This document shows positions 1 to 37,135 of a DNA stretch of 37,135 nt, one piece after another. Under the pieces are notes generated by a model, which had not been told where the DNA came from, did no database searches, and worked only from the letters and a program-made list of their open reading frames with translations. Position 1 is the stretch's first letter. Each line of letters begins with the position of its first letter. The stretch is taken from NCBI GenBank assembly GCA_016872975.1, contig VGYL01000003.1, positions 1-37,135 of the forward strand. Reading direction: 5' to 3'. Source of the DNA: Planctomycetota bacterium. Lineage in GTDB: Bacteria; Planctomycetota; Phycisphaerae; Sedimentisphaerales; Anaerobacaceae. Position numbers and translations under genes: made by a program.

Positions 1-466
1 GCCCGGCCGGTGTCAAGGATTTTTTCGCAGAATTTTTCCGTGGGCCCCACCTGGCATGGGGCAACATCCCCGCGCGTGTGCGAGCTGGGGGGATCGAATT
101 GCCCGGACCGGAGCTTGGCGGCCTGGTGACGTCCCCGCCTTGCCGCCCGGCATTGTCCCCGGACCGGCCCGCCGCCGATCGATGCTCCCCCACGGACCCG
201 GCCGTCCCTCCACGTGGCCGCCGCCCCGCGTGGCTTCGCCGGGCTCCCACCCGCGGGACACGGTCCGTCCCTTGGGACGGTCTGGGAGGATCGGCCCTTG
301 TAGGCCCTGCTGGGGCCTTCCGTGGCGAGATCCCAGGATTCGGCCCCGATCCGCCGGAAATCCGATCCCCAGGACCGCCCAGGAGGGCCGATCTCCCCCC
401 GGTCCGACCCGTAGACCCCCTGGCTTTTCCCCGCCCCCCGGCGGTTGTCAAGGGCGGGGTGGGCGC
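1..466. other. GC-rich stretch with no recognisable gene
   Basis: I see no convincing coding region, RNA gene or mobile-element gene here. The open frames that cross it on both strands translate to Pro/Arg/Gly-rich sequence of the kind random GC-rich DNA produces, and none has a ribosome binding site. If the accessory region next to tRNA-Arg is an integrated element, it probably continues leftwards through this stretch. Confidence 0.5.
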
Positions 467-495
467 AAAAAGAAACGCCCGTATGTGCCGGGCGT
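467..495 (-). terminator. Rho-independent terminator after the hicA-like gene
   Basis: Read on the minus strand, a 7-bp stem ACGCCCG/CGGGCGT with a 7-nt loop is followed at once by TTCTTTTT. It lies 36 nt beyond the stop of the hicA-like gene and points the right way to end that operon. Confidence 0.75.
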
Positions 496-530
496 CGGGC
501 CGGGGATGCTATCCCCGGGGCTCATCGTTG

Positions 531-779
531 TCATCTGTCAGCCAAGATATCCTTGCGGGTTACGCCGAAGGCTCTTTCGATCGCGGCCACGTGAGCATTG
601 CGAAGCTCATCTCCTGGATGGTTTGAGAATCTGTGCCCAATCCGAACCGTCTTCCGGCTTCGCGGCCGGCCGTCATTGGGGGCAGCAATGATGCTATCGC
701 CCCCCTGATTGTAGATGGAATATCCCCGCCTTGTGAAGTAGCGGTGGACATCTCCCCACTTGACAGCGGGCCGGCTCAT
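531..779 (-). CDS. HicA-like toxin candidate
   Basis: 82 aa. Its size, its place directly after a HicB-like gene and a layout resembling HicA proteins suggest the toxin of a type II toxin-antitoxin module. HicA toxins are small double-stranded-RNA-binding-fold proteins that cleave mRNA. Visible features are an N-terminal helix followed by a GDSII strand (about residues 27-31), a His-containing strand (TVRIGHRF) and a C-terminal helix ending in GVTRKDIL. The classical catalytic histidine in a G-S-H context is not present; the nearest equivalent is GDS, so activity is uncertain. The ATG overlaps the stop of the upstream gene in an ATGA, which implies translational coupling. A terminator follows. 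The family assignment is from pattern only. Confidence 0.55.
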   Translation of the reverse strand: MSRPAVKWGDVHRYFTRRGYSIYNQGGDSIIAAPNDGRPRSRKTVRIGHRFSNHPGDELRNAHVAAIERAFGVTRKDILADR

Positions 780-1153
780 GCGCCGATCGGCTCGGGGATC
801 TTGGCGGTGAATGCCCCGCGCGTCGGGGCCTCGACGTCGATCCGGTATCCCTTTGGAAGATTGTTGGTGAACCGCTCCAGGGCGATTTGGAAAACCACGT
901 CGGGCAGGGGCTTGGCTTTCTTGGCGCGACTCACAATCTCGCGGGGCGCTTTCCGGAAGACGGCGATGGTCTTATCCCTTCTCGCGAGCTCCAGGAGGTT
1001 GCGGGTACCGGTCATCAGATCGACAAGGGCATCCACCACACAATCGCCAACGCCAACCTGGTCGGTCTCGAGACTATGGGCGATCCAAGTCTTGTCGGCC
1101 GAGTCGAAATAGATCAAGCATGTGTCCACGAATCCTGCCTCTGTGCTTCGCAT
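776..1153 (-). CDS. HicB-like antitoxin candidate
   Basis: 125 aa. The N-terminal half (about residues 10-60) fits the HicB-type partial RNase H fold: a strand with YFDSADKTWIAHSLE followed by a helix DALVDLMTGTRNLLELA. HicB antitoxins bind and block HicA and usually repress their own promoter through a C-terminal DNA-binding domain. Here the C-terminus (residues 85-125) is not an obvious helix-turn-helix or ribbon-helix-helix, so autoregulation is not assured. The gene comes first in the pair, with an ATGA overlap into the putative toxin. ATG is preceded by TAGG at 5 nt. A promoter lies about 50 nt upstream. It could also be an orphan HicB-like protein with an unrelated partner. Confidence 0.6.
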   Translation of the reverse strand: MRSTEAGFVDTCLIYFDSADKTWIAHSLETDQVGVGDCVVDALVDLMTGTRNLLELARRDKTIAVFRKAPREIVSRAKKAKPLPDVVFQIALERFTNNLPKGYRIDVEAPTRGAFTAKIPEPIGA

Positions 1154-1204
1154 CTTGGCCTACTCCGTTGGGTTATGATCCCAATTGCGTGCATCCATAA
1201 GCAA

Positions 1205-1233
1205 ATTATCGGCTTCCTGAGCCGAACGGTCAA
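1205..1233 (-). promoter_or_regulatory. Promoter of the hicBA-like pair
   Basis: On the minus strand TTGACC and GATAAT are separated by exactly 17 nt. The predicted start would lie about 45 nt before the hicB-like ATG. The spacing and box quality match the other promoters that can be read in this window. Confidence 0.6.
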
Positions 1234-1370
1234 GCCGAAAACGCCTCGGACGCCAACAAATCCTTTACCCATCACAGTTTACGATGATGGATTTTTGCCT
1301 CGGTTCGCGGACCGGCCTGGCCGGCCCTATTTGTCATACGCCGACGGCAACAGGCGGGTTCTGAGCCCTC

Positions 1371-1769
1371 TCATCGTCCGCCAACCCCCAGGATCAGGGC
1401 CTCCCCCTTGGGCGTGATTCTGTACTCGTCCAGGTCCGGGGCCTGGCTTCTGACCTCAATCAGCCCCTTGGCTTCGAGGGCCTTCAGGTCATTCACAATG
1501 GCCCGGCGGTTCTGGCCGAGCCGTTTGGCCAGGGCATCCCGCTCAAGTCGGACCCAGCCGCCCTCGGCATTGCGGGCCGCCAACTCTGCCAGCAGGAGCC
1601 GGCAGGCAGGAGATAGACCACTCTGCCCGGACGCAAGAGTCACCGGCATGAACAGGGATGGCTCCCCGCGGTCCATGCCCAAGTACGGCCAGCCCGGGCG
1701 CCGGTTGACCGGGCCTCGTGAGGAGGACTTTTTCTGATCTCGCTGTAGCCGCCGTTTCCATGATGACAT
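1371..1769 (-). CDS. Winged-helix DNA-binding protein, small paralogue
   Basis: 132 aa, with the start chosen at the ATG preceded by AGAGGTG at good spacing; longer in-frame extensions lack a site and are compositionally odd. After a basic N-terminus (about residues 1-25), residues 55-130 form a winged helix: helix LSPACRLLLAELAARN, recognition-type segment RDALAKRLGQNRRAIVNDLKALEAKGLIEV, then a wing ending YRITPKGEALIL. That tail resembles the one in the larger upstream neighbour (YSLTPAGEAAIV), so the two share a domain. It lies 34 nt after that gene, probably in the same transcript. A regulatory or replication-accessory role is possible, but I cannot assign a function. Confidence 0.65.
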   Translation of the reverse strand: MSSWKRRLQRDQKKSSSRGPVNRRPGWPYLGMDRGEPSLFMPVTLASGQSGLSPACRLLLAELAARNAEGGWVRLERDALAKRLGQNRRAIVNDLKALEAKGLIEVRSQAPDLDEYRITPKGEALILGVGGR

Positions 1770-1803
1770 TTCACACCTCTGCTGTTGAAAAGTACCGATG
1801 CTC

Positions 1804-2997
1804 TCACCCGGTAGCCCGCCACTCTTTGAAGGCGGCATTGATCCGGGCCAGCTCTTCCTTGGCCGCGGCGAGCGAGGCGACGTCCAAGCTGGGGTGGTCT
1901 CCCCGCTGCCGCGCAACGCGGTTCCGCAACCGCTGGCGGGCCTCTTCCCGCTGCTCGGCAGTCTGTGGCACGTGGCCCTCCCGGAAGCCGGCGTCCGTGT
2001 CGGAGATTGTCGGCCGCTGGCGGGCCTTCAGGGCGGCCGTCTGCGCCTTGCGGGCCTCCTGCTTCGCCAGCTTGCTGGCCCGTACCTCGTGACCCTCCTT
2101 GGCGGCCGTGCGGAGCGTGCTGACAACGTAGCCAGGCAGGTTGAATCCGGGCCGGGAATGCTGCTGGACGGCCTGGGCATTGGCAATGGCCTGGTGGACC
2201 GAGTTGGCCGACGACCTTTGGGCCAGCTCCGCCGCGGTGGCCTTCCTGATCCCGATGGCTTCCAGGGCCGCTTTCGCGGCCTCTTGATCCGCAGCCAAAG
2301 GCGAAGACAGACAAGAAACCGCGTTTTCGGTAGCAGGAGGGGTCCTTTTCGTGTCTGTCTCTTTCGGTTCCTTGGAGCTTTCGTTTTCACTCGTCTTATA
2401 GGGGCGCGCAAAGTTGTCACATCTTTTCCCGGGATGATGTGCCACGATTGCCGCCTCCCCCGCGGGCGTCAAGCTGTACTGATTCGACCGGGGCCCCCGG
2501 CGCCGGACCTCGATCAGGCCCTTGGTCTTGAGGCCGTCTATGATCCGGATGACGGATCGCCGGCTGCACCCCAGCCAGTCGGCCAGCTTGTCCTGGCCGG
2601 CCCAACCGTGGTGGTCTTCGTTGCCGCAGGTGTTGAACGAGATCAGGGCCAGACCGAGCCGCTCGGCAAACGTCAGGTCGGTCCGTGCCAAGATGCCGAT
2701 CGTCACCCGCAGATAGAAGCTGTCCTTCACCGACAGGACCCGATAAGCCGTCCGGCCGTCCACCTGCTCGATCGTCAAGCATCCCATCTTGACAAGCCGC
2801 TTGACCGAGGCCCGGATCGTCCGGGCGTCGCATCCCAGCCAACCGGCCCAGGTCTCGGGGTTGGCCCAGGCGTGGTCTTTCTTGTTTTGGCAGAACCGAA
2901 GGAGGCCGAACAGGATCTTATCGAGGGGAAGAAGCTTGGGCCAGCAGAGGATCGAGCCGGGAATGGTGATGAATTGCAGGATCGCTTGGAGGGTCAT
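1804..2997 (-). CDS. Tandem winged-helix protein, possible replication or regulatory protein of an accessory element
   Basis: 397 aa. Two consecutive winged-helix domains are visible. The first (about residues 25-105) contains WAGWLGCDARTIRASVKRLVKMGCLTIE. The second (about 115-190) contains KLADWLGCSRRSVIRIIDGLKTKGLIEVRRR and ends YSLTPAGEAAIV. The C-terminal half (about 200-397) is Ala/Arg/Glu/Lys/Gln-rich and predicted helical with no catalytic motif. Such proteins are common near phage or plasmid replication functions, so a replication-initiator-like or transcriptional role is plausible but unproven. The ATG has GGGAGGG six nt upstream. The gene begins about 160 nt downstream of tRNA-Arg on the same strand and could be read from the tRNA promoter. 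Confidence 0.7.
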   Translation of the reverse strand: MTLQAILQFITIPGSILCWPKLLPLDKILFGLLRFCQNKKDHAWANPETWAGWLGCDARTIRASVKRLVKMGCLTIEQVDGRTAYRVLSVKDSFYLRVTIGILARTDLTFAERLGLALISFNTCGNEDHHGWAGQDKLADWLGCSRRSVIRIIDGLKTKGLIEVRRRGPRSNQYSLTPAGEAAIVAHHPGKRCDNFARPYKTSENESSKEPKETDTKRTPPATENAVSCLSSPLAADQEAAKAALEAIGIRKATAAELAQRSSANSVHQAIANAQAVQQHSRPGFNLPGYVVSTLRTAAKEGHEVRASKLAKQEARKAQTAALKARQRPTISDTDAGFREGHVPQTAEQREEARQRLRNRVARQRGDHPSLDVASLAAAKEELARINAAFKEWRATG

Positions 2998-3155
2998 CGT
3001 TCGGCCCTCCCGTCGATCGCGGCCAGGATCGCGGCGCGTGCTTCCGGTGGTATCTTGAGCCGCTCAAAGACCGCCTCCAGGTCCTCGCGCGTGCCGCTTT
3101 CTGTACACTCGATTTGGGAAAACGCCGCTGGCGGGGCCCGTAACGCGGTTTCAAC

Positions 3156-3182
<27 letters not shown>
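2994..3182 (-). CDS. Possible small or interrupted ORF running out of the tRNA 3' end
   Basis: An open frame of 62 codons ends in an ATGA overlap with the tandem winged-helix gene, which usually indicates a real translated upstream gene. Its C-terminal 35 residues look protein-like: TREDLEAVFERLKIPPEARAAILAAID is amphipathic. However, the only in-frame start is a TTG inside the tRNA gene, and the first residues are simply the translated T-arm. Either the frame is fortuitous, or it is the 3' part of a gene whose 5' part was separated when an element integrated at the tRNA. The ribosome binding site of the next gene lies inside it. Confidence 0.25.
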
Positions 3183-3229
<47 letters not shown>

Positions 3230-3240
3230 CAATCTTCCGC

Positions 3241-3270
3241 AGTGTAATCGCCGGGCCGCCCGGCTGTCAA
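3241..3270 (-). promoter_or_regulatory. tRNA-Arg promoter
   Basis: TTGACA and TACACT lie 18 nt apart on the minus strand. The -10 box ends 11 nt before the mature tRNA 5' end, the usual short leader for a single tRNA transcript. Confidence 0.7.
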
Positions 3271-3525
3271 CTCCCAACCGCAAATGGACGGATCTTAATT
3301 CCCGCGGATTTCCGCCACCTCCGAACTGCCTCGCCGCGCGGGGCTTCTTGAAGACGGCAAACGATTCCTTTTCACCTAAGTCGGGCGGCGACAACGAGTT
3401 CGCGTGCGTCCGAAAAAATTTCGGCGGTTTTCGGAAAATCGCGTTATGTTGCGACCGCGTTGCGGCACTACTCAGTGAAAACAACGAGCAACACGTTTTG
3501 CAGCAGAAGGTAAGGTGGTGATACG

Positions 3526-3768
3526 ATGGTCCTTGGCAATAAGAACATGACACGCAAGCCGGTATGGGGCTCGCGAGGCGCTGCCGTCCCCGCTTCCCCC
3601 GGAAGCTGCAGCGACCCGGAGCCGGCCGGGAGGTGCGTGTCGCCGACCATCGGGACGGATCCGGCTTCACCAAGACAAGATAGACCTTTCTACTTAACCC
3701 AGACAATGCCCAGGTCAAGGCTCAAGCCGCAAGCTACACCGACACCGCTATCGTTTCTCTACCGATAG
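3526..3768 (+). CDS. Possible small protein with an extended Shine-Dalgarno
   Basis: 80 aa, not recognised. The reason to list it is its ribosome binding site: bases 3511-3522 match the complement of the 16S rRNA 3' tail almost throughout (TAAGGTGGTGAT against the ideal TAAGGAGGTGAT), 4 nt before the ATG. The protein is Pro/Ser/Arg-rich, has two Cys, no signal peptide or membrane segment, and ends SFLYR. An 11-bp hairpin lies 33 nt after the stop. Codon third positions are GC-rich in the first two thirds and AT-richer afterwards, so the coding signal is weak. It could equally be a leader or structured RNA region that happens to be open. Confidence 0.35.
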   Translation: MVLGNKNMTRKPVWGSRGAAVPASPGSCSDPEPAGRCVSPTIGTDPASPRQDRPFYLTQTMPRSRLKPQATPTPLSFLYR

Positions 3769-3800
3769 CAGCTCTCTATCACCTGCCTCCACCAAGCGTT

Positions 3801-3826
3801 GAGCCCCGCTCGCCCGAGCGGGGCTC
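3801..3826. terminator. Strong hairpin, terminator-like
   Basis: A perfect 11-bp stem GAGCCCCGCTC/GAGCGGGGCTC closes a four-base loop GCCC. Only a short TTT follows on the plus side, so it is not a textbook intrinsic terminator, but its place between the possible small gene and the lipoprotein gene fits transcription termination. Confidence 0.45.
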
Positions 3827-3982
3827 GGCGTTTGGGCCCGACGACCGGCGACCGGAAATCCGATGACTCCTGTGAATCATGGACAGTTCGCGCGGGCGTT
3901 TCTTCCTCTGCCGTCGAACCGCCGGCGCCGTATCGCAGAATAGTAGCATGGGAGACGGCGATTCGATTGAAGGGTGAGAACG

Positions 3983-4630
3983 ATGAAACGGTCCATGAGA
4001 TTCGCATTCCTCGCAACGCTCCTGGTCTTCGGCGGCTGCCAGCGGGTCTATTACGGAACGATGGAGAAGCTGGGCTACCAGAAGCGCCACATCCTGGTGA
4101 GCCGCGTGCAGGATGCCCGGGATGCTCAGCAGGAGGCCGTGAAGCAATTCGCCTCCGCCCTCGAGCAGTTCCGCACCGTCGTCAACTTCCAGGAGGGCGA
4201 CTTGGAGCGGATCTACCGGCACCTCCAGGCGGAATTCGACCGGAGCGAGTCAAGAGCACAGGCCGTGCGCGGCCGGATCGAGAGCGTCCAGGAGGTCGCC
4301 CAAGCCCTGTTCCGGGAATGGAAATCCGAGTTGAGCCAGTACACGGACAAGAATCTCAGAAGGCTCAGCCAGGAGAGACTCAACCAGACACAGCAACGCT
4401 ACACGCAGATGATCGCTGCCATGCAGCGCGCCGAGAGCCGGATCGAGCCTGTCCTGGCGGCCTTCCGCGATCAGGTCCTGTTCCTGAAGCACAATCTCAA
4501 CGCCCAAGCCATCGCCGCCCTGCAGGACGAGCTGACCTCCATCCAGACGAATGTTGCCGCCTTGATCCAGGAGATGAAGACCTCCATCGCCGAGGCCACT
4601 GCGTTCATCGAAGCGATGAGCCGGGAGTAA
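3983..4630 (+). CDS. DUF2959 family lipoprotein
   Basis: 215 aa. The ATG chosen is preceded by AGGGTGA at about 6 nt; a GTG nine bases earlier is a weaker alternative. An N-terminal signal segment (about residues 5-18) ends in a lipobox-like VFGGC, so the protein should be lipid-anchored in the cell envelope. Directly after it comes the hallmark of the DUF2959 family, YYGTMEKLGYQKRHILVSRV, then DARDAQQEAVKQF. The remainder is an almost continuous helix rich in Glu, Gln, Arg and Ala, probably coiled coil. The molecular function of the family is unknown. It is followed by a convergent gene only 16 nt away, with no terminator seen between. Confidence 0.85.
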   Translation: MKRSMRFAFLATLLVFGGCQRVYYGTMEKLGYQKRHILVSRVQDARDAQQEAVKQFASALEQFRTVVNFQEGDLERIYRHLQAEFDRSESRAQAVRGRIESVQEVAQALFREWKSELSQYTDKNLRRLSQERLNQTQQRYTQMIAAMQRAESRIEPVLAAFRDQVLFLKHNLNAQAIAALQDELTSIQTNVAALIQEMKTSIAEATAFIEAMSRE

Positions 4631-4646
4631 CGCGACGGGCGCGGGC

Positions 4647-5750
4647 TCAATTGCCGGCGGTCTGGCTGCCGGCAACGACGAGGCTCACCGGCAGGCCTTT
4701 CTCCGGAGCGATCAGGAAATTGCCCACCACATAGGACAACTCCACCGGCTTCTCCGCGCCCGCCACGTTGATACTGGCCCGGAGCGAGGTCCGCGCCGGC
4801 AAGATCACTTCCTGGGGCCCGAGTTTGCCGGTGCGCTGCAACTCGAGCGCCAGGTCCGAATCGTTCGTGATCGTGAAGCGGGCCACCTTCGGCTCCCGTT
4901 GGATGTCGGTGATTCGCACCGCGCCCTGGTAGAGGGCCTCCACGTACTCCCGGCGTCCCAGGACCTGTTTTTCGAACCAGATGGCGGTGCGGCCGGCCAC
5001 CAAAGCCTCCTTGATCGCCTCGATGGTCTTTTCCTTGACGAACACGAAGGTCATGGGCCGGTGCTTCTCGGAGGTCGTCTTGTCCAGAGGGGACGGCGCG
5101 TGCATATCCGAGTCCGCGATGAAGGTGAGATTCTTGCTCAACGCCCACTCGTGCGCCTCCGGGTAGTAGGACGTGCCATTGACGACCTCGATGCCGCGCA
5201 GGTACTTCTTCTCGTAGAGCGTGGTGTGGATGTCGAACCATCCTTTGTGCTCGGGCTTCCAACCCGGGTGATTCCACCAGATGAACGCCCCCTGCCTGGC
5301 GGCGGCCTCCATCGCTTCCAGCAGGTCCTTGGTGTCCAGCGGCGTGACATCCTGGATGAACAGGGCATTGAAGTGTCCCGGCGGGGTGTCCCGCGTGATC
5401 TCGGTTCCCTTGACCAGCAGAATGCCCCGCTCTTTCGCCCGTGGCAGCGCGATTTCATACGAACGATTGTGGTTGGTGGGGACATCCTGCTTGTGCGGCT
5501 GGTACTCGATGTGGTCCGTGATGGAAATCGCGTCGAGCCCTTCCCGCCAGGCCTCGTCCACGCGGACCGTGGGCCAGACCAGACCGTCGGAAAATACGGT
5601 GTGCAGGTGGAAGTCACACTTGAGCGTCTTGTATCCCATGATGTCCGGGATACGGATTTCCTGCCGTACCTGGCCCAAGGCGTAAGACGCCTGCAGCAGG
5701 AGGACAACGACAGTGATGGCTACGAGCCGGGATCGGGGGGTTCGGTTCAT
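4647..5750 (-). CDS. Exported PHP-domain protein, putative metal-dependent phosphoesterase
   Basis: 367 aa from an ATG with AAGGA upstream. Residues 8-26 are a hydrophobic signal peptide ending ASYALGQ, so the protein is probably periplasmic. The PHP fold follows: D46-F-H-L-H50 with T51 and SDG, then ITDH (about 77-80), an acidic GTEITRD, WWNHPGW, and a late DSDMHAPSP with Asp and His ligands. These are the metal-binding motifs expected of PHP hydrolases, which cleave phosphoesters with a di- or trinuclear metal site. The last ~100 residues look like a beta-rich accessory domain. The substrate is unknown. The 5' leader carries a strong bipartite palindrome, listed separately. Confidence 0.8.
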   Translation of the reverse strand: MNRTPRSRLVAITVVVLLLQASYALGQVRQEIRIPDIMGYKTLKCDFHLHTVFSDGLVWPTVRVDEAWREGLDAISITDHIEYQPHKQDVPTNHNRSYEIALPRAKERGILLVKGTEITRDTPPGHFNALFIQDVTPLDTKDLLEAMEAAARQGAFIWWNHPGWKPEHKGWFDIHTTLYEKKYLRGIEVVNGTSYYPEAHEWALSKNLTFIADSDMHAPSPLDKTTSEKHRPMTFVFVKEKTIEAIKEALVAGRTAIWFEKQVLGRREYVEALYQGAVRITDIQREPKVARFTITNDSDLALELQRTGKLGPQEVILPARTSLRASINVAGAEKPVELSYVVGNFLIAPEKGLPVSLVVAGSQTAGN

Positions 5751-5772
5751 GGTGTGGTCCTTTCTTTGAATT

Positions 5773-5819
5773 CCTACCCAACCATCACTCGATCCGCCGC
5801 CGGATCGAGTGGGCGTAGG
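5773..5819 (-). promoter_or_regulatory. Bipartite palindrome in the 5' region of the PHP-domain gene
   Basis: A perfect 10-bp inverted repeat CACTCGATCC/GGATCGAGTG with a 6-nt centre is nested in an outer pair CCTAC/GTAGG. It lies about 36 nt before the start codon and could be an operator or a leader hairpin. No partner regulator can be named. Confidence 0.5.
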
Positions 5820-5909
5820 ATACCATGTCCCGCGGCGGCCGGCAACCACCCAATCGCAGTCTTATCGCGCCGCCTGGCGGGGGGTGAGAGCGATTCCGCC
5901 GGGATCGGT

Positions 5910-6725
5910 TCAGTCTTTGATCCGGCTCAGGATGTCCGGGTGGGTCTTGCGGTTGGCCGCCACGAGGCGGAAGCTCTGTCCTTCGTAGCGGTCAAGATCG
6001 ATCGGGAAAACTCTTTCTCCCTTCCAGTCGGTCACCACCGCGCCGGCGGCCTCGGCGAGCGCCACGCCGGCCGCGATATCCCACAGCTTGGGGGTGCACA
6101 TCAGAGCGGCCACCAGCCCGCCCCTGGCCACGTAGGCCAGGTGCAGCGCGGTCGTCCCGAAATTGCGGAACCGCGACTGCTGAATGATCCGGCAGACCCA
6201 CGCCGGCAGGGCATCATCGAAGTGGCTGTCCAAACCGACGCTCGTCAGCGGGCCGATCTCCTCGTCGCCGGCCCAAATCCGCCGGCCGTCCAGTTGGGCC
6301 TCGCCGCCTTTGACTGCGGTGAACATGGAATCGCCGGCCGGCTGAAAAACCACTCCCACGACCGGCTCGCCCTCGAACAACGCGGCGACGCTGACGGTGA
6401 AGACCGGGATTCCATGGGCGAAGTTGTTCGTCCCATCGATGGGATCGATGGCCCACCAGATGGGCGGGTCGCTCAAAGGCGCCCGCTTGAACATCCGGCC
6501 CTCCTCCCCCTCCTCGGCGATGAAACCGTGATCGGGGAAGGTCTCCCGGATCCGCTGAATAATGATCTTCTGGCATTGCGCGTCGGCCTGGGTGACCAGC
6601 TCCCCCTCGTTCTTTTTGACGGCTTTGACGTAGCCCATCTGCTCCAGCGCGTGCTGGCCCGCCAGGCGGGCGGCGACCACCGCCGCCTCCAGAATTTCAC
6701 TTAAGTCTTTTTGCTCCAAGGACAT
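5910..6725 (-). CDS. Inositol monophosphatase family phosphatase
   Basis: 271 aa, close to the family norm. The ATG is preceded by AGGAG at about 6 nt. Family motifs are clear: E71-E72 within FIAEEGEEG, motif A WAIDPIDGTNNFAHG (about 91-105) holding the Mg-binding Asp residues and the catalytic Thr, and motif B WDIAAGVALAEAAGAVVTDWKG (about residues 209-230). Members hydrolyse inositol 1-phosphate, fructose-1,6-bisphosphate, histidinol phosphate or 3'-phosphoadenosine phosphates with Mg2+, and the exact substrate cannot be told from sequence. It is divergent from the DUF2752 gene across 57 bp, so the two may share control. Confidence 0.88.
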   Translation of the reverse strand: MSLEQKDLSEILEAAVVAARLAGQHALEQMGYVKAVKKNEGELVTQADAQCQKIIIQRIRETFPDHGFIAEEGEEGRMFKRAPLSDPPIWWAIDPIDGTNNFAHGIPVFTVSVAALFEGEPVVGVVFQPAGDSMFTAVKGGEAQLDGRRIWAGDEEIGPLTSVGLDSHFDDALPAWVCRIIQQSRFRNFGTTALHLAYVARGGLVAALMCTPKLWDIAAGVALAEAAGAVVTDWKGERVFPIDLDRYEGQSFRLVAANRKTHPDILSRIKD

Positions 6726-6744
6726 AGTACTCCTGCCGTGTCGA

Positions 6745-6773
6745 TTGACATTTCTATAAGCACCCAATATTCT
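6745..6773 (+). promoter_or_regulatory. Promoter of the DUF2752 gene
   Basis: TTGACA and TATTCT are separated by 17 nt. A start 7 nt beyond the -10 box falls about 3 nt before the ATG, so the transcript would be nearly leaderless. Confidence 0.6.
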
Positions 6774-6782
6774 ACAGGGTAT

Positions 6783-7250
6783 ATGGGGAAATGCCAACAA
6801 GTTAGCCAAAGCAAAGTAGTACGACAAGCCACCGGCAGACAGCGTGCGATCGCGGGTCTCCTGGTGTCGGTCATCCTGGCGTTTTTCGGCGGTCTGTGGC
6901 TGTTGCAGCGCGCCGGCGTCGATTTCGGGGTGCTCTTCAGTCCCTGCGGCATGAAGCAGCGGACAGGTCTGCCCTGCCCGACCTGCGGGATGACCACCTG
7001 CGTGCTGGCCTTCGCGCGCGGCGCGTGGCTCACCGCCTTTTACGTCCAGCCGGCCGGGGCCTTTCTCTGCTCGGTGCTGGTCGTGACGGCATTTTTCGCT
7101 TTGCTTGTCGGGGTTTTCGGCGTATATTTCAACTTCCTTGACCGGCTATGGGCCGAGCTCAAGGTGAAGTGGATGGTTGCAGGTGTGCTGGTGATTCTGG
7201 CCGCCGGATGGGCCGTAACGTTGGCCCGAGCGGTAGCAGCACAGGCCTGA
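6783..7250 (+). CDS. DUF2752 family membrane protein
   Basis: 155 aa. Three hydrophobic segments are visible: about residues 24-43, about 79-107 around a Gly/Ala-rich turn, and about 124-150. Between the first two is the DUF2752 signature FSPCGMKQRTGLPCPTCGMTTC, with the C-P-x-C-G-M-T core (about residues 73-79). This family of short membrane proteins is widespread and of unknown function; the paired cysteines suggest metal or redox chemistry, which is inference. The ATG chosen is the only start that keeps the first helix complete. The promoter places transcription start almost on it. Confidence 0.85.
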   Translation: MGKCQQVSQSKVVRQATGRQRAIAGLLVSVILAFFGGLWLLQRAGVDFGVLFSPCGMKQRTGLPCPTCGMTTCVLAFARGAWLTAFYVQPAGAFLCSVLVVTAFFALLVGVFGVYFNFLDRLWAELKVKWMVAGVLVILAAGWAVTLARAVAAQA

Positions 7251-7327
7251 GAAGGCTCCCCGACGCGAGCCATCATCATGGCGGGCCTGCAGACGAAAAA
7301 CAGGTTGGGGCTTTTTGGGAGACTGGT

Positions 7328-8917
7328 ATGGTTAGAGTGCTGATCACAGACAAGCTCGCACAGGAAGGAATCGATCTGATCAACGCCACGCCGGGCGCGG
7401 AAGCCGTGGTCAAGCTGGGGATCGGTGAAGAGGAACTGGCGAATATCATACGCGACTATGACGGTTTGATTGTCCGCAGTGAAACGAAGGTCACGGCCAA
7501 GGTCCTGTCCCAACCCGGGCGGTTGAAGGGCGTGGCCCGCGCGGGCGTGGGCGTCGACAACATCGACGTGCCCGCGGCGACCCGCAAGGGCATCCTCGTG
7601 ATGAACACGCCCGGCGGCAATACGCTCAGTGCGGCCGAGCATACGATGGCTTTGATGCTGGCCATGAGCCGCAACGTTGTGCAGGCCTGCTGGAGCCTCA
7701 AATCCGGCGCCTGGGACCGCAAGAAGTACATGGGCAATCAGCTCAACAACAAGATCCTGGGCGTGATCGGCCTCGGCCGCATCGGCATGGCGGTGGCCCA
7801 CATGGCCCGCGGCTTCAACATGAAGGTCCTCGGCTACGATCCGCTGGCCGCGCCCAAGAACGCCGAGCAGGTGGGCGTCGAGGTCACCGACAACCTGGAA
7901 CGGATCTTCCGGGAGGCGGATTTCATCACGGTCCACGTGCCCCGCAGCACCTCGACCATGAACATGATCGGGGCCGAGCAGATGGGCATGATGAAGCCGA
8001 CGGTGCGGCTGATCAACTGTGCCCGGGGCGGCATCATCAATGAAGACGCCCTGTACGAGGCCCTGGCCCAGAAGCAGATTGCCGGCGCAGCGCTCGATGT
8101 CTTCTCCGAGGAGCCGCCGAAGAACCTGCAGTTTGCCAAGCTCGACAACTGCATCGTGACCCCGCACCTGGGCGCCAGCACCGAGGAAGCCCAGGTGGAG
8201 GTGGCGGTCGAGGCGGCCGAGATCCTGCTGGAGGCGATCCACGGCGGCCCGATCCGCAACGCGGTCAACGCCCCGTCGACAGCCGGGGCGATGCCGCCCG
8301 CGGTGAACAAGTACTCCGATCTGGCGCGGCGGATCGGCAAGCTGATCGGCATCATCGCGCCGGGCAATATCAAGGACGTTCAGGTCCAGTATCGCGGTTC
8401 CATCGCCGGGATGGACGTGCAGTCGGCCACGCTGAATTTCGCCATCGGCCTGCTGCAAAAGCATTTTGACATGCCGCTGAATATGATCAATACGCCCGTA
8501 CTGGCCAAGGAACGCGGCATCAGCATCGACGAGACCAAGAACACGGAAGCGCGGGACGTGGCGTCGAGCTTCAGTGCGACCGTGGCCACGAGCCAGGTCA
8601 CGCGGACGGTCCGCGGCTCGGTGTTCGGGGAGACCCTGCTGCGGATCATCGAGATCGACGGCTTCAACATCGAGATGACGCCGCAGGGCACGGTGCTGGT
8701 GATCTTCAACGACGACCGGCCCGGCGTCATCGGCGCCGTCGGCACCCTGCTGGGCCAGCACGGCATCAACATCGGCACGATGGGCGTCGGCCAGAAACCG
8801 GAGCAGCAGAAGGCGGTCTTGGCGGTCAGTCTCGACAAGGAGCCGGACGTGGCCACCGTCGAGGAGCTGCGCAAGCTGGACTTCGTCAACGAGCTCTACG
8901 TCTGCGGGCTTGACTGA
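7328..8917 (+). CDS. serA: D-3-phosphoglycerate dehydrogenase
   Basis: 529 aa, the long ACT-containing form. It oxidises 3-phosphoglycerate to 3-phosphohydroxypyruvate with NAD+, the first step of serine synthesis, in the cytosol. The NAD-binding Rossmann motif GLGRIG is at 148-153, the substrate-site Arg in NCARGG at 233, and the catalytic Glu/His pair in SEEPP (about 260-264) and TPHLGAS (His 280). Residues about 320-455 are the intervening domain of long SerA proteins, and about 455-529 an ACT domain (NDDRPGVIGAVGTLL) for feedback control, usually by serine. The ATG has GGGAG upstream. A hairpin follows the stop. Confidence 0.95.
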   Translation: MVRVLITDKLAQEGIDLINATPGAEAVVKLGIGEEELANIIRDYDGLIVRSETKVTAKVLSQPGRLKGVARAGVGVDNIDVPAATRKGILVMNTPGGNTLSAAEHTMALMLAMSRNVVQACWSLKSGAWDRKKYMGNQLNNKILGVIGLGRIGMAVAHMARGFNMKVLGYDPLAAPKNAEQVGVEVTDNLERIFREADFITVHVPRSTSTMNMIGAEQMGMMKPTVRLINCARGGIINEDALYEALAQKQIAGAALDVFSEEPPKNLQFAKLDNCIVTPHLGASTEEAQVEVAVEAAEILLEAIHGGPIRNAVNAPSTAGAMPPAVNKYSDLARRIGKLIGIIAPGNIKDVQVQYRGSIAGMDVQSATLNFAIGLLQKHFDMPLNMINTPVLAKERGISIDETKNTEARDVASSFSATVATSQVTRTVRGSVFGETLLRIIEIDGFNIEMTPQGTVLVIFNDDRPGVIGAVGTLLGQHGINIGTMGVGQKPEQQKAVLAVSLDKEPDVATVEELRKLDFVNELYVCGLD

Positions 8918-8942
8918 CCTTCCGGCGGCCGGGATAACCACG

Positions 8943-8968
8943 GAGGTCCGGTTCTCGGCCCGGACCTC
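8943..8968 (+). terminator. Hairpin after serA, probable terminator
   Basis: A 9-bp stem GAGGTCCGG/CCGGACCTC with an 8-nt loop begins about 26 nt after the serA stop. Only a short mixed T tract (GGGATTTCTCCT) follows, so termination efficiency is uncertain. Confidence 0.5.
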
Positions 8969-8997
8969 GGGATTTCTCCTGAGAGCGTGTGTCAAAA

Positions 8998-9095
8998 GGG
9001 TGGCATCGTCAAGGCCGGTAGGCCTTGGCGATGGTCCGGCGCACGGGAAATCCACCATCGCCAAGCTCCGAAGACTCCGCTTGACGATGCCACCC
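8998..9095. repeat. Palindromic element family 1, copy 1
   Basis: 98 nt. The outer arms GGGTGGCATCGTCAAG and CTTGACGATGCCACCC pair perfectly over 16 bp. An inner 11-bp stem CTTGGCGATGG/CCATCGCCAAG and a small 6-bp hairpin AAGGCC/GGCCTT give a multi-branched cruciform. CTCCGAAGACTCCG is shared by all three copies. It lies between serA and the phosphoglucosamine-mutase-like gene, ending 47 nt before that start codon. No target duplication is seen for this copy. Confidence 0.85.
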
Positions 9096-9142
9096 GGGGA
9101 GCAGGTAGTCGATCACGGGGCGATAGAAACGGAGTGAGTGCT

Positions 9143-10570
9143 ATGGCGGAAAGTCTCATCATCAGCGTCAGCGGGATGAGAGGGGTGGTCGGTGAGAACC
9201 TTACCCCCATCGTCGCGGCGGAGTATGGCTGCGCGTTCGGAACCTTCCTGCGGAGCAGTATCGACACCGGCGGCCGGCCGTTCACCGTCTGCATCGGGCG
9301 GGATTCGCGCGTCAGCGGCTCCATGCTGCTGTCGGCCGTGGCGGCGGGCCTGTGCGCCATCGGCGTCAGCGCAGTCGATCTGGGAGTGGTCCCAACGCCG
9401 AGTGTCGGCATCATGTTGCGCCGGTTCCGTTGCCAAGGGGGTGTCATAATTACGGCGTCGCACAACCCGCTCCCCTACAATGGAATCAAGCTACTGCTCG
9501 GCAATGGGATGGCCCCGCCCATCGCGATGGCGAACGAGATCCGCCGAATCTTCTGGGACCGGCATTTCCATTTCGTCGATTCCTCCCACTGCGGCAAGGT
9601 GACCGGGAACAGCGACGCCTACCGCGTTCACATCGAGCAGGTGCTGCGCCTCGTCAACGTGGAGCAGATCGCCGCCCGGCGGTACAAGGTCGTTCTCGAC
9701 AGCGTGAACGGGGCGGGCGGGGATGTCACGAAAGCCCTCTTGGCGGAGTTGGGCTGTGAAGTAGTGGCCATCAACGACGAGCCGACCGGGCTGTTCGCGC
9801 ATGAACCCGAACCCACTGCGGAGAACCTGACGGGGCTCTGCTGGCGCGTGAAGCAGGAGCACGCGGATCTGGGGTTGGCCCAGGATCCCGACGCCGACCG
9901 GCTGGCTATCGTCGATGAACAAGGCGCGTACATCGGGGAGGAATACACCCTGGCCCTGGCGGCACTGCAGGCGTTCTCGAAAGGGACCGGCACGGCCGTC
10001 GCCAATCTGTCCACGTCGCGCATGCTCGACGACGTGGCCCGGCGCGCCGGCGGCAGCGTCATCCGCACGCCGGTGGGAGAAGCCCACGTGGCCAACGCCA
10101 TGATCGAGCACGGCGCCCTCATCGGCGGCGAAGGCAACGGCGGCGTGATCGACCTGCGCGTCGGACCCATCCGCGACAGTCTGGTGGGCATCGTCCTGAT
10201 CCTGCAACTGATGGCCGAGACGGGCAAGACCATCAGCCAATTGGTGCAGGAGATCGGCGGCTACTCCATGCACAAGGACAAGTTCCGCGCCGACGCCCAG
10301 CAGGCCCGGCAGATCCAGGAGATGGCGGTCGCACGGTTCGACAACGCCGCGATGAACGTCTCGGACGGTCTGCGGCTCGATTTCCCCGACGGCTGGATGC
10401 ACCTGCGCACGAGCAATACCGAGCCGGTGATGCGGGTGATCGTGGAGGCCCGGGACGAGCCCACCGCGCGACGCTACCTCCAAGCCGTCGCGGACATCCG
10501 CCGGGCGGTCCTGCAACCGGCCGCGACACCGGACGAACGCGCCAGGGCGAACGCAAAGCCCGGAGAGTGA
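9143..10570 (+). CDS. glmM: Phosphoglucosamine mutase / phosphohexomutase
   Basis: 475 aa. Alpha-D-phosphohexomutase superfamily: the phosphoserine loop ITASHNP has Ser 106, the Mg-binding loop DPDADR is at 248-253, the sugar-recognition GEGNGG is near 330, and the phosphate-binding RTSNTEP near 425. The short N-terminal FGT/GMRG start and small size favour GlmM, which converts glucosamine 6-phosphate to glucosamine 1-phosphate for UDP-GlcNAc synthesis. A phosphomannomutase or phosphoglucomutase role is not excluded. ATG follows GGAGTGA. The last eight codons and the stop come from an inserted palindromic element; without it the gene would end a few codons later in sequence lying beyond the element. 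Confidence 0.85.
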   Translation: MAESLIISVSGMRGVVGENLTPIVAAEYGCAFGTFLRSSIDTGGRPFTVCIGRDSRVSGSMLLSAVAAGLCAIGVSAVDLGVVPTPSVGIMLRRFRCQGGVIITASHNPLPYNGIKLLLGNGMAPPIAMANEIRRIFWDRHFHFVDSSHCGKVTGNSDAYRVHIEQVLRLVNVEQIAARRYKVVLDSVNGAGGDVTKALLAELGCEVVAINDEPTGLFAHEPEPTAENLTGLCWRVKQEHADLGLAQDPDADRLAIVDEQGAYIGEEYTLALAALQAFSKGTGTAVANLSTSRMLDDVARRAGGSVIRTPVGEAHVANAMIEHGALIGGEGNGGVIDLRVGPIRDSLVGIVLILQLMAETGKTISQLVQEIGGYSMHKDKFRADAQQARQIQEMAVARFDNAAMNVSDGLRLDFPDGWMHLRTSNTEPVMRVIVEARDEPTARRYLQAVADIRRAVLQPAATPDERARANAKPGE

Positions 10571-10729
10571 GTACCTGGACGTCGTCAACGGGTGGCAGCG
10601 GCAAGGCCGTAGGCTCTGCGCAGGCCTTGCCGATGGCGGACGGGCGAAACCATCGGCAAGCTCCGAAGACTCCGCTTGCCGCTGCCACCCATACAACAAA
10701 CGACTTTGCGTTTGCCCTGACGAACGCGC
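10533..10729. repeat. 10-bp target duplication flanking the inserted element
   Basis: ACGAACGCGC occurs at 10533-10542 and again at 10720-10729, exactly abutting the two ends of the 177-bp palindromic element. This is the arrangement a transposition event leaves behind. Confidence 0.75.
10543..10719. mobile_element. MITE-like non-autonomous element (family 1, copy 2, complete)
   Basis: 177 bp. Terminal inverted repeats CAGGGCGAACGCAAAG and CTTTGCGTTTGCCCTG pair over 16 bp with one G-T. Inside, at 10590-10690, is the family palindrome with arms GGGTGGCAGCGGCAAG and CTTGCCGCTGCCACCC. Directly outside the termini is the 10-bp duplication ACGAACGCGC. No coding capacity for a transposase is present, so it would have been mobilised in trans. 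The insertion lies in the 3' end of the phosphoglucosamine-mutase-like gene and immediately upstream of the regulator promoter. Confidence 0.75.
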
Positions 10730-10738
10730 GGCCACCTC

Positions 10739-10767
10739 TTGATGCGCACGCCTCTCTGGCGTAAAAT
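10739..10767 (+). promoter_or_regulatory. Promoter of the NtrC-family regulator
   Basis: TTGATG and TAAAAT are separated by 17 nt. The predicted start lies about 100 nt before the regulator start codon. The -35 box begins 10 nt outside the target duplication of the inserted element. Confidence 0.5.
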
Positions 10768-10875
10768 AGCCTGTTTCCGGAGTGGAGATGCAAGCGGTGA
10801 CGATAGGCCGTTCTTTCCGGCCGGCGCCGCCGGCAGATTGGGAAGCGTGATTTTGAGCAATACGCGGGTGAAGAA

Positions 10876-12255
10876 TTGAGTAGTCATTGGACAGATTCCA
10901 AACCGGTCGTCCTGGTAGTGGACGACGAACGGGACCACGCCGACGGCATGGTGGAAGCCCTCGGCAAGCTGCCCGTCGAAGCCCTGGCGGTCTACACGGG
11001 CGAGCATGCCATCGAGGTCCTGCGCAACCAGCGGATCGACGTGGTCGTCACCGACCTGAAGCTGGAAGGCCCGGCGGATGGGCTGGAGGTGCTGCGGGAG
11101 GCGAAGCAAAACGGCAGCCCGACGGAGGTCATCCTGATCACCGCCTATGCCACGATCGACAACTGCAAGGAGGCCCTGCGACAAGGGGCTTTCGATTATC
11201 TCGTCAAGCCGCTGGACATCGACCAGATGCGCACCCTGGTCGAGCAGGCCGCCCGTAAGGCCCGAACGGCTCATGCCCGGCAGGCCCAAGCCGAACCGGA
11301 GCCGGAATCCTTCTTCTTCGATGGGATCAAAGGCGCCAGTCCGGCCATGCAGGGCATCTTCGAAGTGATTCGCCGCGTGGCCCCGACCAATATCTCGGTC
11401 CTCATCGAGGGGCCTTCCGGCAGCGGCAAAGAGCTGCTGGCGCGGGCGATTCACGTGAATTCGCTCCGCCGGGACAAGCCGTACAAGCCGGTCAACTGCG
11501 CCGGACTGACGGAGACCCTGCTCGAAAGCGAGCTGTTCGGGCACGTCAAAGGGGCGTTCACCGGCGCCAACACAGACCGCAAGGGCCTGTTCGAGATCGC
11601 CGACAAAGGGACGCTGTTCCTCGATGAGATCGGGGATATGCCGCTGACGATGCAGGCGAAGCTGCTCCGCGTGATCGAGGATGGCATCGTCACGCCGGTC
11701 GGCTCCAACAAGCCGACCGTCGTCGATGTCCGCATCATCAGCGCCACCAACCACAACCTCACCAAGCTCATCGAGCGAAATACGTTCCGCCAGGACCTCT
11801 ACTTCCGGATTCGGGGCGTGAACCTCGTGGTGCCCCCATTGCGGGAGAGGCCCGAAGATATCCCGATCCTGGCGCAGCACTTTTTGCAGGAGGCGGTCGA
11901 GGAGACCGGATCGAAGATCACAGGCATCACCGAGGCCGCGCTGAGCATCCTCACCGGCTACGAGTGGCCGGGCAACATCCGCCAGCTCAAGAACGCGATC
12001 CGGACGATGGTCGTGATGTGCGACCGGCCCAAGATCGATCTGCCGGACCTGCCGCCCGAGATCTCGCCCCGCCGGCAATTGCCGGGCGCCAGCGCGTCCC
12101 CGGCCAGTCTGGCGGGCGTCTCGCTCAACGATCTGGAGAAGAAGGCCATCGCGGATACGCTGGCCAAGACACAAGGCAACCGGGAGAAAGCCGCCAAGAT
12201 CCTCGGCATCGGCGAGCGCACGCTCTACCGCAAGATCCGCGAGTACAACCTTTAG
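10876..12255 (+). CDS. Sigma-54-dependent response regulator, NtrC family
   Basis: 459 aa with the classical three domains. Receiver (about 10-125): acidic VVDDE, phosphoacceptor D60 in VVTDLK, and K111 in YLVKPLD. AAA+ sigma-54 activator domain (about 150-385): Walker A GPSGSGKE 179-186, sigma-54-contacting GAFTGA 226-231, Walker B LFLDEIGD 247-254 and the arginine-finger region RQDLYFRI. The C-terminal FIS-type helix-turn-helix (about 420-459) contains [19 protein letters not shown]. It would open promoters used by RNA polymerase with sigma-54 after phosphorylation by an unlinked kinase; no histidine kinase gene is adjacent. The start is a TTG with GGGTGA upstream; no ATG precedes the receiver. 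The target genes are unknown. Confidence 0.92.
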
Positions 12256-12320
12256 AATCGATGAAGGATGCTTGACAATTGATTATTGGGCGGGCTGGCC
12301 GCGGCCCTGGCAGCGGGCGG

Positions 12321-12470
12321 CTCAGTACCGCATTTCGTAAGTCCGGAGACTATGAGTAGAGATTGCTTCGTCGCTGAAGCTCCTCGGAATGACATACTTG
12401 GGCGCCCTATGTCATTGCGAGCGCGGCTCGCCGAGCGCGGCAATCTACCACCCATAGTCGCACTACTCAG
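12321..12470. repeat. Family 2 palindromic element (ATTGCGAG type), copy A
   Basis: 150 nt between two convergent genes. The outer ends are related inverted repeats, GCTCAGTACCGC on the left and, read on the other strand, GCTGAGTAGTGCG on the right, followed inward on both sides by GACTATG. Inside, arms AGATTGCTTCGTCGC and its partner around ATGTCATTGCGAGC face each other across a short centre TTGGGCGCCC. The right end reaches into the last codon of the nuclease gene and contributes its stop. Confidence 0.75.
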
Positions 12471-13123
12471 CGGCGGGCGGGGGCGTCGGACTGCATCTTC
12501 TGAAGCCACGGGGGCATCTGCTCCGGCGTGACATTTTTCCAGAGGCCCTGTCCGGCGGCGCGCGCGGCGGCCTCCAGTTGCAGGTATTTCTGGTAATAGC
12601 CGTGCCGAAAGCGGCGGTCGGCGTAGACGCAGCCTTGCGACAGCAACTCCTCGTTGAGAAATCTGCCGTCCGGAAGCGCAATGTAGGCGAGCAACCGCTG
12701 ATAGCGATCCCGGCTCCCCGCGCGTTCATCGAGGTAAACACGGACCGTCTTACGGTACGCCAGGCGCTGGGCGAGGGCTGTGGCTTCCTCGGCAAAGTAC
12801 ATCCGCTGGCTCCGGTTCGTGCCCATCTCCGGGGCATCGATGCCCACCAGCCGGACCTTGGTCGTCTCGTCCGCCAGATCGGCGGCGGCCAGGTGGAGCG
12901 TATCGCCATCGACGATCCGGACGACCGGGAACGCCTGTCCGTGGTAACGGGCCGAATCCGTGGCAAACGTCTGTCCGCGCGCGGTGGACGGCGCGGACCA
13001 TTGCGGCGCGACGACATCCCGGTCCAGCCAAGCCAGCAGGGCCGCCCCGATCAGACCGAGAACGACCAGGACGGCTCGTTTGCGCCTGCTCAGCGCACGT
13101 CTGCTCTTTCGCCTGCGTGCCAA
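12467..13123 (-). CDS. Membrane-anchored staphylococcal-nuclease-like (SNase) protein
   Basis: 218 aa. After a very basic N-terminus there is one hydrophobic helix (about residues 17-33), so the protein is probably anchored with the nuclease domain outside the cytoplasm. The SNase fold follows: VRIVDGDTL (68-76) with a Ca-site Asp, VRLVGIDAPE (90-99) with the first catalytic Arg, and a second catalytic Arg region GSRDRYQRLLAYI (136-148). Such enzymes hydrolyse DNA and RNA with Ca2+. The start is TTG, 19 nt after lysC, so it is likely in that operon although functionally unrelated. The stop lies in the boundary of a palindromic element, so the original C-terminus may have been different. Confidence 0.85.
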   Translation of the reverse strand: MARRRKSRRALSRRKRAVLVVLGLIGAALLAWLDRDVVAPQWSAPSTARGQTFATDSARYHGQAFPVVRIVDGDTLHLAAADLADETTKVRLVGIDAPEMGTNRSQRMYFAEEATALAQRLAYRKTVRVYLDERAGSRDRYQRLLAYIALPDGRFLNEELLSQGCVYADRRFRHGYYQKYLQLEAAARAAGQGLWKNVTPEQMPPWLQKMQSDAPARR

Positions 13124-13142
13124 TGACTATGTTCCCTGTTCC

Positions 13143-14381
13143 TCAGACCGGTTTGCGCTGCCGGGCGGGCTTGTCCAACTCGAACGCCAGACAGACCGCT
13201 TCCAGCGCCCTTTCGATCTCGTCGCGCCCCACGGCGCAACTGATGCGAATCTCGCTGGTCGTAATCGAATCGATGTTGACCTTCGCCTTGGCCAAGGAGC
13301 CGAACATCTTCTCGGCCACGCCGTACTGCGACCGCATGCCCACGCCGATCACGGAAACCAGCGCGATGTCGTCGCGCACGAACAGTCCGTCGCAACGGAG
13401 CTCCTTCTTGATCTCTTCCGCCACCTGTTTGGCCTTGGGGAGGTCGGACGTCCCGACCAGGAAGGCGATATTGGCCTTCTCGGGGCTGATCTCCGTCTGG
13501 ATGATATCGTCGATCACCACCTTGGCTTCCGCCAGGCGGGCAAACACCTTGGCGGCGGTCCCCGGCACGTTGGGGAGCCCGATCAGACTGATCTTCGCCA
13601 TATCCTTCTGGATTGTCGCACTGGACACCGTCACGCCTTCCATCTGAGGCACCTCGTGAGTAATCACCGTTCCCGGATTGTCATCGTCGCTGTTGCGCAC
13701 GCGGATCTTGACGTTATAGCGCTTGCCGACCGCCACGGAGCGCAGGGGAAGCACCCCCGCCCCGAGGCCGGCCATTTCCAGCATCTCATCGTAACTGATC
13801 TCATCCACCAGGACGCCGTTCTGGAACATGATCGGGTCCGCGGTGTACACGCCGCCGGCATCGGTGAAGATCTCGCACTCCTCGGCCTTCAGCGCGGCCG
13901 CCAAGGCCACGGCGCTCGTGTCCGAGCCGCCCGGGCCGAGCGTGGTGACATTGCCCTGCAGATCGACGCCCTGGAAACCGGCGACGATGACCACACGGCC
14001 GTGATCCAACTCGCGGCGGATGAAGCCGGCATCGACGCTCTTGACCTGGGCGTTCATGTAGACGTTGTCGGTCCGCAGACGAACCTGTCCGCCGGTGAAG
14101 CTGATCGCCTGGCAGCCCATGGCATCGAGCGCCATGGCAAACAAGGACGCCGCCTGCTGCTCGCCCGTGCTGAGCAACTGGTCCATCTCCCGCGTGGGCG
14201 GGTTCGGGTGGAGGTCCCGCGCATCGCGGATCAGCTCCTCCGTCTGCTGCCCGCGGGCCGAGGCCACGACCACGATCTGGTAGCCCGCTTTCGTTCGCTC
14301 CATGACCCGCCGCGCGGCCCGGCGGATCTTCTCCGCATTTGCCATCGAGCTGCCGCCGAACTTCTGCACCACAATTGCCAT
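13143..14381 (-). CDS. lysC: Aspartate kinase
   Basis: 412 aa, the usual length of a monofunctional aspartokinase. It phosphorylates aspartate to 4-phosphoaspartate, the entry step to lysine, methionine and threonine. The amino-acid-kinase signature KFGGSS is at 7-12, and the nucleotide-binding SDTSAVALAAAL and FTDAGGVYTADP follow. The C-terminal third has two ACT modules, one around ISLIGLPNVPGTAAKVFARL and one around SVIGVGMRSQYGVAEKMF, expected to bind an end-product inhibitor such as lysine or threonine. It lies 9 nt after the apgM-like gene and in the same orientation as hom. Confidence 0.95.
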   Translation of the reverse strand: MAIVVQKFGGSSMANAEKIRRAARRVMERTKAGYQIVVVASARGQQTEELIRDARDLHPNPPTREMDQLLSTGEQQAASLFAMALDAMGCQAISFTGGQVRLRTDNVYMNAQVKSVDAGFIRRELDHGRVVIVAGFQGVDLQGNVTTLGPGGSDTSAVALAAALKAEECEIFTDAGGVYTADPIMFQNGVLVDEISYDEMLEMAGLGAGVLPLRSVAVGKRYNVKIRVRNSDDDNPGTVITHEVPQMEGVTVSSATIQKDMAKISLIGLPNVPGTAAKVFARLAEAKVVIDDIIQTEISPEKANIAFLVGTSDLPKAKQVAEEIKKELRCDGLFVRDDIALVSVIGVGMRSQYGVAEKMFGSLAKAKVNIDSITTSEIRISCAVGRDEIERALEAVCLAFELDKPARQRKPV

Positions 14382-14390
14382 AGTCGTCTC

Positions 14391-15578
14391 TCAACTCTTG
14401 AGGAAATACTCCATTAGCTCGCATCCTTTCTCGATGCGAAATCCCGCGCGGGCGGCGTTCGCCTCGCTGAAGCCCGACTGGAGGACCCCGCTGATCTTCG
14501 TCCCGGCCATCGCGAAGGGAACCGGCTCGGCCGAATGGGCGCCGCCGCGGACCGGCGTCGGATGGTCCGGCAGCACCAGGATGCGCCAGCTCTCCCGTTG
14601 CTCCAGCGCCTGCAATATGGGACCTACGATGTAGCGGTCCACCTGTTCGATGGCCGTCTTCTTGGCTTGGGCGTCGCCCTGGTGGCCGGCCTCGTCCGGC
14701 GCCTCGATGTGGACGAACACCAGGTCGTATTTCTCCAGCGCCCGGACGGCCGCCTGCCCTTTGCCCTCGTAATTCGTATCCAGGAATCCGGTCGCACCGG
14801 GCACGTCGATCAGGTCGAATCCCACCAGCTTGGCCAGCCCGCGCACCAGGTCCACCGCCGTGATCGCCGCTCCCTGGAGGCCGTAGCGCTGGCGGAAGCT
14901 GTCCAGCCGGGCCTGCTTGCCCTGGCCCCAGAGCCAGATCGAGCTGACCTGGTTCTCCCCGAGGTCCTGCCGGACCCGGTTGACATCGTGGCCGGCGAAC
15001 AGGTGCTGCGACTGGTTGATCAACTGGATCAGCAGCTCGGCGCCCTTGCCGCGCGGCAGGATCTTCTCGACCGGTTTGCCGATGTGATCGTGGGGCGGGT
15101 AGGTGCGGACCTCGAACTCCATGCCGCGGAAGACGAGCAGGTGCCGATAGCTGACGCCGGTGTGCAGACGGATGCGCTCGTCCGCAATGTGCGACTGCAG
15201 CTCTTCGATGAGACTGCTCGCCTCTTTGGTCGAGATGTGCCCGGCGCTGTGATCGACCATCCGATCGTCGGCGATAGTCACCAGGTTGCAGCGGAAGACC
15301 CAGTCTTCCGGCCCCAGGCGAATGCTCCGGGCCGCCGCCTCGATGGGCGCCCGCCCGCTGTAGTAGCGCTGCGGATCGTAGCCCAGGAGGCTCATCTGGG
15401 CCACGTCGCTGCCCGGCTCGAAGCCTTCCGGCACCGTGCGCACGAGCCCCTGCCGGCCGGTCGTGCTGACCCGGTCCATGTTCGGCGTCTCGGCCGCCTC
15501 CAGGGGGGTCCGGCCGCCGAATTCCTCCAGCGGCTGGTCCGCCGCACCATCCGGAACGATAATCACGTACTTCGCCAT
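14391..15578 (-). CDS. Cofactor-independent phosphoglycerate mutase (ApgM-type), possible homoserine kinase substitute
   Basis: 395 aa, alkaline-phosphatase superfamily, archaeal-type iPGM (COG3635). Metal and catalytic motifs are visible: VPDGAAD (9-14), TPNMDRV (31-37), GSDVAQMSLLGYDP (56-69) with the nucleophile Ser, HIEAPDEAGHQGD, and LVLPDHPTP followed by GAHS. Family members interconvert 2- and 3-phosphoglycerate. However, this gene sits between hom and lysC, a placement for which comparative-genomic annotation has proposed that ApgM-like proteins replace homoserine kinase; no thrB-like gene is seen here. The N-terminus was set at MAKYVII. A TGATGGT-type inverted repeat occupies the gap to hom. 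Confidence 0.85.
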   Translation of the reverse strand: MAKYVIIVPDGAADQPLEEFGGRTPLEAAETPNMDRVSTTGRQGLVRTVPEGFEPGSDVAQMSLLGYDPQRYYSGRAPIEAAARSIRLGPEDWVFRCNLVTIADDRMVDHSAGHISTKEASSLIEELQSHIADERIRLHTGVSYRHLLVFRGMEFEVRTYPPHDHIGKPVEKILPRGKGAELLIQLINQSQHLFAGHDVNRVRQDLGENQVSSIWLWGQGKQARLDSFRQRYGLQGAAITAVDLVRGLAKLVGFDLIDVPGATGFLDTNYEGKGQAAVRALEKYDLVFVHIEAPDEAGHQGDAQAKKTAIEQVDRYIVGPILQALEQRESWRILVLPDHPTPVRGGAHSAEPVPFAMAGTKISGVLQSGFSEANAARAGFRIEKGCELMEYFLKS

Positions 15579-15657
15579 TTTGATGGTTGATGGTTGATGG
15601 TTGATGCAAGAGGCGTGTGGACGCCCCCAAATCAAAAGCCAACCATCAACCATCAAA
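15579..15657. repeat. 18-bp inverted repeat of TGATGGT units between hom and the apgM-like gene
   Basis: TTTGATGGTTGATGGTTG at 15579-15596 is the exact complement of 15640-15657. The arms are made of repeated TTGATGG units, with four on the left. The centre is 43 nt. It fills the whole intergenic space inside an operon and places the unusual sequence directly against the apgM-like start codon, where no good ribosome binding site is seen. Confidence 0.85.
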
Positions 15658-15662
15658 CTTCA

Positions 15663-16988
15663 CTACGTGTCCTTATCCTGCGGAATATCCACAATCCGTA
15701 TACACACCGGCTTGCCGCTGAGGACATCCAGCCGCGTCAATTCCGCCAGGGCCGTCGCCATGTTTTTCTCCTGGGTCCTGTGCGTCGTGATGACCACGGG
15801 CACGGTATTCGACGGACCGGTCCCTTCGTGCTGGAGGGCCCCCGAGATACTGATCTGGTGATCCGCGAGAATCCTGCTGTAGCGGGCGACCACGCCGGGC
15901 TTGTCTTTGGCCATCACGCGGATATAGAACCGGCTCACGGAATCGTCGATCGGCTCCACCAGCGGCTTGACCTCCGCACGCGGCCGCAGACGCAGGTGCT
16001 GGAACGTCGTCCGGGAGTTGCCCAGGGCCACGTCGATCAGGTCCGCGACCACGGCGCTGGCGGTGGGCATCATGCCGGCCCCGCGGCCATAGTAGAAAAT
16101 CTCACCGACCGCGCTGCCGAACACGCTGAGCGCGTTGAACGAGCCATGGACGCGGGCCAGCGAGGAGTCGGTCGCGATGAACGATGGGTGTACCCGCAGC
16201 GAGATCCGCCCTTCCGGGCTGCGCTGGGCAATGGCCAGCAGCTTGAGGCAGTAGCCCATCTCCCGCCCGTAGCGGATGTCGTCCCGGGCGATGCCGTCGA
16301 GTCCCTGGACGAAGACGTCCTCCAGGCCGATCTCGTAGCCGAAGGCGATGGAGGCGAGAATCGCCAGCTTGTGGGCGCTGTCGCCCCCGGAGATGTCCAG
16401 GGTCGGGTCCGCCTCGGCAAAGCCGCGTTTCTGGGCCTTGGCCAGCGCCGCGGAAAAGGCCTCGTCCTTCGCGCTCATGCTGGAGAGGATATAATTGCAG
16501 GTGCCGTTGACGATGCCGTACATGCCGGTGATCTGGTTGGCGGCCAGCCCCGTGCGCAGGGCGCTGATAATGGGAATCCCGCCGGCGCAACTGGCCTCGA
16601 ACGCGATGCACCGGCCCGTCTCCCGGGCGGCCTGGTACAGCTCATTCCCATGCAGGGCGAGCAGGGCCTTGTTGGCCGTGACCACGTCCTTGCCCGCCCG
16701 CAGCATCTGGAGCTGGATTTCTTTGGCGACGCCGGTGCCGCCGACCAGCTCGATGCCGATGGCAATGCTGGGATCGGCCACGAGTCGGTTCAGATCGTCG
16801 GTCAGGACCCCCTCGGGCAATTGCACCGGACGCGGCTTCTGCGTGTCCACGTCCACGACACAGGCGAGCTCCAACCGAACGCCCATCTTCGCGGCCAGGG
16901 CATCGCCTTCTTCACAGATCAGCTTGGCCACGCCGGCGCCGACGGTGCCGAACCCGACCAACCCCACCCGTACGCGTTTTTCGCTCAC
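15663..16988 (-). CDS. hom: Homoserine dehydrogenase
   Basis: 441 aa. Reduces aspartate 4-semialdehyde to homoserine with NAD(P)H, at the branch to threonine and methionine. The N-terminal nucleotide-binding VGLVGFGTVGAGV spans about 8-20. The catalytic domain shows NGTCNYILSSM and ADPTLDISGGDSAHKLAIL with the conserved Lys and acidic residues. A C-terminal ACT domain (about 355-435: DKPGVVARYSRILADHQISI) should mediate feedback inhibition by threonine. The start is GTG with AGGTGG about 5 nt upstream; no better start exists. It leads the hom, apgM-like, lysC, nuclease gene string, behind a promoter about 120 nt upstream. Confidence 0.95.
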   Translation of the reverse strand: MSEKRVRVGLVGFGTVGAGVAKLICEEGDALAAKMGVRLELACVVDVDTQKPRPVQLPEGVLTDDLNRLVADPSIAIGIELVGGTGVAKEIQLQMLRAGKDVVTANKALLALHGNELYQAARETGRCIAFEASCAGGIPIISALRTGLAANQITGMYGIVNGTCNYILSSMSAKDEAFSAALAKAQKRGFAEADPTLDISGGDSAHKLAILASIAFGYEIGLEDVFVQGLDGIARDDIRYGREMGYCLKLLAIAQRSPEGRISLRVHPSFIATDSSLARVHGSFNALSVFGSAVGEIFYYGRGAGMMPTASAVVADLIDVALGNSRTTFQHLRLRPRAEVKPLVEPIDDSVSRFYIRVMAKDKPGVVARYSRILADHQISISGALQHEGTGPSNTVPVVITTHRTQEKNMATALAELTRLDVLSGKPVCIRIVDIPQDKDT

Positions 16989-17110
16989 AAGGCCACCTAT
17001 GGTGCGTCACACGCCCGGAAATCGCGACGCCGGAAGCAGGCCCCGAGCCTCGTACCTCCAACCTCACGCGCGACCGTTCCGGCCGCCCGGTGACGCAAAA
17101 ATAGCCCCTG

Positions 17111-17139
17111 AGAATATCCCGTCGCTCTTCCCGGGTCAA
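17111..17139 (-). promoter_or_regulatory. Promoter of the hom operon
   Basis: TTGACC and TATTCT are separated by 17 nt on the minus strand. Transcription would begin near 17104, leaving a leader of about 115 nt. I looked for a threonine- or methionine-rich leader peptide and for a known riboswitch in the leader and found neither. Confidence 0.55.
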
Positions 17140-17190
17140 GGAAAAACTCCCCTGGTTCGCAGTACGCGCAGTACCGCAGTACGAGTGCGA

Positions 17191-17437
17191 TCGCAAGAGC
17201 ATAGAGAGCCGGGGGGTGGCAGCGTCAAGGCCGGTAGGCCTTGGCGATGGTCCTGCGCCCGGGCAATCCGCCATCGCCAAGCTCCGAAGACTCCGCTTGA
17301 CGATGCCACCCATACAGCAAACGACTTTGCGTTTGCCCTGCCCTTCGTTCATAGCGGGCTCGTAAGAGCATAGAAAGTCAGGGGACGTTGCTTGCGGCTT
17401 CCCTCCATTCCTGGGCCTCTTGCATGCTCTTACGAGC
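17191..17437. repeat. TCGYAAGAGCAT repeats around family 1 copy 3
   Basis: A 24-25-nt imperfect direct repeat flanks the palindrome: 17191-17214 begins TCGCAAGAGCATAGAGAG and 17360-17384 begins TCGTAAGAGCATAGAAAG. The right copy is also one arm of a 14-bp inverted repeat, GCTCGTAAGAGCAT at 17358-17371 against ATGCTCTTACGAGC at 17424-17437. Confidence 0.65.
17214..17340. repeat. Palindromic element family 1, copy 3
   Basis: The palindrome spans 17214-17311 with arms GGGTGGCAGCGTCAAG and CTTGACGATGCCACCC (one mismatch). The shared segment CTCCGAAGACTCCG lies inside. The right flank to 17340 carries CTTTGCGTTTGCCCTG, identical to the right terminus of copy 2, but a clear left terminus is missing, so this copy is truncated or diverged on that side. 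Confidence 0.85.
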
Positions 17438-17467
17438 ACACTACAAACGGAGACCAAACGAGCCGCG

Positions 17468-17790
17468 CTAGTACCGCATTTTGCAGGTCCTGAGACTATA
17501 GGGTAGAGATTGCCTCGTCGCTGAAGCTCCTCGCAATGACATACTTGGGCGCCCTATGTCATTGCGAGTCGCGAAGCCGCTTCGCGGCGGGTAGGAGAAA
17601 GCAACCCGCCGTGTCCAGGGTGCCATGCCTACGCCTCGTAGGCATGTCTACGCAAAGCCGTAGACATGGCACCCAAACCGCCAGTTTCTTAGGAGCGAGG
17701 CTTGCCGAGCGCGGCAATCCTGTCATTGCGAGGAGCGCAGCGACGAAGCAACCTCACCATAGTCGCGGTACTTGTGAAATGCGGTACTAG
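17468..17790. repeat. Family 2 palindromic element, copy B, with long terminal inverted repeats
   Basis: 323 nt in the intergenic space between hom and gspK. The ends are exact inverted repeats, CTAGTACCGCATTT at 17468-17481 and AAATGCGGTACTAG at 17777-17790. The similarity continues inward for about 30 more bases through GACTAT and GAGATTGC. Inner arms are of the ATTGCGAG/GAAGCAA type, and more than one arm pair is present. Another repeat (17618-17674) is nested inside, so this is a compound insertion. It ends 21 nt beyond the gspK stop. Confidence 0.8.
17618..17674. repeat. Nested cruciform repeat GGGTGCCATG
   Basis: A 57-nt element with outer arms GGGTGCCATG/CATGGCACCC enclosing two hairpins, CCTACG-CCT-CGTAGG and TCTACG with CGTAGA. 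It interrupts the family 2 element B, which suggests the insertion is younger than B. Confidence 0.8.
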
Positions 17791-17811
17791 CGCCGGAGGC
17801 GCGCCGGCCCT

Positions 17812-20376
17812 CTACCGCGGGTCGGGCACGGGGTAGCGGGCGATGACGCGGACCTTGTCGTCGGCGGAGTTCACCCGGCTGCGATCGAGGATCGCAATGA
17901 TCCGCTTCTGCGGGCCGTTTGTCCCGATCCGGACCAGAAGGTAGGCGGTGAACACGTCGCTTCGCACCGTCACCAGGTTGCTGATCCGGGTGAAGATCAG
18001 GTCCCGTTCCTCGAAGTCGTCGCGGGCCGTGTCGGGTGTCAGATCCGGTCCGCGCGGCACGTCGCCATGCTGATTATCCCGGCCGTCGAAGGCCAGGGCG
18101 CACAGGGCATCGACCTGCATCAGATCGCCGATGCTTCGGTAGGGGCCGCGGCTCTCCCGGAATTCGACGATGGCCCGCGCCTTCTCGAAGGGAGTGGCAT
18201 CCCCATACTGCATCCACGGGAGTTGGGCCAGGACGAAGGCCGGCGCCGTGTTGACGTTGACGCGGCCCATGATACGGGTCTCCTCGGCCGCAATGCCCGG
18301 ATTCTGCGCGGGATCCATCACGGTCAGGTAGTTGAAGAGCCGGCGATAGGCGGGATTCCGCAGATCGATGAGACACTCGGCGCCGGTCGCCCCTTCCGGG
18401 ATGCTGTAGGCGTTCCGGGCCAGGATCAGGCCCAGCTCGCCGATATTGGTCAGCGGTTTGTTGGCGGGATGCGCCTGGATGACCTCGGGCCGCTGGGTAT
18501 CGATGTAGTTACCGGCGGCGTTGCCCAGTCCCGGTATCGAGGTCTGGGCCTCGGAGGCCCAGAGCCGCCGAATGCACTTGTGCGGCGCGATGTCCCGCTG
18601 CAGACTGCGGGCCACGCCGTCGGCCGTGATCCAGGTATCCGGCACTCTCCTGGAATCGACCACGACCCAGCGTCCCGCCGACCGGACCTGCCGTTGCAGG
18701 GAGATCGTGGCGCCCGCTTCGAACGCGGCCTGGCCCAGATCCTGGACGGTTTTCGTCGCATAGGTCCTGCGGTTGTAGCCGTACAGCGGCATCGTATCGA
18801 CGGGCTCCTCCGGATCGGCGAACACCACGTAATCCCTCGTCAACGGGGCCGCCGCATTCTCGGCCAGCAGGACGTGGAACCGCCGCGATCCGGACCAGGC
18901 AATGTCCAGCTCGAAGTCGGCGGTCGCCGGATTGTCGATCACGATCTTCCAGTCGCCCGGCCGCGGGTCGTTGTCCTCGAAGTACGGCTTGTACAGCTCG
19001 ATCGCATACGAGGTGCGCAACTCGCCCGTGTCCGGGTCCTTCGTCTGCCGGTAGGCCAGCTCGGACAGGTAGATGCAGGGACTCTCAAAACCGTAGTAGG
19101 GAGAGGAAAGCCCCGCGATCACCGTGATCTCATCATCGTCGTCGATGTAATCCATCAGGTTGGCCGTGATTTGAATCGCCTTCTCGACGACCCCGAACGC
19201 GTTCGGGTCCGCTTCGGCCAGGGCCGCCGTGATGACCGCCCGCAGGGTCAGCTCGTCCGCCGTATTGACATTCACCATCCGGCGGAGCTGGGCCCCGGCG
19301 TCGGTGGTCACGGTCTTCGGCAGGAGAATCCGATCCATGTTGTACGTGGTCGCGACGGCGCGGTACGCGTAGTTGGGATCGAGTCCGCCGCCGGCCACCC
19401 GGCGAAACCACGTATGCAGCTCCGCGCCCCCGGAATCCACGGGCGTACGCACGGCATTCTGCCGGAACAGGCCCCAGTTCTCCAGGCGGGTATCCACCGC
19501 GGTCTGGTTCAGGATAAAGCGATAGCGGGTCTCCAATTCGTCGGAAATGTCGAAGGGCGTGTAGGCGAAGGGCGTGTTCGCGTCCAGGCCCGCGACGGCC
19601 GGCCGCTCCAGATAGCGCCAGATGACCTCCCGCTCGTAGGCCGCCAGATCCAGGGCGGCCGGGCTCGCGGTATTGTTGGCGCGGGCCCCGAGCAGGGCCG
19701 CTTCGTGGGCCGCCGTGGCGGGACGTCCTGGTTGGGTCGCCAGGGCCAGGACATTCACCTGGAGCTGGCTGCGGCCGTCGACCCGGGCCTTGTTGTTGTC
19801 GCCCGGGTCGAACCTGTAGCCGGTGTTCACGTTGAGCATGCCGCCGTTGTCGATCAGGCGCACCGCCGCATAGATCGGTTGTCCCTTGCTCGACATCACG
19901 CCGGGCACCGGGAACCAGCGGGCATCGCCCACCCCATCGCCGGCGGCACCGGCGTTCGTCTCCACCCCGTTCGGGTCCGCGCCGATCGGCTCGCGCTCCC
20001 CCACCACGCGGATGCGGACGTTCTGTGTCTGGGACGCCGGCAGGCCCGCCACGTTGCTGATCTGCCGCCAGAAATATACCCCGCCCGCCTCGTACGGCGC
20101 GCCGCTCGCCAACCAGACGTTGTTGGCGTCCGGATAGTCGTAGTACGCCTGGTTGCCGCCGACGCCGGGGAGGTCCGCCACCAGCAGTTCCTGGATCTGG
20201 GCCAGGACCGTATCGAGGGCCAGGTTCAGCTCCCGGTTCTCCGCGGTGGCCGAGGTGGCCATCCTGTCGATCCGGGTCGTCAGGATGAACAGCACGCCCA
20301 CGAGGGCCAGCAGGCTGGTGAGGACCACCGCCAGGATCAGGGCCGAGCCTCGGCGGGCGAAAGCGTGGGTCCCCAA
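17812..20376 (-). CDS. gspK: Very long GspK-like minor pseudopilin
   Basis: About 854 aa from the TTG adopted here; the start is uncertain because the upstream 290 nt is repeat sequence. The N-terminus carries a basic segment then a hydrophobic helix GSALILAVVLTSLLALVGVLF. It lacks the Glu at position +5 of other pseudopilins, as is usual for GspK. Helix-hairpin-helix-like strings MVNVNTADELTLRAV and GRVNVNTAPAFVLAQLPWM are typical of GspK, which caps the type II secretion pseudopilus with GspI and GspJ. Canonical GspK proteins are near 320 aa, so over 500 residues are extra. It is the last gene of the pseudopilin series. The apparent N-terminal extension to 20670 is translated repeat DNA and was rejected. 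Confidence 0.8.
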   Translation of the reverse strand: MGTHAFARRGSALILAVVLTSLLALVGVLFILTTRIDRMATSATAENRELNLALDTVLAQIQELLVADLPGVGGNQAYYDYPDANNVWLASGAPYEAGGVYFWRQISNVAGLPASQTQNVRIRVVGEREPIGADPNGVETNAGAAGDGVGDARWFPVPGVMSSKGQPIYAAVRLIDNGGMLNVNTGYRFDPGDNNKARVDGRSQLQVNVLALATQPGRPATAAHEAALLGARANNTASPAALDLAAYEREVIWRYLERPAVAGLDANTPFAYTPFDISDELETRYRFILNQTAVDTRLENWGLFRQNAVRTPVDSGGAELHTWFRRVAGGGLDPNYAYRAVATTYNMDRILLPKTVTTDAGAQLRRMVNVNTADELTLRAVITAALAEADPNAFGVVEKAIQITANLMDYIDDDDEITVIAGLSSPYYGFESPCIYLSELAYRQTKDPDTGELRTSYAIELYKPYFEDNDPRPGDWKIVIDNPATADFELDIAWSGSRRFHVLLAENAAAPLTRDYVVFADPEEPVDTMPLYGYNRRTYATKTVQDLGQAAFEAGATISLQRQVRSAGRWVVVDSRRVPDTWITADGVARSLQRDIAPHKCIRRLWASEAQTSIPGLGNAAGNYIDTQRPEVIQAHPANKPLTNIGELGLILARNAYSIPEGATGAECLIDLRNPAYRRLFNYLTVMDPAQNPGIAAEETRIMGRVNVNTAPAFVLAQLPWMQYGDATPFEKARAIVEFRESRGPYRSIGDLMQVDALCALAFDGRDNQHGDVPRGPDLTPDTARDDFEERDLIFTRISNLVTVRSDVFTAYLLVRIGTNGPQKRIIAILDRSRVNSADDKVRVIARYPVPDPR

Positions 20377-20402
20377 ACCCGAGAGGCCGGATTTGGGGAC
20401 CC
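20367..20402. repeat. GGGTCCCCAAA hairpin at the gspK start
   Basis: Perfect 11-bp stem GGGTCCCCAAA/TTTGGGGACCC with a 14-nt loop. The proposed TTG start of gspK lies in one arm, so the hairpin would bury the initiation site if it forms in the mRNA. Confidence 0.7.
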
Positions 20403-20486
20403 TTCCCAAGTGGGAAATCTCATGGGTGGAAATCCGAACGCCGAAATCCGACACCGCGAACGCGGAGGGATCGATCCGAGACCGAC

Positions 20487-20570
20487 ATCTCCTTGCGGGC
20501 GCAGCGAAGCATTCTCCCCTACTACGGCTTGAGATTGCTTCGTCACTGCGCTCCTCGCAATGACATACGC
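20487..20570. repeat. Family 2 palindromic repeat, copy C
   Basis: Contains GAGATTGCTTCGTC and CTCCTCGCAATGACAT on one side and a diverged partner arm around GCGCAGCGAAGCATTCTCC on the other. It lies in the gspJ-gspK gap. Confidence 0.7.
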
Positions 20571-20621
20571 AGGTCTTGTCCGCTGACAGCGTTCTAGTCA
20601 TTTGTGCTTTGAACATTGGAA

Positions 20622-20660
20622 TTTGTTTCGGATTTCGGATTTCGAATTTCGGATTTACCT
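20622..20660. repeat. Short tandem repeat of GGATTTC units
   Basis: Four near-identical heptamers (GGATTTC, GGATTTC, GAATTTC, GGATTT) in a row just after the gspJ stop. Together with copy C and the GGGTCCCCAAA hairpin it makes the gspJ-gspK gap a pile-up of three unrelated repeats. Confidence 0.7.
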
Positions 20661-20666
20661 TCTCCG

Positions 20667-21746
20667 TCAATTATCCAGATAGACGATGTGCGTAAAGGTC
20701 CGGCCCCCCGGGATGAGGCCCCGCGCGTCGTACAGGGTGAACGTAAACTTCAAGGCCCGTCCCAGGCCGGGGACCTGATTGAAGTCCATATTCAATTCCC
20801 GGTACTGACGGCCGCGTCCGAAGACCGCCGCCCGCGGATACCACAGGCCGGGAATCTGGTCCCGGTGCAGGTCGGACCCGTCCAGGAGGAAATCGGAGTC
20901 GTCCGTCAGATCCGCGTTGCCGTTCGGATTGACTTGCGGAATCCAGCGCCCTTCCGCATCGCTCCAGCCCTGGATCTTGAATTGCCCCACCCCCCGGCAC
21001 AGGAACGAGCGCAGCGACGCGGGCTGGGCCGGGTCCACCGTCACGCCCCCGACGGTGGCTTTCTTGTCGCTGGTATACCGCCCGCCCAGATCGACCTTCA
21101 CGTCGCCGATCACCGACAGGAGATCTGCTTTCACCGCCGGCGCGATCAACTCCCAGCCGCGCAGCGTGATCCGATCGAACTCCCCCCCGCTCATCCAGCT
21201 TCGCCAATCGTCATCGGTGAACCGGCTCGTGCCGAGCGGATCGTCGGGATTCACCGCCGCCGACGGCGCCACGAGGATGTGCTCGGTGCGTGCCAGGACC
21301 CGTCGGTGCGGTTCCTGCATCTGGGGCCGGTTCGGCTCGGAGGAACCGGCCGCGGGACCGTTCGCCAGGGCATAGGAGATCCGGGCGAGATTGCCGCGCA
21401 CCGGGGGATCGGCGCCGTAGGTCCGGAAGTCGCCGGTGGCGAAGAACATGATCCGGTCGAAGCGATCGAAGGCCTCTTCGGCATTCGGGTTCTGGCCCGG
21501 CCCGGTGTGCTTCCCGTTGCGGGCGGCGCGCCAGAAGACCAGAATCTCCCCCTCGCGGCGCAGCCCGCGGAAGTCCTCGTCCAACTGTTCCGTGATCGCG
21601 CGGAGCTTTTGCAGAATCTCGGCGTTGGCCAGGGCCAGCCGGTGCGAGTCGATACTGACCCGGAAGATGGTGCCGGCGAAGGACATCACAATCGCCAGAA
21701 TCCCCAGGGCGACGATCATCTCCAGAAGTGTGAAGGCCTTTCGCAT
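20667..21746 (-). CDS. gspJ: GspJ-like minor pseudopilin
   Basis: 359 aa. Prepilin-type N-terminus RKAFTLLEMIVALGILAIV: cleavage before F5 after an Ala, Glu at +5, then a hydrophobic helix to about residue 25. The body (DEDFRGLRREGEILVFW and after) resembles GspJ. In type II secretion GspJ forms the pseudopilus tip with GspI and GspK. Longer than the usual ~200 aa. ATG start, one base from the gspI stop, so translation is tightly coupled. Confidence 0.82.
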   Translation of the reverse strand: MRKAFTLLEMIVALGILAIVMSFAGTIFRVSIDSHRLALANAEILQKLRAITEQLDEDFRGLRREGEILVFWRAARNGKHTGPGQNPNAEEAFDRFDRIMFFATGDFRTYGADPPVRGNLARISYALANGPAAGSSEPNRPQMQEPHRRVLARTEHILVAPSAAVNPDDPLGTSRFTDDDWRSWMSGGEFDRITLRGWELIAPAVKADLLSVIGDVKVDLGGRYTSDKKATVGGVTVDPAQPASLRSFLCRGVGQFKIQGWSDAEGRWIPQVNPNGNADLTDDSDFLLDGSDLHRDQIPGLWYPRAAVFGRGRQYRELNMDFNQVPGLGRALKFTFTLYDARGLIPGGRTFTHIVYLDN

Positions 21747-21747
21747 C

Positions 21748-22521
21748 CTAGTTTCCCGGGAATTGCAGAACCTGCTGGTACACCGCGACGGCCGGGTTCC
21801 TGCCGCCGGAGGCGGCCGGGGGGATCACCCACGCCCAGGCGCCGGTCCAGGGCCGATCCAGCAGGACCCGGTCCGGCGCGTGGGCGTACCGTTCCAGCAC
21901 GCGGTAAGTGTGTCCCGTGGCGTCGTCCACCAGGATCGAGCCGTCATTGACGAAGGCCCGCTCGTCCACGGCATCCGTGGGCACGGCGTCCCGGATCAGG
22001 GCCTCGTTCGCGTTGGTCGCGGCGGCATCCGGCACGAGGTTGAGGCGCAGGGGCCGGGACAGATCGGGATTGGCCGTCCCCAGTTGCGGCCAGTCGGCGC
22101 CGGTCCGGCGCACCCAATACGTGGCGCCGGCGGTCTGCCGGCTGATGAACACGACACACTGGATGAGCCGGCTGCCGGAGCCCATCCGGCGGCAGAGCGC
22201 CGACCAGGAGTACTGCCGGGAGGGATCTTCCCGCGTCGACGGGTAGAGATACTCCTCGGCCGGGATCGTCACGAGCTGCTCGTAGGGCACGAAGCCCTCG
22301 CTCTTGAGGCTCGCATGGTTCGGGTCCAGGCCGTAGATCCGCAGCTTGGCCAGGGCCTCGTCGGCCGCCACCGCCGCAATGGTCCGCTCCGTCGAGGCGG
22401 TCGAGAGATAGAGCGCTGTCAGGAACGTGCCGGCGATGAACATCAGACCGATGCCCAGCGTGCTGACGGCCAGCAACGTTTCCATCAGGGAGAATCCAGC
22501 TTGCCTGCTGTGTTTCGCCAT
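21748..22521 (-). CDS. gspI: GspI-like minor pseudopilin
   Basis: 257 aa from the ATG chosen; a GTG nine bases upstream is possible. The N-terminus KHSRQAGFSLMETLLAVSTLG is a prepilin signal: cleavage between G and F, Glu at +5, hydrophobic helix to about residue 30. The order H, I, J, K in this stretch supports the assignment to I, the tip component that links to J and K. The mature domain is larger than usual and not otherwise recognisable. Confidence 0.75.
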   Translation of the reverse strand: MAKHSRQAGFSLMETLLAVSTLGIGLMFIAGTFLTALYLSTASTERTIAAVAADEALAKLRIYGLDPNHASLKSEGFVPYEQLVTIPAEEYLYPSTREDPSRQYSWSALCRRMGSGSRLIQCVVFISRQTAGATYWVRRTGADWPQLGTANPDLSRPLRLNLVPDAAATNANEALIRDAVPTDAVDERAFVNDGSILVDDATGHTYRVLERYAHAPDRVLLDRPWTGAWAWVIPPAASGGRNPAVAVYQQVLQFPGN

Positions 22522-22530
22522 AACCGTCAC

Positions 22531-23373
22531 TCACCGCGACGCAATCAGGCTTCCCGCGTACGGGCTCACGTGAAAAGCCTCATCCTTCAACTTGCTCAGA
22601 TACGCCGTCCACGGCATCCTGGACCCATAGGCCGCTCGCAGCGTGGGCAGATCGTAGATCACAAAACTGGTTCGGCTGGACTCGCGGCCCAAACCGAGAT
22701 CCGCCCCGTTCGTCCCGTTGCGCGGCGAATAGTCGTCCTGAATGAACATGCCCTGCCGGTACCGGCAGATGTTGTCCACGGAATTGAACACGTCATCGGT
22801 GGCGATCTGCGTGGAGCCGGGACTGTTGTTGGGACGGTAGACCCCCTGGCGGTTGCGGACCCGGACCTCGTGCACCGCCAGCTTGCCCGAAGGCGCGAAC
22901 ACGATGGAGAACGTGGTCGCGTCACTGAGCTCGAACAGCTCATCAATGGCGGCGTCACTGGCGATCCCCGTCAGGTCCATCACGCCCATCGTGTCGGGCA
23001 GCTTGATCGGCTCCATCCCGTCCATGGCCCGGAACCCGTTGGCCAGGCCGCCGAGTTTCTTGGGCTCTTCGTGCACGATGAAGATCATGTACTGCGGGGC
23101 GTTCAGCACGTCCTGGAGCGGATCGAGCGGATTGGTGGACGTGCAGAGTTTCTGGAACCGGACGCCCACGTATCTTTGATTGCTCATCGCCATGGCCCGG
23201 GCCGAGCTCAGGGCGGCCTCGACCATGCTCTGGACGCCGCTGTGCGTGTGGAACGATCGAACGAGGGTCCGGACGGCCGGCACGGCGAAGCCCACCAACA
23301 GCGCCATCGTCGCGACGACCAGCGTCATCTCGATCAGCGTCAAACCAGTTGTCCTGCGTGCTCGATGCGACAT
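22531..23373 (-). CDS. gspH: GspH-like minor pseudopilin
   Basis: 280 aa. Prepilin signal RRTTGLTLIEMTLVVATMALLVGFAVP: cleavage between G and L, Glu at +5. The segment SMVEAALSSARAMAMSNQRYVGVRF matches the post-helix region of GspH/FimT proteins, where a helix with ...ARSEA... leads into the beta domain. In type II secretion it is a low-abundance pseudopilin joining the tip to the GspG shaft. It is followed directly by gspI. Confidence 0.8.
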   Translation of the reverse strand: MSHRARRTTGLTLIEMTLVVATMALLVGFAVPAVRTLVRSFHTHSGVQSMVEAALSSARAMAMSNQRYVGVRFQKLCTSTNPLDPLQDVLNAPQYMIFIVHEEPKKLGGLANGFRAMDGMEPIKLPDTMGVMDLTGIASDAAIDELFELSDATTFSIVFAPSGKLAVHEVRVRNRQGVYRPNNSPGSTQIATDDVFNSVDNICRYRQGMFIQDDYSPRNGTNGADLGLGRESSRTSFVIYDLPTLRAAYGSRMPWTAYLSKLKDEAFHVSPYAGSLIASR

Positions 23374-23415
23374 ACGCTCTACGCTCTCATCGTCTCTACG
23401 AGAACGAACGTGGAT

Positions 23416-23495
23416 ATGTCATTGCGAGGAGCGCAGCGACGAAGCAACCTCAATCCCACGGAGGGGAGATTGCTTCGCTTCGCTCGCAATGACAT
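23416..23495. repeat. Family 2 palindromic repeat, copy D, reversed arm order
   Basis: Begins ATGTCATTGCGAGGAGCGC and ends CGCTCGCAATGACAT, with GAAGCAACC and GGAGATTGCTTC facing inward. Compared with copies A, B and E the arms are inside out. It sits in the gap between the short GspG-like gene and gspH. Confidence 0.8.
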
Positions 23496-23517
23496 GGAGA
23501 TAGTCTTCATTCCGGCT

Positions 23518-24000
23518 TCACCGCTTGCCCTTGCTGTTGATATCGTCGCCGGTGCCGAACTGCCGGTCCGGGCCGGCCGAGATCAACTCCGGAAAGGTAT
23601 TCCCCGCCACATAGATATAGTCCATCACGGTCCCCCAGGGGTCGCGCAGCGACCGGGCGTCCGCGAGCCCGCCGTCGCTTTGGACCAGCGCGGGGTCAAG
23701 CTTCTCGAGGATCTGCCGTGCGGCCGGCACCGAACGCAGCTCCTGGACCATCAGGGTCATGTGCGCCAGGGCATTGGCGGCATTGCGCTCCGGCTGCGGC
23801 GGAAACTGCCCCTTGAACTCGTAGTACTCGCGCAGCGCACCGCCGACGACGGCGAAGGCATTGCGCACCACATTCTCCTTCGCCTGACTCTCCACGCGCA
23901 GCGTCACCGTGACCACGAGGGCGGCCAGGGCCATGATGACGCCCAGCACGACCAGGATCTCCACGAGTGTCACGCCGCCGTTATGTTTCGGGTCCGTCAT
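23518..24000 (-). CDS. gspG: GspG-like pseudopilin, short form
   Basis: 160 aa, close to the canonical major pseudopilin length. The ATG chosen has GGGAG at about 6 nt. Prepilin signal KHNGGVTLVEILVVLGVIMAL with Glu at +5. The middle has a typical GspG pattern, ALREYYEFKGQFPPQPE, and the tail ISAGPDRQFGTGDDI matches the calcium-binding C-terminal loop of GspG (S-A-G-P-D-x-x-F-G-T-x-D-D-I). This is the best candidate for the major shaft subunit, although its two larger relatives immediately upstream share the tail. Confidence 0.8.
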   Translation of the reverse strand: MTDPKHNGGVTLVEILVVLGVIMALAALVVTVTLRVESQAKENVVRNAFAVVGGALREYYEFKGQFPPQPERNAANALAHMTLMVQELRSVPAARQILEKLDPALVQSDGGLADARSLRDPWGTVMDYIYVAGNTFPELISAGPDRQFGTGDDINSKGKR

Positions 24001-24027
24001 GCGCTGCTCCCGCGCCACCCCGCGCGG

Positions 24028-24945
24028 CTATCGTCCAAAATTGCGGATATCGTCGTCCGTGCCGTAAAGCCCGTCGGCGCCGGCCGAGATCAACAGATAG
24101 GAATCCGGCCGGTACGGCCAAGGCCGCGCCTGCACCCGCGGGTCGCGGATGGACTCGTAGAAGTACTGGAACCCCGGCGCGACCAGATCCGGCAGGAACT
24201 GGTGCTGGCGCCGCAGGTTGGCCGGTTTCAGACCGTCGGCCACCCGGCCCAGGCCGACCAGCGGCGCGTTGTCCCGCGCGCAATAGATGCTCGCGTCCGC
24301 GGCCGCCGGATCGTGAAGCTTGCTCGCGACATTGGCCCGAAAGTAGAGAATCGGCGTTCCCGGACTGACCATCTTGCCGTCGGGCATCTGGATCTTCCGG
24401 TCGCCGACACTGAAGACATCGCACAACACGTACGTGCGGGCGGCCAACGGCTGGGCAGTCACGAAGAGCCCGTCCTGCGCGCCCCCCCCGCTCCAACTGA
24501 GCATGAAGGGGTTGACGATCTCCGCCTCCACGTACCGGCCCCGGCGCTTGTCCAAGGTGACCGAGGCCGGATTCGCCTTCAGGGGGTCATACGTGGCCGG
24601 GCCATTGTTGCGGTCCAGGCCGTCCGCCCGCCACGCGGAATCCGGATGGAACCCCAGCAGGTCCCAGCCCAGCAACGCCTCCGCCAGTTTCTGCGCGCCG
24701 CAGTAGTCCTGCCGGCCGCCCGGGAGGGTCGGATTCCACCAGCTCGACGGCGGGTAGTCCCCATAATCGCTGCGGAAGGCCGCCAGTCCGAGTTCGATCG
24801 ACGTGAACTGGGCCTTCTGCTTGGTCTCCTTGGCCATCTTCTGCACCGTCTGCACCGCCGGCAGCAGCAGACCCACCAGCAGCGCAATGATGCCGACCAC
24901 GACCAGGATCTCGATCACTGTCAGGCCTGACGTTCTCGTTTTCAC
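24028..24945 (-). CDS. Large GspG-like pseudopilin, paralogue 2
   Basis: 305 aa from a GTG with AAGAGGA at 5-6 nt. Prepilin signal RTSGLTVIEILVVVGIIALLVGLLLP, Glu at +5. It shares with the next upstream gene the blocks FRSDYGDYPPS, YCGAQKLAEALLGWDLLGFHPDS and DGLD, and a tail LISAGADGLYGTDDDIRNF. The two are about twice the length of a normal GspG, with a domain inserted between the pilin helix and the calcium-loop tail. They are probably structural subunits of the same filament or alternative tips. Exact role unknown. Confidence 0.78.
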   Translation of the reverse strand: MKTRTSGLTVIEILVVVGIIALLVGLLLPAVQTVQKMAKETKQKAQFTSIELGLAAFRSDYGDYPPSSWWNPTLPGGRQDYCGAQKLAEALLGWDLLGFHPDSAWRADGLDRNNGPATYDPLKANPASVTLDKRRGRYVEAEIVNPFMLSWSGGGAQDGLFVTAQPLAARTYVLCDVFSVGDRKIQMPDGKMVSPGTPILYFRANVASKLHDPAAADASIYCARDNAPLVGLGRVADGLKPANLRRQHQFLPDLVAPGFQYFYESIRDPRVQARPWPYRPDSYLLISAGADGLYGTDDDIRNFGR

Positions 24946-25075
24946 GATATTCCTCTTTCCATGTCGAGGTGATGACTCCGGAGCCGTCCTTTGCCTTCCT
25001 CGACGGCTCGATCCAAGCAAGACATCCGCGGCGTCGCGCCGGCGCATCTGCCGCGCCCGCCGGGGAGACCCAGTG

Positions 25076-25990
25076 CTACTCCCGGTACTTCCACTCGAAG
25101 TTGCAGATGTCGTCTGCCGTGCCGTATTCGTTGTCCCAGCCGGCGGAGATCAGGATGAACGTGTCCGCCCGGAAAGGACGCATGGTGGTGCTGATCTGCG
25201 TGCTGCGGACATTGCGATAGAACCGCGCCGGATCGGCCATCTTGTGCACACTCCCCGCCTGGCCCGTCGCCCCGCTCGTCTGCCAGGGCTTGCCAAGCTG
25301 GACCAGGTCGTGATTGTCCCAGTAGTTGTAGATGTTGCCCCGGCTGTCCGCCCGGGTCATGGCACTGACGAAGTTCGGGTCGTGGTAGCTGTTGGCCGTA
25401 TCCGCCCGATAATAGAGGATCGGCATGCCGGTCTTCTCGCCGGACCGCATCTGGCGGGCGTACACATCGCACAGCACGAAGGTGTTCGGAAGGTACTGGC
25501 CGACGTTACCGGTGCCGTAGATATCCTGCAACCGCCAGGCATTCGCGTTCTCCGCCTGCAGGAAGGGGCCTTTGCGAGCCTTGAGATTGTTGTCGCGGAG
25601 AGCCGGCGTCAGCGCGTCGATATTCACCGGGTACAGGAGCTGGTTCGCGGCATCGAGACCGTCGCGACGAAAGACGGAACTCGTGTGGAAGCCGAGCAGG
25701 TCCTTGCCCATCAGAGCCTCGCAGAGTTTCATCGAGCCGCAGTACGGCGCGCCGGTGGGATCCAGCGCGGTAGAAGGCGGATAGCCGTCGAATTCGTTGT
25801 TGAACAGCTCGACGGCCGCGTTGATGGCGTTGAACTGCGCCTTCTGCTGCACGTCCCGGGCGTAGCGGCGGACCTTGTTGAGCGCCGGCACCATCAGTCC
25901 GATCAGGATCACGATGATGCTCATTACGGTCAGCAGTTCCACAATGGTGAACGCCCTTTTCTTTCTGGCTTGGCTCACGGTCGGTTTCAT
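25076..25990 (-). CDS. Large GspG-like pseudopilin, paralogue 1
   Basis: 304 aa, ATG with AAGGAG upstream. Prepilin signal KKRAFTIVELLTVMSIIVILIGLMVP, cleaved after Ala, Glu at +5. Shares FNNEFDGYPPS, YCGSMKLCEALMGKDLLGFHTSS and the tail LISAGWDNEYGTADDICNF with its neighbour, from which it is separated by 130 nt. It contains several Cys, unusual for exported pilins unless disulphides form. First of the pseudopilin series, following the GspF-type gene. Confidence 0.78.
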   Translation of the reverse strand: MKPTVSQARKKRAFTIVELLTVMSIIVILIGLMVPALNKVRRYARDVQQKAQFNAINAAVELFNNEFDGYPPSTALDPTGAPYCGSMKLCEALMGKDLLGFHTSSVFRRDGLDAANQLLYPVNIDALTPALRDNNLKARKGPFLQAENANAWRLQDIYGTGNVGQYLPNTFVLCDVYARQMRSGEKTGMPILYYRADTANSYHDPNFVSAMTRADSRGNIYNYWDNHDLVQLGKPWQTSGATGQAGSVHKMADPARFYRNVRSTQISTTMRPFRADTFILISAGWDNEYGTADDICNFEWKYRE

Positions 25991-26043
25991 GGTCTTCTCC
26001 TTCTTTTCAGATGCACCTTCTTGGATCGTGGGGAATCGTTCGC

Positions 26044-27297
26044 TTACCCAGCGGCACTGAGGCTGGTAATCACCTGGATCATCGGCAAGAACACCGCCAG
26101 CACGATGACCATCACCGTGCTGCCGAGCACGAGAATGATGATCGGCTCGAGCATGGACATGAGACTGCCGACGAGCACGTCCACCTGCTCGTCGTACTGA
26201 TCGGCCACTTTCAGCAGCATCTTGTCCAAATCGCCCGTCTCCTCGCCGACGGCCACCATATTGGCGACCAGCAGGTCCACCGTCTTGGAGGCCCGCAGGG
26301 GTCCCGCGAAGGTGTCGCCCTGGCGAATGGAGTTGTGGACGTTGGCGAGCATTTTCGCGTAGACTTCGTTGCCGGCGGTCTCGCGGGTCACGTTGATGGC
26401 GTCGAGAATGGGCACGCCGGCGCTGATCAGCGTACCGAGCGTCCGGGTCCAGCGGGTGATCGAGATCTTGCTCGTCAACTGCCCGATGACCGGCAGCTTC
26501 AAGTTGATGGTGTCCAGCACGAACCGGCCCGGCTGGGTCTTGCGCACGAGGCGTAGAAAAAGGACAAAGCCGAAGGGAACGCCGCTGAGCACGGCCCAGC
26601 CATAGCGATGGGCAATCCAGTCGCTGATGGCCAGCACGGTCGTCGTCACGGGATTGAGCTTGCCGCCGACCATTTCCTGGAGCACGCCCTGGAAGGTGGG
26701 GATCACGAACGTCATCAGGCCCAGCACGATGCCGAAGGCCGCCGTCATCACGACGATCGGGTAGATCATGGCCCCTTTGACGCGTCCCTTCAACCGAATG
26801 GCCTTCTCCTTGAAGTCGGCGATACGGGCGAGGATCAGATCCAGCACGCCGCCGGCCTCTCCGGCGGCCACCATGTTGATGAACAGCCGGTCGAAGGCCC
26901 GCGGGTACTTGGCAAAGGCCTCGGAGAGGGTCGAGCCGCCCTCGATGTCGTCGCAGACGTAGCCGATGATCCGCTTGAAGCTGCCGGCCTTCTGCTGCTC
27001 TTCGAGAATACGCAACGACCGCAGAATCGGCAGACCCGCGTCCTGGAGGGTCGAGAGCTGCCGGGCGAACTGGGTGACGTACTTGACCTTGACCTTGGCG
27101 CCCGCCCCCCGCCGCCGCACGGGTTTGGCGCCCGCTTTCGCCGCCCCGCCTTTGACCGCCCCTTTCGGGCGGACTTTCGTGGGGAAATACCCCATGGTGC
27201 GGATCTTGCTGATCGCCTCTTTTTCGCTGAGGGCCTCGATTTCGTCCTTGATTTCCACGCCCTGGGAATCGAGCGCCACATACTGAAAGACGGGCAT
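26044..27297 (-). CDS. gspF: GspF/PilC-type inner-membrane platform protein
   Basis: 417 aa, normal length. N-terminal VFQYVALDSQGVEIKDEIEA is the usual opening, followed by a Lys/Ala/Gly-rich linker (about 45-70) and two T2SSF domains: FARQLSTLQDAGLPILRSL with ALDLILARIADF, and TRTLGTLISAGVPILDAI with MLLKVADQYDEQV. Membrane segments are near residues 175-200, 220-240 and 385-410. It anchors the assembly ATPase to the membrane and turns ATP hydrolysis into pilin extraction. It lies between the second ATPase and the pseudopilins. Confidence 0.92.
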   Translation of the reverse strand: MPVFQYVALDSQGVEIKDEIEALSEKEAISKIRTMGYFPTKVRPKGAVKGGAAKAGAKPVRRRGAGAKVKVKYVTQFARQLSTLQDAGLPILRSLRILEEQQKAGSFKRIIGYVCDDIEGGSTLSEAFAKYPRAFDRLFINMVAAGEAGGVLDLILARIADFKEKAIRLKGRVKGAMIYPIVVMTAAFGIVLGLMTFVIPTFQGVLQEMVGGKLNPVTTTVLAISDWIAHRYGWAVLSGVPFGFVLFLRLVRKTQPGRFVLDTINLKLPVIGQLTSKISITRWTRTLGTLISAGVPILDAINVTRETAGNEVYAKMLANVHNSIRQGDTFAGPLRASKTVDLLVANMVAVGEETGDLDKMLLKVADQYDEQVDVLVGSLMSMLEPIIILVLGSTVMVIVLAVFLPMIQVITSLSAAG

Positions 27298-27358
27298 TAT
27301 CCTACCTCACTTTCACGCTGTCTATTCCCACTCACCGGATCGGGTCCCCGGGGACCCC

Positions 27359-29125
27359 TTAGCCCTCGATCATCGTCTCTTTCGAGATTTCATCGATCGT
27401 GGTAATGCCATCGTAGATCGCGATCAGACCGTTGTCGCGAAGCTGCCTCATGCCGGTCTTCTGGGCCGCCACGCGCAAGACGTTGGTCGAAGCGCGATTC
27501 ATGACCAACTCGCGGATTTCGTCGTTGAACACCATTATTTCGAAGATGCCGACTCGGCCCTTGTAGCCGGTGCCGTTGCACTTGCTGCACCCGCGGCCGT
27601 AATAGAATCTCTTGCCCTTGATCTCTTCCACCGTCAAGCGCAGATCCTTAAGCTGCGCCTCGTCCGGCTGAAAGGCTGTCTTGCAGTTCGCGCAGATCCG
27701 CCGCACCAGGCGCTGGCTCACGATTCCCTCGATGGTCGCGGTCAAGAGGAAGGGCTCGACCCCCAAATCCAGCAGACGGGCAATCGTGCTGGGGGCGTCG
27801 TTCGTGTGCAGCGTGGTGAACACCAAGTGGCCGGTCAGCGAAGCCTGGGCGGCGATTTCCGCCGTCTCCAGGTCACGAATCTCACCGACGAGGATGATAT
27901 CCGGGTCCTGCCGCAGGATAGACCGCAGACACCGGGCAAACGTCAGGCCGATGTCGGGTTTCATCTGGACCTGGATCATGCCGTCCATATCGTATTCGAC
28001 GGGGTCCTCGGTCGTGATGATCTTGCTGTCGATCGTGTTGAGTTCGTTGAGGGCCGAGTACAGCGTCGTGGTTTTGCCGCAGCCGGTGGGGCCGGTGACG
28101 ATAACGATACCGTTCGGCTTGTTGATCAGCAGACGGATCGTCTTGATGTCGTTGGGCCGCAGACCTAGTTTCTCCAAGTCGAAGCTCACCTGGCTGCGGT
28201 CCAGAACGCGCAACACGACGCTCTCGCCGAACATCGTCGGCAAAACGCTGACGCGCAGGTCCACCGGACTGCCCTGCACCGTCAGCGAGATGCGGCCGTC
28301 CTGAGGCAGACGCCGCTCGGCAATATCGAGGCTCGCCATAACTTTGATGCGGGAACTCAACGCCGCCGCGATGTACTTCGGCGGCGGGATCATCTCATAC
28401 AGCACGCCGTCGATCCGGTACCGCATCTTGTACTCGGTCTCGAACGGCTCGAAATGGATATCGGACGCCTTGTCGCGAATCGCCTGCAGCAGAACGAGGT
28501 TCAGCAGTTTCTTGACCGGGTTGGACTCCGAAAGCTCCTTCAACTCATCCAGGTCGATACTTGTGTTTCTACCGTCAAATTCGGCCAGAAACGCATCCGA
28601 CTGAATCTCGTCGATCAGTTCGGTGATGTTGTCGTCCTGCTTGGTCTCGTAGTATTTTGTCAGCGCGGCCTCCAGGCTGTCACGATCGGTCATCTTGGCC
28701 GTCACGGTAAAGCCCATCAGCGTGCGCAAGTCATCCGTCGCACGGAAGTTATCGACATTATCGAGCGCCACCGTCAGCTCGTTCTTCTCCTTGTTGTATC
28801 CGATGGGAAGGATATGATAGGTCTTGGCCATCTGGGCCGGCACCTTCTCGATGGTCTCGGCGGCGATGTCCAAGCCGTCAATGCTGGTGTATTCCATGCC
28901 GCGCTTGGCCGCCAAGGCGATCTGGAGTTCGGTCTCGCTCACTAACCCCAGCTCCAAGAAGATCTGCCCGATGCGGACATTCCCCCCGCGCTGCTTCTGC
29001 ACCTCCAGGCATTCGTGGACCTTCTCCCGGCTCAGGACGCCCATTTTCATGAGAATTCTGCCCAAAGGCCGGCCGCGGAGTTGTTCGACGGGCGGGAGCT
29101 TATCGAATGCCTTTGTCTTTCCCAT
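27359..29125 (-). CDS. gspE: GspE/PilB-type assembly ATPase 2
   Basis: 588 aa from an ATG with AGGGTGA about 6 nt upstream. The N-terminal MshEN-type region (about 17-110) has the repeated helix pattern LGRILMKMGVLSREKVHECL and IGQIFLELGLVSETELQIAL, a fold that in some homologues binds cyclic di-GMP. ATPase domain: Walker A GPTGCGKT 345-352, Asp box TTEDPVEYDMDG, Walker B IILVGEIRDLETAEIA, His box TGHLVFTTLHTNDAPS. A zinc knuckle C-x2-C (CANC) and C-x2-C (CSKC) lies near the C-terminus. It powers pilin polymerisation. It has its own promoter. Confidence 0.93.
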   Translation of the reverse strand: MGKTKAFDKLPPVEQLRGRPLGRILMKMGVLSREKVHECLEVQKQRGGNVRIGQIFLELGLVSETELQIALAAKRGMEYTSIDGLDIAAETIEKVPAQMAKTYHILPIGYNKEKNELTVALDNVDNFRATDDLRTLMGFTVTAKMTDRDSLEAALTKYYETKQDDNITELIDEIQSDAFLAEFDGRNTSIDLDELKELSESNPVKKLLNLVLLQAIRDKASDIHFEPFETEYKMRYRIDGVLYEMIPPPKYIAAALSSRIKVMASLDIAERRLPQDGRISLTVQGSPVDLRVSVLPTMFGESVVLRVLDRSQVSFDLEKLGLRPNDIKTIRLLINKPNGIVIVTGPTGCGKTTTLYSALNELNTIDSKIITTEDPVEYDMDGMIQVQMKPDIGLTFARCLRSILRQDPDIILVGEIRDLETAEIAAQASLTGHLVFTTLHTNDAPSTIARLLDLGVEPFLLTATIEGIVSQRLVRRICANCKTAFQPDEAQLKDLRLTVEEIKGKRFYYGRGCSKCNGTGYKGRVGIFEIMVFNDEIRELVMNRASTNVLRVAAQKTGMRQLRDNGLIAIYDGITTIDEISKETMIEG

Positions 29126-29165
29126 CGCGATCACCCTTAAAGACCCGATAATCCAGTACGCTTGC

Positions 29166-29193
29166 ATTGTAGCAAAGTAAACAATGATGGCAA
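29166..29193 (-). promoter_or_regulatory. Promoter of the second gspE gene
   Basis: TTGCCA and TACAAT separated by 16 nt; start predicted near 29159, leaving a leader of about 33 nt. Two copies of AATGAGACA (minus-strand complement TGTCTCATT) at 29205-29213 and 29221-29229, 16 bp apart, lie just upstream of the -35 box and could be activator sites. Confidence 0.5.
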
Positions 29194-29339
29194 AGAAAAT
29201 TATGAATGAGACATCTGGTTAATGAGACACCGCCAAACGCCCCAAAACGGCGGGTACGCCGTGGGTGCCCATCATGGGATGGTACTGTCCCGTCCCCCGC
29301 CTCCATAAACCCCCGCCGCAGGTAGGAGTTCCCGGGCCC

Positions 29340-30491
29340 TTACGTCTTGAGGATCGGCCCGAGATCTTCCAGCTCCTTGGCCGCTTCGTCGGCCTTCTTC
29401 TTCATCTTGCCCTTGGCGCCACTGATCTTGTTCACCGCCTTCTGCTGCAGGGCGCCCGGCTGGCGGCCCTTCTCCAACATGCTCTCGAGGGTAATCTTGC
29501 CCGCGTCGTAGAGGCTCCACAGGTGCTCATCCAGCAACTGCATACCGAGTTTCTTGCCTGTCTGGATGCTCGAATCGATACGATACGTCTTGTTCTCGCG
29601 GATCAGGTTGGCGATGGCGGGCGTGACGACCATGAACTCATAGGCGGCACAGCGGCCGCGTCCGGTCGCCAGCGGACAAAGCTCCTGGCTCAGAACCGCG
29701 ATCAGGTTACCGCTGAGCTGCGTGCGGATCTGCTCCTGCTGCTCGGTCGGGAACACGTCGATGATACGGTTGACCGTCCCGGCGGCGCTGGTCGTGTGGA
29801 CCGTACTAAACACCAGGTGTCCCGTTTCCGCGGCACGAATCGCGTTACTGATGGTCTCCAAGTCGCGCAATTCGCCGACCAGAACCACGTCCGGGTCCAT
29901 ACGGAGCACGCGCCGCAGCGCCTCGGCAAAGCTGGGCACATCGACGCCGACCTCGCGCTGATTGATGATCGACTTCTTGTGGGGGTGATAGTACTCGATC
30001 GGGTCTTCGACCGTCACGATATGCCGGTCGAAATTCTCATTGATGTAGCTGATCATGGTGGCGAGGGTGGTCGTTTTTCCGCTGCCCGTAGGCCCGGTAA
30101 CCAGAAAAAGACCGCGGGGCCGTCGGCACAGGGCCGCGCAGATCTTCGGCAGACCGATCTCCTCGAAGGTGAGGATCTTATAAGGGATTTGCCGCAAGAC
30201 GATGGAGACATTGCCTTTTTGCTTGAACACGGAGACGCGGAAGCGGGCGGCCTCACCGAAGGCAAAGCCAAAGTCCGTACCGCCTTCCTCCTGGAGCTCC
30301 TGCTGGCAGCGGTCCGGCGCGATGCTCTTCATCAGGGCCATGGCGTCGTCCGGCTCGATGACCTTCGTCTCCAGGGACCGTAGGCTGCCGTCGATCCGCA
30401 ACACCGGCGGCCGCCCCACACTGATATGAATGTCGGAAGCCCCCTGCGTGACGCACGCCTGGAGGAGTCGATCCATGTTCAAAGTGCCCAT
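29340..30491 (-). CDS. pilT: PilT-type retraction ATPase
   Basis: 383 aa from an ATG with AGGGGTGA upstream. Hexameric ATPase that depolymerises type IV pili. N-terminal PAS-like domain (GASDIHISVGRPPVLRIDG, 17-35); Walker A GPTGSGKT 133-140; VTVEDPIEY; VVLVGELRDLETISNAI; and the PilT-typed ETGHLVFSTVHTTSAAGTVNRIID. The C-terminal 30 residues are an unusual Lys/Ala/Glu-rich tail (GKMKKKADEAAKELEDLG). Its presence argues that the system makes retractable pili rather than only a type II pseudopilus, unless PilT drives pseudopilus disassembly. It sits between two assembly ATPases. Confidence 0.92.
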   Translation of the reverse strand: MGTLNMDRLLQACVTQGASDIHISVGRPPVLRIDGSLRSLETKVIEPDDAMALMKSIAPDRCQQELQEEGGTDFGFAFGEAARFRVSVFKQKGNVSIVLRQIPYKILTFEEIGLPKICAALCRRPRGLFLVTGPTGSGKTTTLATMISYINENFDRHIVTVEDPIEYYHPHKKSIINQREVGVDVPSFAEALRRVLRMDPDVVLVGELRDLETISNAIRAAETGHLVFSTVHTTSAAGTVNRIIDVFPTEQQEQIRTQLSGNLIAVLSQELCPLATGRGRCAAYEFMVVTPAIANLIRENKTYRIDSSIQTGKKLGMQLLDEHLWSLYDAGKITLESMLEKGRQPGALQQKAVNKISGAKGKMKKKADEAAKELEDLGPILKT

Positions 30492-30567
30492 CTTGTTGTC
30501 ACCCCTAAACTTGCCATGGCCGTCTTCCCCCGGGCGACCCCGTGTCTGCCTTTCCGAAAAGCCGGCG

Positions 30568-32310
30568 TCATTCCGTGATAACCCCCTCAATCTGCGCGGT
30601 GCTCGAGACCTCCTGGGGCGTCGAAATGCCTTTGAAGACCTTGAGGACCCCGTCCTCGGCCAGCGTTCGCATCCCGCTGGCCTTTGCCACCATCCGCAAC
30701 TCACCGGTGGCCGCCCTCTTGTACGCCAATTCCCGCAGCTCGTTATTCATCTCGACCATCTCGAAAATGGCGAGCCGGCCCTTGTAGCCCGTGTTGTGAC
30801 AGGCCGGGCAACCAAGCCCCTTATACACCGGCCGCTTCTTGGTCTCCGCCGGATCGATTCCCAGGAGCCGCAAATGCTGGGGATTCGGGTTCTCATCCAC
30901 GGCCTTGCATTTCTTGCAGATCACGCGGATCAGCCGCTGGGCCATGATGGCCTGAATCGAGCTGGCCACCAGGAAGGGTTTGACCCCCATATCGATCAGA
31001 CGGGTGATCGCACTGCACGCGTCGTTGGTGTGCAGGGTACTGAACACCAGGTGTCCCGTCAGAGCGGCCTGGATGGCGATGTTGGCGACTTCGTGGTCGC
31101 GAATTTCGCCGACGAGGATGATATTCGGCGCCTGACGCAACATGGCACGCAGAATGAGATCGAATTTCAGGCCGATTTCTTCCTTGACCTGGCACTGGTT
31201 CATGCCCGCGAACATGTATTCCACCGGATCTTCGGCGGTAATGATCTTCTTGTCCGGCTTGTTCAGCTCCTGCAGCGCGGCGTACAGCGTCGTGGTCTTG
31301 CCGCTGCCGGTCGGCCCGGTCACGAGGAAGATGCCGTTGGGCCGCTTGATGATCTGTTGGAACATCTCATAGTTGTCTTGCTCGAAGCCGAGCGATTCGA
31401 TGCCGATGTTGACGGCATCCGGCCGCAAAATACGCAGCACCACGCTGGGACCGTGGACGCCCGGCAGGGAGGAAACGCGAAAATCGATGTCCGAGCCGGC
31501 AATCATCCGCTTGATACGGCCGTCCTGCGGCAGCCGCTTCTCGGCGATGTCCATGCCCGAGAGAATCTTGAAACGCGTCACCAGCGGCGCCTGCATGTTC
31601 TTGGGAATGTTGTCCTTCTCGAGGCAGACGCCGTCGACGCGATAGCGGATGCGGACCCGATCGGCCATCGGCTCGATGTGAATATCGCTGGCCCGCATGT
31701 GGTAGGCAGTATCGATAATGAGGTTCACGAGCCGAATGATGGGGCCTTCATTGGCGTCGCCCGACGCCTGGGCCCGCTCAGCCAGTTCCGCCACGGTGAT
31801 ATCGACACTGTGCTTGATGCCCTCGATGGTGTCCTTGACGTTCTTCCAGGCGTCGTCCTTGCTCTGAACATCGGCCTTGTCCTCCAGGGAGGTCTCGATG
31901 TAGGCGCGGATCTTCTTCGGATTGGCGACGTGATACTCCAGCTCCTTGTTGAGGCGAAGCCGGACCGAGTCCATCATGTCCAGATCCATCGGGTCGCTGA
32001 TGACCAGCGTCAGACGGCCGTTGTTGACGCTCAGCGGCAGGATATTGTGCCGCTTGATGAGGTCCTCGGGCACGATCTTGGTGGCGTCGGGCGGGATGGT
32101 CACGTCATCGAGGTTGACGTACTTGAGGCCGAATTGCTTGGCAATGGCCTTGGCCAACATATCCTCATTGATCAGGCCGAGATCGAGCAGGACCTGGCCC
32201 AGGCGCTTGTTGCTCGACTTGGCCGTCTTGATCGCGTTAATCAACGCCTGCTTTTCGACCAACCCTGCCTTGAAGAGGATTTCCCCTAAGTGCATGCGTT
32301 GTTTGGTCAT
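30568..32310 (-). CDS. GspE/PilB-type assembly ATPase 1
   Basis: 580 aa. Same architecture as the second GspE: N-terminal MshEN-like repeats (LGEILFKAGLVEKQALINAI and LGQVLLDLGLINEDMLAKAI), Walker A GPTGSGKT 332-339, ITAEDPVEYMFAG, IILVGEIRDHEVANIA, His box TGHLVFSTLHTNDACS, and zinc knuckles CKKC and CPAC. Sequence differs throughout, so the two are old paralogues, not a recent duplication. First gene of the cluster, behind the best promoter in the window. GAGGT lies 5 nt before its ATG. Confidence 0.92.
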   Translation of the reverse strand: MTKQRMHLGEILFKAGLVEKQALINAIKTAKSSNKRLGQVLLDLGLINEDMLAKAIAKQFGLKYVNLDDVTIPPDATKIVPEDLIKRHNILPLSVNNGRLTLVISDPMDLDMMDSVRLRLNKELEYHVANPKKIRAYIETSLEDKADVQSKDDAWKNVKDTIEGIKHSVDITVAELAERAQASGDANEGPIIRLVNLIIDTAYHMRASDIHIEPMADRVRIRYRVDGVCLEKDNIPKNMQAPLVTRFKILSGMDIAEKRLPQDGRIKRMIAGSDIDFRVSSLPGVHGPSVVLRILRPDAVNIGIESLGFEQDNYEMFQQIIKRPNGIFLVTGPTGSGKTTTLYAALQELNKPDKKIITAEDPVEYMFAGMNQCQVKEEIGLKFDLILRAMLRQAPNIILVGEIRDHEVANIAIQAALTGHLVFSTLHTNDACSAITRLIDMGVKPFLVASSIQAIMAQRLIRVICKKCKAVDENPNPQHLRLLGIDPAETKKRPVYKGLGCPACHNTGYKGRLAIFEMVEMNNELRELAYKRAATGELRMVAKASGMRTLAEDGVLKVFKGISTPQEVSSTAQIEGVITE

Positions 32311-32344
32311 ACGAACCTCATGTGCTGCGATTACAGGTCTGTAT

Positions 32345-32374
32345 ATTATATCACATTGAGACCGGACCTGTCAA
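32345..32374 (-). promoter_or_regulatory. Consensus promoter of the pilus/secretion cluster
   Basis: TTGACA and TATAAT, both perfect, separated by 18 nt. Start near 32338 with a 28-nt leader to the first ATPase gene. The -35 box is inside the last codons of cinA and the -10 box just past its stop. Confidence 0.8.
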
Positions 32375-33622
32375 ATCCAGCCGCAAACGCAGGATATTCA
32401 GTGCCGTCTGCGCCGCCCGCAAACGCACGGAACCGCGATCGAACGAGAATACATGGCGCGACGTCTCCGTACCGTCGTGGTTGTCCACAGCAATGTATAC
32501 AAGCCCGACGGGTTTTTGTTCGGTGCCGCCGCCGGGACCGGCGATACCGGTTATGCTGAGGGCATAGTCTGTGCCGGCGGTACGGCGTGCGCCCTGCGCC
32601 AGGGCCCGGGCCACCGGCTCGCTGACGGCGCCGTACGTCGCGATCGTCGCGACAGGCACCCCCAACGCGCGCGTCTTTGCCTCATTGCTGTACGTAACCC
32701 ATCCATAGGTAAAATACTCGCTGGAGCCGGGAATATCCGTAATCAGCTTGGCCAGGAGTCCCCCGGTGCAGGACTCCGCGACCGCCAGGGTCCGGCCCGT
32801 TCGCCTGAGACGGTCACCCACCACCTCCGCCAGGGTCTGGTCCTCGACGCCATAGACCAAGGAGCCCAGGGCCGAACGAAGGGAGCGTTCCTCCCTTTCG
32901 GCCATCTCCTGAGCCTCCGTCTGCGTGTCCGCTGTCGCCACGACCTCCAGTGTGATCACGCCCAGATGGACGGTGCAGTTGACCAAGGGATTCCTGCCGC
33001 GCCGCATGACGTCGCCGATCATTTCGGCAATCGTGGACTCGCCCGCCCCGAAGCACTTCAACCTGCGCACGGCCAGGGCCTGCCCGCTCACCAGCGGCTG
33101 CAACTGGGGCAGGACCTGCGTCTCCAGCATGTGCCGCATCTCGGCGGGCACACCCGGCAACGCGAAGAGCAGCTTTCCGTCTCTCTCGGCCCGGATGCCC
33201 GGGGCCGTCCCCAACTCATTCTCGAGGGCCGCCGCCCCGCGGGGAATACAGGCCTGGATCGAGTTCCGGGTAGGCATCGCCACCCCGCGGCGGTCGAAAA
33301 ACTGCTGGATCTTCTCCAGCAAGTCGGGACGGAGCACCAGCTCCACGTCCAGAAACCTGGCGAAGGCCTGCCGTGTCAGGTCATCATCGGTCGGCCCCAG
33401 ACCGCCGGTGGCGACCACCACGTCCGCCTCACCGGCCGCCAAGCCCAGCGATCGCTCGATCGTCCCTTCTTCATCCGCCACGGCATGCACGCTGACCACG
33501 GGCAGACCGATGCTCCGCAGACGCCCGGCGATGTACGCGGCGTTCGTATCGACGGTCCGCCCGCTCAGCAACTCGTTGCCGATGCTGAGGATAGCGGCCT
33601 TTTTGACGTGCTCATCACCCAC
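32351..33622 (-). CDS. cinA: CinA family protein (nicotinamide-nucleotide amidohydrolase)
   Basis: 423 aa, full-length two-domain form. The N-terminal molybdopterin-binding-like domain (1-~170) has ILSIGNELLSG and TGGLGPTDDDLT and in CinA proteins hydrolyses ADP-ribose-type pyrophosphates. The C-terminal CinA domain (~260-423) has AESCTGGLLAKLI, the substrate-site ITGIAGPGGGTEQKPVGLVYIAV, and deamidates nicotinamide mononucleotide to nicotinate mononucleotide, recycling NAD. Start GTG; there is no in-frame ATG before the first conserved block. It lies 12 nt after the alcohol dehydrogenase stop. The promoter of the pilus cluster overlaps its 3' end. Confidence 0.92.
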   Translation of the reverse strand: MGDEHVKKAAILSIGNELLSGRTVDTNAAYIAGRLRSIGLPVVSVHAVADEEGTIERSLGLAAGEADVVVATGGLGPTDDDLTRQAFARFLDVELVLRPDLLEKIQQFFDRRGVAMPTRNSIQACIPRGAAALENELGTAPGIRAERDGKLLFALPGVPAEMRHMLETQVLPQLQPLVSGQALAVRRLKCFGAGESTIAEMIGDVMRRGRNPLVNCTVHLGVITLEVVATADTQTEAQEMAEREERSLRSALGSLVYGVEDQTLAEVVGDRLRRTGRTLAVAESCTGGLLAKLITDIPGSSEYFTYGWVTYSNEAKTRALGVPVATIATYGAVSEPVARALAQGARRTAGTDYALSITGIAGPGGGTEQKPVGLVYIAVDNHDGTETSRHVFSFDRGSVRLRAAQTALNILRLRLDLTGPVSM

Positions 33623-33634
33623 AGGAATTGCGGC

Positions 33635-34669
33635 TCACATCTCGATCATCGCTTTGACGACTCCATCCCGGTACCCGGCGACCAACTCGAAGGCCTCCTG
33701 AATCCGATCGAGCGGGAAACGATGGGTCACCATGAAGTCCGCCCGGACCTTTCCGGAAGACACCAGGTCCATGGTCGCCTGCGTGCAGCCGTTTTGGCGG
33801 CGGATGTTGACGATCGTGACCTCTTTGCGCCGTATCTTATCGATGGCAAAGGAGATACGGTCTTCGCGGGGGATGCCGACCAGGATCAGTTTGCCGCCGG
33901 GCCTAAGCAGATCGACCGCCTGATCGATCGTCTCCTGCTGGCCGGCGCACTCGAAGGCCACGTCCACCCCCAACGGCTGCCGCTCCAGAACCGCGGCCAC
34001 CACGCCTTGCTTCAGCGGATTGCCGACCCAGGTCGCCCCGCCCTGGAGGGCCGTTTGCACCCGCTCCGGGATCTTCTCGGTCATGTAACAGGTCCGCACC
34101 CCTTCGGCTTTGGCACAGAGCATGCAACTGAGACCGATGGGCCCGGCCCCGAGAATCGCGATATCCGCCCCCGACGGCAGGCGGGCCTGGCGGACCGAGT
34201 AGAAACCGATCGCCAGCGGCTCGCAGAGGGCCCCCTGCTCCAACGTAAGGTTGCCCCTGCTGGGCAGGCAACACTCCTCGGGCATGACAAGCAACTCGCT
34301 CAGGCAACCGCCCCCCTGGCCGGGCGTGCCGAGAAACCGCAGGCCGAAACAGGTATTCTCGCGTCCCCTGCGGCATTGATCGCAGTCGTGACAGGGCACG
34401 GCCGGCTCGACCACTACCTGATCGCCCACTTTGACATGTTTGACCGCTTTGCCCACGGCCGCCACGGTCGCGGCACACTCATGTCCTACGATAAACGGGT
34501 ACTCGACGACCTGGGACCCGATCCGGCCGGTCTCAAAATAGTGGACATCCGACCCGCAGACCCCCACGCGCTCAATTTTCAGCAGGACATCCGTATCCTT
34601 CTCGATCCTGGGCTCAGGGACCTGCCGGAGCTCCATCCGACCCAGTCCCGTCAATACCGCCGCTTTCAT
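33635..34669 (-). CDS. Zinc-dependent medium-chain alcohol/polyol dehydrogenase
   Basis: 344 aa from the ATG; a GTG four codons earlier lacks a site. MDR family, sorbitol/iditol dehydrogenase-like: catalytic zinc ligands C38 (GVCGSDVH), H63 and E64 (VGHEC), structural zinc Cys 93, 96, 99 and 107, and a Rossmann AILGAGPIGLSCMLCAKAEG. The sequence ends YRDGVVKAMIEM, normal for the family. It oxidises a polyol or secondary alcohol with NAD(P)+; substrate unknown. The gene is between the YchF-like gene (14 nt away) and cinA. Confidence 0.88.
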   Translation of the reverse strand: MKAAVLTGLGRMELRQVPEPRIEKDTDVLLKIERVGVCGSDVHYFETGRIGSQVVEYPFIVGHECAATVAAVGKAVKHVKVGDQVVVEPAVPCHDCDQCRRGRENTCFGLRFLGTPGQGGGCLSELLVMPEECCLPSRGNLTLEQGALCEPLAIGFYSVRQARLPSGADIAILGAGPIGLSCMLCAKAEGVRTCYMTEKIPERVQTALQGGATWVGNPLKQGVVAAVLERQPLGVDVAFECAGQQETIDQAVDLLRPGGKLILVGIPREDRISFAIDKIRRKEVTIVNIRRQNGCTQATMDLVSSGKVRADFMVTHRFPLDRIQEAFELVAGYRDGVVKAMIEM

Positions 34670-34683
34670 CGATGATCCCACTC

Positions 34684-35754
34684 CTACACGTTAAACCTGA
34701 AGTTGATGATGTCCCCGTCCTTTACCACGTACTCTTTGCCTTCGAGCCGCATCTTGCCGGCGGCCTTGACGGCCTTTTCGTCGCCCAGTGCTTTCAGGTC
34801 GTCATACGCCATGGTCTCGGCTCGAATGAAGCCCCGCTTGATGTCGGAATGCACTTTGCCCGCCGCATCCCAGGCGATTGTCCCCTTGCGAATCGGCCAG
34901 GCCCGTACCTCATCCGAGCCGACCGTCAGGAAGCTGATCAGGCCCAGCGCCGAATAGCAGATCTGGACGAATTTCTCCGCCGCGGACTCCTGGATACCCA
35001 GGTCCGCCTTGAACGTGGCCCGGCTTTCTTCATCCAACTGGGCCAATTCGTGCTCCAGCTTGGCACACATCGTGACCGCCGGCACCGCGCCGCCCATCAC
35101 GTCCCCGAGATCGAAGGACTTGTCCAGATCGTTCTCTCCGACGTTGATGACGACCGCCATGGGCTTGAGCGTCAGGAAACCGAGCGACTTGATGGTCGCC
35201 AGCTCGTCTTCCGTTTGGATTGCCGAGCTGATGGGTTTTTCGGCCTCGATGGCCTCCTGAAGGCGTTTCTGCAGGGCCAATTCGGCCTTGTCCTGGGCCT
35301 GGGTCTTCGTCGGCCGGGTGACCTGCTTTTCCAGCTTTTCGATCCGGGTCGTCACGAGTTCCAGGTCGGACAGCAACAGCTCTGTCTGCAACTCCGCCAG
35401 GTCACGCTTGGGATTGACGCTGTTGCGATACGGCGGCACCGACGGATCTTCGAACGCCCGGACCATCAGGACCAGCATCTCCACGGTCCGGATCTGGCCG
35501 ATCAGCCGCCGGGCGGCCGCCCGCCCGTGCTCGTCCGTGAAGCTGAAGCCCGGCAGGTCCAGGACATCCACCGTCGCGTGGACCCTCTTTTCGGGCTGGT
35601 ACAGCTTTTCCAGCCATAGCAGACGCTCATCCGGCACCGGCACGATCGCCTCTTCGATGACGTTCAGACCCGCCGGCGGGATGGCCTTGCCGCTGAGCGC
35701 CGAGAAAATCGTGCTCTTGCCCGATTGAGAGAGCCCCAGCAACGCCGTTTTCAT
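34684..35754 (-). CDS. Divergent YchF/Obg-family GTP-binding protein
   Basis: 356 aa, near the YchF norm of 363. Walker A GLSQSGKS (7-14) replaces the usual G-x-P-N-x-G-K-S; the switch region reads LDLPGF where YchF has a DIAGL-type motif; NVGEND is the N-x-x-E/D base motif. A coiled-coil insertion (about 115-185) and a C-terminal TGS domain ending VVKDGDIINFRFNV are as in YchF, which binds ATP or GTP and associates with ribosomes and the proteasome-like stress machinery. The G1 and G3 differences suggest a paralogue with altered nucleotide handling. ATG with GGAG 6 nt upstream. Confidence 0.82.
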   Translation of the reverse strand: MKTALLGLSQSGKSTIFSALSGKAIPPAGLNVIEEAIVPVPDERLLWLEKLYQPEKRVHATVDVLDLPGFSFTDEHGRAAARRLIGQIRTVEMLVLMVRAFEDPSVPPYRNSVNPKRDLAELQTELLLSDLELVTTRIEKLEKQVTRPTKTQAQDKAELALQKRLQEAIEAEKPISSAIQTEDELATIKSLGFLTLKPMAVVINVGENDLDKSFDLGDVMGGAVPAVTMCAKLEHELAQLDEESRATFKADLGIQESAAEKFVQICYSALGLISFLTVGSDEVRAWPIRKGTIAWDAAGKVHSDIKRGFIRAETMAYDDLKALGDEKAVKAAGKMRLEGKEYVVKDGDIINFRFNV

Positions 35755-35778
35755 CTCATACTCCAGACAGGACGAGGA

Positions 35779-35873
35779 GTGGAATGATGGAATGTTGGAA
35801 TAATGGCATGATGGGTAAACCACCACCGCCTTCCCCAACATTCCACTGTTCCATTATTCCAGTATTCCATTCC
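35779..35873. repeat. GGAATGTTGGAATAATGG inverted repeat
   Basis: Bases 35789-35806 (GGAATGTTGGAATAATGG) pair with 35851-35868 (CCATTATTCCAGTATTCC) at 16 of 18 positions, and further GGAAT/ATTCC units lie around them. It fills the gap between the fumarase beta subunit and the YchF-like gene. Confidence 0.75.
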
Positions 35874-35876
35874 TTC

Positions 35877-36422
35877 TTACTCCGTACCTTCGCTCTGCAA
35901 TTCGTTGTAGACAGTCCCGCCGACGGCATCATACGCGACCACGGCGGGGAAATCAACCACCTCCAGCTTGCGAATAGCCTCGGTGCCCAAGTCTTCATAT
36001 GCAACGACCTCGGCCCGGACGATGTGGCGGCTCAGCAAAGCGCCCGCGCCACCGAGCGTGGACAGGTGCACGGCCCCATATTCCTGCAGCGCCCGGCGGA
36101 CCTCCTCATTGCGGTACCCTTTTCCAATCATCGCCCGCAGGCCATGGGCGATCAGCTTGGGGCTGAAGGGGTCCATGCGGGCGGAGGTCGTCGGTCCGGC
36201 CGCACCGATCACCCGGCCCGGGCGGGCCGGCGTGGGGCCCACGAAGTAGATGATCGCGCCTTCGAGCTCGATAGGGAGGCTCTCGCCGCGGTCGATTGCC
36301 CGGCAGAGCCGCTGGTGGGCCATGTCGCGGGCCGTATATACGGTCCCGTCGAGGATAACTTCATCGCCTGCCCTCAGTTGACGGACATCCGCCTCCGTCA
36401 GTGGGGAACGCAATCGTTTCAC
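35877..36422 (-). CDS. Class I fumarate hydratase, beta (C-terminal) subunit
   Basis: 181 aa, from a GTG with GGGAGAT about 7 nt upstream; an ATG 36 bases earlier has no site and abuts a repeat. Two-subunit class I fumarases and L(+)-tartrate dehydratases split into alpha (Fe-S, N-terminal) and beta. This is the beta part: SPLTEADVRQLRAGDEVILDGTVYTARDMAHQRL (about 5-38), YFVGPTPARPGRVIGAAGPTTSARMDPFSPKLI (about 60-92) and MIGKGYRNEEVRRAL. It catalyses fumarate/malate interconversion with its partner. The alpha gene, normally adjacent upstream, is absent: a repeat and a divergent gene stand there. Tartrate dehydratase is an alternative. Confidence 0.88.
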   Translation of the reverse strand: MKRLRSPLTEADVRQLRAGDEVILDGTVYTARDMAHQRLCRAIDRGESLPIELEGAIIYFVGPTPARPGRVIGAAGPTTSARMDPFSPKLIAHGLRAMIGKGYRNEEVRRALQEYGAVHLSTLGGAGALLSRHIVRAEVVAYEDLGTEAIRKLEVVDFPAVVAYDAVGGTVYNELQSEGTE

Positions 36423-36461
36423 GCCAGTGATCTCCCGAAGTCCGTCATTCCAACCCATCCA

Positions 36462-36623
36462 CTAGTATCGCATTTCGCAGGCCCCAAGACTATAGGGTAG
36501 AGATTGCTTCGTCGCTGAAGCTCCTCGCAATGACATATTTGGGCACCCTATGTCATTGCGAGGAGCGCAGCGACGAAGCAATCTCCTTCCGTTGGCCGCA
36601 GGACTTCTGAAACACGGGACCAG
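36462..36623. repeat. Family 2 palindromic element, copy E
   Basis: 162 nt. Left end CTAGTATCGCATTTCGCAGG, with GACTATAGGG and AGATTGCTTCGTCGC inward. Facing arms around AATGACATA and TATGTCATTGCGAG are separated by about ten bases. The right end, read on the other strand, is CTGGTCCCGTGTTTCAGAAG, a diverged partner of the left end. It stands 40 nt upstream of the fumarase beta subunit start. Confidence 0.75.
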
Positions 36624-36752
36624 GTTCGATATCCTCGATTTCGAGGCTTTGCCCTGCAGGCAAAGCCGGCCGAAGGGGGGAGTATACCATATCTGCCATT
36701 GCCTCAACATATTTTGGGAAGATTCCTGTCGCGTGGCGGCGTATCGGTCCGC

Positions 36753-36758
36753 TATAAT
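36753..36758 (+). promoter_or_regulatory. -10 box of a probable leaderless transcript
   Basis: Perfect TATAAT whose last base is 7 nt before the ATG of the precorrin-2 dehydrogenase gene, so transcription would start on or next to the start codon. No clear -35 box at 16-18 nt. Confidence 0.5.
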
Positions 36759-36765
36759 CACTTGT

Positions 36766-37135
36766 ATGGCGAAGTACCCGATATTCCTGGAATTGGGCGG
36801 CCGGCGGGCCGTGGTTGTCGGCGGCGGCGCGGTAGCCGTGCGCAAAGCGGCCTCCCTGCTGGAAGCCGGTGCCCGGTTGGTCGTAGTCGCCTTCAAGCCA
36901 AGCGATGCCATGCTCGATCTGTGCACCCGGCACGGCGCCGAGCTGATCCGCGACAAGTACGCCAAGCAGTACATTGCGGAGGCCGTCCTCGTCATCGCGG
37001 CGACCGACGATCCCACGGTCAACGAGCAGGTGTATCGGGACTGCCAGGAGCTGGAGATCCTCTGTAACGTGGTCGATGAGCCGCGGCTCTGCGATTTCTT
37101 CGTGCCCGCGGTGGTCAAGCGGGGCGATCTGCAGA
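36766..37135 (+). CDS. Precorrin-2 dehydrogenase / sirohydrochlorin ferrochelatase, N-terminal part (runs off the window)
   Basis: 123 complete codons from the ATG to the window edge. MAKYPIFLELGGRRAVVVGGGAVAVRKAASLLEAGARLVVVA is the NAD-binding start of Met8p/CysG-type proteins (G-G-G-x-V-A-x-R-K at about 19-27). VIAATDDPTVNEQV (about 75-88) and CNVVDEPRLCDFFVPAVVKRGDL (about 99-121) complete the recognised precorrin-2 dehydrogenase region, with the catalytic Asp in VVDEP. It oxidises precorrin-2 to sirohydrochlorin on the siroheme route. Whether a methyltransferase domain follows cannot be seen. In many bacteria such a gene heads a hem cluster. Confidence 0.88.
   Translation, partial: MAKYPIFLELGGRRAVVVGGGAVAVRKAASLLEAGARLVVVAFKPSDAMLDLCTRHGAELIRDKYAKQYIAEAVLVIAATDDPTVNEQVYRDCQELEILCNVVDEPRLCDFFVPAVVKRGDLQ

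What the first reader, a model, noticed from the sequence alone, without database searches (positions are those of the whole stretch)
10533..10729. Complete 177-bp MITE-like insertion with a 10-bp target duplication, which supplies the stop codon of glmM
Terminal inverted repeats CAGGGC(G/A)AACGCAAAG lie exactly inside a perfect ACGAACGCGC duplication. Removing one duplication plus the element joins glmM to sequence that continues in frame as Ala-Thr-Ser-stop (TGA at 10740). So the pre-insertion gene can be reconstructed. The present C-terminus (last eight residues) is encoded by the element, and the insertion also placed the element just before the regulator promoter. This captures an element family in a state where its boundaries can be defined.
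Basis: seen in the sequence. Interest (0 to 1): 0.75.

Follow-up and report, generated by a model that had tools for sequence, protein, structure and literature searches.

The report
ISAs1-type MITE inserted in glmM end
A 177-base non-coding mobile element jumped into the last codons of the glmM gene of a planctomycete, duplicated 10 bases of target and now supplies the gene's stop codon; about a hundred relatives in the same genome, empty sites in sister species and a matching parent transposon show what it is.

Summary
Confirmed, and extended. 10543-10719 is a complete 177-bp element with 16-bp inverted ends, inside a perfect 10-bp duplication ACGAACGCGC. The own genome holds 134 matches to the end sequence (10 in the control). 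Of 40 complete elements, 26 have flanking repeats with 8-10 matches in 10, only at length 10. Congeners have glmM without the element; in one (G002) the protein has the same length as the reconstructed 470-aa ancestor and the TGA is in the same place. The parent is an ISAs1-family insertion sequence: a congener has a 1,237-bp ISAs1 copy (transposase frame broken) with 18/18 and 17/18 identical ends and a perfect 10-bp duplication; Caldilineaceae have one with an open transposase frame. So it is an ISAs1-type MITE, a new family of a known kind. Two things are less ordinary. The interior is an exchangeable palindrome: the same ends enclose a ~98-bp hairpin 'A' or a REP-like pair 'B', and A also fills MITEs with unrelated ends and 3-bp TNA duplications. 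At least five one-ended copies lack the left end and carry 27-56-bp direct repeats. The ancestral glmM stop codon lay inside the -35 box of the conserved downstream promoter; the insertion separated the two.

The parts
10533..10542 (.). left copy of the 10-bp target duplication ACGAACGCGC, within glmM codons
   Evidence: sequence; length-10 peak over 40 elements
10543..10719 (+). complete 177-bp MITE (frame T1, payload A1)
   Evidence: 99% identical full-length copy at G000:C66 with its own perfect 10-bp duplication
10543..10558 (+). left terminal inverted repeat CAGGGCGAACGCAAAG (family consensus of 80 ends CAGGGCRAACGCAAAGTC; this end reads CC after the 16 bases)
10559..10589 (+). left arm; holds the present glmM stop codon TGA at 10568-10570
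   Evidence: sequence
10590..10690 (+). palindromic payload 'A1' GGGTGGCAGCGGCAAGG...CCGCTGCCACCC
   Evidence: repeat and fold; A family abundant in a 788-kb sample of the genome
10691..10703 (+). right arm
   Evidence: alignment of copies
10704..10719 (-). right terminal inverted repeat (CAGGGCAAACGCAAAG on the - strand)
10720..10729 (.). right copy of the target duplication
9143..10570 (+). glmM (phosphoglucosamine mutase, TIGR03990 equivalog, 477 bits against cut-off 439); last 8 residues encoded by the MITE
10740..10742 (+). ancestral glmM stop codon TGA, now outside the gene
   Evidence: empty-site comparison with G002 and G007
10739..10767 (+). conserved promoter TTGATG-N17-TAAAAT of the downstream regulator; its -35 box contains the ancestral stop
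   Evidence: 1 found, 0.0 expected; TTGATR-N17-TARAAT in L159, L160 and L161
10876..12255 (+). NtrC-type sigma-54-dependent response regulator downstream
17214..17340 (+). one-ended relative: hairpin A2 + right arm + right T1 end, no left end
8998..9095 (+). hairpin A2 without T1 ends, just upstream of glmM, preceded by a T2-like end (TGAGAGCGTGTGTCAAAAG)

Best explanation
The feature is a non-autonomous miniature transposon (MITE) of the ISAs1 family. SHOWN: exact inverted ends, a 10-bp target duplication in most complete copies, about a hundred copies in the genome, empty orthologous sites, and full-length ISAs1 elements elsewhere with the same 18-bp ends and the same 10-bp duplication. INFERRED: an ISAs1 DDE transposase acting in trans bound the ends, cut the element out (or copied it) and joined it to a target with a 10-base stagger; host repair of the two 10-base gaps made the ACGAACGCGC duplication. 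Entry into the last codons of glmM replaced the C-terminal AATS* by ARANAKPGE* (470 to 475 aa), which lies outside the catalytic domains. It also moved the gene's end 187 bp away from the regulator promoter, whose -35 box had contained the old stop codon. The promoter itself is intact, so the insertion was probably near-neutral. The interior is a strong hairpin that is not specific to these ends: the family consists of a frame (ends plus arms) around an exchangeable palindrome.
For: 134 end matches against 10 control; length-10 duplication peak in 40 elements (first 31); empty sites. ISAs1 element G006:C37 8917-10153 (1,237 bp, ends 18/18 and 17/18 identical to the MITE consensus, duplication TGCTAATATC) and G008:C212 (1,327 bp, duplication GGTTGCAGGG, intact 389-aa frame). 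Caldilineaceae elements of 1,420-1,434 bp with exact ends, perfect 10-bp duplications and, in L261, an open ISAs1 transposase frame. Transposases named by NCBIfam NF033564 transpos_ISAs1 at 396 and 288 bits and by PF13808 + PF01609. PGM_PMM domain IV ends at residue 451 of 475. The own genome holds ISAs1 fragments at contig ends C504, C24 and C717, and a weak one at C235.
Against: No ISAs1 copy with exactly these ends was found in the own assembly: its fragments end CAGGGCGATTGCGCGA or CAGGGCGATTGCACCA. They break at contig ends, as collapsed multicopy elements do, so this absence is weak. The one congener ISAs1 with the same ends (G006) has an in-frame stop in its transposase. Present-day mobility was not seen: no within-species presence/absence data. 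14 of 40 complete elements have 7 or fewer matches in their 10-bp flanks, expected for old or rearranged copies but not proven.
Confidence: 0.94

Rival explanations
1. The mobile unit is the ~98-bp hairpin A (a REP-like palindrome moved by an IS200/IS605-type Y1 'RAYT' enzyme); the ISAs1-type ends are a passive landing place.
For: Hairpin A is far commoner than the frame (141 arm matches, 16 in the control, against 20 frame ends in 788 kb). It sits in frames with unrelated ends and alone (8998-9095). One-ended copies share nearly the same junction, (C)GACG|GGTGGC. 12 Y1 transposase genes are in the genome, one (C220, L298) close to an A hairpin with a T2 end.
Against: For the element at 10543-10719 the duplication lies exactly at the frame ends, not at the hairpin, as in 26 of 40 complete elements, including ones that carry B instead of A. 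The empty site lacks frame and hairpin together. This rival could explain how A enters frames, not how this element entered glmM.
Confidence: 0.04
2. A domesticated intergenic RNA hairpin (terminator, attenuator or mRNA stabiliser between glmM and the regulator) under selection, only mobile in the distant past.
For: Very stable fold (-91.4 kcal/mol as RNA, z -5.6); position at a gene end; bacterial MITEs and REPs are often in 3' regions (PMC3733652, PMC10969869).
Against: No terminator-like U run. Absent from every congener examined. Perfect duplication and a 99% identical copy elsewhere speak for a recent insertion. No conservation at this site to argue for selection.
Confidence: 0.02
3. The ends and duplications are a chance or assembly effect of a GC-rich, repeat-rich metagenome assembly.
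For: The assembly has 1,451 contigs and 5.65% contamination.
Against: Reversed-pattern control 10 against 134; duplication peak at length 10 only; the same family with 9/10 duplications in independent congener assemblies (L236, L247).
Confidence: 0.005

Closest known systems
ISAs1 family insertion sequences (NCBIfam NF033564; Pfam PF13808 + PF01609)
   Same: ends CAGGGC.A.CGC...; 10-bp target duplications in the congener and Caldilineaceae elements measured here; 18/18 identical ends in G006 and L261
   Different: the window element has no transposase, is 177 bp instead of 1,237-1,434 bp, and its interior is not ISAs1 DNA but a repeated palindrome
Bacterial MITEs in general (for example MITEAba12, Nezha, Chunjie, Correia/NEMIS, RUP)
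   Same: short, non-coding, inverted ends shared with an IS, target duplication, many copies, gene-end insertion with in-frame fusion
   Different: interior is one of several exchangeable hairpins that also occur in frames with unrelated ends; the papers found do not report an ISAs1 parent
CGTC-tagged REP dimers (Di Nocera et al. 2013, PMC3733652)
   Same: payload B carries outward TGTC tags on both sides followed by an AT-first stem, the head-to-head dimer arrangement; that paper reports REP dimers embedded in longer palindromes in Anabaena variabilis and Halothiobacillus neapolitanus
   Different: here the enclosing palindrome is a transposon frame with measurable 10-bp duplications; payload A is a ~98-bp palindrome outside the 20-40-bp REP size range

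Membership tests
MITE (IS-derived) | terminal inverted repeats | tested here: met
   15/16 identical ends; consensus over 80 ends CAGGGCRAACGCAAAGTC
MITE (IS-derived) | target-site duplication of constant length | tested here: met
   10 bp; sharp peak at 10 in 40 elements
MITE (IS-derived) | no transposase of its own, small size | tested here: met
   complete elements 141-269 bp; the window copy is non-coding apart from the glmM tail
MITE (IS-derived) | multiple copies in the genome | tested here: met
   134 end matches; about 205 ends per genome estimated from a 788-kb sample
MITE (IS-derived) | empty orthologous site | tested here: met
   glmM of G002, G007 and other congeners
MITE of the ISAs1 family | ends identical to a full-length ISAs1 element | tested here: met
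   18/18 and 17/18 with G006:C37 IS; 18/18 with both ends of L261
MITE of the ISAs1 family | same duplication length as ISAs1 elements | tested here: met
   perfect 10 bp in L182, L183, L261, L220, L212
MITE of the ISAs1 family | exactly matching ISAs1 in the same genome | tested here: inconclusive
   own ISAs1 fragments have 11/18-like ends and are cut at contig ends
MITE of the ISAs1 family | transposition in trans by ISAs1 transposase | not testable with these tools
   needs a mobility assay
REP / RAYT elements (for payload A) | 20-40-bp palindrome with a GTAG or CGTC tag | tested here: not met
   A is 96-99 bp; the recurrent (C)GACG beside one stem end has the opposite polarity to the CGTC tag
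CGTC-tagged REP (for payload B) | CGTC/TGTC tag, AT-first stem, head-to-head dimers | tested here: inconclusive
   tag, AT start and orientation agree with the text; the published consensus is in a figure that is not held

The most novel reading that the evidence does not exclude
The genome runs a two-layer system: several unrelated transposon frames (T1: ISAs1 ends, 10-bp duplication; T2: GAGGGTGTGTGAGAA ends, 3-bp TNA duplication; T3 and T5: other ends) are filled from a common pool of palindromes (A, B, C, D, E). Breakage and faulty gap repair at the base of these hairpins swaps payloads and arms between frames, and leaves half-elements in which the left end is replaced by 17-46 bp copied from the right flank (L048, L053, L054, L092, L095). 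Palindromes, including REP-type pairs without a transposase of their own, would thus spread as passengers of DDE transposons.
Probability: 0.4. Interest if true: 0.65.

Novelty: new member of a known kind. Interest (0 to 1): 0.42.

Why it matters
It is a fully documented insertion: exact ends, exact duplication, reconstructed ancestor, empty orthologues and an identified parent transposon. It adds an ISAs1-derived MITE family (with relatives in Caldilineaceae) to a small literature, and gives one clear case of a gene whose stop codon and C-terminus were supplied by a transposon while an overlapping promoter was left intact. The wider value is the sharing of palindromes between unrelated frames. 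It offers a testable answer to how palindromic repeats without their own transposase spread, a question that Di Nocera et al. (PMC3733652) left open for CGTC repeats.

Tried and rejected
(b) PF01609 hits in the own genome (12) were checked for the T1 ends nearby: none convincing. (c) A stop-to-stop frame test over the 26 rejoined empty sites, to ask whether insertions favour coding DNA, was uninformative because GC-rich DNA is open in several frames. (d) Rfam gathering-threshold search: only a tRNA in the window, no RNA family at the element. (e) Terminator role: no U run. (f) Filing hairpin A as a REP was rejected on size and tag polarity. (g) A literal search of papers for the B repeat found nothing relevant. 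(i) The first glmM query had a wrong frame and was repeated.

Full report
THE OBSERVATION. The window holds exactly what was described: CAGGGCGAACGCAAAG at 10543-10558, its inverted partner at 10704-10719, and a perfect ACGAACGCGC on both sides (10533-10542, 10720-10729). glmM runs 9143-10570 and ends ...PDERA-RANAKPGE-stop; the last eight residues and the stop are element DNA. Without the element and one repeat it reads ...PDERA-ATS-stop, 470 aa, with TGA at 10740. The gene is named by TIGR03990 (phosphoglucosamine mutase) above its cut-off, and its last recognised domain ends at residue 451, so the changed tail lies outside the catalytic domains.

A REAL FAMILY WITH A 10-BP DUPLICATION. In the own genome (G000, 8.09 Mb, 1,451 contigs) the 16-bp end occurs 134 times with up to two mismatches; the reversed pattern occurs 10 times. 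Complete end-to-end elements are 141-269 bp. Over 40 distinct complete elements the match between the flanks is 0.695 for length 10 and 0.27-0.38 for lengths 8, 9, 11 and 12. Position by position, identity is 0.65-0.80 at the ten bases and 0.17-0.38 outside them. Thirteen are perfect, eight have one mismatch, five have two. No target consensus is obvious. The end consensus over 80 ends is CAGGGCRAACGCAAAGTC.

EMPTY SITES. Eight congeners have glmM orthologues (70-81% identity) without the element. The closest, G002, ends VLPPNTADGEPVKNS*, the same length as the reconstructed VLQPAATPDERAATS*, with the stop in CTCTTGATG. G007 ends VLEPGTAS* with the stop in CCTCTTGATACGCACG. The alignment also shows a conserved TTGATR-N17-TARAAT in G002, G007 and G008 and in the window (10739-10767; one promoter-like site found, 0.0 expected). 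The ancestral stop TGA thus lay inside the -35 hexamer of the promoter of the downstream NtrC-type regulator in the window lineage, G002 and G007. The insertion went in just upstream and left the promoter whole.

THE PARENT. The ends suggested ISAs1 (from memory: ISAs1 ends begin CAGGG, with 8-10-bp repeats). Test: PF13808, the domain typical of ISAs1 transposases, was sought in the genus beside the end pattern. G006:C37 8917-10153 is a 1,237-bp element with ends CAGGGCAAACGCAAAGTC and CAGGGCAATCGCAAAGTC, a perfect duplication TGCTAATATC, and an ISAs1 reading frame broken by one stop. G008:C212 is 1,327 bp with a related end, a perfect 10-bp duplication and an intact 389-aa frame. A scan of public genomes found Caldilineaceae elements of 1,420-1,434 bp with exact ends and perfect 10-bp duplications, one (L261) with an open 454-aa frame, and a 312-bp MITE (L213). 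NCBIfam names the L183 and L261 proteins ISAs1 family transposases (396 and 288 bits, cut-off 70). The own genome has only ISAs1 fragments at contig ends, with ends CAGGGCGATTGCGCGA or CAGGGCGATTGCACCA. Contig lengths tie the congeners to public MAGs of Phycisphaerae/Planctomycetota: G006 is Gw_SlDig_bin_305, G007 LacPavin_0920_SED4_MAG_61_20, G002 FK_Sedi_B_Bin.55, G005 UBA2218.

EXCHANGEABLE INTERIOR. The same ends (frame T1) enclose hairpin A (GGTGGCAKCGKCAAGG..., 96-99 bp, two variants), a REP-like pair B (TGTCATTGCGAG...CTCGCAATGACA), A with a 39-bp hairpin C nested in it, A with D, a B/A chimera (210 bp) or two A in a row (269 bp). B-filled elements have perfect duplications of their own (L081, L083). 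A different frame, T2 (ends GAGGGTGTGTGAGAA), always carries A and makes 3-bp duplications, mostly TNA, in 12 of 16 elements; T2 resembles IS5-type ends from memory only. T3 (TAGTACCGCATTT) carries B and sometimes E; T5 carries A, C, D or E. In an unbiased 788-kb sample, A arms number 141 (control 16) against 20 T1 ends (control 2), so A is an independent, abundant repeat. It matches only within the genus among 41 genomes searched. T1 frames filled with A and with B also occur in congener G007 (L236, L247), so the combinations are older than this species or were transferred.

HALF-ELEMENTS. Of 37 one-ended T1 copies, five have a long direct repeat that starts exactly at the remaining end and runs past the expected 10 bp (27-56 bp): L048, L053, L054, L092, L095. 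In the three simple ones the left arm is missing and the left duplication is followed by about 17-26 bp copied from the right flank, then GACG and hairpin A. A possible reading is faulty gap repair: the left broken end misaligned on the right duplication, copied the right flank, and was joined to a strand that had stalled at the hairpin base. A transposase with a longer, variable stagger is a less economical alternative. Neither was tested.

MECHANISM. Shown: ends, duplication, copies, empty site, parent. Inferred: trans-mobilisation by an ISAs1 DDE transposase with a 10-base stagger; near-neutral effect on glmM; role of hairpin breakage in payload exchange. Not shown: present activity, effect on expression.

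NOVELTY. A MITE is a known kind; this is a new family of it. The papers found that hold both ISAs1 and miniature inverted-repeat are few and none describes such a family; the one recent review consulted does not mention ISAs1. The library is open access only, so absence there is weak. REP dimers inside longer palindromes have been noted before (PMC3733652), which lowers the novelty of payload B but fits the frame/payload reading.

Noticed in passing
L048, L053, L054, L092, L095 (G000 contigs C273, C871, C35, C134, C300): One-ended T1 elements flanked by direct repeats of 27-56 bp that begin at the expected 10-bp duplication; the left end is replaced by a copy of the right flank, joined to hairpin A at GACG.
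   Followed up: partly
L060, L063, L066, L068, L070, L074, L304, L316, L326, L330 and others: A second MITE frame (ends GAGGGTGTGTGAGAA, 141-240 bp) with 3-bp, mostly TNA, duplications always contains the same hairpin A as the ISAs1-type frame.
   Followed up: partly
window 17465-17793: A third frame (CTAGTACCGCATTT inverted ends, 35-bp arms) holding REP-like B units and hairpin E.
   Followed up: partly
window 8998-9095: Hairpin A2 without ISAs1-type ends directly upstream of glmM, beside a T2-like end, so glmM lies between two A hairpins.
   Followed up: no
window 10739-10767: Conserved promoter TTGATR-N17-TARAAT in four species; in the window lineage, G002 and G007 the (ancestral) glmM stop codon lies inside its -35 box.
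   Followed up: yes
G000:C220 1225-1515 (L298): A Y1 (IS200/RAYT-like) transposase gene with an A2 hairpin and a T2 end within about 200 bp; a candidate lead for independent movement of hairpin A.
   Followed up: partly
L208-L284 (Caldilineaceae and Caldilineales MAGs): Many copies of the same 18-bp end, with full ISAs1 elements and a 312-bp MITE, in Chloroflexota: shared end specificity across phyla, possibly by horizontal transfer.
   Followed up: partly
window 23416-23495, 36500-36585, 20493-20566, 17506-17542, 17721-17756, 12359-12423: REP-like B units scattered through the window; about 800 arm matches per genome by extrapolation from the 788-kb sample.
   Followed up: no
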